Shown here piece after piece: positions 1-64,000 of a stretch of 64,000 nt of DNA; positions within the stretch are counted from its first letter, which is position 1; the number at the start of each line of letters is the position of its first letter. The translations under genes were made by a program, and so were the position numbers. Below the pieces are notes generated by a model. The model was not told the origin of the DNA. It saw nothing but the letters and a program-made list of their open reading frames with translations, and did not search any database. Origin of the DNA: Propionivibrio sp. (GTDB lineage Bacteria; Pseudomonadota; Gammaproteobacteria; Burkholderiales; Rhodocyclaceae). The DNA is taken from NCBI GenBank assembly GCA_016705685.1, contig JADJLB010000010.1, forward strand, positions 588,501 to 652,500, in the 5' to 3' direction.

Positions 1-945
1 ATGGGCGTGCAATGCTTCAACGTGGCGACCGCCTACACCGCTTGGCGCGCCATCGCCCACGGCGAACCGGTGCTCTCGCGCATCGTCACGCTGACCGGCA
101 ATGTCGAACAGGCGCGCAACTGGGACGTGCTGCTCGGAACGCCGCTCAGGGATTTCGTCGCGCTCGGGCAAGCCCGGCCCGACACCAATGGCTACCTGAT
201 GGGCGGCCCGATGATGGGTTTCGAAATGCCCGGCCTTGATGCGCCGATCATCAAGGCCACCAACTGCATCATCGCCAGTTCAGCGCGCTTGTTTCCGCCA
301 CCCGCGCCCGAAATGCCGTGCATCCGCTGCGGCGCCTGCGCCGAAGCCTGTCCGCACGAACTGCAGCCTTTCGAGATGTACTGGTTTGCGCGCGCCCGAA
401 ACTTTGGCAAGACACAGGAATACAATATCTTCGACTGCATCGAATGCGGCTGTTGCAGTTATGTTTGTCCGTCGCACATTCCGCTGGTGCAGTACTTCCG
501 CTTTGCCAAGAGCGAGATCTGGTCGCGCGAGCGGGAGAAAGCCATGGCCGATGCCGCAAAAGCCCGCTTCGAATTGCGCAACGAGCGCGAAGAGCGCGAG
601 AAGGCCGAGAAAGCCGAACGTCTGGCCAAGGCCGCAGCGGCCAAAGCGGCGGCAAAGAAGCCCGAGCCGGCGGACAACGCGACTCCAGCAAGCGCCACTT
701 CCGGCGTCGATGCGCCCGTCGATGCCGACCCTGCCGCAGCCAAAAAAGCCGCGATCGCCGCAGCCATGGAACGCGCCCGACAGCAACGCGAAAGCGTGCA
801 GCCGAAGAATACCGACGGACTGAGCATCGCCCAACGCAAGGAGATTGCCGAGATCGAAGCGCGCAGAGCTCCGTTGCAAGCACGGCAAACCGCTCTCGAC
901 ACAGAGAACACGGAGCCACAGAGGACAAAGAGCAATGACCAATAA
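1..945 (+). CDS. rnfC: RnfC, electron transport complex subunit C (C-terminal part, cut by window edge)
   Basis: This is the C-terminal 314 residues of the peripheral iron-sulfur subunit of the membrane Rnf complex, which couples ferredoxin/NADH electron transfer to an ion gradient. Two ferredoxin-type [4Fe-4S] motifs are visible, CIRCGACAEACP near residue 107 and CIECGCCSYVCP near residue 146. An Ala/Lys/Glu-rich, probably coiled-coil tail follows, as is usual in RnfC. The Met at position 1 lies inside the protein and is not the real start; the NADH/FMN-binding N-terminal region lies upstream of the window. The last roughly 16 codons (from Leu-Asp-Thr-Glu-Asn) are read from the left arm of a dispersed inverted repeat, so this C-terminus is unusual. 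rnfD, rnfG and rnfE follow on the same strand. Confidence 0.95.
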   Translation: MGVQCFNVATAYTAWRAIAHGEPVLSRIVTLTGNVEQARNWDVLLGTPLRDFVALGQARPDTNGYLMGGPMMGFEMPGLDAPIIKATNCIIASSARLFPPPAPEMPCIRCGACAEACPHELQPFEMYWFARARNFGKTQEYNIFDCIECGCCSYVCPSHIPLVQYFRFAKSEIWSREREKAMADAAKARFELRNEREEREKAEKAERLAKAAAAKAAAKKPEPADNATPASATSGVDAPVDADPAAAKKAAIAAAMERARQQRESVQPKNTDGLSIAQRKEIAEIEARRAPLQARQTALDTENTEPQRTKSNDQ

Positions 946-1006
946 CTGCTTTCTCCGTTTTTCCTCCGTGATCTTCGTGTCTCCGTGCTCTCTGTGTTGA
1001 AAGAGG
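897..1006. repeat. Dispersed CACAGAG/ACGGAG inverted repeat, copy 1
   Basis: The left arm contains ACACAGAGAACACGGAG followed by CCACAGAGG. The right arm, read on the opposite strand, contains ACACAGAGAGCACGGAG followed by ACACGAAG. The two arms can pair into a long imperfect hairpin across about 110 bases. A related copy lies at 8103-8187 between lpdA and sucB. The left arm is translated as the end of rnfC and includes its stop codon region; the right arm ends just before the rnfD start. No transposase is nearby. Confidence 0.75.
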
Positions 1007-1017
1007 TTTGCGAATCC

Positions 1018-2034
1018 ATGAACTTCACCACCCCGCCCTATCTGATCCAGGACGTCAGCGTCCAGCGCATCATGCTCCAGGTCCTTGCCGCGCTGCTGCC
1101 GGGGATTGCCGTATACGTCTGGCTGCTCGGGCCGATCGTTCTGTTACAGATCGCCATCGCCACGATTGCCTGCGTGCTCGCCGAGGCCGGCATGCTCAAG
1201 CTGCTCAACAAGCCCCTGGCCCTTTTCCTTGGCGATGGAAGCGCAATCGTCACCGCCTGGCTGATCGCCCTGGCTTTTCCGCCACTCTCGCCGTGGTGGC
1301 TGATCGTCGTCGGCGCGTTGTTTGCCATCGTCGTGGCCAAACACCTCTACGGCGGACTCGGCCAGAACCCGTTCAATCCGGCCATGATCGCCTTTGCCGT
1401 GTGCATCGTCTCGTTTCCCGCGCTGATGTCGCAGTGGCCGCCGGTCGACCTGCCGGGCGGCTTTGCCGAGCACCTGGCGCTCGTCATGGGGACCGCCCCG
1501 CGCCTCGACGCAATGAGCGGCGCCACCCCGCTCGACGCCCTGAAAACGGCGCTCAAGCTGGCGGAGGGAACTCAGGCCGTACCGAACATACTGGCCGACG
1601 CGCGCACCTTTGGCCATTTTGCCGGCAGAGGCTGGGAATGGGTTGGCGTGGCCTACCTGCTCGGCGGCTTGTGGCTTTGGCAACGCCGGATCATCAGTTG
1701 GCACGCGCCCTTCGCCTTTCTTGCCGGCATCGGCGTGCTCTCGGGCGCGCTCTGGGTAGTGAACCCGGCAGGATTCGCCAGCCCGATTTTTCATCTCTTT
1801 TCGGGCGGCGCCATGCTCGGCGCTTTCTTCATCGTCACCGACCCGGTATCGGGCTGTACGACACCGCGCGGCAAACTTATTTTCGGCTTTGGCGCCGGTG
1901 CCCTGGCCTATGTCATACGTGTATTCGGCGGCTACCCGGACGGCGTGGCGTTTGCCGTGCTGCTCTTGAACATCTGCGTACCGCTGATCGATCTCTATAC
2001 GCAGCCCCCCATTTTCGGCATGAAGAACAAATGA
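1018..2034 (+). CDS. rnfD: RnfD, electron transport complex membrane subunit D
   Basis: Integral membrane subunit of the Rnf complex, homologous to NqrB, with about nine to ten hydrophobic segments over 338 residues. The motif SGATPLD near the middle matches the site where FMN is attached covalently to a threonine in RnfD/NqrB. The C-terminal GAFFIVTDPVSGCTTP stretch is also typical. I chose ATG 1018 (Met-Asn-Phe-Thr-Thr-Pro-Pro) because the upstream in-frame GTG at 985 lies in the right arm of the repeat and would add foreign residues. An AGAGG sequence lies about 12 bases before the start. The stop overlaps the rnfG start. Confidence 0.95.
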   Translation: MNFTTPPYLIQDVSVQRIMLQVLAALLPGIAVYVWLLGPIVLLQIAIATIACVLAEAGMLKLLNKPLALFLGDGSAIVTAWLIALAFPPLSPWWLIVVGALFAIVVAKHLYGGLGQNPFNPAMIAFAVCIVSFPALMSQWPPVDLPGGFAEHLALVMGTAPRLDAMSGATPLDALKTALKLAEGTQAVPNILADARTFGHFAGRGWEWVGVAYLLGGLWLWQRRIISWHAPFAFLAGIGVLSGALWVVNPAGFASPIFHLFSGGAMLGAFFIVTDPVSGCTTPRGKLIFGFGAGALAYVIRVFGGYPDGVAFAVLLLNICVPLIDLYTQPPIFGMKNK

Positions 2035-2714
2035 TGCGCCAGGCAAAACCGCTGACCGCGACACGCATGGCGGCACGTACGGCGATCATCCTGTTTCTAT
2101 TCGTCGTCATCTTTACCGCGCTGCTGGCAAGCGCCTATTTATGGACGCTTCCAACCATTCAGGCCGCCGCCGTCGAAGAGAAAATGAAATTGATCGGCGA
2201 GGTTCTGCCCGGCAGCCACTACGATAACGACTTGCTGAACAATACCGTGCGCATCGCAGCGACCGACTCGCTGGGGCTGGACGAAGACTCGATCGCCTAT
2301 CGCGCGAGCAAGAACGGCAAGCCCAGCGCCGTGGTGCTCGAAGCGGTCGCGCCCGATGGCTACGCTGGAAAGATTCGACTGATGATCGCCGTGGGTGCCG
2401 ACGGGGCTGTGATCGGCGTACGCGTGACGCAACACAAGGAAACGCCGGGGTTAGGCGATTATATCGAGCCGAAGAAAGACAAGAACAAGGATCGCCCCTG
2501 GATCGCCCAGTTCGACGGCCTGACGCCGACGGCGATCGACGCGCCGCAATGGAAGGTCAAGAAAGACGGCGGGCGCTTCGACTCGATGGCTGGCGCCACC
2601 GTCACCCCGCGTGCGGTGATCAAGGCCGTTCGTAAAGCCGCGCTTTATGTCGCGGCGAACCACGAGCGGTTTTTCGCGTCTCGGCAAAACGTAGCTGATG
2701 AGGTAAGAAAATGA
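2031..2714 (+). CDS. rnfG: RnfG, electron transport complex FMN-binding subunit G
   Basis: Single-pass membrane subunit with a periplasmic FMN-binding domain, homologous to NqrC. A hydrophobic segment (about residues 15-37) is followed by a soluble domain ending in SMAGATVTPRAV, the signature in which a threonine carries covalent FMN. The length of 227 residues is normal. The start ATG overlaps the rnfD stop, and a second ATG three bases later is equally possible. The end overlaps rnfE by four bases, so rnfDGE are translationally coupled. Confidence 0.95.
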   Translation: MMRQAKPLTATRMAARTAIILFLFVVIFTALLASAYLWTLPTIQAAAVEEKMKLIGEVLPGSHYDNDLLNNTVRIAATDSLGLDEDSIAYRASKNGKPSAVVLEAVAPDGYAGKIRLMIAVGADGAVIGVRVTQHKETPGLGDYIEPKKDKNKDRPWIAQFDGLTPTAIDAPQWKVKKDGGRFDSMAGATVTPRAVIKAVRKAALYVAANHERFFASRQNVADEVRK

Positions 2715-3397
2715 TGACCCGTGAAGAATTTCGCCAGATTGCCGCCAATGGCGCCTGGAAGCAAAATACCAGCCTGATCCAGATTCTCGGTTTATGCCCA
2801 TTGCTGGCGGTTACCACCAATCTGGTCAACGGCGTGATGCTATCGCTGGCGACGATCATCGTCATGGCCATCGCGGGACTGGCCGTCGCCAGCTTACGCA
2901 ACTTGATCCCCCACGAAATCCGCATCCCGGTTTTCATTTTGATCGTGGCGGCGCTGGTCACGACGATCGACCTGCTGTTCAACGCCAATCTGCATGAACT
3001 CTATCTGGTGCTGGGCATCTTCATCCCGCTGATCGTCACCAACTGCATCGTGCTGGCACGCGTCGAAGCCTTTGCCAACAAGAACCCTCCGCTACAATCC
3101 ATGTTCGACGGCATTTTCATGGGCGTCGGCATGTTATGGACGCTGGCCTTGCTCGGCGGCCTGCGCGAACTGATCGGCAATGGCACGCTGTTCTCGGGCA
3201 TCGACATGGTCTTCCCCGGCCTGCACGCGTTGCAACTGCTGCCCAAAGACTACCCCGGTCTGCTGCTCGCCGTCCTTCCTCCCGGCGCGTTCATTCTGCT
3301 CGGTTGTCTGATTGCCTGGAAAAACTGGATCGAAGCGCGTGCCGCGTCTCGCGAAAGCCGCCGCATACCCGACTCTGTCATCGCGGCGGGCCACTGA
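2711..3397 (+). CDS. rnfE: RnfE, electron transport complex membrane subunit E
   Basis: Polytopic membrane subunit of Rnf (NqrD/RnfE family), 228 residues with about six hydrophobic helices. The early GLCPLLAVTTNLVNG and the conserved central IPLIVTNCIVLARVEAFA segment, including the family's membrane cysteines, identify it. The gene starts within an ATGA overlap with rnfG. The C-terminus is hydrophilic (residues after about 205). nth follows 19 bases later and is probably cotranscribed, an arrangement commonly seen with rnf genes. Confidence 0.95.
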   Translation: MMTREEFRQIAANGAWKQNTSLIQILGLCPLLAVTTNLVNGVMLSLATIIVMAIAGLAVASLRNLIPHEIRIPVFILIVAALVTTIDLLFNANLHELYLVLGIFIPLIVTNCIVLARVEAFANKNPPLQSMFDGIFMGVGMLWTLALLGGLRELIGNGTLFSGIDMVFPGLHALQLLPKDYPGLLLAVLPPGAFILLGCLIAWKNWIEARAASRESRRIPDSVIAAGH

Positions 3398-3416
3398 TCG
3401 CGCACCGGCAGCCGCC

Positions 3417-4064
3417 ATGAATGCGAACAAGCGCGCCGAAATCTTTGCGCGACTGCGCGCCGCCAATCCGGCACCCACCACCGAACTGGAATACGCCACG
3501 ACTTTTCAGCTTCTTGTCGCGGTCATTCTTTCGGCCCAAGCCACCGACAAAAGCGTCAATCTCGCAACACGGCGTCTCTTTGCCGATGCCCCGACACCGC
3601 AGGCCATCCTCGCGCTCGGTGAAGAGGGGTTGGCTGAATACATCAAGCGTATCGGCCTCTTTTCGACCAAGGCGAGGAACATCGTCGCCACCTGCCGCCG
3701 GCTCGTTGAACACCACGACGGCGAGGTTCCGAACGACCGCGATGCGCTCGACGCGCTGCCCGGCGTCGGACGGAAAACGGCCAACGTGGTACTCAATACC
3801 GCCTTTGGCGAACCAACCATCGCCGTCGACACGCATATATTCCGCGTCGCCAACCGGACAAAACTGGCCATCGGCAAGACGCCGCTTGCCGTCGAACTCA
3901 AGCTGTTAAAATCGGTACCCGACAACGACAAGCAGAACGCCCATCACTGGCTGATCCTGCATGGCCGTTACACCTGCAAGGCACGCCGCCCGGAATGCCC
4001 ACGTTGCGTCATCGCCGACCTTTGCGAATATGAAGAGAAGTCCCTGATGGTTAGCGCCCCATGA
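3417..4064 (+). CDS. nth: Endonuclease III (DNA glycosylase/AP lyase)
   Basis: Bifunctional base-excision repair enzyme that removes oxidised pyrimidines and nicks the abasic site. The helix-hairpin-helix LPGVGRKTANVVLN contains catalytic Lys120, and Asp138 sits in VDTHIFRVANR; both positions equal those of the E. coli enzyme. The C-terminal cysteines 187, 194, 197 and 203 have the C-x6-C-x2-C-x5-C spacing of its [4Fe-4S] cluster. ATG 3417 gives 215 residues; the longer reading frame upstream runs back into rnfE and is not expected to be translated. The stop overlaps the next gene by four bases. Confidence 0.97.
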   Translation: MNANKRAEIFARLRAANPAPTTELEYATTFQLLVAVILSAQATDKSVNLATRRLFADAPTPQAILALGEEGLAEYIKRIGLFSTKARNIVATCRRLVEHHDGEVPNDRDALDALPGVGRKTANVVLNTAFGEPTIAVDTHIFRVANRTKLAIGKTPLAVELKLLKSVPDNDKQNAHHWLILHGRYTCKARRPECPRCVIADLCEYEEKSLMVSAP

Positions 4065-5188
4065 CCGTTGCCACCGCACTCGTTTCCGACAATGACGCGC
4101 TGCCCCGACTTGCCGAAGACGCCGTCCGGCAGGCTCTCGAAAGAGCCGGAGCGACTCATGCCAACGGCGTTTTGCTTTTCCTGACACCCGAGTTCGCGCG
4201 TCATGCCCAGCAAACCATCACCGCAGTGGCACGCGTCGCGCAGTGCACCCAGGTCGCCGGCGGCATCGCTTCGGGGATTTTCACCGAGTCCGGCTGGGCA
4301 CTGGATCGCCCTGCGGCGGCCGTCATGGTATTAGGTGGCGACCTCTCGCTGGGGCATGCTGAGGTGGGTCAACACCCCGTGCTCAGTTATGCCGGGGGCA
4401 ATTTCCCTCCCGAATGGGGCAACGACGGCGTCCGTTTTGGCGGGTGTTTTTCCGGCAGTACCGGCTGCGCCGACGCCCTCGTCTGGCAACAATGCCGCCT
4501 CACCGAACCCCAACGTTGCAGCACGCAACTCCTGGGCGCCACCCTGGACATCGCCGTTTCCAGCGGTTTGAAACTGCTGGGCAAAGCTTTACCGGTCGAC
4601 AGCAGCAAGGGTTTCGATGTGGAGCAAATTGGCGGCCAAACGGCGCTAAAGAGCCTGAACCGGATGTTGCCAACCCATCTACGCAACCACGCCGGGCTGC
4701 TGCATCATGTCAATGCGGTGCTGTTCGAAAATGAAGGCCAGGCCAACACCGCGCTGGCCGATGGTCACTTTCGACCGATCGCCATCGTGACCGCCAACGC
4801 CGACAACTCGCTGACGCTGGCCGAACGCGTCGTGCCGGGGCAATTTCTGGCCTGGGCCATTCGTCAACCTGACGGTGCAATGGCCGATATGCGGCAAACG
4901 GTTGAACGGCTGGCCAAGAAGCTTGAAGGGTCTGCCCAGCCCCGCTGTGCCCTGATGTTTTCGTGCATCGGCCGCGGCCCTTATTTCTATGGTGGCGAGG
5001 ACGGCGATCTGGATGTTTTTCGCGAGCGTTTTCCCGTCCTCCCCGTACTGGGTACCTACGGCACCGGCCAGATCGCTCCATCAACCGCCGTCAGCGGAGA
5101 CTCGGTGAATCGCCTCATGCAGAACGCCGTCGTCACCGCACTGGTCAGCACGCGAGTGAAGGAGGAACATGTTCAACCCATCGCGTGA
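4061..5188 (+). CDS. FIST N-terminal/C-terminal domain protein (putative small-ligand sensor)
   Basis: A 375-residue soluble protein with a FIST_N domain (about residues 20-220) and a FIST_C domain (about 225-360). The latter is recognised by FSCIGRGPYFYGGEDGDLD and GTYGTGQIAP. FIST domains have been proposed to bind small ligands such as amino acids; no enzymatic activity is established. No kinase, cyclase or methyl-accepting domain is fused, so a partner would be needed for signal output. The start forms an ATGA overlap with nth and the 3' end overlaps the DUF1841 gene by 20 bases, suggesting one transcript. Confidence 0.85.
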   Translation: MTVATALVSDNDALPRLAEDAVRQALERAGATHANGVLLFLTPEFARHAQQTITAVARVAQCTQVAGGIASGIFTESGWALDRPAAAVMVLGGDLSLGHAEVGQHPVLSYAGGNFPPEWGNDGVRFGGCFSGSTGCADALVWQQCRLTEPQRCSTQLLGATLDIAVSSGLKLLGKALPVDSSKGFDVEQIGGQTALKSLNRMLPTHLRNHAGLLHHVNAVLFENEGQANTALADGHFRPIAIVTANADNSLTLAERVVPGQFLAWAIRQPDGAMADMRQTVERLAKKLEGSAQPRCALMFSCIGRGPYFYGGEDGDLDVFRERFPVLPVLGTYGTGQIAPSTAVSGDSVNRLMQNAVVTALVSTRVKEEHVQPIA

Positions 5189-5597
5189 ACAGGTTCGCTT
5201 ATTCTTTTGCGATTCCTGGCGCAAGCACCGGGAGCATCGGCTACTCGAAGGCGCCGAAGCCACCGCGGCCGACCTGATCGAACAGCACCCCGAGTACCAC
5301 GCGTTGCTGGAAAACCCGGACGCCGCCGTGGAACAGGAATTCACGCCCGAAGGGGGTCAGATGAACCCCTTCCTCCACCTCTCTTTACACCTGGCCATCG
5401 CCGATCAGATCAGCATCGATCAACCGCCTGGCATACGCGCGGCGTATCACGCGCTACGCAAGCGCCTCGATGTGCACGAAGCCGAACACGCCATCCTGGA
5501 GTGCCTGGGCGAAACGCTCTGGCGCGCCCAGCGCGATGGATCGGCGATCGACGCCAATCAGTATCTGGAGTGCGTCCAGCGTTGTGCCAGAAAGTAA
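5169..5597 (+). CDS. DUF1841 family protein
   Basis: A 142-residue cytoplasmic protein beginning MFNPSREQVRLFFCDSW, with the conserved LLENPD and NPFLHLSLHLAI stretches that mark the DUF1841 family of beta- and gammaproteobacteria. Its function is unknown. It is preceded by a strong GGAGG ribosome-binding site located inside the end of the FIST gene, with which it overlaps by 20 bases. The His-rich HLSLHLAI and HEAEH segments could bind metal, but that is only a guess from composition. Confidence 0.85.
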   Translation: MFNPSREQVRLFFCDSWRKHREHRLLEGAEATAADLIEQHPEYHALLENPDAAVEQEFTPEGGQMNPFLHLSLHLAIADQISIDQPPGIRAAYHALRKRLDVHEAEHAILECLGETLWRAQRDGSAIDANQYLECVQRCARK

Positions 5598-5763
5598 AAT
5601 CGGACAGCAAGCGGTCCTCAGGGGACGTTCGATGTCAACAACCACCGCTGCCGAGGATTGAGCCGTCTCACCAGAGCACGCCAGTGCCCAGCCGTCTTGC
5701 TACCAGCCAAGAACACCCAATCCCGTATAATTTCAGCGATTCAGAACGAAGAGAGGGTTATCG

Positions 5764-6030
5764 ATGCATTACTTTCTGCGCCTGCTCCTATGCACCTTTC
5801 TACTCGTACCACCTGTGGTCGCCGAGGAGCATCAATACATCTACGGTGCTGAACTTATGACACCTAAGGAGCGCGACACCTATCGTCGTAATCTGCAGCA
5901 GGCGCCCAACGACGAGGCGCGTGGCGGGTACCGCCAGCGGCACCGTGAGCGTATTCAGAAACGCGCAAAGCGGCGCGGCAAGCAACTCGACGACAAAGGT
6001 ATTGTGCGTGGCCAAGAGGCCGAGCGATGA
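5764..6030 (+). CDS. Small secreted, very basic protein of unknown function
   Basis: An 88-residue protein with a clear signal peptide (MHYFLRLLLCTFLLVPPVVA, cleavage probably before EEHQYIYG) and a mature part dominated by Arg, Lys and Gln. It contains a MTPKERDTYRRNLQQ segment that looks like a helical motif seen in small periplasmic proteins of this group. The function is not recognised. It overlaps the cytochrome c gene by four bases, so the two are probably cotranscribed and may act together in the periplasm. A TATAAT sequence lies at 5726-5731, about 33 bases before the start, but no good -35 element was found. Confidence 0.7.
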   Translation: MHYFLRLLLCTFLLVPPVVAEEHQYIYGAELMTPKERDTYRRNLQQAPNDEARGGYRQRHRERIQKRAKRRGKQLDDKGIVRGQEAER

Positions 6031-6302
6031 ACCGTTTGCGTCTCTATCTGCTGCCACTATGGCTGTTGGCTGTGCCTGCCCACGCCCTCACCGGTGACCC
6101 GGTGCGCGGCGAGAAGCTGCACGCCAAGTGTCTGGACTGCCACGGCACCGGCCTCTATGCGCCGGGCAAGCGCAAGATTGTGTCGCTCAAAGCCTTGAGG
6201 AAGGACGTGAAGCGCTGGGGAACCTACTACGCGCCGGCGCTTACCGACCAGGAAGTGGAGGACATTACCGCCTGGTTGAACGAGAAGTTCTACAAATTTT
6301 GA
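6027..6302 (+). CDS. Small monohaem cytochrome c, class I-like
   Basis: A 91-residue exported cytochrome: a signal peptide ending near PAHA is followed by a mature domain with the haem-binding motif CLDCH. A later Tyr/Ala-rich segment contains YAPALTDQEVEDITAWLN, typical of class I cytochrome c C-terminal helices. A distal methionine ligand is not obvious after the haem motif, so the sixth ligand is uncertain. It starts in an ATGA overlap with the small basic secreted protein. It may carry electrons in the periplasm; the partner is unknown. Confidence 0.85.
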   Translation: MNRLRLYLLPLWLLAVPAHALTGDPVRGEKLHAKCLDCHGTGLYAPGKRKIVSLKALRKDVKRWGTYYAPALTDQEVEDITAWLNEKFYKF

Positions 6303-6664
6303 TTCTGCCGTTCGTGGCTTCGGTCGCTCCGGCCTGTGGGCGCCGGTCACATGCACGTTCGAAGGTCTGCTTTTCAAAAGTCTGAAGGTCCGTTCAGGGC
6401 ACTTTGCTGCCCATCCGGTCGATACTCCGTATGCATAGGCGTCTTGCCAAGTCGGCACGTTGCAGCTTGTCGCTACAATTTCCAACTACTCATTCTTGCT
6501 GACGATTTGAACACCAGGCCGAAATGAGGCGTTTCCAAGCTCGGTTTTGCACGCAACCTGCCACTCCCCACCCGGGAGGCTTGGACATCTTGCGCCCCCC
6601 ATGTAAGTGTTTGGTAGCTTGAAGGATTAGATCTTCGCCTTCCGGTGAATCCGCTGCTTCCCTA
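6303..6664. other. Gene-free convergent intergenic region
   Basis: These 362 bases lie between the cytochrome c gene (+) and the end of lpdA (-). I see no convincing reading frame with a ribosome-binding site, no strong hairpin with a T-run and no repeat copy. Transcription terminators for both flanking units should lie here but are not recognisable as intrinsic ones. Confidence 0.6.
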
Positions 6665-8087
6665 TCAGAAATGCAGCGGTCGTTTGTCGCAGGCCAGGGC
6701 GGCTTCATGCACCACTTCCGAGAGCGTCGGATGCGCATGACAAATGCGCGCGAGGTCTTCGCTCGCGGCACCGAACTCCATCGCCACCACACATTCGGAA
6801 ATCAGTTCCGAGGCATTGGCGCCGATGATGTGCGCACCGAGGATGCGGTCGGTTTTGGCGTCGGCCAGCATCTTGACGAAGCCGGACGTATCGCCCATGC
6901 CGAGCGCCCGGCCGTTGGCCGCAAAGGGTATCTTGCCGACCTTGAAAGCGACGCCGTCGGCCTTGAGCTGCTGTTCGGTCTTGCCGACCCAGGCAATTTC
7001 CGGGCTCGTGTAAATCACCCACGGTACCGTGTCGAAATTGCAGTGCCCCGCTTGGCCAGCCATCAATTCGGCCACCATGACGCCTTCTTCCATCGCCTTG
7101 TGGGCAAGCATCGGGCCGGAAACCACGTCACCGACGGCCCACACTCCTGGAAGGTTGGTGCGGCACTGCCCGTCAACGTCGATACGTCCCCGCTCGTCGA
7201 GCTTCAGACCAACCGCTTCAGCGTTCAACCCCGTGGTATACGGGATGCGCCCAACCGAGACAATCAAGCGATCGGCATCGAGCTTCTGTGGCTGACCATC
7301 CTTGTCGGTATAGGTGATCGAAACACCCTTCTTCGACGTTTTCACCTCGCCGATCTGCACGCCAAGATGGATGTTCATTCCCTGCTTGGCAAAGACCTTG
7401 GCCGCCTCGCGAGCCACATCGACGTCGGCCACGGAGAGGAATTCGGGCAATGCTTCAAGAATGGTAATTTCCGATCCGAGGCGACGCCAGACGCTGCCCA
7501 TTTCCAGGCCGATGACCCCCGCGCCGATGATCACGAGTTTCTCCGGCACGGCATCCAGATCGAGCGCGCCGGCGTTGTCGCAGATGATCTTGTTATCGAC
7601 CGGTCTCTGGAAGGTGCCGGGCTGCGGAACCCGTGGCGATGATGACCTGGGCGGCTTCCACCGTGTCGTCGCCCACTTTGATTTGCCAGCCATCGCCAGT
7701 CTGCGCAACAAAAGAACCGTGCCCGTTGAGCAGGACAATCTTGTTCTTCTTGAACAGGCCCTTGATACCGCTGGTCAGCTGATTGACGATGGCATTCTTG
7801 CGGCCAATCATGGTCGGCACGTCGATTGCTGGCGTTCCCACCGAAATCCCCTGGGTGGAAAAATGGTGTCCTGCTTCTTCAAACAGATGCGAGGTATGCA
7901 GCAAGGCCTTGGACGGAATGCATCCGACATTCAGGCAGGTGCCGCCCAGACGCGGTTCGCCCTTGGGGTCGGCGTAGGCGTTGGATTCGCAGCAGGCGAC
8001 CTTGAATCCAAGCTGAGCGGCGCGTATCGCCGCGACATAACCGCCAGGACCACCGCCGATAACGAGCACATCAAATTGCTTGGACAT
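6665..8087 (-). pseudogene. lpdA: Dihydrolipoyl dehydrogenase (E3), frameshifted in this sequence
   Basis: FAD enzyme that reoxidises the lipoyl groups of the 2-oxoglutarate dehydrogenase complex encoded just upstream (sucA, sucB). The N-terminal frame (8087 leftward) has the FAD motif VIGGGPGGYVAA and the redox disulfide GGTCLNVGCIPSK. The C-terminal frame has the NAD motif [13 protein letters not shown] and the catalytic HAHPTLSE region. The frames meet near 7585-7620: after [11 protein letters not shown] the first frame stops within three codons, while [10 protein letters not shown] continues in another. Restoring two bases in the short C run (GACCGG read as GACCCCGG) gives one normal 474-residue protein. 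An assembly error is more likely than true loss. The start ATG has an upstream AAGAGGT ribosome-binding site. Confidence 0.85.
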
Positions 8088-8102
8088 TTTTTACCTCTTC
8101 AA

Positions 8103-8187
8103 ACACGGAGTGCACAGAGGCACAGAGAACACGGAGCGATCCAGTACTTGGTTATCTCTGTGTCTCCGTGGGCTCTGTGTTGAATGC
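8103..8187. repeat. Dispersed CACAGAG/ACGGAG inverted repeat, copy 2
   Basis: The left arm carries AACACGGAG, GCACAGAGG and CACAGAGAACACGGAG in tandem. The right arm, read on the opposite strand, carries AACACAGAGCCCACGGAG and ACACAGAGATAAC. The element fills most of the 109-base gap between sucB and lpdA and can form a long imperfect hairpin in the mRNA. Its unit sequences match copy 1 at 897-1006. Confidence 0.75.
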
Positions 8188-8196
8188 GGTCAACTT

Positions 8197-9459
8197 CTAG
8201 ACGCCTAGCAGCAGGCGGGCCGGGTCTTCCAGCGCTTCCTTCATGGTCACCAGACCGAGCACAGCTTCGCGTCCGTCGATGATGCGATGATCGTAGGACA
8301 TGGCCAGATAGTTGATCGGACGGATGACGATCTGGCCGTTTTCGACAACGGCACGATCCTTGGTGGCATGGATGCCGAGAATCGCCGATTGCGGCGGATT
8401 GATGATCGGCGTCGATAACATCGAACCGAAAATGCCGCCATTGGAAATCGAGAAGGTGCCTCCGGTCAGATCTTCCATCGACAATTTGCCGTCCTTGGCC
8501 TTCTGGCCGAATTCACCGATCTTCTTCTCGATGTCGGCGATGCTCATCTGGTCGGCATCGCGCAGAATCGGTACGACCAACCCGCGCGGGCTACCCACGG
8601 CGATACCGATGTCGATATAGCCGTGATAGACGATATCGGCGCCGTCCACCGAGGAATTGATGATCGGAAACTTCTGCAAGGCAGCAACAGCGGCCTTGAC
8701 GAAAAATCCCATGAAGCCAAGGCGAACGCCATGCGCCTTTTCGAATTTGTCGCCGTATTCCTTGCGTAGCGCCATCACGGGCGCCATGTTGACTTCATTG
8801 AACGTGGTCAAGATGGCATTGGTCGATTGCGACTGGACCAAGCGTTCGGCAACCCGAGCCCGCAGTCGGGACATGGGCACGCGCTGCTCCGGGCGACCGT
8901 CAAGTGGAATCGACACGCTTGGCGCGGGCGGCAGTGCAAACGAGGAAACCGATGCGGGCTTTGCGGTTGCCGGTGGCGTCGAAGCCGGCGCGGAGGCCGC
9001 TTTGGCCGGTGCGCCCAACGCGTCTTCCTTGGTGACGCGGCCACCGCGACCGGTACCGGTCACCTGGCTGGCAGAAAGTCCTTTCTCGTCCAGAATCTTG
9101 CGTGCCGCCGGCATGGCCACGCCGGCCGCCGTGGGCGTAGCCGGGCTGGCGGCGGGTGCGGACGGTGCTGCTGGCGCTTCCCTGACGGCGGCTGGCGCAG
9201 AAGACGCTACCGTCGCCGTGGCTTCGGTATCGATGCGGGCGATCAATTCGCCGGCGACGACGGTGTCGCCATTCTGTTTGATGATTTCTATCAACACGCC
9301 GCTCGCCGGCGCAGGAAGCTCAAGGACAACCTTGTCGGTCTCGATGTCAATCAGGTTTTCGTCCCGCGACACGGCCTCTCCGGCATTCTTGTGCCAGGTG
9401 ACCAGCGTCGCCTCGGCGACCGATTCTGACAACTGTGGAACTTTCACGTCGATGATCAT
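8197..9459 (-). CDS. sucB: Dihydrolipoyllysine succinyltransferase (E2 of 2-oxoglutarate dehydrogenase)
   Basis: Core subunit that transfers the succinyl group to CoA. Domains in order: a lipoyl domain with Lys43 in [10 protein letters not shown], an Ala/Pro-rich linker, a peripheral-subunit-binding domain (about residues 110-150, ending [11 protein letters not shown]), another Ala/Pro linker, and the catalytic domain with the active-site motif [12 protein letters not shown] chose ATG 9459 because GGAG lies five bases upstream; GTG 9465 is an alternative. The gene sits 12 bases from sucA and about 110 bases from lpdA, giving the E1-E2-E3 order. Confidence 0.97.
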
Positions 9460-9471
9460 GTTCACTCCGAT

Positions 9472-12321
9472 TTATGCGTATTTGTACTGTTCGATTTCGC
9501 CCAGAGCGGACTCGATCAGCGCTTTTTGTTGCGTGATGTGCTTGCTGAAATAACCCGCCGCCGGGGAGGGTGACGCCGGACGGGATACCAGCAACAGATG
9601 TTGCTTGCTGTTGAACGAACGGTCCAGATGTTGACGCGAGGCGATCCAGTACCAAGCCCCCTGGTTGCGCGGCTCTTCCTGACACCAGACGATCTCGGTG
9701 GCTTTGGGATACTTCGAAAGCTCGGCGGCAAAGGCTTCTTGCGGGAAGGGATAGAGTTGCTCAAGGCGGGCGATGGCAATCGTGTCGATATTCTTCTCGC
9801 GGCGTGCGGCAAGAAGTTCGTAGTAGATCTTGCCAGTGCAGAAGATGACGCGTTTCACTTTCTTGACATCGATCGGATCCACTTCGCCAATCACCAGTTG
9901 AAATCCACCCTTGGCGATTTCGTCCATGGTCGACACGGCGTCCTTATGGCGCAACAGCGACTTCGGCGTAAACACGATCAGGGGCTTGCGCTGTTTGCGT
10001 ATGGCCTGCCGACGCAGCATGTGGAAAACCTGTGCCGGCGTCGATGGCTGGCAGACTTCCATATTCATCTCGGCGCACAACTGCATGAAACGTTCGATAC
10101 GCGCCGAAGAATGCTCGGGTCCCTGCCCCTCATAGCCATGCGGCAGGAGCAGGACAAGACCGCAGGCACGGCCCCATTTTGTTTCGCCGGAAGCAATGAA
10201 CTGATCGATAACCACCTGGGCGCCGTTCACAAAGTCGCCGAACTGGGCTTCCCAGACCACCAGCTCGAAAGGATTCGACGTGGAATAGCCGAATTCGAAC
10301 GCCAGCACAGCTTCTTCGGAAAGCACGGAGTCGAAACACTGGAAGCTCGCCTGTTTTTCTTCCAGGTTGGCCAGTGGATAGTAGGTGCCTTCGTCCCAAT
10401 GCTCGCGTTTCTGGTCATGCAACGCGGCATGCCGGTGGAAGAAAGTGCTCCGCCCGACATCTTCGCCGGAGATGCGTACGCCATGCCCGGACACAAGCAA
10501 TGAAGCGTAGGCCAGGTTTTCCCCCATGCCCCAGTCGAAGGGCAAGCTGCCCTGACCCATCAGCCGGCGGTCTTCGATGATTCGCTTGACGCGGCCATGC
10601 AGGGTGAAGTTCTCGGGAATTGCGGTGAGGCGATCGGCGAGGCGCTTGATTTCCTTCGTCGGAATGGTGGTGTCGCAGTTTTCGATATACTTTGTCGGCA
10701 GGAAGGGCGCCCAGTCGATCGTCATCGGATGGGTATAACCGGCGATAACCGGGTTGTACAACAATTCTCCGCGATCGAGATGGTCACGGTAGCTCTGGAT
10801 CATGTGTTCCGGCCCATCGCCGGGCAGTACCCCTTCGGCGACCAAGCGGTCGGCATACAGCTTGCGCGTCCCGGGATGTGCCGATATCCGCTTGTACATC
10901 AGCGGTTGTGTGACCATAGGTTCGTCCTGTTCGTTGTGTCCGAGCTTGCGGAAACAGACGATATCGATGACGACATCTTTTCTGAACTCCTGCCTGAACT
11001 CGACGGCCAGACGGGTCACCAGCGCCACGGCTTCCGGGTCGTCGCCATTGACGTGGAAGATGGGCGCATTGGACATCTTGAAGATGTCGGTGCAATACAG
11101 CGACGAACGCGAATCGCGTGGATCGGAGGTGGTAAACCCGATCTGGTTATTGACCACGATATGCACCGTTCCACCCGTCCCGTAACCACGGGTCTGAGAA
11201 AAATTGAGCATTTCCTGATTGACGCCCTGGCCAGCTACGGCGGCATCGCCATGAATAAGCACCGGGAAAATCTTCTCTTGGGCTCCCTCGCCACGACGGT
11301 GTTGCCGGGCATAGGCCATGCCGATGACAACAGGGTTGACGATTTCGAGATGCGAGGGGTTGAATGCCAGGGTCAAATGGCAGGCGCCTCCCGGGGTCGA
11401 CACGTCGGATGCGTAGCCAAGGTGGTACTTGACGTCGCCGGAGGTCAGATCCTGCGCCTTCTTGCCCTCAAACTCGTCAAACAGCATCGCGGGTTCCTTG
11501 CCCAGCGTATTGACCAGGACGTTCAGACGCCCCCGATGCGCCATGCCGACAACAATGTCATCGACGCCCGCGCCGCCGGCAACACGCACCAGTTCGTCCA
11601 GTGCGACGATCAGGGATTCTCCGCCCTCCAGCGAAAACCGTTTCTGGCCGACGTAGCGGGTATGCAGATAGCGTTCGAGCGTCTCGGCCGCGGTCAGGCG
11701 TTCCAGGAATCGCAGCTTCTGGGCCGAAGTGTAGGTGCCCTTGGCGCGTATCGGCTCGAGGCGGGCCTGCAGCCAGCGCTTCTCGGTAATGTTGTCGATG
11801 TACATGTACTCGATGCCAATCGAACTGCAGTAGGTCTCCTTGACGACATCGAGAATCTGGCCAAAAGTGGATCGTTCGGCAACGCCTTTGAAGGATCCGG
11901 CGTTGAACGGCGTATTGATATCGGCATCGTCCAAACCATAGAACGCCGGGTCGAGCTCGTTGATGACCGGCCGCGTCTGGCGCTTGAGCGGGTCGAGATT
12001 GGCCCAGCGCGCACCGAGCGTGCGGTAAGCCGTAATGAGCTGCAGAACGCTGACCTGTTTCTTGTCATCGACGGGTCGCGACAAAGTGGCGCGATACCCC
12101 CCCAACAGGGCCTGCTTGGCAAAGGCATTCACCACCGGGAGATGGGGAACGTCGCGGGCTACCACGCCGGGCAGTTGCGCCAGCTTGTCGAAGTAGTCGC
12201 GCCAGTCGCCGGGAACCGAGGCGGGGTTGTCGAGGTAGTTCTCGTAGAGCTCTTCCACAAAGGGGGCATTGCCGCCGAAAAGTAGCGACGTTCCGCAAAG
12301 CTGATTCATCATGGCATTCAT
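9472..12321 (-). CDS. sucA: 2-Oxoglutarate dehydrogenase E1 component
   Basis: Thiamine-diphosphate enzyme that decarboxylates 2-oxoglutarate and succinylates the lipoyl domain of SucB. About 949 residues, the normal length. The N-terminus NAPFVEELYENYLDNP is the segment that docks to E2/E3 in this family. The thiamine-binding region carries HGDAAVAGQGVNQE and the nearby GTVHIVVNNQIGFTT. The ATG at 12321 is followed by a second good ATG at 12312, so the first three residues are uncertain; the reading frame further upstream has no family similarity. A hairpin at 12391-12414 separates it from gltA. Confidence 0.97.
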   Translation of the reverse strand: MNAMMNQLCGTSLLFGGNAPFVEELYENYLDNPASVPGDWRDYFDKLAQLPGVVARDVPHLPVVNAFAKQALLGGYRATLSRPVDDKKQVSVLQLITAYRTLGARWANLDPLKRQTRPVINELDPAFYGLDDADINTPFNAGSFKGVAERSTFGQILDVVKETYCSSIGIEYMYIDNITEKRWLQARLEPIRAKGTYTSAQKLRFLERLTAAETLERYLHTRYVGQKRFSLEGGESLIVALDELVRVAGGAGVDDIVVGMAHRGRLNVLVNTLGKEPAMLFDEFEGKKAQDLTSGDVKYHLGYASDVSTPGGACHLTLAFNPSHLEIVNPVVIGMAYARQHRRGEGAQEKIFPVLIHGDAAVAGQGVNQEMLNFSQTRGYGTGGTVHIVVNNQIGFTTSDPRDSRSSLYCTDIFKMSNAPIFHVNGDDPEAVALVTRLAVEFRQEFRKDVVIDIVCFRKLGHNEQDEPMVTQPLMYKRISAHPGTRKLYADRLVAEGVLPGDGPEHMIQSYRDHLDRGELLYNPVIAGYTHPMTIDWAPFLPTKYIENCDTTIPTKEIKRLADRLTAIPENFTLHGRVKRIIEDRRLMGQGSLPFDWGMGENLAYASLLVSGHGVRISGEDVGRSTFFHRHAALHDQKREHWDEGTYYPLANLEEKQASFQCFDSVLSEEAVLAFEFGYSTSNPFELVVWEAQFGDFVNGAQVVIDQFIASGETKWGRACGLVLLLPHGYEGQGPEHSSARIERFMQLCAEMNMEVCQPSTPAQVFHMLRRQAIRKQRKPLIVFTPKSLLRHKDAVSTMDEIAKGGFQLVIGEVDPIDVKKVKRVIFCTGKIYYELLAARREKNIDTIAIARLEQLYPFPQEAFAAELSKYPKATEIVWCQEEPRNQGAWYWIASRQHLDRSFNSKQHLLLVSRPASPSPAAGYFSKHITQQKALIESALGEIEQYKYA

Positions 12322-12390
12322 CTGTGCTCGAATCTCTTTAGTAGGTTCGGAAAATATGGCCGGACGATGAACATACCGACCAGACGAGAA

Positions 12391-12414
12391 AGGCGACAGC
12401 CATCGCTGTCGCCT
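12391..12414 (-). terminator. Perfect 10-bp hairpin between gltA and sucA
   Basis: AGGCGACAGC and GCTGTCGCCT form a perfect 10-bp stem with a four-base loop, about 23 bases after the gltA stop on the minus strand. The following bases read TTCTCG, a weak U-tract, so partial termination or mRNA processing between gltA and sucAB-lpdA is more likely than a full stop. Confidence 0.5.
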
Positions 12415-12437
12415 CCATGTACTGCTGACCCTGCTTC

Positions 12438-13733
12438 TTAGCGCTGGTTGAGCGGCGGGACATTGCGCGCGGGCGTTCCAATATAAAGTTGACGTGGACG
12501 ACCGATCTTGTATTCCGGGTCGGCAATCATTTCTTCCCACTGTACCATCCAGCCAACCGTACGTGCCAGGGCGAAAATACAGGTGAACATCGAGGTCGGG
12601 ATGCCGATGGCCTTCTGGACGATACCCGAGTAGAAATCAACGTTCGGATAAAGTTTCTTGTCGATGAAGTAACTGTCTTCCAGCGCAATCCGCTCGAGTT
12701 CCATGGCCAATTTGAAGAGTGGATCGTTTTCCAGGCCCTGTTCCTTCAAGACGTCGGCGCAGACCTTTCGCATCAGCGTGGCGCGCGGATCGAAGTTCTT
12801 GTAGACGCGGTGCCCGAAACCCATCAGCTTGAAGGGATCGTCCTTGTCCTTGGCACGTTTGATGAACTCGGGAACACGCGATACATCACCAATCTCTTCG
12901 AGCATCTTCAGACAGGCCTCGTTGGCGCCGCCATGCGCCGGCCCCCACAGGCAGCCGATACCCGCCGAAACGCAGGCATAGGGGTTGGCGCCGGACGAAC
13001 CCGCGAGGCGGACAGTCGACGTCGAGGCGTTCTGCTCGTGGTCGGCATGCAGGGTAAAGATGGTGTCCAGCGCGTGCACCAGAACCGGATTGGGCTTGTA
13101 GGTCTCGCACGGCGTACCGAACATCATGTGCATGAAATTAGCCGTATAGTCCAGATCATTTCGCGGATACATGAACGGCTGGCCGGTGTGGTACTTGTAC
13201 GCGTAGGCGACGATCGTCGGCAACTTGGCGATGATCCGGTTGTAGCTGATATTGCGGTGTTCGGCGTCGGAGAAATCTTCGGCTTCGTGATAGAACGCCG
13301 AGAGGGCGCCGACCACACCGACCAGAACGGCCATCGGATGTGCATCGCGACGAAAGCCCTGGTAGAACTTGACCAGTTGCTCGTGCAACATGGTGTGATC
13401 CTTGATCGTCGATTCGAAGGCGCTTTTTTCCTCGGTGTTCGGCAGTTCGCCGTGCTTCAGCAAGTAAGCCACATCAAGGAAGTTGCATTGGGTCGCCAGT
13501 TGCTCGATCGGATAGCCGCGATACAGCAGTTCGCCCTTGTCTCCGTCAATAAACGTGATCTTCGACCGGCATGCGGCCGTCGACAGAAAACCGGAGTCGT
13601 AGGTAAACATCCCAGTTTTGGCGGCCAATGCCCGAATGTCGATACAGTCGTTGCCAATGACCGGCGTCATGATCGGGAATTCGACGGGGTCCCGGCCTTC
13701 GATAATCAAGGTAGCTTTGCGTTCGGTGGTCAT
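12438..13733 (-). CDS. gltA: Citrate synthase (type II, hexameric family)
   Basis: Condenses acetyl-CoA with oxaloacetate at the entry of the TCA cycle. It is 431 residues, like E. coli GltA. Catalytic regions are visible: [15 protein letters not shown] with the active-site histidine, [15 protein letters not shown] with the second histidine, and [14 protein letters not shown]. The aspartate region near PNVDFYSG is also present. The N-terminal beta domain typical of the NADH-sensitive type II enzymes is present. The gene lies downstream of sdhE with a 70-base gap and probably belongs to the gntR-sdh operon. Confidence 0.97.
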
Positions 13734-13803
13734 ACGAATCTCCGGTTCAGATGTTTAAGGCGCTTGATCTCGGTGTTCCCGAAGTCGGGACATTTTCGTT
13801 ACT

Positions 13804-14058
13804 CTACTTTACTCTGACATCCCGCAACATGTTCACAACTTCGGCCTGCAAAGAATTCTCACACTCGCGCTTGCCGGTAATCAGCGGCCACAGCTCGAGA
13901 TCCTCCATATCGGCCAACTGAATAAAAGCCACCGCCTGTGCCGGAGTCAAATCATGGAATTGTCTTTCGAGGAAACCTCCCAAAAGCAAATCCATTTCCA
14001 GCATGGCGCGGCGCGTACAACGCCAGCGCAAACGGTTAAGTTCTGCGCTGGATATCAT
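13804..14058 (-). CDS. sdhE: SdhE, FAD assembly factor for succinate dehydrogenase
   Basis: Small (84 residues) assembly factor (formerly DUF339) that promotes covalent flavinylation of SdhA. The N-terminal helix contains RRAMLEMD, where the family usually has the RGxxE motif; the glycine is replaced by alanine here. Downstream helices with FLERQFHDLTPAQ and MEDLELWPLI match the family. The ATG at 14058 shares a base with the sdhB stop (TGATG); a TTG three bases earlier is possible but unlikely. Its position inside the sdh-gltA operon supports the call. Confidence 0.93.
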   Translation of the reverse strand: MISSAELNRLRWRCTRRAMLEMDLLLGGFLERQFHDLTPAQAVAFIQLADMEDLELWPLITGKRECENSLQAEVVNMLRDVRVK

Positions 14059-14771
14059 CAAATTGCTCGCCTGACCATCATTTCCTTGATTTTGCCAATG
14101 GCTTGCGTCGGATTCAGATTCTTTGGACAGACTTCAACGCAATTCATGATGGTGTGACAACGGAACAAGCGATAAGGGTCTTCAAGATCGTCAAGGCGCG
14201 CGTTGGTTGCTTCATCACGCGTGTCGGCAATGAAACGATACGCGTTCAGCAAACCGGCGGGGCCGACGAACTTGTCCGGGTTCCACCAGAACGACGGGCA
14301 CGATGTCGAGCAGCAGGCACAGAGAATGCACTCATAAAGGCCGTTGAGTTCTTCGCGGTCCTCCGGGGTCTGCAGACGCTCGCGGTCCGGCGGTGGGGAG
14401 TCGTTGATCAGGTACGGCTTGACCGAGTGATACTGCTTGAAGAACTGGGTCATATCGACGATCAGATCGCGGATGACCGGAAGACCCGGCAGAGGGCGTA
14501 AAACAACTGGCTGTTTGAGTTCGCTGATTTCGGTCAGACAGGCCAAACCGTTCTTGCCGTTGATGTTCATCGCGTCGGAACCGCATATCCCTTCACGACA
14601 CGAGCGGCGGTACGACAGCGAATCGTCTTTGGCCTTGAGCTTGGTCAGCACGTCGAGCAGCTTGCGATCGATCGTCGGATCAATCTCGATCGAAATGTCC
14701 TGCATGTACGGCGCGTTGTCCTTGTCCGGATCGTAGCGGTAAATCTTGAATTGCATTGTTGGGCTTGACAT
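14058..14771 (-). CDS. sdhB: Succinate dehydrogenase iron-sulfur subunit
   Basis: Electron-transfer subunit of complex II carrying three clusters. The N-terminal domain has the [2Fe-2S] ligands in CREGICGSDAM and a later cysteine (LACLTE). The C-terminal domain has CILCACCSTSCP and CHTIMNCVEVCPK for the [4Fe-4S] and [3Fe-4S] clusters. An AGGAG sequence lies nine bases before ATG 14771, but ATG 14777 is also in frame, with a spacing of only three. It follows sdhA at about 30 bases. Confidence 0.97.
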   Translation of the reverse strand: MSSPTMQFKIYRYDPDKDNAPYMQDISIEIDPTIDRKLLDVLTKLKAKDDSLSYRRSCREGICGSDAMNINGKNGLACLTEISELKQPVVLRPLPGLPVIRDLIVDMTQFFKQYHSVKPYLINDSPPPDRERLQTPEDREELNGLYECILCACCSTSCPSFWWNPDKFVGPAGLLNAYRFIADTRDEATNARLDDLEDPYRLFRCHTIMNCVEVCPKNLNPTQAIGKIKEMMVRRAI

Positions 14772-14804
14772 AGTCATTGACTCCTGGGCGTGATGGTGCC
14801 GAGA

Positions 14805-16589
14805 TCAGTAGGCACGCGTCTTTAGCGCGATGGTTTCGACGGAAAGCGGCTTGAGTTGCACCGGTTTGTAGCTCAGTTTGTTGCCTTCACGGTGCCACAG
14901 GGTGTGTTTGAGCCACAGCTCATCGTCCCGCCCGTTCGGATTGGCGGCGGTATCCGGTGCGTCGTCGCGCACATGGGCGCCGCGCGACTCCTTGCGCGCC
15001 TCGGCAGACACCATCGTCGACTTGGCCACCTCGATCAGGTTGTCAAGCTCCAGCGCTTCGACGCGTGCCGTGTTCCAGGTCGCTGACTTGTCGCCTATTT
15101 CGGTCAGGTGCACCGCTTTCTCGATATCACAGATCTTGCTCACACCTTCCACCAGCATGTCTTTGAAGCGGAACACGCCGCAGTGTTTCTGCATCGTACG
15201 CTGCAATTCGAGACGCGTTTCATTGACGCTCGCACCGCCCTTCTGGGTATTCAGCCGGTTCAGGCGTGCCAGTGTGTAATCGGCAAAGTCTGCGGGCAGT
15301 TCCTTCAGGGCATTCGGGCCGGCCTTGACCGCCTCGACGACCGAATCACCAGAAGACTTGCCGAAGACCAGCAAGTCGAGCAGTGAGTTGGTGCCCAAAC
15401 GATTGGCGCCATGCACCGACGCACAGGCGCATTCGCCGGCCGCGTAGAAACCGGTCACGGTGCTGCCGTCGGGATTGACGACCTGACCATGGAAGTTGGT
15501 CGGGATACCGCCCATCTGGTAATGGCAGGTCGGCACCACCGGAATCGGCGCCTTGATCGGGTCGATGCCGGCAAACTGGATCGAAATTTCCCGGATACCC
15601 GGCAAACGCTTCATGATCGTCGCCGGATCGAGGTGCGTGATATCGAGCAAGACGAAATCCTTGGCCGGACCACAACCCCGACCTTCGTTGATTTCAGTCA
15701 CCATGGCCCGCGAAACGACATCGCGTGACGCCAGATCCTTGGCGTTCGGCGCGTAACGCTCCATGAAGCGCTCGTTATCCGAATTGCGCAGGATACCGCC
15801 TTCACCACGCACACCTTCGGTAATCAGCACGCCGGCGCCGGCCACGCCGGTCGGATGGAACTGCCAGAACTCCATGTCTTCGAGGGCAATACCGGCACGT
15901 GCCGCCATGCCCAGACCGTCACCCGTATTGATGAAAGCGTTGGTCGATGAGTAGTAGATGCGGCCGGCACCGCCAGTGGCAAAGATGGTGGCCTTGGCAT
16001 GGAAGGCGACGATCTCGCCGGTTTCCATTTCCAGGGCAATGACGCCCAAGACTTGCCCGTCGGCATCGCGGATCAGATCGAGCGCCATCCATTCAACGAA
16101 AAACTGGGTATTGGCACGCACGTTGCGCTGATACAGCGCATGCAGCATCGCGTGACCGGTGCGGTCGGCCGCCGCGCAGGCGCGACGAACGGGCTTTTCA
16201 CCAAAGTTGGACATATGCCCGCCAAACGGACGCTGGTAAATCTTGCCCTCGTCGGTCCGGTCAAATGGCATGCCGAAGTGCTCGAGCTCGACAACGGCCT
16301 CAGGCGCCTTGCGGCACATGAATTCGATGGCATCCTGGTCGCCGAGCCAGTCGGACCCCTTGACGGTGTCGTACATATGCCAATGCCAATGATCTTCCTC
16401 GGAGTTGCCCAGCGACGCCGAAACTCCCCCCTGCGCAGCAACGGTGTGCGAACGCGTTGGAAAGACCTTGGACAGCACAGCGGTTTTCAGCCCTGCTTCG
16501 GAAAGCTGTATGGCGGCACGCAGTCCGGCACCGCCGGCACCGACGATCACTGCATCAAATTTGCGTACGGAAATGGTTAGCTTGCTCAC
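14805..16589 (-). CDS. sdhA: Succinate dehydrogenase flavoprotein subunit
   Basis: Catalytic subunit oxidising succinate to fumarate. It is 594 residues. The FAD-binding motif VGAGGAGLRAAIQLSEAG is N-terminal, and the covalent FAD histidine is in TRSHTVAAQGG. Active-site segments GEGGILRNS and TCHYQMGGIPTN are present, and the C-terminal domain ends in the normal PVQLKPLSVETI region. The start is GTG directly adjacent to the sdhD stop. SdhE, encoded two genes downstream, is expected to assist attachment of the flavin. Confidence 0.98.
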   Translation of the reverse strand: MSKLTISVRKFDAVIVGAGGAGLRAAIQLSEAGLKTAVLSKVFPTRSHTVAAQGGVSASLGNSEEDHWHWHMYDTVKGSDWLGDQDAIEFMCRKAPEAVVELEHFGMPFDRTDEGKIYQRPFGGHMSNFGEKPVRRACAAADRTGHAMLHALYQRNVRANTQFFVEWMALDLIRDADGQVLGVIALEMETGEIVAFHAKATIFATGGAGRIYYSSTNAFINTGDGLGMAARAGIALEDMEFWQFHPTGVAGAGVLITEGVRGEGGILRNSDNERFMERYAPNAKDLASRDVVSRAMVTEINEGRGCGPAKDFVLLDITHLDPATIMKRLPGIREISIQFAGIDPIKAPIPVVPTCHYQMGGIPTNFHGQVVNPDGSTVTGFYAAGECACASVHGANRLGTNSLLDLLVFGKSSGDSVVEAVKAGPNALKELPADFADYTLARLNRLNTQKGGASVNETRLELQRTMQKHCGVFRFKDMLVEGVSKICDIEKAVHLTEIGDKSATWNTARVEALELDNLIEVAKSTMVSAEARKESRGAHVRDDAPDTAANPNGRDDELWLKHTLWHREGNKLSYKPVQLKPLSVETIALKTRAY

Positions 16590-16937
16590 TTAAATTCTCC
16601 ACAGAATCTGCACCGCCCAGCCGGCATAGCCGACCAGCGCCGCAGCGGTTGCAATCATCAGGAGCAGACGCAAGCCGTCCGGCTTGATGTAGTCCATCCA
16701 GATATCTCGGATACCGATCCAGACATGATAGAAAAGGCTGACGAAGAACAGGAAGCTGGCAAATTTCATGAACCCGTTGGCAAAAATACCACGCCAGCTC
16801 GCATGGGAATCTGGCGCGACCGCCAGGACTACCACCAACAATATGACGGTGTAGATCGCCATGATGATGGCCGTCGCGCGCTGAATGACCCAGTCCTTGA
16901 GGCCGTAATGCGCCCCGACAAGAATTCGATTTACCAT
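16590..16937 (-). CDS. sdhD: Succinate dehydrogenase membrane anchor subunit
   Basis: A 115-residue membrane protein with three predicted transmembrane helices, anchoring SdhAB and contributing to the quinone site. The N-terminal ILVGAHYGLKDWVIQRATAI and the FYHVWIGIRDIWMDYIKP segment, with a candidate haem-ligand histidine and quinone-site Asp-Tyr, match SdhD of betaproteobacteria. The ATG start overlaps the sdhC stop by seven bases. Confidence 0.93.
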   Translation of the reverse strand: MVNRILVGAHYGLKDWVIQRATAIIMAIYTVILLVVVLAVAPDSHASWRGIFANGFMKFASFLFFVSLFYHVWIGIRDIWMDYIKPDGLRLLLMIATAAALVGYAGWAVQILWRI

Positions 16938-17323
16938 AGCACCTTTCCTCCAATGATCAGGGTCATGGCGATGCTCACCGCAAAAACTATCTTGCTGGAA
17001 AGACGCGCCGATTCAAGGTCGATTCCCTTGTGCAAATCCAGTAACAGATAGCGGATGCCGGCACAGAAGTGGTGGAAATACAACCAGATCAGTCCGAGCA
17101 AGATCAGTTTGACCAGAGGATGGGCAACGAAACTCTTGCACAGGGCAAAGGTTTCGGGTGACGCAAGACTGCCCTCAAACAACCAGAGCAGAACGGGCAG
17201 GAGTAGAAAAAGCACTGCGCCGCTGACACGGTGTACGATCGACAGAATACCGGGTAGCGGTAGTCGTATCGTCATCAGGTCCAGGTTTTTTGGACGCTTC
17301 TTTTTTAGAATCATTTCTGCCAT
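16931..17323 (-). CDS. sdhC: Succinate dehydrogenase cytochrome b556 subunit
   Basis: A 130-residue membrane subunit with three hydrophobic helices. SIVHRVSGAVLF, containing the quinone-site serine/arginine region, and HHFCAGIRYLLLDLH, with the haem b histidine, are the two family signatures. The start is ATG 17323. A gap of 114 bases without a gene separates it from gntR, which is read in the same direction; I found no clear promoter there, so sdhC may depend on the promoter before gntR. Confidence 0.95.
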   Translation of the reverse strand: MAEMILKKKRPKNLDLMTIRLPLPGILSIVHRVSGAVLFLLLPVLLWLFEGSLASPETFALCKSFVAHPLVKLILLGLIWLYFHHFCAGIRYLLLDLHKGIDLESARLSSKIVFAVSIAMTLIIGGKVLW

Positions 17324-17437
17324 GGAATCACCCCTTCCGTTGTACGGCCAAAAAGGCCGCTTAGACCTACTTCAAACCAATAAGTTCGAGCCACCAAACA
17401 GCTTTCCCTTACCCCGCAAAACCTGCTTTGCCGCGAA

Positions 17438-18178
17438 CTACCCCAATTCGTTGTGATAGTAAAAATTCTGAGTCGAGTAAAATCCGCGACGCCATTCCAC
17501 GGGTTTACTGTCATAGGTGTACGTGACGCGCTCGACAAGCAGCAAGGGGCTACCCTCGGCCACTTGCAACAACTCTGCACTCACCCTGTCGGCGGAAACT
17601 GCCCGCAAGCGTTCCTCCGCCCGAATAATGCGAACCGCATACCTGCTCTCGAACAGGCTGTACATGGATACCGCGACCGAATTGAGAATATCCAGTGACA
17701 GATCGGGAAACAACTCGCCGGGCAGATAGATTTCATCAAAAACAGCCGGTTCATCCCCAAATTTCATCAATCGGCGAACAATGTTGATTGGCGCACCCGG
17801 CTCCAGAGCGAGCGTTCGGGCCACATCGGCTCCCGCCTTGGCTCGCCAGCACTCCAAAGGAATGCTTTGCAACCGGAGCAGCTCGCCCTCATTGGAGGCC
17901 AACCGAAGGAAGCGAAAAAAGGATCGCGGATCGTCGTGAGTCGAAACGAAGGTGCCCTTGCCCTGGCGACGCACCAGCAGATTTTCGTTCGCCAACTCAT
18001 CAATTGCCTTGCGTACCGTACCCTGACTTACACCAAAGCGTTCGGCCAGTTCGGATTCGCTGGGTATGATGTCGCCCGGTTTCCATTCACCCGATTCTAG
18101 GCTTCTTGTAATCAGCGCCCTGATTTGTTGATAGAGCGGACTGAAGGTTGGGGAGTGGGTTGTTGCCGGCCGGTTCAT
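17438..18178 (-). CDS. GntR-family transcription regulator with UTRA domain (HutC type)
   Basis: A 246-residue regulator. The N-terminal winged helix-turn-helix (about residues 12-80) contains PLYQQIRALITR, PSESELAERFGVSQGTVRKA and RRQGKGTFV, classic for GntR. The C-terminal part (about 95-240) is a UTRA small-molecule-binding domain ending VERVTYTYDSKPVEW. ATG 18178 was chosen; the frame upstream is AT-rich promoter DNA. It heads the sdh-gltA-suc-lpd gene row and is divergent from mdh. The palindrome at 18229-18240 in its own promoter, repeated before aceA, is the likely operator. The effector is unknown; a TCA intermediate is an inference from context. Confidence 0.92.
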   Translation of the reverse strand: MNRPATTHSPTFSPLYQQIRALITRSLESGEWKPGDIIPSESELAERFGVSQGTVRKAIDELANENLLVRRQGKGTFVSTHDDPRSFFRFLRLASNEGELLRLQSIPLECWRAKAGADVARTLALEPGAPINIVRRLMKFGDEPAVFDEIYLPGELFPDLSLDILNSVAVSMYSLFESRYAVRIIRAEERLRAVSADRVSAELLQVAEGSPLLLVERVTYTYDSKPVEWRRGFYSTQNFYYHNELG

Positions 18179-18218
18179 ACTGCGAATTTCAGCACAAATT
18201 TCATTGCAAGTCCATTTT

Positions 18219-18224
18219 ATTATA
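18219..18224 (-). promoter_or_regulatory. -10 element of the gntR-sdh promoter
   Basis: On the minus strand this reads TATAAT, about 40 bases before the gntR start. No good -35 hexamer is present at the expected distance. The putative operator at 18229-18240 lies directly upstream, in the -10/-35 interval, where a bound regulator would block RNA polymerase. Confidence 0.5.
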
Positions 18225-18225
18225 A

Positions 18226-18241
18226 ATATCTTATATAAGAC
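18226..18241. promoter_or_regulatory. Putative GntR operator between gntR and mdh
   Basis: ATATCTTATATAAGAC with the perfect 12-bp palindrome TCTTATATAAGA at 18229-18240. The identical 16 bases occur at 46751-46766 upstream of aceA. The location in the divergent promoter of a GntR gene and mdh, and the palindrome length, fit a GntR dimer site. Binding is inferred, not shown. Confidence 0.7.
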
Positions 18242-18262
18242 ACATGACCACTTAAACGACAA

Positions 18263-18292
18263 TTGACACCACGCGAGCTTCGCTCGTATCAT
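18263..18292 (+). promoter_or_regulatory. Predicted sigma-70 promoter of mdh
   Basis: TTGACA (18263-18268) and TATCAT (18287-18292) are separated by 18 bases. The spacer contains a short CGAGC/GCTCG dyad. The predicted transcript has a leader of about 95 bases before the mdh start. The putative GntR operator lies about 22 bases upstream of the -35 hexamer. Confidence 0.6.
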
Positions 18293-18392
18293 TCCCCTCT
18301 GGTATTACTTGCCTTGAATGAACCAGTTACGGACGACCTAACAGTACTTATCTGGTTTTTTGCAGTTCATCTTTACCTACAGGAGCCGCACT

Positions 18393-19379
18393 ATGTCCAA
18401 ATCCCCAATTCGTGTCGCCGTGACCGGCGCTGCCGGCCAAATCGGTTACAGCCTGCTGTTCCGCATTGCGTCCGGTGAAATGCTCGGAAAGGACCAACCG
18501 GTCTTCCTCCAGCTGCTTGACTTGCCGCAAGCCCAGAAAGCCTGTCAGGGCGTCATGATGGAGCTTGATGACTGCGCTTTCCCGCTACTCGCCGGGATGA
18601 TCGCCACGGATGATCCGAACGTCGCGTTCAAGGATGCCGACGTTTGCCTGCTCGTCGGCGCGCGTCCGCGCGGACCCGGCATGGAGCGCGCCGATCTGCT
18701 CACCGCCAACGGCGCCATTTTTACCGTTCAAGGCAAAGCCATTGCCGAAAACGCCAAGGAAAACGTCAAGGTGCTAGTCGTCGGCAACCCCTGCAATACC
18801 AATGCGCTGATCGCCGCCTCTGCTGCCAAGAAGGTCGGTCGTACCGACCCGGCGAACTACCATGCCATGCTGCGCCTCGATTACAACCGTGCCGTCCTGC
18901 AACTCGCGCAGAAGACCAAGCGCCCGGTAGCCAGCTTCAAGAACCTGGTGGTCTGGGGAAATCACTCTCCGACGATGTACGCCGACTACCGTAACTGCAC
19001 GTCCAACGGTGACAACGTCAAAGCGCTGATCAACGACCCGGTGTGGAACAACGATGTATTCCTGCCGACCGTCGGCAAGCGTGGCGCTGCCATTATCGAA
19101 GCACGTGGCCTCTCTTCCGCCGCGTCCGCCGCCAACGCCGCGATCGACCACATTCATGACTGGGCCCTCGGTTCGGATAACTGGGTCACCATGGGCGTAC
19201 CAAGCGACGGTTCCTATGGCATCCCCGCCGGTATCGTGTTCGGCTTCCCCTGCGAGTGCAAAGGCGGTTCCTTCAAGATCGTTCAAGGACTCGAAATCGA
19301 CGATTACTCGCGCGAGAAAATCAACAAGACCCTCAAGGAACTCACCGACGAGGCTGAAGCCGTCAAGGCCATGCTCTAA
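18393..19379 (+). CDS. mdh: Malate dehydrogenase
   Basis: NAD-dependent oxidation of malate to oxaloacetate, the substrate of GltA encoded nearby. It is 328 residues of the betaproteobacterial, cytosolic-like type: the NAD-binding [17 protein letters not shown], the mobile-loop arginines in [16 protein letters not shown], and the catalytic histidine in [13 protein letters not shown] are visible. ATG 18393 has an AGGAG ribosome-binding site eight bases upstream. It is divergent from gntR and ends at an intrinsic terminator. Confidence 0.98.
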
Positions 19380-19401
19380 CAAAGCGCCCCGCTCCAATCG
19401 A

Positions 19402-19428
19402 AACCGCAGCCCGTCTGCGGTTTTTTTT
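19402..19428 (+). terminator. Intrinsic terminator after mdh
   Basis: AACCGCAG and CTGCGGTT form an 8-bp stem with a five-base loop (CCCGT), followed by an uninterrupted T-run. It starts 22 bases after the mdh stop. Confidence 0.9.
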
Positions 19429-19510
19429 GGCTTGGATTCGGCGTTGCCGGCTCGCGATTGTGGTTGTGCGAAGCAGCGCGCGTAGCGCATCATCCTGCCG
19501 AGGAGGCGGT

Positions 19511-21388
19511 ATGGACGTCGAACTCGTAGAAATCCGCGATTTTCTTGCCGAATACGCGCCGTTTTCACTGCTCGACGCGGCCGCGCTGAATGCCTTGCCA
19601 AGGCGGCTTGCAGTACGTTACCTGCGGCGCGGCAGCGCCTTTCCACCGGTGAACGAAAACCAGCGCTGCCTCTATGCGGTCCGTCAGGGCGCGATCGAAC
19701 TACGAACCGACGATGGCAGGTTGACTGGCATGCTGTCCGAGGGCGATATTTTCGATCAAGACTGCTGTGCTGCGGCCGAGCATGCCATAGCCACCGAACG
19801 CAGCGTGGGTACGGCAATCGAGGACACGCTGCTCTACCTGCTCCCCTGCGAGACACTGCAGGCCTTGCGTCGCGAGAACCCGGCACTCGACGACTACTTT
19901 GTCAGGAGCGTGGCCGAACGGCTGCGTCACGGTCGCCACGCTCTCGGTAATGGGCCAAGCGAACGTACGAGCCTGATGACCCTGACGGTCAGCGATTTTG
20001 TTCGTCGCGCCCCGGTAGGCGCCGAATCGTCGCTGCCGATCTGCGAGGCAGCCCGGATCATGTCGCGGGAGGGCGTTTCGGCCCTGCTCATCGTCGATTC
20101 CGGGGCCTTGTGCGGCATCGTAACCGACCGCGACCTTCGCACCCGCTGCCTGGCTCAACATCTTGCGCCGAATGAGCCGCTGGCCCGCATCATGAGCACG
20201 GAGGTGGCCTGCATCGGCCCCGAAAGTGCCGCTTTCGAAGCGCTCATGTTGATGACCCGCAAAGGCATCCATCATCTGCCGGTCGTTGATGCATCCGGCA
20301 TTCACGGGCTGGTCTCGGCCACCGACCTGTTGCGCTGGCAAAGCACCGACACGGTCTTTCTCGTCGGCCTCATCGGCAAGTCGCCGGATGTCGAATCGCT
20401 GATGCGCGCCAGTGCGGAGTTGCCGGAGTTGCAGCTCCAGATGCAGGGCCACGGCGCCACGCCGGGTCAGGTTGGGCAGGCCGTAGCGTCGGTCAATGAC
20501 GCCATCACCTGCCGTCTGATCGAATTGGCGCTGCAGGAACTCGGGCCAGCGCCTGTCGCCTTCACTTGGCTGGCCTGCGGCTCGCAGGGACGCCATGAGC
20601 AGACGGTACATTCCGATCAGGACAATGCCCTGATTCTCGACGACGCCTTTGACGACGCGCTGCACGGCCACTATTTTTCGGCACTTGCCGAGCGCGTCAA
20701 TGACGGGCTCGACGCCTGCGGCTACCGCTATTGCCCCGGCAAGGTGATGGCCAGCAACCCGCTGTGGCGGCAACCGCAGCGAGCATGGATCGCCATCTTT
20801 CGCGGCTGGATCGGGCACACCGACGCCAGGGCGGCGATGCTGGCCGCAAACTTTCTCGACCTGCGCACCGTCTACGGCGACACGGCGCTGCTCATGCCGC
20901 TGCACGAGGCAATCAAGCAGGCCTATTCGAAGAGCGAAGTATTTCTCGCAAACATGGTCGCCAATGCGCTGAAGAACAAGCCGCCGCTAGGCTTCTTCCG
21001 AAACTTCACGCTGATCGCCGACGGTGAACATGCGGACAGCTTCGACATCAAGCGGGGCGGCCTGATTCCGGTCACGGACATTGCCCGCATACTCGCGCTG
21101 TCGAATGGCCAGGCCCGGATCGGCACCCTCGCCCGACTGCGCGAAGCCGCCGGAACACCCGTCCTGAGCGCAGAAAGCGCGCACGAACTTGAGGAAGCGT
21201 TCGAGTATTTTGGCAACCTGCGGCTGCAACATCAGGCGGAGCAGATTCGGCGCGGCCAGGCGCCCGATAACTACCTTTCGCCGGCGGCTCTGACCTCGCT
21301 GGAGCGAAGCAATCTGAAAGAAGCCTTTGCGGTGGTCGAGCGCATGCAAAAGATCTTGTCCCAACGCTACCCGGACCGTCCCGCCTGA
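19511..21388 (+). CDS. Cyclic-nucleotide-binding/CBS/DUF294 nucleotidyltransferase-like protein
   Basis: A 625-residue multidomain signalling protein. An N-terminal cNMP-binding-like beta-roll (about residues 15-140) is followed by a pair of CBS domains (about 160-285, with VSALLIVDSGALCGIVTDRDL and GIHHLPVVDASGIHGLVS). Next comes a DUF294 putative nucleotidyltransferase with GSQGRHEQTVHSDQDN (about 360-385), then the DUF294 C-terminal domain. The GS-x-GR-x-E and Asp residues suggest possible nucleotidyl transfer, as in GlnD-like domains, but the target is unknown. ATG 19511 has AGGAGG at a good distance. The end overlaps the exonuclease gene by one base, a pairing known from other proteobacteria. 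Confidence 0.9.
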   Translation: MDVELVEIRDFLAEYAPFSLLDAAALNALPRRLAVRYLRRGSAFPPVNENQRCLYAVRQGAIELRTDDGRLTGMLSEGDIFDQDCCAAAEHAIATERSVGTAIEDTLLYLLPCETLQALRRENPALDDYFVRSVAERLRHGRHALGNGPSERTSLMTLTVSDFVRRAPVGAESSLPICEAARIMSREGVSALLIVDSGALCGIVTDRDLRTRCLAQHLAPNEPLARIMSTEVACIGPESAAFEALMLMTRKGIHHLPVVDASGIHGLVSATDLLRWQSTDTVFLVGLIGKSPDVESLMRASAELPELQLQMQGHGATPGQVGQAVASVNDAITCRLIELALQELGPAPVAFTWLACGSQGRHEQTVHSDQDNALILDDAFDDALHGHYFSALAERVNDGLDACGYRYCPGKVMASNPLWRQPQRAWIAIFRGWIGHTDARAAMLAANFLDLRTVYGDTALLMPLHEAIKQAYSKSEVFLANMVANALKNKPPLGFFRNFTLIADGEHADSFDIKRGGLIPVTDIARILALSNGQARIGTLARLREAAGTPVLSAESAHELEEAFEYFGNLRLQHQAEQIRRGQAPDNYLSPAALTSLERSNLKEAFAVVERMQKILSQRYPDRPA

Positions 21389-22086
21389 TGCTGCTCGAAT
21401 GCGTTGAACGTTGCTTCGGTCATGATTTCAGGCGTCGCCGGCTGCTTGCCCGCGCGCCAGCCGGGCCGCTTCGCGACTACCTGGCGACGCCCTTCCCCGC
21501 CCCGGATGCGCCAAGCCGGGAGACTGCCTATCTGGCGCTCGATCTGGAGACGACTGGTGCCGACCCGGCGCGTAACGAAATCGTCAGCTTCGGCTGGGTG
21601 TGCATGGACGGCGAGCGGATCGACCTCGGATCGGCCCGCCACTACATTGTTCGACTTCGCGGCGCCGTCAGCGACGCATCGGCGGTGATCCATGGCATTA
21701 CCGACGATCAATGTCAGACGGGTTGCCATCTTGAGTCGGCACTCGCTGAGTTGCTGGCCACTTTGGCCGGGCGGGTGATGATCGCGCATCGGGCAGAAAC
21801 CGAACGCGGCTTTGTCGGCCACGCCTGTGAAGCCATTTATGGCGGACGCATTCTGATCCCGACGGTCGACACCCTGCGCATCGCCATTCGCGCCAAAGCG
21901 CGCCAGAATCGACCGTTGCAGCGCGGCGACCTGCGCCTCTCCGCCCTGCGCCAGAAGTACAGGCTGCCCCGCTACCGCGCCCACAACGCGCTCAGCGACG
22001 CGCTGTCGACGGCCGAATTGTTCCTCGCCCAACAGACCGAAAGCGTGGAGACGACGCTGTTGAAAAACTGGCTAACTTTCCGTTAG
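21388..22086 (+). CDS. DEDDh 3'-5' exonuclease (DnaQ/PolC epsilon-like)
   Basis: A 232-residue protein with an exonuclease fold. The ExoI motif is LALDLETTGADP, ExoII lies near VIHGITDDQ, and the ExoIII-like HNALSDALSTAELFL carries the catalytic His/Asp of the DEDDh type. The substrate cannot be told from sequence. It shares a TGATG junction with the CBS/DUF294 gene, so the two are coupled; in similar operons the pair is thought to act with acetate or solute transport, but none is present here. Confidence 0.88.
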   Translation: MLLECVERCFGHDFRRRRLLARAPAGPLRDYLATPFPAPDAPSRETAYLALDLETTGADPARNEIVSFGWVCMDGERIDLGSARHYIVRLRGAVSDASAVIHGITDDQCQTGCHLESALAELLATLAGRVMIAHRAETERGFVGHACEAIYGGRILIPTVDTLRIAIRAKARQNRPLQRGDLRLSALRQKYRLPRYRAHNALSDALSTAELFLAQQTESVETTLLKNWLTFR

Positions 22087-22165
22087 CTGAAGTATGCTTG
22101 GCTCTGAATTCCTGGTTCTACCGACTTGTAGAAAACCTCCCTGCCCCTACTTGCGTGATCACTTG

Positions 22166-24994
22166 ATGATAAAAATCAAATCTGCCTTGCAAAGATTTCA
22201 GTGCGGGGTCCTTGCGCCCTTGGTTTTATTCGCGACCTGTGGATTTCTGCTGGCCGCGCCGGCCTACGCCGATTCTGATAAGGCCGCAAAGCTGTATGAG
22301 GATGCGCTACGTCGATACGACAAGGGCGATCTGCCAGGAGCTTCGGTCCAGCTTAAAAGTGCCATTCAGCAGAACAGCAAGATGCTTTCCGCCCATCTGC
22401 TGCTGGGCAAAACATTGTTCAAGCTAGGTCAGTTGAAGGGTGCAGAAGCCGCATTTGAAGAAGCTCTTAAATTGGGGGTGGATCGTGGCGAAGTTGCCTT
22501 GCCGCTCGGACAGGTCTATCTCCTTCTCGGCGAATCGAAACTCGTCATCGACAGGATCCAACCCACGGGGCTATCGCCAGCCCTGCAAGCGGAAATCCTG
22601 ACTCTGAGGGGAACGGCTTATGCAGAAAGCGGAAATTCAAACTTGGCTGCGCGTTCGTTTGCCGAGGCACGCACGCTGAACCCCAAGTCGCCCGCTCCGC
22701 TGATCGCTGAAGGGTCCTGGCTGCTGAAGCAGGGCAAACAGCAGGAAGCCATGACCTTGATCAAAAAGGCCATCGAACTGGCGCCGAAAGATGCCCAAGC
22801 CTGGAGCACCTACGCTTCGGTATTGCAAGCCGGGCAAGACGTGACGGGAGCGCTGGCGGCCTATGATCGTTCTCTCGAATTGGATCCCCGGCACGCCGAG
22901 GCACGGCTGTCACGGGCCGCCTTGCTGATGAGCTTGAATCGCGGGAAAGAAGCTGAAAAGGATCTTTCCCTGCTTACCGAGGCCAATCTGGAAGATCCAC
23001 GTGTTTTCTATCTCCGCGCAGTGTTGGCTAGTGAGCGGGGCGACGCGGCGGGTGCCAAGGCGTTACTGGCAGAAGCCACTCGCGAGATCGATGCCCTGCC
23101 AAAGACCTATCTCAGCGGCAAAGGTCATTTACTCATGGTGGCGGCGCTGGCCAACCATGCGTTGCGAAACTGGGAAAAAGCTACCGAATACCTCAATCTC
23201 ATTCTGGAACGAACGCCGCGAAATTTTGTAGCTCGCAAGCTATTGGCGTCGATATACATTGAAACCAAAGACTACAAGCGAGCCAGGACACTCCTGGAAA
23301 AACTCTTAGAGGCCACTCCGGATGATTCCCAGGTTCAATTCATGCTGGGTTCCGTCTACCTGGTCTTGCGTCAGCACACTCAGGCGGCCGAATTGCTTGA
23401 AAAAGCAACCCACGGGGGTAACCCGGCAGCAGTGCACGAATTGGGTTTGAGCCAGCTCGCCCTGGGCCGGGACAATATCGGTATTGCCAGTCTGGAGAAG
23501 GCTTTCTCGGGAGATATTGGCGACAATTGGGCGGGGGTCGAATTGTCCATTATCTACTCACGGCAAGGACAATTGAAGAAGGCGGTACAGGTCGCTGAAA
23601 CCATTGTCAAGAGAGAGCCTTCCAATCTGGCGATGATTAACTTTCTCGGATCTGTCAAAGGCGCAAGTGGGGACAAAGCCGGTGCGCGGGCAGCATACTT
23701 ACAGGTACTTGCCAAAGATCCAGGGTTTCGCCCGGCTATTCTCAACCTGATTCGACTCGACGTGGAAGAGTCGCACGTCGACGAAGCCCGGACCAGGTTG
23801 AACCAGCTCCTCGCCAAACGAGGTGACGACCCCGATGCCCTTTATGAGTTCGGCGCGCTGGAAGTCAAAGCCAAGAAAACGGAAAACGCCGTCCGCTACT
23901 GGCAAAAGGCAATTGACGTGCAACGAACAGACACACGTCCCGGACTCGCCCTGGTCGACTTGTTGGGACGTCAGGGACAAACAGCTCAAGCCTTGACTGT
24001 CGCGAAACAACTAGCATCCACCTATCCGGACGACTTGGCGGTCAAAGTGGCTCTCGGACGCGCACTCATGGCAGCCGACGATCTGACCAGTGCGCGTAGC
24101 GTATTCCACTCGGCGACGCTCCTGGCCAATTACGACCCTACGCTCCAGGTGCAAATTGGCCGATTGCAGCTCAACGCAGGCAATCCGGACGGCGCGGTCT
24201 ACAGCGCCCAAAAAGCGTTACAAGGCCTGGCCAACGACGAAGCTGCCTTGACCCTCATGGTCGAAGCGGAAACAGTACGCGGCGAAACCGCTCGTGCCAA
24301 AACGGCACTGAAGGCTTTGGCAGATTCGCACCCGAACAGCCTGGCCACTTTGCAGACCAGCGCCAACTTCGCAATGACCAATGGCCAATACGCTGCGGCA
24401 GCCAACGGTTACCGAGCCGTTCTGGCCCTTCAACCGACGACGGCAACGGCGATCAATATCGTGCAGGCACATGTCGCCCTGGGAGAATACGCCAAAGCCA
24501 TCACATTCCTCACGGATTGGCTCAAGAAGCATACTAACGACAGCACCGCCCTGAAGGCCTTGGCGGAATTGCAAATGCGCACCGGGAACTACTCGGCAGC
24601 TCGCAAGACCTATGAACTCGTCCTTGCTTACGAACCGGACGACACATTGAGCTTGAATAATCTGGCCATTGTGTTGTTGAATCTGAATGACCCAAAGGCC
24701 TCGGAAATCGCTGAAAAAGCACACAAGCTGGTACCCAACAATTCGGTAGTCACCGATACTCTGGGCTGGATTATGGTGCGTCAGGGAAAGGCCGAATCTG
24801 GCTTGGGGCTTTTACGTGAAGCGCGTCTCAGAAGCCCTGAGAACAGCGAGATACGGTTCCATCTTGCCTATGCCCTGGCAAAAACCGGTCGGAAGGCTGA
24901 AGCCAAGGAAGAACTTACCGCGGCCTTGAATGGCCCAAACAAGCTCAAAATTCAGGGCGAAGTTTCCGAGTTGAAAACCGAATTGGGCCTGTAA
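22166..24994 (+). CDS. prsT: PrsT, PEP-CTERM system TPR-repeat protein
   Basis: A 942-residue exported protein: a signal peptide (VLAPLVLFATCGFLLAAPAYA) is followed by an almost continuous array of some twenty tetratricopeptide repeats. These include AEAAFEEALKLG, ALAAYDRSLELDP and ARKTYELVLAYEPDD. Length and repeat order fit PrsT, the TPR protein found with exosortase/PEP-CTERM and exopolysaccharide loci. A Cys lies inside the hydrophobic segment, but the lipobox is imperfect. ATG 22166 was chosen because translation from an upstream start would give a long non-signal extension. No exosortase, PrsK or PrsR is in this window, so it is an outlying member. Confidence 0.9.
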   Translation: MIKIKSALQRFQCGVLAPLVLFATCGFLLAAPAYADSDKAAKLYEDALRRYDKGDLPGASVQLKSAIQQNSKMLSAHLLLGKTLFKLGQLKGAEAAFEEALKLGVDRGEVALPLGQVYLLLGESKLVIDRIQPTGLSPALQAEILTLRGTAYAESGNSNLAARSFAEARTLNPKSPAPLIAEGSWLLKQGKQQEAMTLIKKAIELAPKDAQAWSTYASVLQAGQDVTGALAAYDRSLELDPRHAEARLSRAALLMSLNRGKEAEKDLSLLTEANLEDPRVFYLRAVLASERGDAAGAKALLAEATREIDALPKTYLSGKGHLLMVAALANHALRNWEKATEYLNLILERTPRNFVARKLLASIYIETKDYKRARTLLEKLLEATPDDSQVQFMLGSVYLVLRQHTQAAELLEKATHGGNPAAVHELGLSQLALGRDNIGIASLEKAFSGDIGDNWAGVELSIIYSRQGQLKKAVQVAETIVKREPSNLAMINFLGSVKGASGDKAGARAAYLQVLAKDPGFRPAILNLIRLDVEESHVDEARTRLNQLLAKRGDDPDALYEFGALEVKAKKTENAVRYWQKAIDVQRTDTRPGLALVDLLGRQGQTAQALTVAKQLASTYPDDLAVKVALGRALMAADDLTSARSVFHSATLLANYDPTLQVQIGRLQLNAGNPDGAVYSAQKALQGLANDEAALTLMVEAETVRGETARAKTALKALADSHPNSLATLQTSANFAMTNGQYAAAANGYRAVLALQPTTATAINIVQAHVALGEYAKAITFLTDWLKKHTNDSTALKALAELQMRTGNYSAARKTYELVLAYEPDDTLSLNNLAIVLLNLNDPKASEIAEKAHKLVPNNSVVTDTLGWIMVRQGKAESGLGLLREARLRSPENSEIRFHLAYALAKTGRKAEAKEELTAALNGPNKLKIQGEVSELKTELGL

Positions 24995-25086
24995 AAGGGC
25001 AGTTTGGTGTCGAGAATTTTTACGAAATGCGCGTTTCAGAACCAAGAATTTCTTAAATATTTATTAAAAACATATCATTACAAAAT

Positions 25087-25102
25087 TGGTTCGATTTTTG
25101 CT
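25087..25102 (+). promoter_or_regulatory. Predicted sigma-54 (RpoN) promoter of the PEP-CTERM gene
   Basis: TGGTTCGATTTTTGCT matches the -24/-12 pattern TGGCACG-N4-TTGCW at the key positions, with GG (25088-25089) and GC (25100-25101) separated by exactly ten bases. Transcription would start near 25113, giving a leader of about 33 bases before ATG 25146. The surroundings are AT-rich. PEP-CTERM genes in floc-forming betaproteobacteria have been reported to depend on RpoN with PrsK/PrsR. Confidence 0.65.
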
Positions 25103-25145
25103 TTTAATTGTTTGTCCAGTAATCATCACCGTTCGGAATCGACGT

Positions 25146-25943
25146 ATGAAAACAATTTCAGCAACTTGCCTCCTTGCCTCGGCCCTGATGCTTGGCCTTC
25201 CCCTTCAAGCTTCTGCCAGCACCGCCACTTTCTTGGGCTCTGGGACAGGTCCCGGAGGGGTCAGCGTCAGCGCATCGGCTGTTTTCGATATTTCAGGCAA
25301 CAACCTCACCATCACCTTGACCAACACCTCCGTGGCTAACTCTGGGCAGGACGTTCCGGGCAGCACGCTGACTGGGGTCTTTTGGAATTCTGCCAGCAGC
25401 CGGTCCCTGACGCCGTTGTCCGCAACGGTTGCGTCGGGTTCTTCGATCATTCAACAGGCAGGGTGTTGCGCAGGTGTCACCAATGTCGGTGGCGAGTTCG
25501 GGTACCAGGCTGCCGCTTTTGGAGCCGGTGCACCTGTCGGCGCCAACCGTGGAATCGCCAGTTCCGGATACCTGACCACGGGATTATCCGGCAACCTGGG
25601 TAACTTTAACGGGGTTAATCTTGAGGGTCCGGTTTCACTTGATGGAATCAACTTCGGAATTGTTTCATCCGCTTCAGGATTCAATCCGAATGGCGGCCTA
25701 AGTGCCGTTCCGCTTATACAGAACTCTGTGGTTTTTGTGCTGACCGGTGTAAACGGCTTGACGACTGCGGACATTTCCAATGTCAGTTTTCAGTACGGCA
25801 CAGCGTATAACGAATTGAACGTGCCAGGTGGCGGCGGTGGCGGCAAGGTGCCTGAGCCGGGTTCCGTAGCCTTGTTTGGCGCTTCACTTCTTGCACTGTA
25901 TGCGACGACCCGGCGCCGCAAGTCCATCGGTTTACGACTGTAG
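25146..25943 (+). CDS. PEP-CTERM sorting domain protein
   Basis: A 265-residue secreted protein. A signal peptide (residues 1-24, ending QASA) is followed by a low-complexity Ser/Gly/Asn/Thr-rich beta-type domain and a Gly hinge. It ends in the sorting signal VPEPGSVALFGASLLAL, a transmembrane segment and an Arg-rich tail (TTRRRKS). Such proteins are cut and anchored by exosortase (XrtA) and belong to surface or floc matrix systems. A CC pair occurs mid-protein. ATG 25146 was preferred over an upstream GTG at 25086, which overlaps the predicted sigma-54 promoter. It lies 151 bases after prsT with its own promoter. Confidence 0.93.
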   Translation: MKTISATCLLASALMLGLPLQASASTATFLGSGTGPGGVSVSASAVFDISGNNLTITLTNTSVANSGQDVPGSTLTGVFWNSASSRSLTPLSATVASGSSIIQQAGCCAGVTNVGGEFGYQAAAFGAGAPVGANRGIASSGYLTTGLSGNLGNFNGVNLEGPVSLDGINFGIVSSASGFNPNGGLSAVPLIQNSVVFVLTGVNGLTTADISNVSFQYGTAYNELNVPGGGGGGKVPEPGSVALFGASLLALYATTRRRKSIGLRL

Positions 25944-26032
25944 AAAAACACTCACCTGCACTTTGGTCAAGAGCAAGCAAGACGGGTTAGACGCCCCTGG
26001 TTTTGTTCTTCCATAAGACTTCGCCGTGACTC

Positions 26033-27082
26033 TTACAAAGCCACGGCGAAATACTTTCTCTGGAACAGCAGTGCCACATTGACCAGACCGATCATCACCG
26101 GCACTTCGACCAGTGGGCCGATCACCGCGGCAAACGCAACGCCCGAGTCGATGCCGTAAACCGCCACGGCAACCGCGATGGCCAGTTCAAAGTTGTTGCT
26201 GGCCGCTGTGAATGAGAGGGTGGCGCACTTTTCGTAAGTGGCTCCCAGACGCCGGCTCACGAAAAAAGAAAAAACAAACATCGCGACAAAATAGATCAGC
26301 AGCGGAATGGCGATACGCACCACGTCCAGCGGAATGCTGACGATCAGCTTGCCCTTCAGGCTGAACATGACAACGATGGTGAACAGCAGCGCGATCAGCG
26401 TGATCGGCCCGATCTTCGGAACGAAGCGGGTGTGATACCAATCCTTCGAAACAAAACGCAGCATGATCACGCGGGTCAACACCCCGGCCAGGCACGGGAT
26501 GCCCAGGTAGATGAACACACTTTCGGCAATCTGCCCGATCGAGATATCGATGACCGCGCCGGACAGCCCGAAGAGCGGCGGCAGCACGGTGATGAACAGC
26601 CAGGCATAGACGCTGAAAAACAGCACCTGAAAGATCGAGTTGAAGGCCACCAGGCCGGCGGCATACTCGGTGGATCCCTTGGCCAGTTCGTTCCAGACAA
26701 TCACCATGGCAATGCAACGGGCCAGGCCGATCATGATCAGACCGACCATGTATTCAGGCTGGTCCTGGAGAAATACGATCGCCAGCGCGAACATCAGGAT
26801 TGGCCCGAGAATCCAGTTCTGCACCAGAGACAAGCCCAGCACTTTCGTGTCGCGGAATACGTCGGGCAATTCTTCGTAACGCACCTTGGCGAAGGGTGGG
26901 TACATCATCAGGATCAGCCCCACGGCAATCGGCATATTGGTCGTGCCGACCTGGAAGCTGTTAATGAAATCCTCGATCCCCGGAACAGAAAAGCCGAGAG
27001 CTACCCCGAGTGCCATGGCGGCAAAAATCCAGACGGTGAGATACCTGTCGAGAAACGAGAGTTTCTTCGCAATGGCGCTCAT
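26033..27082 (-). CDS. arsB: Arsenite efflux transporter, ACR3 family
   Basis: A 349-residue membrane protein with about ten transmembrane helices. [17 protein letters not shown] contains the essential membrane cysteine, and [12 protein letters not shown] contains the conserved glutamate of the ACR3 family, which exports As(III) and, in some members, Sb(III). It starts four bases inside the end of arsC (ATGA). The order arsR-arsC-acr3 forms a compact resistance operon. Confidence 0.96.
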
Positions 27083-27585
27083 TCGCCGGCTTCCTCATGA
27101 ATACGCCGGGCGGCGGCCTTGACCTCGTCGGCCGAAAGCGCTTCGAGCGGCAAGGCTAGAAAAGCCCGGACGCGCTTCTCCAACTGCCGGTAGGCCAGCT
27201 CGAAGGCCTCCCATCGCGCTTCGAGCGGCTCGACATGCGCCGGGTCCGCAATGCCCCAGTGCGCGGTGGCCGGGTGCCCCGGCCAGATCGGGCAGGTCTC
27301 GCCTGCGGCACTGGCGCAGACGGTAAAGATGTAATCGAGCTGTGGCGCGCCCGCCGCGGCAAACTCGTCCCACGACTTGCTGCGCACCTCGGACGGCAGC
27401 GCGATGCCGTGTTTTGTCAGCGTTTCCAGCGCCACCGGATTGACCTTGCCGGAGGGCTTGCTGCCCGCCGAATAGGCGTGAATGCGTCCCTTGCCGAGAT
27501 GATTGAACAGGGATTCGCCGAGAATCGAGCGGGCGGAGTTGCCGGTGCATAAGACCAGCACATTGAGAGGTTCGCCAGTTGTCAC
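27079..27585 (-). CDS. arsC: Arsenate reductase, thioredoxin-linked LMW-phosphatase type
   Basis: Reduces arsenate to arsenite for export by the ACR3 protein. The P-loop [10 protein letters not shown] contains the nucleophilic Cys13. Cys90 and Cys98 ([11 protein letters not shown]) are the pair that form the relay disulfide in thioredoxin-coupled enzymes. I chose GTG 27585, which overlaps the arsR stop (GTGA) and has GGAAAG upstream; a TTG at 27609 would lie inside arsR. Length is 168 residues, with a C-terminal helical extension. Thioredoxin reductase is encoded separately at 57020. Confidence 0.93.
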
Positions 27586-27902
27586 GTGTGCTTTCCTTTC
27601 GGGAGACAAAGTTCGGGATGACCGCCGCAGCAGTCTTCGGTCAGGAATTCAATCAGTCCATTGATACCGGCCATGGCCGCCCGGTAACGCAGGAAGCGAC
27701 CTTCCTGCACCGAAGTGACCAGACCGGCCTGCGCCAGAGTCTTGAGATGAAACGACAGCGTCGGCGCCGGCAATCCAAGCTGCTCGCCGATCACTCCCGG
27801 CGTCAGGCCTTCGGGGGCGTTACGCACCAGCAGGCGGAAGACGGCCAGACGGCTTTCCTGGGCCAGGGCAGCAAGCGCGCAGACAGCATCATTGGTTTCC
27901 AT
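27582..27902 (-). CDS. arsR: ArsR-family arsenic-responsive repressor
   Basis: A 106-residue winged-helix repressor. The DNA-recognition helix region is LPAPTLSFHLKTLAQAGLV. The usual metal site ELCVCDL in that helix is absent; instead Cys91, Cys92 and Cys99 near the C-terminus (CCGGHPELC) form a likely As(III) trio, as in the divergent Acidithiobacillus-type ArsR. ATG 27902 is preferred because the predicted promoter overlaps the longer alternative at 27938. Derepression by arsenite of its own operon is expected. Confidence 0.93.
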   Translation of the reverse strand: METNDAVCALAALAQESRLAVFRLLVRNAPEGLTPGVIGEQLGLPAPTLSFHLKTLAQAGLVTSVQEGRFLRYRAAMAGINGLIEFLTEDCCGGHPELCLPKGKHT

Positions 27903-27938
27903 GTTTCCAATAATATGGAAACCTAGTCCACTTGGCAA
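27903..27938 (-). promoter_or_regulatory. ars operon promoter with overlapping ArsR operator
   Basis: On the minus strand, TTGCCA (27933-27938) and TATTAT (27910-27915) are 17 bases apart. The dyad GTTTCC-N8-GGAAAC (27903-27922) covers the -10 element and the start point, a good place for ArsR repression. The predicted transcription start falls within about two bases of ATG 27902, so the mRNA may be leaderless. Confidence 0.65.
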
Positions 27939-28093
27939 GTGCCGTTTGAAATTGTGTTGCTAGTCTTCAAGTTGTCCGGCTTTGCGGCACGCCATCTGTC
28001 CGGCTGTCATAGCGCCTTGAAAGCGGTGGCTTGAAGCGTCATGGAAACTCGCGTAAAGTAAGAATCCCTTACTTTCTTGCACTGGTGGTGAAC

Positions 28094-28339
28094 ATGCTGG
28101 CCAAGATGACCTCGAAGAACCAATTGACGCTGCCCAAGAGCATCACGGCGACCATCGATTCGCCCGAATATTTCGAAGTGGAAGCCATCAACGGCCAGAT
28201 CGTGCTGACGCCAGTGCGCATCCAGCGCGGCGACGCCGTGCGTGCCAAACTGGCGGAATTGGGCCTCGCCGAGCAGGACATCGCCGACGCCGTGCAATGG
28301 GCGCGGCAGGCGCCGGCCAAGACATTGCGGAAGAAATGA
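28094..28339 (+). CDS. AbrB/SpoVT-like antitoxin
   Basis: An 81-residue protein whose first half (MLAKMTSKNQLTLPKSI, then PEYFEVEAINGQIVLTPV) is a swapped-hairpin AbrB-type DNA-binding domain. The C-terminal half is a helical segment that would bind the toxin. ATG 28094 was chosen because the longer frame upstream does not match the family. It overlaps the PIN gene by four bases. As in other type II modules it probably represses its own promoter; a TTACTT-rich sequence just upstream was not resolved into a promoter. Confidence 0.85.
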   Translation: MLAKMTSKNQLTLPKSITATIDSPEYFEVEAINGQIVLTPVRIQRGDAVRAKLAELGLAEQDIADAVQWARQAPAKTLRKK

Positions 28340-28779
28340 GGCGCGCGGCCGGCCCGCTTCCGGTTGTCATCGACACCAACGTGGTCCTGTTGGCGCTGGT
28401 GTTCGCCAATGGGCGCTTGGCCCCGCTGCGCCTAGCCTGGCAGGCACGGCGCATCCTGCCCCTCGCTTCCCGCGTCACGGCAGCCGAACTGATCCGGGTG
28501 CTCGCCTACCCCAAGTTCAAACTTTCTCCGGGTGAACAGCAGGAATTGCTGGCCGACTACCTCCCCTACTGCAAGACTGTGAGCATCCCCCATCCGCTGC
28601 CGCCAACGTACATGGTGCCGCGCTGCCGCGACCCCTTCGACGTGCCCTTCCTGCATCTGGCGTTGGCCGGCAAAGCCAAGGTCCTTGTTACCGGTGACCA
28701 GGACCTGCTCGCGCTCTCCGACCGCTTCGCCTGCCCCATCCTCACCGCCGATCAGTTCATCAACACCCTGACCCCATGA
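28336..28779 (+). CDS. PIN-domain toxin (putative ribonuclease, COG1569 type)
   Basis: A 147-residue PIN-fold protein. The acidic residues expected at the Mg-dependent RNase site are visible: VIDTNVVL near residue 13, ELIRVLAYPKF (Glu), RDPFDVPFLHLAL and LVTGDQDLLAL. The start ATG lies in an ATGA overlap with the antitoxin, so the toxin is translated with it. Its end overlaps the hsdM relic by four bases. Confidence 0.87.
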   Translation: MRRAAGPLPVVIDTNVVLLALVFANGRLAPLRLAWQARRILPLASRVTAAELIRVLAYPKFKLSPGEQQELLADYLPYCKTVSIPHPLPPTYMVPRCRDPFDVPFLHLALAGKAKVLVTGDQDLLALSDRFACPILTADQFINTLTP

Positions 28780-28826
28780 GCACCACCGACTTCGTCGCCA
28801 AGCCCTGTAACCTGTGCACTATCACA
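28776..28826 (+). pseudogene. Relic of a type I restriction-modification hsdM 5' end
   Basis: The first 17 codons read MSTTDFVAKPCNLCTIT, very close to the HsdM N-terminus that usually runs MSTTDFVAKLWNLC. After this the similarity ends and the frame no longer looks coding. The ATG overlaps the PIN stop in an ATGA junction, as if hsdM had once followed the toxin in an operon. The match is from memory and short. Confidence 0.5.
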
Positions 28827-29121
28827 AACCATGGGCAGTACTATTTGCACTCACTTGGCCACTATGAAAGTCTACCCAAACCTTCGCACATACCCTCGTT
28901 GAGGTTCGGCCAACGCAAACTCAAACCATTGGTTGCTTCGGCAACTTGCTGAGAAGATCCCAACCCAACAAGCGGGCAGAACCGGTTTCTTGGCGCACCC
29001 TGCCGCGCAAGCCAATATTCAAGCGGCTCTCAGGGTTGGCAAGTCTGCAATGGCGTGTTGACGCCATTGCAGGCCGACGCTTGTCAATCGGGCTGATCGC
29101 TTGAAGCCTGGAGCAAGACGC
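28827..29121. other. Gene-free decayed region between the PIN gene and denD
   Basis: About 295 bases with no supported reading frame. The region follows the hsdM relic and contains a perfect 12-bp hairpin at 29045-29072. It may be what remains of a deleted restriction locus. Confidence 0.5.
29045..29072. repeat. Perfect 12-bp stem-loop downstream of denD
   Basis: CTGCAATGGCGT and ACGCCATTGCAG pair perfectly around the loop GTTG. It lies 50 bases after the denD stop (minus strand) and could end that transcript, but there is no T-run on either strand. Confidence 0.55.
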
Positions 29122-30108
29122 TCATTTCAGTTCCGTGTGCGCCAGATCATCCGCCACGTAGGCCCGGACGATGCCTTCAAAATCCGCGTCGCCTTTGAAG
29201 CCCAGCGCGTGGGCGCGCGTCATGTCCCAGCGGCCGGGCCAGCTGCCGACGATGCGTTGCACGACGGGGTCGCTTTCCCACCGAATTCTGTCGACCGCGT
29301 GCTTCCCGGCCACCCGGCCCAGGGTGTCGACCATTTCGCAGACGGTTACGCTGACGCCGGGCAGGTTGAGCACCGGGCACTGTGCAAAAGCGTCGGCCGG
29401 GAGATCGTGCGCCCAGACCAGGCATTCAATGGCCTGGCGCGGGGAAAGCAGCCACAGACGGGTGTCCACCGTCACCGGGCAAATCGTCGCTTCGTTGCTC
29501 AGCGGTTCGCGAATGATGCCGCTGGCAAATGAGGACGCGGCCTTGTTGGGTTTGCCCGGCCGCACGGAAATCGTCGGCAGACGCACGCCGCGTCCGTCGA
29601 TGAAGCCCTTGCGGCTGTAATCGGACAGCAGCAGTTCGCCGATGGCTTTCTGGATGCCGTACGACGACTTCGGATTGAGCGCGGTGTCGTCCCGGACAAG
29701 CTCGGGAAGCTGGCCGCCATAGACCGCGACCGAACTGGCAAACAGCACCTTCGGGCAATGCCCCAGTTGACGGCAGCGCTCGAACAGTAGCCGCATGGCG
29801 TCAATGTTGACGCGCATCCCCAGATCGAAATCCGCTTCGGCCTGACTGCTGACCACCGCCGCCAGATGGAAGATCGACGCGGTATCGGCGTCGACGACGT
29901 CGTTGATCGCCTGCGGATCGGCTATATCGCCGGTGACCACGCAAACGCGTGGATCGGTGAATCCGTCGGCCTGGATGGCATCGAACAACACCAGGCGGTC
30001 GATCGACTCTTCGACGCCTGCAGCATTCCTGAGCACGCCGCGCTGCAGCAGCTTGCTGGCCAGTCGTCGTCCCAGAAATCCGGCGCCACCGGTAATCAAT
30101 ACTTTCAT
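29122..30108 (-). CDS. denD: D-erythronate dehydrogenase (SDR family)
   Basis: NAD-dependent short-chain dehydrogenase/epimerase-like protein of 328 residues, matching DenD, which oxidises D-erythronate to 2-oxo-tetronate. The Rossmann motif ITGGAGFLGRRLA is at the N-terminus. The active-site serine lies near FASSVAVYGG, and SSYGIQKAIGELL contains the Tyr-x3-Lys pair. ATG 30108 was chosen over upstream codons that run into otnI. It follows otnI by 11 bases. The assignment rests on the neighbours OtnI and OtnK, since related SDRs act on other sugar acids. Confidence 0.87.
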   Translation of the reverse strand: MKVLITGGAGFLGRRLASKLLQRGVLRNAAGVEESIDRLVLFDAIQADGFTDPRVCVVTGDIADPQAINDVVDADTASIFHLAAVVSSQAEADFDLGMRVNIDAMRLLFERCRQLGHCPKVLFASSVAVYGGQLPELVRDDTALNPKSSYGIQKAIGELLLSDYSRKGFIDGRGVRLPTISVRPGKPNKAASSFASGIIREPLSNEATICPVTVDTRLWLLSPRQAIECLVWAHDLPADAFAQCPVLNLPGVSVTVCEMVDTLGRVAGKHAVDRIRWESDPVVQRIVGSWPGRWDMTRAHALGFKGDADFEGIVRAYVADDLAHTELK

Positions 30109-30119
30109 GTCGTATCCCT

Positions 30120-30896
30120 TCAGGTCATCTTCTTTAGCCAGCCCAGCCCGTCCTCGGTCCTGCCGCGCGGGCGATACTCGCAACCGACCCAGCCCTGGTA
30201 ACCCAGGTCGTCCAATAGCCGGAACAGATGGCGATAATCGACTTCGCCCTCATCCGGTTCGTGGCGCCCGGGAACGCTGGCGATCTGAATATGGCCGATG
30301 CCGGCGATATTGTTCTTCAGGGTCATGCTGAGATCGCCTTCAACGATCTGGGCGTGATAGATATCCATTTGAACTTTGAGATTGGGCGCGCCGATCTCGG
30401 CGCAGAGGGCGTGTGCCTCAGCCTGCGTATTGAGGAAGTAGCCGGGCATGTCGCGCATGTTGATCGGTTCGATAAGCAGCGTCAGGCCACGCTCCGAGAA
30501 CACCCCGGCGGCATAGCGCAGATTGTCGACAAACACCGCCCGATGCGATGCCCGGTCGGCGCCCGCCGGAAGCAAGCCGGCCATGGCGTGAATGCGGGGA
30601 GTTCCCATCGCCGATGCATACTTCAGCGCCTTGGCCACACCGGCGCGAAATTCGCCTTCGCGCCCCGGAATCGAAGCGATTCCGCGTTCGCCTGCGGCCC
30701 AGTCACCGGGCGGCATATTGAACAGCGCGCTCTTGAGCCCGGCGTCGTTGAGCCAACTCGTCACATCCGCGACCGGATAGTCGTAGGGAAAAAGAAATTC
30801 GACGGCGGCAAAACCCGCCCTGGCGGCAGCGGCAAAGCGCTCCGTGAACGGAAGTTCGGTGAACATCATGGTCAGGTTGGCGGCGAATCTTGGCAT
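30120..30896 (-). CDS. otnI: 2-Oxo-tetronate isomerase (hydroxypyruvate isomerase family)
   Basis: A 258-residue TIM-barrel protein of the Hyi/OtnI family, interconverting 2-oxo- and 3-oxo-tetronate. Metal-binding and catalytic segments are [16 protein letters not shown] (Glu), [11 protein letters not shown] (Asp/His), [17 protein letters not shown] and the final GCEYRP glutamate. It may also act on hydroxypyruvate. Its gene precedes denD on the same strand and lies 265 bases after otnK. The gap between otnK and otnI holds only a six-bp dyad and no gene. Confidence 0.88.
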
Positions 30897-31161
30897 GGCG
30901 ACTCACTCAGAAAAGGAAACGGATTTCGTGACAAATTTTCGTGGTGCATACCTTGCGAAATTTCAGCAGGAACTTGAGGGTTGCGTTGCTTCATCGCGTG
31001 AAGCAGGCTCGGTACGATACGAGGCGCCTTGAATCTATCAGTTATTCATTCAACAGTGGCAATGCTTGGCCTATCTCGAAACAACTTTTGACGATTTGTG
31101 GCAGTTGATCCGTTCCGATCGATTCCGTTCCAGGCTTCAAGCCAGTGGGTGCAATTCACCC

Positions 31162-32460
31162 TCAATCGCTTGGTTGCAGGAAGCGCCATGCCTTGATGAA
31201 GAAATCCCGCGTGCCGAAATTTCCCGATTTGAGCGCCAGCGCCACGGGGCGACCGTTCGATGACTTCGATATCGCCACGGTCCAGGGCACGCCGGGATCG
31301 ATTTCCGGGCCGATGCGCAAGCCGGTGATCCCCAGCGCCTTGACCACGGCGCCGGAAGTTTCGCCACCGGCCACGATCAGTTGCCCGACGCCCAGCTCAA
31401 GCAACCCCCTGGCGATTTCCGCCAGCGCCGTTTCGATCAGGCTGCCCGCCTGCGCGGCGCCAAGCTGTGCCTGAACGGCCTTGACCTCTTCGGGCGCCGC
31501 GGTGGCGTAAACCAGTACCGGCCCCTTGTCCATTCGGCTGGCAGCCCAATCGAGCGCCGCACCGACCACATCGCCGCCGCATGCCAGCTCAAAGGGATCG
31601 ACCCGAAAGGCCGGATGCGTCTCGCGCATTCGCGCTACCTGCCCTTGCGTGGCGATTGAGCAACTGCCCGAGATGACTGCCCGCAGACCGCCCGTGGGTG
31701 GCAGCGCATCGGCCGCCCCGCTTTCGGCCAGCAGGCCGGCACGACGAAAGGCTTGCGGCAAACCAAGCGCCAGCCCGGAGCCTGCGGTGACCAGCGGAAG
31801 GCCGGCACACGCAGCGCCGATGTTCAGCAAGTCCGCATCGGAAAGCGCGTCGACCACGGCAAAACGGAATCCCGCGGATTCCAGTGCCTGGAAACGGGAA
31901 CGAATCGCGCCTTCGCCTTTCTGCACGTCGGCATGGTCCACCAGACCGACCCTGCCCTTGGCCTGGGCTTGCAGCACTCGAACAAGATTTGCATCGCTCA
32001 TCGGTGTCACAGGGTGATCGCGCATACCTGAATCCGATAGCAGCAGATCGCCGACAAACAGATGGCCTTTGTAGATGGTCCGGCCGTTGGCCGGGAAAGC
32101 CGGGCAGGCGATCGTAAAGCGGCTGCCCAGGGCGTCCAGTAGCGCTTCGGCAACGGGGCCGATGTTGCCACGGGGCGTCGAATCGAAGGTCGAACAGTAT
32201 TTGAAATAATACTGACGGGCACCCGCCTGCTGAAGCCAGCGTAACGCGTCGAGTGATTCCGAAACTGCTTCGCCGACCGGTGCCGTGCGTGATTTCAGCG
32301 CGACGACGACCGCGTCGATACCGTCGTCAACATCGGCAACTGCCGGTTCTTGCGGAACGCCAATCAGCTGCACCGTGCGCATCCCGGCCTTGACCAGCAT
32401 GCCGGCTAGGTCGGTCGCGCCGGTAAAATCGTCGGCGATACATCCAAGCAGAATGGTCAT
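31162..32460 (-). CDS. otnK: 3-Oxo-tetronate 4-kinase (DUF1537 family)
   Basis: A 432-residue kinase of the four-carbon acid sugar kinase family. The N-terminal domain begins GCIADDFTGATDLAGMLV, with the Asp-Asp pair typical of the family. The C-terminal nucleotide-binding domain includes QLIVAGGETSGAVVKALG and ends KSGNFGTRDFFIKAW. It phosphorylates 3-oxo-tetronate for cleavage by an OtnC aldolase, which is not found in this window. It starts about 90 bases from the icd stop, beyond the icd terminator. Confidence 0.9.
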   Translation of the reverse strand: MTILLGCIADDFTGATDLAGMLVKAGMRTVQLIGVPQEPAVADVDDGIDAVVVALKSRTAPVGEAVSESLDALRWLQQAGARQYYFKYCSTFDSTPRGNIGPVAEALLDALGSRFTIACPAFPANGRTIYKGHLFVGDLLLSDSGMRDHPVTPMSDANLVRVLQAQAKGRVGLVDHADVQKGEGAIRSRFQALESAGFRFAVVDALSDADLLNIGAACAGLPLVTAGSGLALGLPQAFRRAGLLAESGAADALPPTGGLRAVISGSCSIATQGQVARMRETHPAFRVDPFELACGGDVVGAALDWAASRMDKGPVLVYATAAPEEVKAVQAQLGAAQAGSLIETALAEIARGLLELGVGQLIVAGGETSGAVVKALGITGLRIGPEIDPGVPWTVAISKSSNGRPVALALKSGNFGTRDFFIKAWRFLQPSD

Positions 32461-32498
32461 GATGTCAGGCTCGACTCAAACGCCGTGCACATGAAACC

Positions 32499-32529
32499 CA
32501 AAAAAAAGCCCCCAACAGCGGAGGCTTTT
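32499..32529 (-). terminator. Intrinsic terminator after icd
   Basis: On the minus strand AAAAGCCTCC and GGGGGCTTTT form a stem around GCTGTT, followed by a T-run. It begins about 25 bases after the icd stop and separates icd from otnK. Confidence 0.85.
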
Positions 32530-32553
32530 CAGTGCTGACCCAACCACGGCAGC

Positions 32554-33783
32554 TTACATGCGCACGATCATGGCGTCGCCAAATTCCGAACACGATACCT
32601 CGGTTGCCCCTTCCATCAGTCGCGCGAAGTCGTAGGTTACGACCTTGTCGCCAATGGCCGCTTCCATTGATTTGACGAGCAGATCGGCCGCTTCCAGCCA
32701 ACCGAGGTGACGCAGCATCATTTCGGCGGAAAGAATCAGCGAACCGGGATTGACCTTGTCCAGGCCGGCGTATTTCGGCGCCGTACCATGCGTGGCTTCA
32801 AAACAGGCGTATTGGTCGGAGATGTTGGCGCCGGGCGCAATGCCGATACCGCCAACCTGCGCGGCCAGTGCGTCGGAGATGTAGTCGCCGTTGAGGTTCA
32901 GCGTGGCGATCACATCGTACTCCGCCGGACGCAGCAAAATCTGTTGCAGGAAGGCGTCGGCGATGGAGTCCTTGATGATGATGCCGTTCGGCAGTTTGAG
33001 CCATGGGCCGCCGTCGATCTCGACGCCGCCGAATTCGTTCTTGGCCAGCGCATAGGCCCAGTCGCGGAAGGCGCCTTCGGTGAACTTCATGATGTTGCCT
33101 TTGTGCACGATCGTCACCGATTTGCGCTTGTTGGCAATGGCGTACTTGATCGCGGCACGCACCAGCCGCTCAGTGCCATCCTTGGATACCGGCTTGATGC
33201 CGATCCCCGACGTTTCCGGGAAGCGGATCTTGCTGACGCCCATTTCTTCCTGGAGAAACTTGATGACCTTCTTGCAGGGCTCGGAGCCGGACTGCCACTC
33301 GACACCGGCGTAGATGTCCTCGGTGTTCTCGCGGTAGATGACCATGTTGATCAGTTCAGGATGCTTGACCGGCGAAGGGACGCCACGGAAATACTGCACC
33401 GGACGCACGCACTGGTAGAGGTCGAGTTCCTGGCGCAAGGCTACGTTGAGCGAGCGGATGCCGCCACCGACCGGCGTCGTCATCGGACCCTTGATCGAGA
33501 CGGAGTATTCCTTGAGGGTGGCGAGCGTTTCAGCCGACAGCCAGATATCCGACCCGTACATCTTCGTTGACTTCTCGCCGGCGTAGACCTCCATCCAGTG
33601 GATTTTCTTCTTGCCGCCGTAGGCCTTCTCAACCGCTGCGTCGACCACCTTGATCATTACGGGGGTGATATCGACGCCGATGCCATCGCCTTCGATGAAC
33701 GGGATAATCGGGTTGTCCGGTATGGCTTGGCCGGGAACGATCTTCTTGCCACCCTGCGGAATCTTGATCAGACTTTCGCTCAT
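32554..33783 (-). CDS. icd: Isocitrate dehydrogenase (NADP-dependent, E. coli type)
   Basis: Oxidative decarboxylation of isocitrate to 2-oxoglutarate. It is 409 residues. Ser111 in [11 protein letters not shown] corresponds to Ser113 of the E. coli enzyme, the residue phosphorylated by AceK; AceK is encoded divergently next door. Other active-site elements are [23 protein letters not shown] and [18 protein letters not shown], and [13 protein letters not shown] in the coenzyme region favours NADP. ATG 33783 was preferred to a longer frame extending into the promoter region. Confidence 0.97.
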
Positions 33784-34013
33784 GTTAACTCCATGTAGTA
33801 ATTTGGTTATGCCCTGGTTGCGTGCCCGCACAAACAGCCAATTTGCTTTCTTTGCACACGTGCTGCAGACCTGAAAGGCAATCGATGCAGCGTGGCGAGG
33901 TTTGATTACAACGCCGAATCAAATCAGAAGAGTGTGTAATTATGGGGGAAAACCCGGCACTTCGCCAGCATTCATTGTTTTGTATTTGTCATACATCGTG
34001 CGGGGGCCGTTAA

Positions 34014-34022
34014 TGCTACAAT
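34014..34022 (+). promoter_or_regulatory. Possible extended -10 promoter of aceK
   Basis: TGCTACAAT is an extended -10 (TGn plus TACAAT) about 30 bases before the aceK start. No -35 at the usual distance was found. The 269-base gap between icd and aceK must hold promoters for both divergent genes. Confidence 0.4.
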
Positions 34023-34052
34023 TTTCGGATTAAATCATCACGGCCTAAGAAG

Positions 34053-35822
34053 ATGGACATCTGGATCGACGAACACCCCCCCGCCCTGCTCATTTCAAAA
34101 GCAATGATCGAAGGTTTCAACCGGCATTACCGGCTCATCCGCCAATACGGACAGCAGGCGAAAACGCTTTTTGAAGAAGGTGACTGGAAAGGGGTACAGG
34201 ATGCCGTCCGTGATCGCATTCCCTCATACGACAACCGCTCGAACGAAACGGCCAGGCTCATCGAAGCCCGATACGGCACCGATTCGCTCGACGACGCGAC
34301 CTGGCAACAAGTCAAGCTGCTCTACATCGGCCAGTTGATCAATCACAAGCAGCCTGAACTCGCCGAGACGTTCTTCAATTCGGTGTGTTCGAGACTTCTG
34401 CACCGAACCTATTTCCACAACGACTACATCTTTACCCGACCGGCAGTGTCCACCGAGTACATCCAGTCCGACCCGCCGGTGTATACCAGTTACTACCCAA
34501 AATTAGGCGGTCTGCGTCAGACGATCAAGCAGATCATTTACGATTTCGAATGGCAACGCCCGTTTGAAGATCTTGACCGCGATATCGATTGCGCCTTACG
34601 TACGGCGGAACTGTTTCTTGGGGGCTGGCCCAAAACTGAAGCCAACGTCCAGATCCAGGTACTGCACTCCGCTTTCTATCGCAACAAGGGTGCCTATATC
34701 TTTGGCAAGGCCATCAACGGCAATGTCGAGACGCCGTTTGCCGTTCCTGTCCTGCATAACTCGGAAGGCCAACTCGTTCTTGACACTTTGTTGCTGGACA
34801 CCGCGAAGATCGTTCTTCTGTTCTCTTTGTCCCGTGCCTATTTCATGGTCGACATGGAAGTACCTTCGGGTTACGTTCAGTTTCTGCTGAGCATCATGCC
34901 GCATAAACCGCGTTCGGAAATCTACACCATGCTCGGTCTTGGCAAACAGGGCAAAACCATGTTCTTCCGCGATCTGCATGAGCACCTGCGACACTCACGC
35001 GACAATTTCGTCATCGCTCCGGGTGTACCCGGAATGGTCATGCTGGTCTTTACGCTGCCATCGTATCTTTACGTCTTCAAAATTCTCAGGGATGTGTTTT
35101 CGCCGACCAAAGAAGTCGATCACGAAACGGTCAAGGCAAAATATCTGATGGTCAAGAAAGTCGACCGTGTCGGCCGAATGGCGGACACGCTGGAATTTTC
35201 GGATGTCGCCTTGCCAAAGAACCGTTTTTCGGAAGAACTGCTTGAACAACTCCGCGCACACGTTCCTTCCCTACTCGAAGAAGATGGCGATGACTTGGTC
35301 ATCAAGCACCTCTATATCGAACGGCGCATGACGCCTTTGAACATTTATCTGGACAGCGCCACGCCCGAACAAATCGACCATGCCGTTTTCGAATATGGCA
35401 ATGCCATCCGCGAACTGGCCAGCGCCAACGTTTTCCCCGGCGACATGCTGTGGAAGAATTTCGGCATGACCAGTTATAACCGGGTGGTGTTCTATGATTA
35501 TGACGAAATTGAATACATGACCGACTGCAATTTCCGCACCATTCCGGAAGCCCCGTATCCGGAGATGGAAATGTCCAGCGAGCCCTGGTATTCGGTCGGA
35601 AAGAACGATGTGTTTCCCGAGGAGTTCGCGTCCTTCCTGCTTGGCTCACCGAAAGTCCGCGCGGCTTTTCTCAAGTATCACCGCTATCTGCTCAATGCAA
35701 AATTCTGGAAAGCGGCGCAGGACAAGATCCGCTCGGGTTACGTCGAGGACTTCTTCCCCTACCCCGAAGAATTGCGTTTCTGCAATGCGTTCAAGGATAC
35801 CTTCCCCGAAAAAACAGAATGA
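34053..35822 (+). CDS. aceK: Isocitrate dehydrogenase kinase/phosphatase
   Basis: Bifunctional enzyme that inactivates Icd by phosphorylation and reactivates it, directing isocitrate to AceA when cells grow on acetate. It is 589 residues, near the usual length. The regulatory N-terminal domain contains FNRHYRLIRQYGQQAK. The kinase-like domain has the nucleotide loop PSYLYVFKILRDVF, VKKVDRVGRMADTLEF, and MLWKNFGMTSYNRVVFYDYDEI with the catalytic and metal-binding aspartates. It is divergent from icd rather than in an aceBAK operon. Confidence 0.97.
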   Translation: MDIWIDEHPPALLISKAMIEGFNRHYRLIRQYGQQAKTLFEEGDWKGVQDAVRDRIPSYDNRSNETARLIEARYGTDSLDDATWQQVKLLYIGQLINHKQPELAETFFNSVCSRLLHRTYFHNDYIFTRPAVSTEYIQSDPPVYTSYYPKLGGLRQTIKQIIYDFEWQRPFEDLDRDIDCALRTAELFLGGWPKTEANVQIQVLHSAFYRNKGAYIFGKAINGNVETPFAVPVLHNSEGQLVLDTLLLDTAKIVLLFSLSRAYFMVDMEVPSGYVQFLLSIMPHKPRSEIYTMLGLGKQGKTMFFRDLHEHLRHSRDNFVIAPGVPGMVMLVFTLPSYLYVFKILRDVFSPTKEVDHETVKAKYLMVKKVDRVGRMADTLEFSDVALPKNRFSEELLEQLRAHVPSLLEEDGDDLVIKHLYIERRMTPLNIYLDSATPEQIDHAVFEYGNAIRELASANVFPGDMLWKNFGMTSYNRVVFYDYDEIEYMTDCNFRTIPEAPYPEMEMSSEPWYSVGKNDVFPEEFASFLLGSPKVRAAFLKYHRYLLNAKFWKAAQDKIRSGYVEDFFPYPEELRFCNAFKDTFPEKTE

Positions 35823-35834
35823 CGGAACAAAAAA

Positions 35835-35856
35835 AACCTCGTCATCTGACGAGGTT
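35835..35856. terminator. Shared terminator between aceK and rpmG
   Basis: AACCTCGTC and GACGAGGTT form a 9-bp stem with an ATCT loop. On the minus strand it is followed by an eight-base T-run, making a strong terminator for rpmB-rpmG; on the plus strand it may also end aceK. Confidence 0.88.
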
Positions 35857-35885
35857 CGTTTCGCTTCGCTGGCCGTCTTATTGCG

Positions 35886-36041
35886 TTACTTCAGCTTGAT
35901 TTCCTTGTACGCCACGTGCTTGCGCACCTTGGGGTCGTACTTCTTGATCTCCATCTTTTCCGGCATCGTCTTCTTGTTCTTGGTCGTCGTATAGAAATGG
36001 CCGGTGCCAGCCGTCGACTCAAGTTTGATCTTCTCACGCAT
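35886..36041 (-). CDS. rpmG: 50S ribosomal protein L33
   Basis: A 51-residue basic protein, [20 protein letters not shown] at the start and [13 protein letters not shown] at the end, matching L33. It lacks the four-cysteine zinc motif (the zinc-independent form). It follows rpmB by 15 bases and is cotranscribed from the promoter at 36328-36357. Confidence 0.97.
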
Positions 36042-36056
36042 CGCTCTGGTCCCCGC

Positions 36057-36289
36057 TCAGATCTCGCCGCGCGCGCGCAATTGCGCCAGCACCGCGTCGA
36101 TACCGTTCTTGTCAATGGTGCGCAAACCAGCGCTCGACACGCGCAGACGCACCCAGTTGTTTTCGCTTTCCACCCAGAACCGGCGGTAATGCAGATTCGG
36201 CAAAAGCGCCGCTTCGTGCGATTGTTGGCATGGGAAACATTGTTTCCGGCCATCGGGCCTTTGCCCGTCACTTGGCAGACACGCGCCAT
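36057..36289 (-). pseudogene. rpmB: 50S ribosomal protein L28, frameshifted in this sequence
   Basis: The N-terminal frame reads [20 protein letters not shown] and NRTKRRF, exactly L28. The rest ([19 protein letters not shown] and the end of the protein, QLRARGEI) continues in another frame. One T is missing in the short T-run after the RRF codons near 36210; restoring it gives a 77-residue L28 of normal length. A ribosomal protein gene next to an intact rpmG is unlikely to be truly broken, so a sequence error is the likely cause. Confidence 0.9.
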
Positions 36290-36327
36290 CTTGGTTGCTC
36301 CGATTGTTCTAGGGAAGAAGGTCGGCG

Positions 36328-36357
36328 ATTCTAGCTTAAAACAAGCACTTGCCTCAA
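36328..36357 (-). promoter_or_regulatory. Predicted sigma-70 promoter of rpmB-rpmG
   Basis: On the minus strand TTGAGG (36352-36357) and TAGAAT (36328-36333) are separated by 18 bases, about 40 bases before the rpmB start. Confidence 0.55.
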
Positions 36358-36387
36358 GCGATTTTTGATCCGCCGCTTGTGGCCGGA

Positions 36388-37065
36388 CTAGAGTAGGCCG
36401 CGTTCGGCAAACGACAGAGGCTGGTTTTGTCCGGCCACGATGAAATGGTCCAATACGCGCACGTCGACGAGAGCCAGTGCCTGCTTGAGTTCCCGGGTCA
36501 GCGTCTGGTCGGCGGCCGAAGGCTCGGCAACGCCAGAAGGATGGTTATGCGCAAACACCACGGTGGCCGCGTTATGCCACAGCGCCTTCTTAACCACTTC
36601 TCGCGGATAGACGCTGGTTTGCGTCAGCGTTCCGTGAAACAGTTCTTCGGCCGCGATCAGGCAGTTTTGTGCATCCAGCCACAGAGCGAGAAACACTTCA
36701 TGTGCCAGCCCGGCCAGGTGCAGGCGAAGATAATCGCGCACCGTACCCGGCGTTGAAAAGGCATTCCCTCGCTTCATTTCCTCGACCAGGGCACGGCGCG
36801 ACATTTCCAGAACGGCCTGTAACTGTGCAAATTTGGCCGGTCCCATGCCGGGGAATGCAGAAAATTCGTCCCGCGTCGCCGAAAACAATCGATTTAGGCT
36901 GCCGAAATGCTGAATCAACTGGCGCGCCAAATCGACCGCACTTTTCCCCTTCACGCCCACACGCAGGAAAATCGCCAACAATTCGGCGTCGGTCAGTGCC
37001 GCAGCGCCTTGCATCAGCAAGCGTTCGCGCGGACGTTCACTCTCCGGCCAGTCGGTAATTGCCAT
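36388..37065 (-). CDS. radC: RadC family protein (JAB/MPN domain)
   Basis: A 225-residue protein with an N-terminal helix-hairpin-helix-like part ([18 protein letters not shown]) and a C-terminal JAB1/MPN metal-binding domain with the [14 protein letters not shown] signature (His-x-His and Asp ligands). The family name reflects an old, doubtful link to DNA repair; the actual function is uncertain. ATG 37065 was chosen because the longer frame reads through the divergent coaBC gene. It shares a divergent promoter region with coaBC containing a perfect inverted repeat. Confidence 0.93.
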
Positions 37066-37076
37066 TTTGCAATCTC

Positions 37077-37106
37077 GGTTAGAATGTTTCGTCTGGCATT
37101 CTAACC
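37077..37106. promoter_or_regulatory. Perfect inverted repeat between radC and coaBC
   Basis: GGTTAGAATG (37077-37086) and CATTCTAACC (37097-37106) are exact reverse complements around a ten-base spacer. Each arm contains TAGAAT, a plausible -10 hexamer, one facing each gene. It may be a symmetric divergent promoter or an operator. Starts lie 12 bases (radC) and 20 bases (coaBC) away. Confidence 0.6.
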
Positions 37107-37125
37107 AAGCTATCGGATCATTCGC

Positions 37126-38316
37126 ATGGAATTGACGGGAAAACGCATTGCGCTTGGCATCACCGGCGGCATTGCCGCCTACAAATCCCCCGAGCTTGTT
37201 CGCCTGCTGATCAAGGAAGGCGCCACCGTCCAGGTGGTGATGACCGAGGCGGCGACCCGTTTCATCGCGCCGGTCACTTTCCAGGCGCTTTCCGGCAAAC
37301 CCGTGTTCAGCGACCAGTGGGATTCGCGCGTGGCCAACAACATGGCGCATATCGATCTGTCGCGTGATGCCGATGTGATACTGGTCGCGCCGGCTTCGGC
37401 CGATTTCCTGGCCAAGCTGGCCCATGGGCTGGCCGACGATCTGCTGAGCACGCTTGCGTTGGCACGCGACTGCCCGCTGCTGGTGGCGCCGGCGATGAAC
37501 CGCCAGATGTGGGAAAACGTGGCAACGCAACGCAATGTCGCGACGCTGGATGGCGACGGCATCGCCATTCTCGGCCCGGCCTGCGGCGATCAGGCCTGTG
37601 GCGAAATCGGCCTGGGCCGCATGATCGAACCGGAAGCGCTGGTCGCCGCACTGATCGCCTTCTTCCAGCCCAAGCGGCTCAGCGGCAAAAAAGTTCTGCT
37701 CACCGCCGGTCCAACCTTCGAAGCGATCGACCCGGTACGCGGCATCACCAATCTGTCGAGCGGGAAGATGGGCTTTGCCGTGGCGCGCGCGGCCCAGGAA
37801 GCCGGCGCCGAGGTCATCCTAATCAGCGGCCCGGCCAACCAGCCCACACCGCTTGGCGTGACGCGCATCGATGTCGTCAGCGGGCTCGAAATGCATTCCG
37901 CCGTCATGAAACATGCCGCAAGGCAGGACGTCTTCATCGGTATCGCTGCGGTCGCCGACTATCGTCCTAAGACGGTAGCAGAACACAAGATCAAGAAGGA
38001 CGGCCAGGGCGCCCCGGCAATTGAACTGGTTCAGAACCCGGACATTCTGGCCGATGTGGCGGCCTTGCCCGTGCCGCCATTGTGTGTTGGTTTCGCCGCC
38101 GAGAGCACAAATCTGGCTGAATACGCGGAAAGAAAGCGCAAGGCGAAAAAGGTGCCGCTGATCGTCGGTAACCTGATTCAAGACGGTTTCGGAGGCGACA
38201 ACAACACGCTGACCCTGTTCGACGACGGCGGTGCGACTCCGCTTCCCGCCGGCTCGAAAATCGAGTTGGCCAGAGCGCTCGTTGCGCATGTCGCCAAGCT
38301 GCTGGAGAGTCGTTGA
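37126..38316 (+). CDS. coaBC: Phosphopantothenoylcysteine decarboxylase/phosphopantothenate-cysteine ligase
   Basis: Bifunctional coenzyme A synthesis enzyme. The N-terminal CoaC flavoprotein domain (about residues 1-185) has [14 protein letters not shown], the catalytic-histidine region [13 protein letters not shown], and the PAMNRQMW and [13 protein letters not shown] motifs. The CoaB domain (about 187-396) has [19 protein letters not shown] and AAVADYRP with the conserved lysine region KIKKDGQG. Length of 396 residues is normal. The stop overlaps the next small gene (TGATG). Confidence 0.97.
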
Positions 38317-38534
38317 TGAACGCCGGGCCGAATGACACGGCAAACGACTTTGTTCGTGAAAAAACCCGCAGGATCGTCGGCCATGCGGCACTCAAGCGCG
38401 CCAGCCGGATGGTCGAGAACTGGCAGGTTGAAGAACAGGAAAAGCGCTGGCTTGCCAAATGCATCGTTGTCGGTCTGCTTATTGCCCTGGTCTTTGCCGT
38501 GTTGCTGGGCACCGCCCTGAAACTGCACCTCTGA
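38316..38534 (+). CDS. Small single-pass membrane protein of unknown function
   Basis: A 72-residue protein with a charged N-terminal half ([20 protein letters not shown]) and one C-terminal transmembrane helix ([19 protein letters not shown]), so it is probably tail-anchored in the inner membrane. The ATG shares a base with the coaBC stop, and dut follows 11 bases later, which favours real translation. No family is recognised. Confidence 0.65.
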
Positions 38535-38545
38535 CAGGAGACCCC

Positions 38546-38995
38546 ATGCATCGCATCGACGTACGCCTGCTCGACCCGCGTCTCAAGGACAACCCGCCGC
38601 ACTATGCCACGCCGGGTGCCGCCGGACTTGATTTGCGCGCCTGCATTGAAGCCCCGGTGAAAATACACCCCGGCGACACCATGCTGATTCCAACCGGCAT
38701 GGCCATTCATCTGGCCGATCCCGGCCTGGCGGCGATGATCCTGCCACGCTCCGGGCTGGGCCACAAGCACGGCATCGTGCTCGGCAACCTGGTGGGACTG
38801 ATCGATTCCGACTATCAGGGCGAAATCATGATTTCCACCTGGAATCGTGGCCATGAAAGCTTCACGCTCAATCCGCTCGACCGGCTGGCGCAACTCGTCA
38901 TTGTCCCTGTCATGCAGGTTGCATTTGACGTGGTTGACGAATTTACCGCCAGCTCCCGTGGTTCCGGGGGGTTCGGGAGCACCGGCAAGTGCTGA
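38546..38995 (+). CDS. dut: dUTP diphosphatase
   Basis: Hydrolyses dUTP to dUMP, keeping uracil out of DNA. It is 149 residues with the five trimeric dUTPase motifs visible in order: [40 protein letters not shown] and the C-terminal [11 protein letters not shown] phosphate-binding arm. ATG 38546 has an AGGAG site upstream. The coaBC-dut neighbourhood is common in proteobacteria. Confidence 0.98.
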
Positions 38996-39051
38996 TCGCC
39001 CGGTCAACGAGGTAGCCGATTTCACCCCAGCCAGCGGGAAAGGATCGCGAC

Positions 39052-39465
39052 GTGGCCCACCAACAGACCATTGAGGCCAGCACAAATGGCCGAGGCACGA
39101 CGGAAATCACTGCCGAAGTCGCCCGGATCGTACGTGCATCGCACGTCGAAACCGGCTTGGTCAACATCTTTGTTCTGCATACCAGCTGTTCGGTGATCCT
39201 TACCGAAAACGCCGATCCGACGGTGCGTCGGGACCTTGAAACGCTGGCACGACGCTGGGCACCTGACGGCGACCCGGCCTATCGTCACGACAATGAAGGT
39301 GATGACGACATGGCCGCACACGGCCGAAACATTCTGGCGGGCAGCTCGATCACCGTGCCGGTTTGCAATGGCGACCTGAAACTCGGCACCTGGCAGGGCA
39401 TTTATCTGTGGGAACATCGGACCGTTTCGCACCGACGCCGAATCGTCGTTACGGTTGTCGGCTGA
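39052..39465 (+). CDS. YjbQ family protein (UPF0047)
   Basis: A 137-residue protein of the UPF0047/YjbQ family. Characteristic segments are FVLHTSCSVILTENADP, HDNEGDDDMAAHGRNIL and LGTWQGIYLWEHR, which hold conserved His, Asp and Glu residues. Members have been reported to show weak thiamine-phosphate synthase activity, but the main role is unknown. The start is GTG with AAAGGA about eight bases upstream. It lies downstream of dut and converges on pabBC. Confidence 0.9.
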   Translation: MAHQQTIEASTNGRGTTEITAEVARIVRASHVETGLVNIFVLHTSCSVILTENADPTVRRDLETLARRWAPDGDPAYRHDNEGDDDMAAHGRNILAGSSITVPVCNGDLKLGTWQGIYLWEHRTVSHRRRIVVTVVG

Positions 39466-39509
39466 CGATTTCGCCGAGTCCGGTTCGTCAATTTTCCCTA
39501 TGCGCCAAA

Positions 39510-41294
39510 TCAGGCCTGCAGCCTGACCGGAATCACCCCGCGCAGGCTGTTCGTCAGGTAGATCGCCGGAGCACCCAGCAAGTCCTCCTTGAAAAGGACA
39601 GCCTCGATCGCCCGTCCCGATTCCAGGAGCTGCCGTCGCATCACGCCGGGCAGCAATCCGCTGGACGTTGGCGGCGTCAGCCACACGCCGTCGCGCTCGA
39701 TGAAGACGTTACTGCGCGCTCCTTCGCACACTTCGCCACGCGTATTGAGAAAGACCGCATCGAAAAAATCGGGGCATCCTGCCAGACGGGCCAAGGCCCG
39801 ATCGTACATGCGGCGCGCACTGGTCTTATGCCCCAGCAGATAATTGCCAGGGTCCACACGTTCCTCGGCGAGCACGGCCAAAGCGGGCAGCGCGCAATCC
39901 TCAAGCACAGCCTGACTTATCTGGAATCGACCATCGTGGGCAAGCGTCAATCGTATCCGGCGGGGGCCGGTCGAATGCATTGACGCCTGTTCCGCCAGAC
40001 CGGCCGAAATGGCCGCGATATCACAGGCAAATCCGAGCACCTGCGCCGAAGCCTGAAGCCGCTCGAGATGCAATTCCAATCGCTGCAACACGCCACGCTC
40101 CAGGCACAGGGTTTCGATGAGACCGAAACCGGGATCGAAGCGCGTAAGAAAACGTGATTTCAGAAGGCATTCGGCATATTCGCTGGCCGGGCTGGAATCG
40201 ATGACGATACCGCTGCCAACGCCCAATGTTCCCTGTCCGTCGGGCGCGACTTCGAGCGTCCGGATAGCCACATTGAAGCGGCAATCGCCTCCCGGCGACA
40301 ACCAACCCAAAGCTCCGGTATACAGGCCGCGTGGGGCGACCTCAAGTTGGGCGATACGTTGCATGGCTCGAATTTTTGGCGCGCCGGTAATCGAGCCGCA
40401 GGGGAACAGCGCCCGGAACAAGTCGAAGAGTTTGACTCCGGGCAAGTCCGCCGATACGGTTGAGACGAGCTGCCATAGCGTCGGGTAGGCTTCAACGTCA
40501 CACAGCGACTCAACCTGCACCTTGCCGGGCTGCGCCAGCTTCCCCAGATCGTTACGCAACAGATCGACGATCATGATATTTTCGGCGCGTTCCTTTTCGG
40601 ACGCCAGCAAGGACGCCCGTAGCGCGGCATCTTCACCTGGTGAGATGCCGCGCTCGGCGGTACCCTTCATCGGACGCGTGACGACCCGGCTACCGACGCG
40701 TTCGAAAAACAATTCGGGCGAAAAGGAAAGCAGTGTTTCTTCCGGCGTGACGATGTACGCCCCATGTCGCACCGTCTGACGCGCCCGCAGTCGGGCATAA
40801 AGCGCCCATGGGTGCCCGTAGAGCCTGAAAGCGAGGGGAAAGGTAAGGTTGATCTGGTAACAATCGCCTGCGGCTATCCAGCGCCGGATCTGCTCGACCT
40901 TTGCTGCATGGGCCGCAGCGTCGAGGGCCGCTGAAAGGTGGGCCACGCCGGCAACCCGATCATGCTCTGGAATTTCGGCCAGACGCTCGCTGATAAATGC
41001 TTCGAGCGCTCCCGGATCGAGCCGCCGGGCCTGACCAAAAACCCAGGCGCGCAACATCGGGCGGCACGTCTGTGACAAAGGGACGGACGGTTCGAAACAT
41101 TCGCCAAGAGCATAATCGGCCGCCAGGGCAATCCATTCGCCCTGGTCTGCCGCTGCTTCCAGCACCGCAAATAGCGAAGCCAGATCGGGGCCGCGCGCGG
41201 CGTCGCCATCAAAGCTTACGGTACGCCGATACTGCGACAGCAGAATGGCATGGCCGCCATCGCAGTCAAAGAGCGCGAAACGCCCATCGCTCAT
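39510..41294 (-). CDS. pabB: Aminodeoxychorismate synthase component I fused to aminodeoxychorismate lyase
   Basis: A 594-residue fusion for p-aminobenzoate (folate) synthesis. The N-terminal PabB part (about residues 1-370) is a chorismate-binding enzyme with FSPELFFERVG, TRPMKGTAERG, MIVDLLRNDLGK and CGSITGAPKIRAM. The C-terminal part (about 385-594) is a PabC-like class IV aminotransferase fold with ETLCLERG, GHKTSARRMYDRAL, FLNTRGEVCEGARSN and GLLPGVMRRQLLE. One protein thus carries two successive reactions; a PabA glutaminase must come from elsewhere. ATG 41294 was chosen over a TTG two codons upstream. Confidence 0.95.
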   Translation of the reverse strand: MSDGRFALFDCDGGHAILLSQYRRTVSFDGDAARGPDLASLFAVLEAAADQGEWIALAADYALGECFEPSVPLSQTCRPMLRAWVFGQARRLDPGALEAFISERLAEIPEHDRVAGVAHLSAALDAAAHAAKVEQIRRWIAAGDCYQINLTFPLAFRLYGHPWALYARLRARQTVRHGAYIVTPEETLLSFSPELFFERVGSRVVTRPMKGTAERGISPGEDAALRASLLASEKERAENIMIVDLLRNDLGKLAQPGKVQVESLCDVEAYPTLWQLVSTVSADLPGVKLFDLFRALFPCGSITGAPKIRAMQRIAQLEVAPRGLYTGALGWLSPGGDCRFNVAIRTLEVAPDGQGTLGVGSGIVIDSSPASEYAECLLKSRFLTRFDPGFGLIETLCLERGVLQRLELHLERLQASAQVLGFACDIAAISAGLAEQASMHSTGPRRIRLTLAHDGRFQISQAVLEDCALPALAVLAEERVDPGNYLLGHKTSARRMYDRALARLAGCPDFFDAVFLNTRGEVCEGARSNVFIERDGVWLTPPTSSGLLPGVMRRQLLESGRAIEAVLFKEDLLGAPAIYLTNSLRGVIPVRLQA

Positions 41295-41355
41295 GTTCAA
41301 CGTTCAGTGTTGGAAGATGTGAGCGCAGGCAGATATTCCGAGCGCAGGGTGAAAT

Positions 41356-42900
41356 TCAACCGCCATTCTTCTTCTGCTTGGTTTCTTCATCGAGCAACTT
41401 GCGCAATTCGCGCAGACGCGCATCGACGGCAGACTGCTCGTAAAAATTACCATCGTTCGCCTGCTGGGCAAACTGCAATTGTTCGACCGCCTGTCCAAGC
41501 TGGCCCTGAAGGTAGTAATACTCGGCCTGCGCTCTGAGTTGCTGCAAGCGCTTGCCGAGGGCCGAATAGGTCTTGGCTTGCAAGCCGTACAGTTTGTAAT
41601 CGGTCAGGCTGAGCTGCAATTGCGACTCCAGAAATTGCAAGGCCAGATCGTATTGTCTGCCGGCATACAGCGACTCGGCATAACCATAGACCAGCGACTT
41701 GGCTTGCGGAAAGCGCAACAAGGCTTCGCGGTATATTGCCTGTGCGGCCGGCAAGTCGCCTGCGGCGGAGCGGATATCGGCGGCCAGGCCGGAAATGATC
41801 GGCGAGCTCACCTTGAGCGACTTGATGGCCTCCATTTCGCGTTGAGCGCCCAAGATGTCCTTGGCGCGCATCAAGGCAAAGGCCAGCCCATAACGGGCCG
41901 CCGCCTGCGATGCATACTTCTTGTCGCGCAATGCAATTTCAAATTCGCTCACCGCCTCTCGCGCCGTCCCCGTCTGCGCCCGGATCTTGGCGCGTACGAG
42001 ATAAAAATCGGGGCTGCTGACAACTTGGCGATAAGACGAGTTCTGCGCGCGATTCTGCATATCGGAGATCCGCTCCACCGTCAGCGGGTGCGTCCGCAAG
42101 TAGACCGGCGCATTGACCTCGGACACGTGACCCGCCTTTTGCATGCGCTCAAAAAAATCGCTCATGCTGCGTACGTCATAGCCCGCTTTTTCGAGCGTTT
42201 TATACCCGGCGCGATCCGCCTCGCGTTCAAAATCCCGGCTGAAGGAAAGCTGAGCTTGCACCATGCCGGCCTGCACCGAGGAAATGGTGGCCATCCCGAT
42301 ATCCGCATTGGAGCGTGCAGCGAGAATGCCGACCGCCATGGCAATCATGCTGGGAATCGTATTCTGCTTTTCCCTGGCAATCTGGCGTGCCAGATGATTT
42401 TGCGTGACGTGGCCAATTTCGTGGGCGACCACCCCGGCCAACTCCGACTCGGACTGCGCGGTCAGCAAGGTACCGGTGTTCACCCCGATAAAACCGCCGA
42501 ACATGGCGAAAGCGTTGACGCTGCTGTCGCGAATGGCAAAAAAATGATACTCCCCGATCGGATTTGCGCTGGACTCGGCCAGCCGCTGCCCCAGGCGATT
42601 GAGATAGTCGTTGATATCCGCGTCGTCAACATAGCTCGGCTCGCGCAGGCGAATCTCATTCATGATGCTCACGCCTATCCGGCGTTCAAGCTGTTGTGAA
42701 AATTCAGCCCGGGCCGACTCACCGAGATCGGGGAGATCGTCGGCCAACACAACTGAAGCGCTGGCCAAGAACATGGCCAGAGCCAGGCGCACAGCACCCC
42801 GGGCGGCGCAGCGGAGAAAATGGGTTACGCGCAGCAGCACAGTGATCGTCCATACCTTTCGAGACAGTGAACGCAATGATACCGGACTCGGCGACATCAT
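41356..42900 (-). CDS. bepA: M48 family periplasmic metalloprotease with TPR repeats (BepA-like)
   Basis: About 514 residues. A long basic N-region and hydrophobic segment ending FLASASVVLA form a signal peptide. The M48 protease domain has the zinc motif VAHEIGHVTQNH and the third ligand in FEREADRAGYKTLE. The C-terminal half is a series of TPR helices (for example ALLRFPQAKSLVYGYAESL). This layout matches BepA/YfgC, which helps assemble or degrade outer-membrane proteins. Its start is uncertain: ATG 42900 or 42897 is preferred over an upstream GTG. It precedes pabBC by 61 bases on the same strand. Confidence 0.92.
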   Translation of the reverse strand: MMSPSPVSLRSLSRKVWTITVLLRVTHFLRCAARGAVRLALAMFLASASVVLADDLPDLGESARAEFSQQLERRIGVSIMNEIRLREPSYVDDADINDYLNRLGQRLAESSANPIGEYHFFAIRDSSVNAFAMFGGFIGVNTGTLLTAQSESELAGVVAHEIGHVTQNHLARQIAREKQNTIPSMIAMAVGILAARSNADIGMATISSVQAGMVQAQLSFSRDFEREADRAGYKTLEKAGYDVRSMSDFFERMQKAGHVSEVNAPVYLRTHPLTVERISDMQNRAQNSSYRQVVSSPDFYLVRAKIRAQTGTAREAVSEFEIALRDKKYASQAAARYGLAFALMRAKDILGAQREMEAIKSLKVSSPIISGLAADIRSAAGDLPAAQAIYREALLRFPQAKSLVYGYAESLYAGRQYDLALQFLESQLQLSLTDYKLYGLQAKTYSALGKRLQQLRAQAEYYYLQGQLGQAVEQLQFAQQANDGNFYEQSAVDARLRELRKLLDEETKQKKNGG

Positions 42901-42944
42901 TTGGTTTCCAGATGTTTCAGGCACAGCGTGTCAGCGACCGCAGA

Positions 42945-42971
42945 CGAAAAAAAACCCGCCAGAGGCGGGTT
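42945..42971 (-). terminator. Intrinsic terminator after the cold-shock gene
   Basis: On the minus strand AACCCGCC and GGCGGGTT form an 8-bp stem with a three-base loop, followed by an eight-base T-run, about 20 bases after the cold-shock stop codon. Confidence 0.9.
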
Positions 42972-42990
42972 CCCTTAACGCAGCCGAAAA

Positions 42991-43194
42991 TCAGGCACGC
43001 CCAATATTCGATGCTTGCTTGCCCTTGGGGCCCTGCGTCACGTCGAAGGAAACTTTCTCGCCCTCTTTGAGGGTCTTGAATCCGCCCATGGTGATCGCGG
43101 AAAAATGCGCAAAAAGATCTTCGCTGCCATCATCCGGAGTAATGAAACCGAAACCCTTGGCGTCATTGAACCACTTAACTGTACCTGTTGCCAT
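42991..43194 (-). CDS. Cold-shock domain protein (CspA family)
   Basis: A 67-residue single cold-shock domain RNA/DNA chaperone. RNP1 is KGFGFI and RNP2 appears as DLFAHF, where most members have VFVHF. The ATG at 43194 was chosen ([17 protein letters not shown]). The predicted promoter at 43286-43315 would give an mRNA leader of about 85 bases, a length consistent with the structured leaders of cold-shock genes. Confidence 0.96.
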
Positions 43195-43285
43195 ATTGCT
43201 ACTTCCTTGAAAAGAGACAAGATCCGGGCATCGCCCGACGTGCATGTTTGAAATTCAACTGGAGCCTGAACCAAAACATGGGGAC

Positions 43286-43315
43286 TTTTTACGCTAGTTG
43301 TGGTGGATGCGTCAA
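43286..43315 (-). promoter_or_regulatory. Predicted promoter of the cold-shock gene
   Basis: On the minus strand TTGACG (43310-43315) and TAAAAA (43286-43291) are 18 bases apart. The gene starts about 90 bases downstream. Confidence 0.5.
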
Positions 43316-43439
43316 GCATTTTTGAGCGAGAATGCCGCTTTGGTGCCCGAACGCAGCGCGATTTGTGCGTAAAAGGCGGAAAACGAGGCAGCACGCATGA
43401 AGGTTTTGCACAACTCGAAAGACTGGTTAGAATTGAATC

Positions 43440-43748
43440 ATGGCAAAACAGCATCAGGAAGGTTCCGTACTCGAGGCTAAACGCAGCAAGGTCGCCCCCC
43501 CGCCTCTTTATACAGTCTTGTTGCTCAACGACGATTTCACACCGATGGATTTCGTCGTTCATGTACTGCAGAGGTTTTTTTCCATGAACCGAGAACAAGC
43601 GATGCAAATCATGCTCAAAGTACATATCGAGGGGCGCGGCGTCTGTGGCGTGTATCCACGCGATGTCGCGGCAACGAAGGTCGAGCAGGTGGCAGTCTTC
43701 GCACGGGAAAACCAGCACCCCCTGGCGTGCGTGATGGAGGAAAACTGA
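43440..43748 (+). CDS. clpS: ClpS, adaptor of the ClpAP protease
   Basis: A 102-residue adaptor that delivers N-end-rule substrates to ClpA. The conserved core is present: [38 protein letters not shown] and a C-terminal [10 protein letters not shown]. The N-terminal extension is flexible. It is immediately followed by clpA without a gap. A TTGCAC/TAGAAT pair with 16-base spacing ends six bases before the ATG, which would give an almost leaderless mRNA; this is a weak prediction. Confidence 0.97.
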
Positions 43749-46007
43749 ATGATCGCGCAGGAACTTGAAGTCAGCTTGCACATGGCCTTTGTCGAGGCGC
43801 GACAAAAGCGTCATGAGTTCATCACGGTCGAGCATCTGCTGCTCGCACTGCTTGATAACGCGTCTGCGGCGGAGACTTTGCATGCCTGTGGCGGAAATAT
43901 CGAGCAACTGCGCAAGGATCTGACCAAGTTCATCGTCGAGCACACGCCGACGGTGGATGGCGAAGATGACATTGACACGCAACCGACGCTCGGTTTTCAA
44001 CGTGTCATCCAGCGCGCCATCCTGCATGTCCAGTCGTCCGGGAAGAAAGAGGTCAATGGCGCCAATGTGCTGGTTGCCATTTTTGGCGAAAAGGATTCGC
44101 ACGCGGCCTATTATCTGCAGAAGCAGGGAATCGCCCGGCTGGACGTTGTCAATTTCATTTCCCACGGTATCAGCAAGGTGCCGCAGGGCACTGTGCGCAG
44201 CGACCCTGATGTCGAAACCGAGGGAGAGGCCCAGCAGGCCTCCGGCCCGCTGGAAAGCTACACCAACAACCTCAACGCGCTGGCCCTGCAAGGGAAGATC
44301 GACCCGCTGATCGGGCGAGAAAAAGAGCTTGAGCGGGTAATCCAGACGCTATGTCGGCGCCGCAAGAACAACCCGTTGCTGGCCGGTGAAGCCGGCGTGG
44401 GCAAAACGGCCATTGCCGAGGGGCTGGCCCGTCGTATCGTCGAAAAAAACGTTCCGGAAATTCTCGAAAAAGCCAACGTCTATGCCCTGGACATGGGCGC
44501 GCTGTTGGCCGGCACGAAGTATCGCGGCGACTTCGAACAACGCTTGAAGGGTGTTCTGAAGCAACTGAGCGAAAAACCTCAGGCCATCCTCTTCATCGAC
44601 GAAATCCATACGCTGATCGGGGCCGGATCGGCTTCGGGCGGCACGCTGGATGCCTCGAACCTTCTCAAACCGGCGCTCTCGAACGGCCAGCTCAAATGTA
44701 TCGGCGCCACAACCTACACCGAGTACCGCGGCATCTTCGAAAAAGACCATGCCTTGTCGCGTCGCTTCCAGAAGATCGACGTTAACGAACCTTCCATTGC
44801 CGAAACCATCGAAATTCTCAAAGGCCTGAAAACCCGCTTCGAAACGCACCACGGCATCAAGTACTCGGCTGCAGCGCTGACCTCGGCCGTTGAGCTTTCG
44901 GTACGCTTCATCTCCGATCGCCACCTGCCCGACAAGGCTATCGATGTCATTGATGAGGCCGGTGCCGCGCAACGCATTCTTCCCAAGTCCCGACAGAAGA
45001 AACTGATCGGAAAACAGGATATCGAAGAAATCGTGGCCAAGATCGCCCGCATCCCCTCGACCCATGTCTCGTCCGACGATCGCAGTTCGCTGAAAAACCT
45101 CGACCGCGATCTCAAGGCTGTCGTTTTTGGACAAGAGGCCGCGATCGATGCGCTGACCCGGGCGATCAAGATGGCGCGTTCGGGCCTGGGCAATCCGACC
45201 AAGCCCATAGGCTGCTTCCTGTTTTCCGGACCCACGGGCGTCGGCAAGACCGAAGTGGCCAAACAGCTCGCCTACTGCCTCGGCAACGAGTTGTTGCGCT
45301 ACGACATGTCCGAGTACATGGAGCGCCACGCGGTTTCACGACTGATCGGCGCCCCTCCGGGTTACGTCGGATTCGAGCAGGGAGGACAACTGACCGAGGC
45401 GGTCACCAAGAAGCCCTATTGCGTTCTGCTGCTCGACGAGATCGAAAAAGCCCACCCCGACATCTACAACATCCTGCTGCAGGTGATGGACCACGGCACG
45501 CTCACGGACAACAACGGTCGCAAAGCCGATTTCCGCAATGCGGTCATCATCATGACCACCAATGCCGGCCAGGAATCGATCCAGAAGGCCAGCATGGGCT
45601 TTACCAAAGCCAAGACGGCGGGTGACGAGATGGTCGAAATCAAACGCCTGTTCACCCCCGAATTCCGCAACCGGCTCGACGCCACCATTTCCTTCAAGGC
45701 GCTTGACCATGACATCATCCTCCGTGTGGTCGACAAATTCCTTATCCAGCTTGAGGAACAATTGCACGAGAAAAAAGTGGAAGCCACGTTTACCGATGCG
45801 CTGAAGGAACATCTCGCCGCACATGGATTCGACCCGCTGATGGGCGCTCGCCCCATGGCGCGCCTGATTCAGGACACCATCCGCTCGGCGCTGGCCGACG
45901 AGTTGTTGTTCGGGCGTCTGGCCAGCGGTGGTCAGGTGACGGTTGATATCGACAACGACGACAAAGTAAAACTGGTTTTTGAAGAAGAGGCCGAAGCCGT
46001 CGTTTGA
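43749..46007 (+). CDS. clpA: ClpA, ATPase subunit of the ClpAP protease
   Basis: A 752-residue Hsp100 unfoldase. The N-domain (about residues 1-145) binds ClpS. The first AAA+ module has [13 protein letters not shown] and [11 protein letters not shown]. The second has [13 protein letters not shown] and [14 protein letters not shown]. The ClpP-binding loop and the C-terminal domain with [13 protein letters not shown] follow. Order and length are normal. It forms an operon with clpS; clpP is elsewhere. Confidence 0.98.
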
Positions 46008-46082
46008 CGCGACGCATCCGGCCACAGGAACCATGCTCGGCCAGGAGTAGAACTCCCCCAATTTTTGCATTCAGGAACTCGC

Positions 46083-46577
46083 ATGCCCTTCAAGACCCCC
46101 GATCTGCTGGATTCGAACGAAGAACAGATTCGCCGCGGCAACCTGCGCGTTGTCGCTCCCATGTTTCAACGCTACGGTGCCCGGTCGTCCTTCAGCGGCC
46201 AGATCGTCACGCTCAAGCTGTTCGAGGATAACTCGCTGGTGCGCGAAGCATTCGCCGAAGCCGGCACCGGCAAGGTGCTGGTCATCGACGGCGGCGGCTC
46301 ATTGCGGTGCGCGCTGGTCGGCGATCAGTTGGCCATCCTGGCGCACAAGAACGGCTGGGAAGGCGTGGTCGTCTATGGCTGCATCAGGGATTCGGGCGAC
46401 ATCAACCAGATCGACATCGGCGTTCGCGCACTCAACACGCACCCCCTGAAAAGCATCAAGAAAGGCGCAGGCGACCGCAACATCGACATCAGCTTCGGCG
46501 GCATCTCGTTCCGCCAGGACGAATGGATCTATGTCGACGAGGACGGCATCGTCGTTTCCACGCAGGCGCTGGACTAA
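46083..46577 (+). CDS. rraA: RraA family protein (ribonuclease E activity regulator-like)
   Basis: A 164-residue protein with the RraA fold: PMFQRYGARSSFSGQIVTL, LVIDGGGSLRCALVGDQLA, GVVVYGCIRDSGDI and the C-terminal DEDGIVVS. The family includes RNase E inhibitors and 4-hydroxy-4-methyl-2-oxoglutarate aldolases; this short form with KNGWEGVVVYGCIRD is the RraA type. ATG 46083 was preferred to an upstream TTG. It lies 75 bases after clpA. Confidence 0.92.
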   Translation: MPFKTPDLLDSNEEQIRRGNLRVVAPMFQRYGARSSFSGQIVTLKLFEDNSLVREAFAEAGTGKVLVIDGGGSLRCALVGDQLAILAHKNGWEGVVVYGCIRDSGDINQIDIGVRALNTHPLKSIKKGAGDRNIDISFGGISFRQDEWIYVDEDGIVVSTQALD

Positions 46578-46595
46578 CTCCGGGTGACGCTGCCG

Positions 46596-46616
46596 GCAGC
46601 GGGCGCACCCCGCTGC
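46596..46616 (+). terminator. Possible terminator hairpin after rraA
   Basis: GCAGCGGG and CCCGCTGC form a perfect 8-bp stem with a five-base loop, 18 bases after the rraA stop. There is no T-run, so intrinsic termination is doubtful. Confidence 0.35.
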
Positions 46617-46750
46617 AACTCCCGGAAATGGTCGGTTTCGCGGTTTTTCAGCCCCTCTTTCCGCACTTTTCCCGACCGATAAGCCGCGTCTGCCGTTTGG
46701 CGCAACGCGCAGGATCGCGGACAGACGCATATCGAATCAAAAAATATCTT

Positions 46751-46766
46751 ATATCTTATATAAGAC
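46751..46766. promoter_or_regulatory. Putative GntR operator upstream of aceA
   Basis: ATATCTTATATAAGAC, identical over 16 bases to the site at 18226-18241 between gntR and mdh, including the palindrome TCTTATATAAGA (46754-46765). An extra left half-site, TATCTTAT, directly precedes it (from 46745), so two dimers or a shifted site may bind. It ends three bases before the -35 hexamer of the aceA promoter. Confidence 0.7.
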
Positions 46767-46768
46767 TA

Positions 46769-46797
46769 TTGCCGCTTGCAAAAAACCTCTCTATAAT
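46769..46797 (+). promoter_or_regulatory. Predicted sigma-70 promoter of aceA
   Basis: TTGCCG (46769-46774) and a perfect TATAAT (46792-46797) are separated by 17 bases. Transcription from about 46804 gives a leader of roughly 100 bases before ATG 46904. Confidence 0.75.
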
Positions 46798-46903
46798 TGT
46801 TGGCATCACCTGCCTGAAAAGCACTCGGCAAGACGCTTTAATTTCTGGCTGTCTGATTTTTTCTCAAATTCTGGGTTGTTTCTAATTTTTAGTGAGGTCA
46901 ATC

Positions 46904-48202
46904 ATGAGTACACGTGAACAACAAATCGCCGAACTTGAAAAAGACTGGGCCGAAAACCCCCGTTGGAAAGGAATCAAGCGTGGCTACTCGGCCGCCGACG
47001 TTGTTCGTTTGCGCGGCTCGTTCCCGATCGAATACACCATCGCCCGTCGCGGCGCCGAAAAACTCTGGAACCTGGTCAATACCGAGCCCTATGTCAATTG
47101 CCTGGGCGCATTGACCGGGGGCCAAGCCATGCAACAGGTCAAGGCTGGCGTAAAAGCCATCTACCTGTCCGGTTGGCAGGTCGCAGCGGACAACAACGGC
47201 TATGCCGCGATGTACCCCGACCAGTCACTGTACCCCGTCGACTCCGTGCCGAAGGTTGTCGAGCGCATCAACAACTCGTTCCGCCGCGCCGACGAAATCC
47301 AGTATTCCAAGAACATCGATGCCGGCCACAAAGACTACGTCGATTACTTTGCACCGATCGTTGCCGACGCTGAAGCCGGTTTCGGCGGCGTGCTCAACGC
47401 CTTCGAGCTGATGAAAGCCATGATCCGTTCTGGCGCCGGCGGTGTGCACTGGGAAGACCAGTTGGCCTCGGTCAAGAAATGCGGCCACATGGGCGGCAAG
47501 GTCCTGGTGCCAACGCAGGAAGCGGTCCAGAAGCTCATCGCCGCGCGTTTCGCGGCCGACGTCTGTGGCGTGCCGACGCTGGTCATCGCGCGTACCGATG
47601 CCGAAGCGGCCGACCTGCTGACTTCCGACTATGACGAAAACGACAAGCCTTTCGTTACCGGCGAGCGTACCGCGGAAGGGTTCTACAAGACCAAGAAGGG
47701 CCTGGGGCAAGCGATCTCGCGAGCTGTGGCCTATGCGGCCTACGCCGACCTCGTGTGGTGCGAAACCGGCACGCCGGATCTGGAATTTGCCCGCAAGTTC
47801 GCCGAGGGCGTACACGCCAAGTTCCCGGGGAAAATGCTCGCCTACAACTGCTCGCCTTCGTTCAACTGGAAGAAGAATCTCGACGACGCCACCATCGCCA
47901 AATTCCAGAAAGAACTCGGCGCCATGGGCTACAAGTACCAGTTCATCACCCTCGCCGGCATCCACAACATGTGGTACCACATGTTCGATCTGTCGCAGGA
48001 CTATGTGAAACGCGGTATGACGGCCTACGTCGAAAAGGTTCAGGAACCCGAGTTCGCGGCGCGGGATCGCGGCTACACCTTTGTCTCGCACCAGCAGGAA
48101 GTCGGGACAGGTTACTTCGACGAAGTCACGACCGTCATCCAGGGCGGCGTCTCATCGGTCACCGCGCTGACCGGTTCGACGGAAGAAGAGCAGTTCCACT
48201 GA
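46904..48202 (+). CDS. aceA: Isocitrate lyase
   Basis: Cleaves isocitrate to succinate and glyoxylate, the first step of the glyoxylate shunt. It is 432 residues. The catalytic motif [14 protein letters not shown] contains the nucleophilic cysteine; Mg-binding segments [12 protein letters not shown] and [11 protein letters not shown] precede it, and [13 protein letters not shown] and the C-terminal region are also conserved. ATG 46904 was chosen ([15 protein letters not shown]); the longer frame adds only four residues. No malate synthase gene is present in the window. It ends at a strong terminator. Confidence 0.98.
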
Positions 48203-48221
48203 TCCGCAAGCGATGAAAACG

Positions 48222-48248
48222 AGGCCGCCCGTGGGCGGCCTTTTTTTT
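48222..48248 (+). terminator. Intrinsic terminator after aceA
   Basis: GGCCGCCC and GGGCGGCC form an 8-bp GC stem with a two-base loop (GT), followed by eight T residues. It starts 20 bases after the aceA stop and touches the stop codon of the convergent flavodoxin gene. Confidence 0.93.
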
Positions 48249-48739
48249 CAAAAAACGCCGAGAGCCAGCCCGGCAGCCAGTGCCCTCCCCGACTCCCGGC
48301 AACGCTCGAGGTCCGCCGCGGCCACGGTTTTTGGAGCAAGAATTGCCTCGGGCGTCTGCGCATGCGTACAAACAATCAAAGGCTCGGCAACGCGCCGCAG
48401 CCGCCACCCGGTAGCGATGCGGTCAATCTGCCGCACGGCATTTTGTCCATCGCTGCCCGCGCAGACCAGCACGGCGTAAGGCCGGCCATTGATACGCTCC
48501 AGCGCGGGGTAATAGCAACGATCGAAAAAATCCTTCATCTGACCGGACATGGCGGCGAGGTTTTCCGGCGTGGCAAATACGTAGCCGTCCGCTTCGATGA
48601 CGTCTACAGCCCCGGCGACCGAGGCATGGAGCAGACGCGTCATCGTTCCATCTTCCTCGGCAGCGCCCGAAACAAATGCACGTGCCATTTGCTCGGTGCC
48701 GCCTGTCATTGAGTGATATACAACGAGTAGCGTTTTCAT
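48248..48739 (-). CDS. Flavodoxin-like/NADPH-dependent FMN reductase family protein
   Basis: A 163-residue protein with a flavodoxin fold. The FMN phosphate loop is SMTGGTEQMA after the first strand LLVVYHS. FATPENLAAMSGQMKDFFDR, matching the quinone/FMN reductase pattern, and CAGSDGQNAVRQIDRI follow. The redox partner is unknown. ATG 48739 was chosen over a longer frame. The gene is convergent with aceA; nothing in the 192 bases before the tRNA explains its regulation. Confidence 0.85.
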   Translation of the reverse strand: MKTLLVVYHSMTGGTEQMARAFVSGAAEEDGTMTRLLHASVAGAVDVIEADGYVFATPENLAAMSGQMKDFFDRCYYPALERINGRPYAVLVCAGSDGQNAVRQIDRIATGWRLRRVAEPLIVCTHAQTPEAILAPKTVAAADLERCRESGRALAAGLALGVF

Positions 48740-48931
48740 CTCGGATGCCCGCTTCAAGCGGGGATCATACGTCTCGCGATCCCCACGAAGAAAAACAGCT
48801 CGTCAGTAGTGCCTAACCGGGTTCTTGTGTCAGGATAGGCCATTCAAGTGCGAAATGAACGGTATCTCCGATGGCAACTTATATGGGAAAGCACCTCGGG
48901 CAGCGCTTGTATGCCAGATTTCCTTGGAATT

Positions 48932-49019
<88 letters not shown>

Positions 49020-49054
49020 GTCCGGGGCCGAATCTTAGCACAACTCGACAGCCC

Positions 49055-53084
<4,030 letters not shown>

Positions 53085-53092
<8 letters not shown>

Positions 53093-53786
53093 CTAGGACA
53101 TCGACACCGGGAGGGGGGGTAAATCGGAAAAGCGCGGACGCGAGCGGCGGATTTCGTTCGAGATGCGAAAAGTATAATGTCGTGAGCTGGCCGAAACTGT
53201 CGAACAATTCCATCGACTTCAGATCGTTTCCAGAAAACCCCAGTCGCAGTTTCTCAAAGCCGCTGTCCGGCGATTTAGGAACCGCCTCCAGCCATTCGAG
53301 CCCTTCCCGCTCGCCGGCTTCGCGCAAACTGAAATTCCTCTCCAGCGCACCTTTGCCGCTGTTATTGCCATCGCTTTCACCGACCAGCAACGCCACCGGC
53401 GAGCTGCCCAGCGCGGCGCCCATCTTTTTAACCGTCACCTGGCGCAGATCGGGGTCGTAGATCCAGACTTTTTCACCGTCACCGACCAGTAATTGACTAT
53501 AAGGTCTCTCGATCTGCCAGCGAAATTTCCCAGGCCGCGAGAACATCATCACGCCAGTTGACTGCTGCGGTCGCTTACCGTTCTTGGCGGTGACGATCTG
53601 CGCAAAATCGGCGCGCATCGTCTTCGTCGTTTCGAAAAAGCGATGCAACTTGTCAACCGCGCCAGCGTGGGCCTGACCCGCGATCAGGCAGGCTAAAAGA
53701 GCCATCGACACGGCATGGCGAGAGAATGCAAAGGGCATCAAGTGCGGGATGGCCCAGCGCATCGAAATCGAAGTTTTGGACCTCAT
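53085..53786 (-). CDS. lolA: Outer-membrane lipoprotein carrier protein LolA
   Basis: A 233-residue periplasmic chaperone that carries lipoproteins from LolCDE to LolB. A signal peptide (ending AGQAHA) precedes the half-barrel domain with [22 protein letters not shown] and the later strands [11 protein letters not shown] and [10 protein letters not shown]. The ATG overlaps the ftsK stop (ATGA), so translation is coupled; internal ATGs closer to the signal peptide are alternative starts. The ftsK-lolA-rarA order is widespread in proteobacteria. Confidence 0.95.
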
Positions 53787-56119
53787 TCGGGTTTGCGCGC
53801 TATCACTTCGCGGCCACCACGCCCATCCATGGCCGATACCAGCCCAGACTTCTCCATGGCTTCAATCAGTCGTGCCGATCGGTTGTAGCCGATGCGCAGA
53901 TGGCGCTGAACCAGCGAAATCGACGCACGACGGTTCTTGAGCACGATCTGCACGGCCTGGTCGTACAAGGGATCGGATTCGCCATCGACGGCAGCGCCAT
54001 TGCCCTCGCCGTTGTCGCCTCCCTCTTCGCCGTCATCGTCAAGGCCAGCCCCCGTCAGCACGCCTTCGACATAATTCGGCGCGCCGGCACGCTTCAGGTA
54101 ATCGACGACGTGATGCACTTCATCGTCGGCGACAAAGGCGCCATGCACGCGCGTTGGGTACCCGGTTCCCGGAGCGAGGAACAACATATCGCCCTGACCC
54201 AGAAGCGCTTCGGCACCCATCTGGTCGATGATGGTGCGCGAATCGATCTTCGACGACACCTGGAATGACATACGCGTTGGAATATTGGCTTTGATCAGCC
54301 CGGTGATCACATCGACCGATGGACGCTGCGTGGCCAGTATCAGGTGGATACCCGATGCACGTGCCTTCTGGGCGAGCCGGGCAATCAACTGTTCGACTTT
54401 CTTGCCGGCGACCATCATCAGGTCAGCGAGTTCGTCGATGACCAAGACGATGTTCGGCATGGAAACCAGGGGTTCGGGCGCCTCCGGCGTCAGCGAAAAA
54501 GGATTCGTCAGCTTGTTTCCAGCCTTCTCCGCATCCTTGATGCGATGGTTGAGTCCGGCGATATTGCGCACGCCCATGGCCGACATCAGCTTGTAACGCC
54601 TTTCCATCTCGGCAACACACCAGTTGAGTGCGTTGGCCGCCTGCTTCATATCCACCACCACCGGTGCCAACAGATGCGGAATGCCTTCATAGATCGAGAG
54701 TTCGAGCATTTTGGGGTCGACCAGAATCAGGCGCACCTTGTCCGGTTCGGACTTGTAGAGCAATGACAGAATCATGGCGTTGATCCCGACCGATTTGCCC
54801 GACCCGGTCGTTCCGGCAACCAGCAAGTGTGGCATCTTGGCCAGATCGACGACCACCGGATGACCGCCGATGTCCTTGCCGAGCGTCATCGCCAGCGGAG
54901 ATGACATATCGTGATATGCGCTGCTCGAAATGATTTCGGACAGTCGGACGATCTGACGCTTGGCGTTCGGAAGTTCGAGCGCCATGCACGATTTTCCAGG
55001 GACCGTCTCGACGACGCGGATCGACACCATCGACAAGGCGCGCGCCATGTCTTTGGCCAGGTTGACGATCTGCGCGCCCTTGACCCCGACGGCAGGTTCG
55101 ATTTCGAAGCGGGTGATCACCGGACCCGGATAAGCGGCCAACACCCGGGCCTGAACGCCAAAATCGGCCAGCTTGCGTTCGATCAGGCGCGAGGTGTACT
55201 CCAGGCTTTCGGCGCTGACACGGTCGGTCTGCAACTCCGCGGGTTCGAGCAGGTGCAAGGGGGGTAGCAAACCGCCGACAACTGCCTCGGGAAAAAGCGG
55301 GACCTGACGCTCGCGTTCGATTCGCTTTTCGACCTTGACCGAGACCGGTATCGCCGGCTCCGGCACTTCGATGATGATCGGTGCCTGGGTTTCAAAACGA
55401 CGTTTTTCATCGTCGACGACGGCCTCGCGTTCACGGGCGACCTCACGTCCGATGCGTCTGTCCTGCCAGCGCTCGAACAGTCCACGCACGGCCCCACACG
55501 CGGCTTCAAGCAAGGCGCCGAAACGTTCCGCCGCTGAAAGCCACGACATCCCTGAAAAAATGCTCCAGCCCAGCCCCAAGGCCGCCAGCAAGGTCAACGT
55601 GGCCCCGGTGTAACCAAGGTAACGCACCGCCAGATGACCAATTTCAAAACCCAGCACGCCTCCGGCACCATGATCAAGCGGCAATTGGGCCTTGAGCGAG
55701 TAAAAACGCAAGTTCTCCAGTCCGGTGCTGGATGCCAGCAGCACAATGAAACCCGACAAGGCGATGAAGAAAGGCCGCCGGTCTGCGCTGCGCAGGCCAC
55801 CGAGCCGACGATAACCCCACCACACGACGGCGATCAGGAAGACAATCCACCACCAGGCAGAGACACCGAAAACGTAAAGCAGCAGATCGGCCAGCCAGGC
55901 ACCGCCACGGCCGGTGGGATTGTGCAAGGTCGTTGCATGCACCGCATGTGACCAGCCGGGATCATCCCGATGGTAGCCCCACAAAGACAAGCCCAAGAAT
56001 GCGGCCAGGACAACCAGCGCCAGCCACCGTGATTCCTGCAGAATGGCAGCTATCTTTTCCGGCAACGGACTGGGCGCCTTGGAAGCACTATCCACCCTGT
56101 TTTTTAACAGCGAAGCCAT
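53783..56119 (-). CDS. ftsK: DNA translocase FtsK
   Basis: A 778-residue septal DNA pump for chromosome dimer resolution. Four transmembrane helices (about residues 30-190) are followed by a charged linker and the RecA-like motor. Walker A is [16 protein letters not shown], Walker B is [14 protein letters not shown], and [12 protein letters not shown] is conserved. The C-terminal gamma winged helix ([20 protein letters not shown]) reads KOPS sites. The linker is short compared with E. coli. ATG 56119 was chosen over a TTG one codon upstream. Confidence 0.97.
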
Positions 56120-56199
56120 CAATATCGATAAGAATTGGACAATCGGGGATTATAGCCGGCGGCAGGCCACAACCGGAAAGTCGCGCGTCAACCCAGGAA

Positions 56200-56874
56200 T
56201 CAATCTTCGTTGAGGACGATACGACCCGCTTCGACGCGGATATAGCCGCTGCGTTCCAGATCCTTCATCACGCGGCTGACCATTTCTCTTGAGGCCCCCA
56301 CCATCTTGGCCATATCCTGTTTGGTCACCTTGCGCCGTATAACGCGAATACCGTGCTCTTTTTCGGAAAAATCGAGCAGCAGTTTGGCCACGCGCCCATA
56401 GACATCCATCAGCGCCAGACTTTCGATCTTGCGATTCGCCTCGCGCAAGCGCAGCACCAGGCTCTTCATGATATTCAGGCAAAGATCGAAGTTGTCGGCC
56501 AGCGCTTTCATTAGATCGACTTTGGCAATGACCAGCAGTTCGCAGGGTTCATTGGTGACGACGTCGGCCGAGCGCGGCGATCCGTCGATCAGCCCCATTT
56601 CGCCGAAACATTCGCCTTCGCCAAGAAGACAAAGGATCACTTCGTTCCCTTCGGCGTCGCGATTCAGCACCTTCGCACTGCCGCTGACGAGGACAAAGAG
56701 CGAGTCGGTACTGTCACCGACATAGACGATGGTTGTATTGCGCGCCACTTTGCGACTCACCGCCATTCTCGCAATCTGTTCGAGTTGCGCGTCGGGCAGC
56801 CCGGCAAACATGGGGATATTCTGCAACAAGGTCAGCCCTGACTTGACACCGCTCTTGTGCTGTTTTGCCTGCAT
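56200..56874 (-). CDS. Crp/Fnr family transcription regulator
   Basis: A 224-residue regulator. The N-terminal cyclic-nucleotide-binding-like domain (about residues 18-130) has VYVGDSTDSLFVLVSGSAKV and GECFGEMGLIDGSPRSADV; the FGEM..PRSA phosphate-binding-cassette pattern suggests that a cyclic nucleotide may bind. The C-terminal helix-turn-helix is TKQDMAKMVGASREMVSRV. Fnr-type iron-sulfur cysteines are absent. It lies 80 bases upstream of ftsK on the same strand and is divergent from trxB. Targets are unknown. Confidence 0.92.
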   Translation of the reverse strand: MQAKQHKSGVKSGLTLLQNIPMFAGLPDAQLEQIARMAVSRKVARNTTIVYVGDSTDSLFVLVSGSAKVLNRDAEGNEVILCLLGEGECFGEMGLIDGSPRSADVVTNEPCELLVIAKVDLMKALADNFDLCLNIMKSLVLRLREANRKIESLALMDVYGRVAKLLLDFSEKEHGIRVIRRKVTKQDMAKMVGASREMVSRVMKDLERSGYIRVEAGRIVLNED

Positions 56875-56947
56875 GATTTCCCCTTTCGTTTGGGCAATTT
56901 TTTCAACAGGTTGCGCGGGAATTATAAGACACTTTATGGCTTCGACT

Positions 56948-56977
56948 GCAATGCCGCCGGAGTGGTTCAGGCATTGC
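56948..56977. promoter_or_regulatory. Inverted repeat in the crp/trxB divergent promoter region
   Basis: GCAATGCC (56948-56955) and GGCATTGC (56970-56977) are exact reverse complements with a 14-base spacer. A TATAAT at 56982-56987, facing trxB, lies five bases downstream, so the dyad spans the expected -35 position. A second TATAAT on the minus strand (56921-56926) faces the Crp-like gene. Confidence 0.5.
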
Positions 56978-56986
56978 CGGTTATAA

Positions 56987-57981
<995 letters not shown>

Positions 57982-57992
57982 CGCAGCCCCGG

Positions 57993-58029
57993 GCGCATAA
58001 AGTACAGCAGCAAGCGCTGCTTTATGCGC
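57993..58029. repeat. Large stem-loop between trxB and smr
   Basis: GCGCATAAAG (57993-58002) and CTTTATGCGC (58020-58029) pair perfectly; inside, CAGC and GCTG extend the stem after a two-base bulge. It begins 12 bases after the trxB stop. There is no T-run, so it may be an mRNA 3'-end structure or a palindromic element. Confidence 0.55.
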
Positions 58030-58073
58030 TCCGTGTTCTCGTCGATCGATACGATAGCCCATGGTTTTCAGCG

Positions 58074-58619
58074 ATGAGTCAGCACCATCGACCCACCCCG
58101 GAAGAGCTGGCTGCCTTTCACGCTGCGGTCGCCGGCACCATCCCTTTGCGCGCGCCCGAACGCGTCGCCTTTGAACCACCCAAGCCCAGTCCGCGCCCCC
58201 GCCAGCGTGAACTCGACGAAGCCGCGGCCATCAGCGAATCGCTGTGCGGCCCTCTTGAAATCGACGATCTGCTGGCCCTCGCCGACGCCGATTCCTATCT
58301 GCGCACAGGGTTGCCACGCAAGGTATTGCGTGACCTGCGTCGAGGCCGCTGGTCGATACAGAACCATATCGATCTGCACGGCCTGAACCGCCACGAGGCG
58401 CACGAAGCCGTTTCGCGTTTCCTCGCCGAATCGCAGAACGCCGGGAAGCGCTGTCTGCGCATCGTGCATGGTCGGGGTCACGGCTCCCCCGGTCGTGAGG
58501 GTGTCCTGCGGCAACTGGTCAAATCCTGGCTGGCGCGTCGCCGGGACGTCCTGGCTTTCTGTCATGCGCCGGCCAACGACGGTGGCGAAGGCGCGCTGTG
58601 GGTGTTGCTCAAGGCATGA
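58074..58619 (+). CDS. Smr domain protein
   Basis: A 181-residue protein with a charged, Pro-rich N-terminal half and a C-terminal Smr (MutS2-related) domain. The domain signatures are HIDLHGLNRHEAHEAV and RIVHGRGHGSPG, followed by LRQLVKSWL and a final CHAPANDGGEGALWVLLK. Smr domains can nick or bind nucleic acids; the role of this stand-alone form is not established. ATG 58074 was chosen; upstream in-frame codons lie in trxB and the stem-loop. It lies 92 bases after trxB. Confidence 0.9.
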   Translation: MSQHHRPTPEELAAFHAAVAGTIPLRAPERVAFEPPKPSPRPRQRELDEAAAISESLCGPLEIDDLLALADADSYLRTGLPRKVLRDLRRGRWSIQNHIDLHGLNRHEAHEAVSRFLAESQNAGKRCLRIVHGRGHGSPGREGVLRQLVKSWLARRRDVLAFCHAPANDGGEGALWVLLKA

Positions 58620-58718
58620 CGATTTTCAAAACGCCAGGCGTGTGAAAAATCGTCACACAATATTGAAGATGTCCGTATCTATTGTCTTTCAGGCCAGTTG
58701 ATACGACCGATGACCAAA

Positions 58719-58749
58719 ACAAAAACGGCTCGCGAACTGGCGAGCCGTT
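58719..58749 (-). terminator. Intrinsic terminator after glnB
   Basis: On the minus strand AACGGCTCGC and GCGAGCCGTT form a 10-bp stem, followed by TTTTG-TTTT. It starts 20 bases after the glnB stop. Confidence 0.85.
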
Positions 58750-58768
58750 CTTCTTGAGCGGGGCGAAA

Positions 58769-60770
<2,002 letters not shown>

Positions 60771-61032
60771 CACTATAAACGATAGCCGGGCCTAACAGAG
60801 CGCGGACAATTGCCTTTGATTTGCCAACTATGCTTATTGCATTCATTGCCCGGCAATGGATTTCCTTCATTGGCGGGGTCGCCAGATTGGGGATCATGTT
60901 GGACATGGGGCGACACCGGAAAAAAAACGGAAGCATGCGCCTTGGATGAAGCGGATGTTATGCCCCACTTCGGCCGGCTGCTCTGGCCAGGTTGGTCAAG
61001 CCTGGCGCGCCGTGAATCCGTCTCAGGTCAGC

Positions 61033-61290
61033 TCACATCGCCAAGGTGCGCGTCACGCCGTTTTCATCGATGCCAAGCAAACGGAAGCCCGGATGGGGGT
61101 GAAAAATCTGGCCGGTCACCGGATCCAACAGACTTTCGGACATCGCCAGCAGGGTCAGCGCAGCCATGTGGATGTGGCCCAGGTAGTTGATGTTATGAAT
61201 GCTGCAAACGTCGCCGGTATGCATGGCCAGTTCAACAGTAGGCAAAACGGTTTCGATGGAGTCGTTGGTGTTCAGGGTCAAGTTCAACAT
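61033..61290 (-). CDS. Small hypothetical protein
   Basis: An 85-residue acidic-to-neutral protein with no signal peptide or membrane helix. A histidine-rich middle (NYLGHIHMAALTLLAM) and a QIFHPHPGFRLLGID stretch are the only notable features. GGAAG lies eight bases before ATG 61290, which supports translation. I do not recognise the family. It stands alone on the minus strand between the exonuclease gene and nadE; the 262 bases on its left side show no gene. Confidence 0.5.
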   Translation of the reverse strand: MLNLTLNTNDSIETVLPTVELAMHTGDVCSIHNINYLGHIHMAALTLLAMSESLLDPVTGQIFHPHPGFRLLGIDENGVTRTLAM

Positions 61291-61377
61291 GGCACTTCCC
61301 AGTAGCTTATTAGGGTGCTGGACCTCGTTAGGTTAGGGTCGGAGACAAGTCGGTCTACGGCCTTGGGCACCACAACT

Positions 61378-62169
61378 TTAGCAATCGCTCCAGGCCGCCA
61401 GAAATTCGTGCCAGTGCGGCTTATCGAGCCTCGCCAGTTCGCTACGGACGAAACGGGTCTCGGCGTCGTATTCGGTGCGTGACAGCTCGCCACGCATCAA
61501 CCGGAAGCGCAACGACACGAGGTAGGTATTCATCACATCGGTTTCGCAGTAATCACGAATTCCGCCAATTTCGCCGCGCTGCCATGCTTCCCATACCTTG
61601 CTGCCGTCCATGCCGAGCTTGCCGGGAAAACCGATCAGCTTGGCCAGTGCGTCAAGCGGCACGTTGGCGCGCGGCTGGTACATGGCCAACAGATCCATGA
61701 GGTCGAGATGGCGAGTATGGTAACGGCTGATATAGTTGTTCCATTTGAAATCGCGGCTGTCGCCATAGTCACCGTCGCCCAGGTCCCAATAACGTGGCGC
61801 CACAATGCCGTGGATCAATCCCCGATAATGCAGCACCGGCAGATCGAACCCGCCGCCGTTCCAGGAAACGAGCTGCGGGCTGAATTTTTCGATGCCGTCG
61901 AAAAAACGTTGAATGATCTCGGCCTCGCCCTGTTCCGGCTCGGCCAGCGACCAGACGCGCAGATCCTTGCCGGCACGCAAAGCGCAGGAAATAACGGCAA
62001 TGCGTTGCAGATGCAGCGGCAAAAAATCGTTTCCGCTCTGTGCCCGGCGTTGCTGAAAAGCCAGTTCTGCCACTTCGGCATCGGACAATCCGGAATCGAG
62101 ATCGTGCAAACGGCGCAGACCCGATACGTCGGGGATGGTCTCAATGTCGAAGACGAGGACAGGTTTCAT
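61378..62169 (-). CDS. Predicted 3'-5' exonuclease (PolB-like, COG3298)
   Basis: A 263-residue protein of the DNA-polymerase-B-like exonuclease family. ExoI is VFDIETIPD, ExoII is LVSWNGGGFDLPVL, and the last acidic motif is IRDYCETDVMNTYLV, giving the DEDDy arrangement. No polymerase domain is fused. Its substrate is unknown. It follows cysM by 16 bases and is probably cotranscribed with hldD and cysM. Confidence 0.88.
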   Translation of the reverse strand: MKPVLVFDIETIPDVSGLRRLHDLDSGLSDAEVAELAFQQRRAQSGNDFLPLHLQRIAVISCALRAGKDLRVWSLAEPEQGEAEIIQRFFDGIEKFSPQLVSWNGGGFDLPVLHYRGLIHGIVAPRYWDLGDGDYGDSRDFKWNNYISRYHTRHLDLMDLLAMYQPRANVPLDALAKLIGFPGKLGMDGSKVWEAWQRGEIGGIRDYCETDVMNTYLVSLRFRLMRGELSRTEYDAETRFVRSELARLDKPHWHEFLAAWSDC

Positions 62170-62185
62170 ACGGCACTCGAAAGGC

Positions 62186-63085
62186 TCAGGATGGAAATAC
62201 GCCCGTGGACAGATAACGATCGCCGCGGTCGCAAACGATGGTTACGATAATGGCATGTTCGACTTCGCGCGCCAGGCGCAAGGCAATCACCAGCGCTCCT
62301 CCGGAAGAAATTCCGGAAAATATTCCCTCCTCGCGAGCCAGCCGCCGTGTCATGGCTTCGGCATCCCCCTGCGCGACCGACTCAATGCGATCGACGCGCG
62401 AACGCTCGAAAAATTTCGGCAGATAGGCTTCCGGCCATTTCCGGATTCCGGGGATCTGCGAACCCTCTTCCGGTTGGCAGCCAACAATGCAGATGTCTTG
62501 ATTCTGCTCCTTGAGATAGCGCGAAACGCCCATGATCGTCCCGGTCGTCCCCATGCTGCTGACGAAGTGCGTCACGCGGCCTTGCGTTTCACGCCAGATC
62601 TCGGGCCCCGTGCCTTCGTAATGTGCCAGCGGGTTATCCGGGTTGGCAAACTGATCGAGAATGATCCCCGTGCCTTCGTTCTGCATTCTTTCGGCCACAT
62701 CGCGAGCCAGTTCCATGCCGCCGCTCTTAGGCGTGAGGATCAGTTCTGCGCCGAATGCGCGCATCGTTTGGCGGCGTTCGATGCTCTGGTTCTCCGGCAT
62801 GACCAGAAGCATGCGATAGCCGCCCATCGCCGCGGCCATCGCCAGGGCGATACCGGTATTGCCGGAAGTTGCCTCGATCAGCGTATCGCCGGGTTTGATC
62901 TCGCCGCGCTGCTCGGCACGACGGATCATCGACAGCGCCGGCCGATCCTTGACCGACCCGGCCGGGTTGTTGCCTTCGAGTTTGGCCAACACGACATTGC
63001 CGCGCGCCTCGCATTCGGCACCGGGCAAGCGTTTGAGGCGGACCAGGGGGGTGCCGCCGACAAAATCCTCAAGCGTCTTATACAC
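62186..63085 (-). CDS. cysM: Cysteine synthase B
   Basis: A 299-residue pyridoxal-phosphate enzyme making cysteine from O-acetylserine and sulfide or thiosulfate. The PLP lysine is in [12 protein letters not shown], the substrate loop is [12 protein letters not shown], and the phosphate-binding GTTGTIMG loop is present. [13 protein letters not shown] and a C-terminus ending in [10 protein letters not shown] favour CysM over CysK. The start is GTG and overlaps the hldD stop by eight bases. Confidence 0.95.
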
Positions 63086-64000
63086 GAGCGTTCATCCATT
63101 GAACGTACTGCGGCACACCCTGCTCGACGCTGGCAAACGGAGCGTCGTAACCCGCCTTGCGCAGCAAGGTGAGGTCGGCCTGGGTAAAACTCTGGTACTT
63201 GCCCCTGAGCGCATCGGGGAAGGGAATATATTCAATCAGGCCCAGCCCGATGAGCTCGGCCAGCGGCAGTGCGGGCTCCCCGGCCAGTGCGCGACAACTG
63301 TTCACGTTGGCCACGGCCAGTTCGTTGAAGCTTTGAGCACGGCCGGTACCCAGGTTGAATATCCCGGATTTTTCCGGGTGATCGAGAAAGTGGAGGTTCA
63401 CCGCCGCCACGTCGCCGACAAAAACAAAATCTCGCTTCTGCTCGCCATTGGCATAGCCATTGCAGCCTTCGAACAGCCTGACCTTGTGCTCGGAACGAAA
63501 CTGGTTGAAATGGTGAAAGGCGACCGAGGCCATGCGTCCCTTGTGCGCTTCGCGAGGGCCGTAGACGTTGAAATAACGGAAGCCCACGATTTGCGACGAT
63601 ACCTTCGGCATACGCTGACGCACGACCTGATCGAAAAGGAATTTCGAATAGCCATAGACGTTGAGCGGCGCCTCGAACGAGCGCTCTTCCCGGAACACGT
63701 TGCTCCCGCCATAGGTCGCCGCGCTCGACGCATAGAGGTATGGCACGCCTTGATCGATGCACCAATCGAGAATCCCGAGTGAGTAACGGAAATTGTTCTC
63801 CATCATGTAACGGCCATCTGATTCCATCGTGTCGGAACACGCACCTTGGTGGAAGATGGCGTCGATCCCGCCGTTGAACTGCCCGGCCAGCAGCCGACCA
63901 AGGAACTCGGTTTTATCGATGTAATCGACGATTTCGCAATCGACCAGATTCTTGAACTTGTCGGCACGCGTCAGGTTATCGACGGCAATGATCCCGGTTA
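63078..64000 (-). CDS. hldD: ADP-L-glycero-D-manno-heptose 6-epimerase (N-terminus cut by window edge)
   Basis: Last step of ADP-heptose synthesis for the lipopolysaccharide inner core. About 306 residues are present in one open frame up to the window edge (reading [20 protein letters not shown] at the cut). Only the first 20-odd residues with the Rossmann GxxGxxG are missing. The active-site elements are [20 protein letters not shown] and [12 protein letters not shown] (Tyr-x3-Lys). [18 protein letters not shown] is typical of HldD. Its stop overlaps cysM. Confidence 0.96.

Follow-up and report, generated by a model that had tools for sequence, protein, structure and literature searches.

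The described system closest to the one analysed here is that of SdhR, a little-studied regulator of the HutC subfamily, to which the motif TCTTATGTCTTATATAAGACATAAGA was given in the relevant part of PMC4494728, citing PMC3370838. In our literature search the core of this motif was found printed only in that part of PMC4494728, and among the papers listed in searches on SdhR none was found to describe aceA or acnB control by this regulator. We analysed a 64,000-nucleotide stretch of DNA from a Propionivibrio sp. (the window), in which a palindrome located between a GntR-type regulator gene and mdh recurs in front of aceA. With a probability of roughly 0.92, both palindromes are operators of the adjacent regulator, this HutC-type GntR protein is SdhR, and the core of its regulon is as described here. 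The regulon would comprise sdhR-sdh, mdh, aceA and acnB, the last of these lying beyond the set proposed in an initial annotation of the window. Both the regulator and the motif are already known, and it is their reach and the promoter layout that are made clearer here.

The palindrome in the window and in the whole genome

The 16-base identity reported in the initial annotation was borne out, as ATATCTTATATAAGAC was read both at 18226-18241 and at 46751-46766, and the core of 12 bp, TCTTATATAAGA (18229-18240 and 46754-46765), is the perfect palindrome it was said to be. Allowing up to two mismatches, the core was matched four times in the window as against 0.31 expected from the mean of shuffles. 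A search of the whole genome (3,458,321 bases searched, 97% complete), of the kind that the initial annotation had suggested, returned only two exact copies of the 12-bp core in the 3.46 Mb, both inside the window, and added a single-mismatch site before acnB which that annotation had overlooked and whose count equals that of the reversed control. Thus three places were found at up to one mismatch (two exact, one before acnB) versus one for the reversed control, and 19 at up to two mismatches versus 51, so that only the exact sites stand out by count alone. The two-mismatch sites of the genome were considered as extra targets and rejected, being rarer than the reversed control, and since the control outnumbers the motif at this level no additional targets are claimed in the window's genome. 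Scored with the operator matrix described below, the 11 new two-mismatch places all gave -7.4 or lower; the scoring covered the window scan and these 11 sites, and of four places without a locus two fall within the window scan and two outside the scoring.

Organisation of the sdhR/mdh and aceA loci

The first predicted operator, in its 26-bp form, occupies 18222..18247 between sdhR and mdh, and has the top matrix score of the window (31.1), operator 1 itself being included in the sdhR/mdh operators that formed the training set of the matrix. The sdhR gene (17438..18178, minus strand) encodes a protein of 246 aa, a HutC-subfamily GntR regulator with a GntR winged helix (Pfam, 4.5e-23) and a UTRA domain (1.4e-32), both above gathering score. 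Behind it, in the same direction, follow sdhC and sdhD, encoding the membrane subunits (16590..17323, minus strand; Pfam Sdh_cyt in each frame), sdhA and sdhB (14058..16589, minus strand; FAD_binding_2, Succ_DH_flav_C and Fer2_3), a short stretch, the citrate synthase gene gltA (12438..13733, minus strand; Citrate_synt, 3.4e-140), and sucA and sucB for the E1 and E2 components of 2-oxoglutarate dehydrogenase (8197..12540, minus strand; OxoGdeHyase_C and 2-oxoacid_dh). The sdhR promoter would also drive sdhCDAB, and perhaps gltA-sucAB behind them. The malate dehydrogenase gene mdh (18393..19379, plus strand; Ldh_1_N and Ldh_1_C) is divergent, and right after it lie a DUF294 nucleotidyltransferase with CBS domains (19427-21388, plus strand) and an RNase_T exonuclease frame (21388-22086).

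For sdhR the predicted -35 is TGGACT (18209..18214, minus strand), 14 bp from the operator core, and the predicted -10 is TGAAAT (18186..18191, minus strand), which ends 7 bp ahead of the ATG. A TATAAT-like string near 18216 was also considered as the sdhR promoter and rejected, since it is not conserved, as opposed to the pattern T[AG]GAC-N17-TGAAAT, which is conserved at a near-fixed distance from the ATG. The placement in the initial annotation of the site just upstream of the -10 of the regulator gene, where it would block that promoter, is therefore probably wrong: the conserved promoter TGGACT-N17-TGAAAT lies further downstream, and the core is 14 bp upstream of its -35. The predicted mdh promoter, TTGACA-N18-TATCAT (18263..18292, plus strand), has a -35 which begins 22 bp past the core.

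The second predicted operator (46747..46772) lies before aceA and has the second best matrix score of the window, 25.5. Its upstream half-site TCTTATA corresponds to 46747-46753, and in both window operators the 12-base core is exact and the outer arms of TCTTATGTCTTATATAAGACATAAGA are kept only in part. The predicted aceA promoter, TTGCCG-N17-TATAAT (46769..46797, plus strand), has its -35 beginning 3 bp past the operator core, and aceA itself (46904..48202, plus strand) encodes an isocitrate lyase matching the NCBIfam equivalog NF011645 at 796.4 bits (cut-off 562).

Identity of the regulator

A matrix built from 96 sdhR/mdh operators of the family gave the consensus TCTTATGTCTTATATAAGACATAAGA, and this consensus equals the SdhR motif published in the part of PMC4494728 concerned letter for letter over 26 bases; it is this identity that leads us to assign the regulator as SdhR. 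None of the 25 NCBIfam models listed for the window protein (28 matched) reached its cut-off. HutC proper, the regulator of histidine utilisation (TIGR02018), scored 121.1 bits against a cut-off of 220, and the phosphonate regulator PhnF (TIGR02325) 107.2 bits against 156.8, both below.

Distribution of the operator in the family

The family set consisted of 121 genomes of the GTDB family, the window's genome included. The exact core was present in 100 of them as against three for the reversed control, and in 60 of the 68 sampled genera. Among the exact sites listed (73 sites, 72 loci examined), 33 were at sdhR/mdh, 30 at aceA and 10 elsewhere. The proposal in the initial annotation of one regulon around the GntR/UTRA protein, joining the sdh operon, mdh and aceA, is supported by this comparison of relatives and widened to acnB.

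The sites located elsewhere included an exact core before a DUF485 gene at two loci (L033 and L077). In L033 the next gene encodes a sodium:solute symporter, and the pair was read as yjcH-actP, for acetate uptake, the symporter of L077 being read from its N-terminus only. In one genome (L070) the exact core lay between the divergent genes for monomeric isocitrate dehydrogenase and aceK, two genes which set the flux at the glyoxylate branch. In three genomes (L067, L083 and L103) it preceded atpI of the ATP synthase operon, and in each of them the N-terminus of the next gene product was taken for that of atpB; such an arrangement would place ATP synthesis, too, under this regulator. The others preceded a gene for a thiamine-diphosphate enzyme (L086), a chemotaxis receptor gene (L006) and a gene read by eye as rpsF (L079), the tenth being at L019.

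Matches were found in 116 genomes for SdhR, 105 for AceA and 114 for AcnB, and the upstream sequences used came from 113 genomes for sdhR and 102 for aceA; the 63 acnB regions, from 62 genomes, are only a part of those available, half of them being the best-scoring loci. A core match of 11-12 of 12 bases was found upstream of sdhR in 96/113, of aceA in 90/102 and of acnB in 32/63, with shuffles at 0.3% or less. With the matrix, 93/102 aceA and 42/63 acnB regions scored above the 99th percentile of the shuffles, as did 111/113 for sdhR, the gene on which the matrix was trained (the misses being G082 and G021). The aceA regions which missed were those of G087, G027, G017, G011, G071, G074, G119 and G006, in which SdhR is present, and of G116, which is without it. 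The 21 misses among the 63 acnB rows comprised six from SdhR-less genomes, ten in which acnB is no more than 4 kb away from sdhR, on the side of mdh, so that transcription from the mdh promoter may reach it, and five others (G021, G053, G079, G018 and G022).

The full operator contains four TCTTAT-like half-sites. Counting an outer half-site as present at 5 of 6 bases, the upstream one was kept at aceA in 69/93 and the downstream one, where the -35 sits, in 4/93; at acnB they were kept in 4/42 and 7/42, respectively.

Co-occurrence of SdhR and the operator core

At E <= 1e-20 an SdhR match was present in 116 of the 121 family genomes. The five which lack it, two of them from the window's own genus, had no exact core (Fisher 1e-4, a test that like the one for the order ignores phylogeny), and the operator was absent from all six of their acnB copies and from their single aceA. 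In G052 and G105, both of the window's genus, acnB is kept, and matches to SdhR (1e-20) and isocitrate lyase (1e-60) are absent together. Sixteen of the 116 SdhR-bearing genomes were without an exact core; the 15 examined among them all passed the matrix threshold before sdhR.

In a sample of 200 order genomes, 75/91 with SdhR (E <= 1e-55) contained the core versus 28/109 without (Fisher 3e-16, phylogeny again being ignored). Seventeen of these 28 belong to four families in which the core is almost universal among the sampled members: f5, f14, f21 and f27, with the exact core in 5/5, 3/3, 4/5 and 5/5 sampled members without an SdhR match at 1e-55. In these families SdhR could have diverged, or the motif could serve another purpose. 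In the class, a match at 1e-70, a cut-off that would miss weaker SdhR relatives, was obtained in two of 143 sampled genomes, namely that of the window and a second one from the same order. Eighty named relatives, ranging from Rhodocyclaceae and Accumulibacter to Burkholderia, Pandoraea, Bordetella and Oxalobacteraceae, were also compared, and in 77 of them 11-12 of the 12 core bases were matched upstream of sdhR.

The site before acnB

The third SdhR-like site of the window's genome lies outside the window (L003, G000:C10:232558-232569), with one mismatch, 157 bp before the acnB ATG. It reads TCTTATA-TCATATATAAGA, its upstream half-site being the same as at aceA. Aconitase B was the best NCBIfam match of the frame behind it, the 447-residue fragment that was scanned scoring below whole-protein cut-offs. 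The site is credited because relatives carry the operator there, its own count (one place) being equal to the control (one place).

In the acnB regions a TATAAT-type -10 lies two bases past the core in 21/63, and a TATCAT overlaps the core in nine more, the window's genome among them. The operator thus overlaps the predicted acnB promoter in 30/63 upstream regions, which suggests repression at acnB. The same two patterns were found upstream of sdhR in 2/113 and 6/113, and upstream of aceA in 0/102 and 0/102.

Promoter layout and spacing

All promoters considered here are predicted. At aceA the -35 begins 3-4 bp past the core in 80/90 family genomes, the spacer is 17 bp in 81/90, and the -10 is TATACT in 69/90 and TATAAT in 4/90; the distance from the -10 to the ATG varies (standard deviation 55). 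At mdh the -35 begins 13-14 bp past the core in 74/96 family genomes, and is a perfect TTGACA in 81/96; the remaining 22 show gaps of 2, 6, 7, 8, 9, 10, 11, 12, 17, 20, 22 and 23, some of these promoters being doubtful. At sdhR, where a promoter was found in 95, the -35 (mostly TAGACG or TGGACG) lies 14 bp past the core in 68/96, and other gaps from 0 to 21 were seen in 27/95; this spacing was taken from conserved hexamers with a pattern chosen after looking, as automatic scoring in most cases settled on the mdh -35 read in reverse complement. In the window itself the gaps are 3 at aceA, 14 at sdhR and 22 at mdh.

The named loci were halved by similarity rank, which is not strictly taxonomy, into a nearer half (L304-L345) and a farther half (L346-L383, mainly Burkholderiaceae and Oxalobacteraceae). 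In the nearer half the sdhR gap was 14 in 27/41 and the mdh gap 13-14 in 24/41; in the farther half the sdhR gap was 22-24 in 27/32 and the mdh gap 12-13 in 31/36. Reckoned from the hexamers, the core centres lie at about -45 at aceA and at about -55 at mdh and sdhR. Gaps of about 3, 13 and 23 would differ by roughly a helical turn each, which is what a need for SdhR to face RNA polymerase would predict. The other gaps seen at mdh and sdhR speak against this, and the spacing could in part reflect shared ancestry.

A predicted leaderless sdhR mRNA

The stretch from 18176 to 18214 on the minus strand suggests that the sdhR mRNA is leaderless, without a Shine-Dalgarno sequence. The predicted sdhR -10 ends 6-8 bp ahead of the first in-frame start in 80/94 family genomes, and a Shine-Dalgarno-like string was found in one; the rule of taking the first in-frame start after the -10 biases these figures to short distances. 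The same distance was 6-10 bp in 40/41 of L304-L345 and 7-8 bp in 14/15 of L346-L383, where a promoter was found for 15/38 with a looser -35 pattern. Papers on Burkholderia cenocepacia (PMC4603805) and Cupriavidus metallidurans (PMC7563307) report regulators with leaderless transcripts, so that the kind is already known, and a word search of the main texts of both returned neither GntR nor sdh.

Mode of action and alternative explanations

The operator precedes the predicted -35 at sdhR, mdh and aceA alike, and its near-fixed distances, about one helical turn apart, suggest that SdhR probably contacts RNA polymerase at these promoters. A carbon metabolite would bind the UTRA domain and alter DNA binding, and the genes of the citrate cycle and the glyoxylate bypass would then respond together. 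The chances are about even that SdhR activates, or acts in both senses, at these three promoters. The fuller proposal is of a dual SdhR, made from a leaderless mRNA, which, acting on one helix face upstream of the -35, at about -45, -55 and -65, would activate mdh and aceA as well as its own sdh operon, and would repress acnB by sitting on the promoter. SdhR would be a central-carbon switch of many betaproteobacteria, reaching in some genomes to acetate uptake, isocitrate dehydrogenase and its kinase, and ATP synthase. We put this forward tentatively, as possible rather than probable.

The proposal of a dual SdhR has to be weighed against that of a plain repressor acting everywhere, which at sdhR, mdh and aceA would exclude RNA polymerase or its alpha subunit upstream of the -35 until released by a metabolite. 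Identity and regulon would be the same, and only the sense of regulation would differ. HutC proteins are mostly repressors, a habit of the subfamily which counts against activation by SdhR. The perfect TTGACA of mdh in 81/96 points the same way, as such a promoter may need no activator, and so does the overlap of the operator with the predicted acnB promoter in 30/63. Simple blocking, however, needs no near-invariant spacing between operator and -35, such as is kept at aceA while the distance from the -10 to the ATG varies, nor would it call for operator positions that shift by about 10 bp from aceA to mdh and sdhR. On this balance, plain repression falls a little short of an even chance.

That the sites belong to another regulator of central metabolism, which sdhR merely adjoins, seems improbable. 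It would account for the 28 of 109 order genomes with an exact core and no SdhR match, 17 of them in the four families where nearly all sampled members carry it, but some of these may have an SdhR too diverged to reach the 1e-55 cut-off. Against it also stand the co-occurrence of SdhR and core in family and order, the operator at sdhR's own promoter region in 111/113, and the publication of the motif as that of SdhR in the part of PMC4494728 cited above. A chance likeness of AT-rich promoter elements is scarcely credible. The core does resemble a TATA-like sequence, and the reversed control occurs in 19/200 order genomes; in the family, however, this control was found in 3/121 genomes only, and position and gene are conserved, which refutes chance for the exact family sites. 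Chance may still account for a single-mismatch site taken alone. If SdhR is the regulator, as we propose, one protein with one well-defined operator would span the citric acid cycle and the glyoxylate bypass. Close relatives of SdhR occur among the named genomes of Accumulibacter, organisms used in phosphorus removal.

Comparison with known systems

The best solved-structure match of the window's SdhR was PDB 3cnv, a 'putative GntR-family transcriptional regulator' (E 2.2e-37), which covers the UTRA part at residues 88-245; the alignments with the solved YvoA and DasR span residues 13-239 and 32-239, respectively. HutC, PhnF, DasR and NagR/YvoA have the same two domains as the window's SdhR, but differ from it in operator and genes. 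E. coli FadR is a GntR-family protein which both represses and activates; it differs from SdhR in subfamily, motif and genes. With the described SdhR, in contrast, the likeness extends from the GntR winged helix and UTRA domain of the window protein to a gene which adjoins the sdh operon and an operator consensus identical to the one printed in the cited part of PMC4494728.
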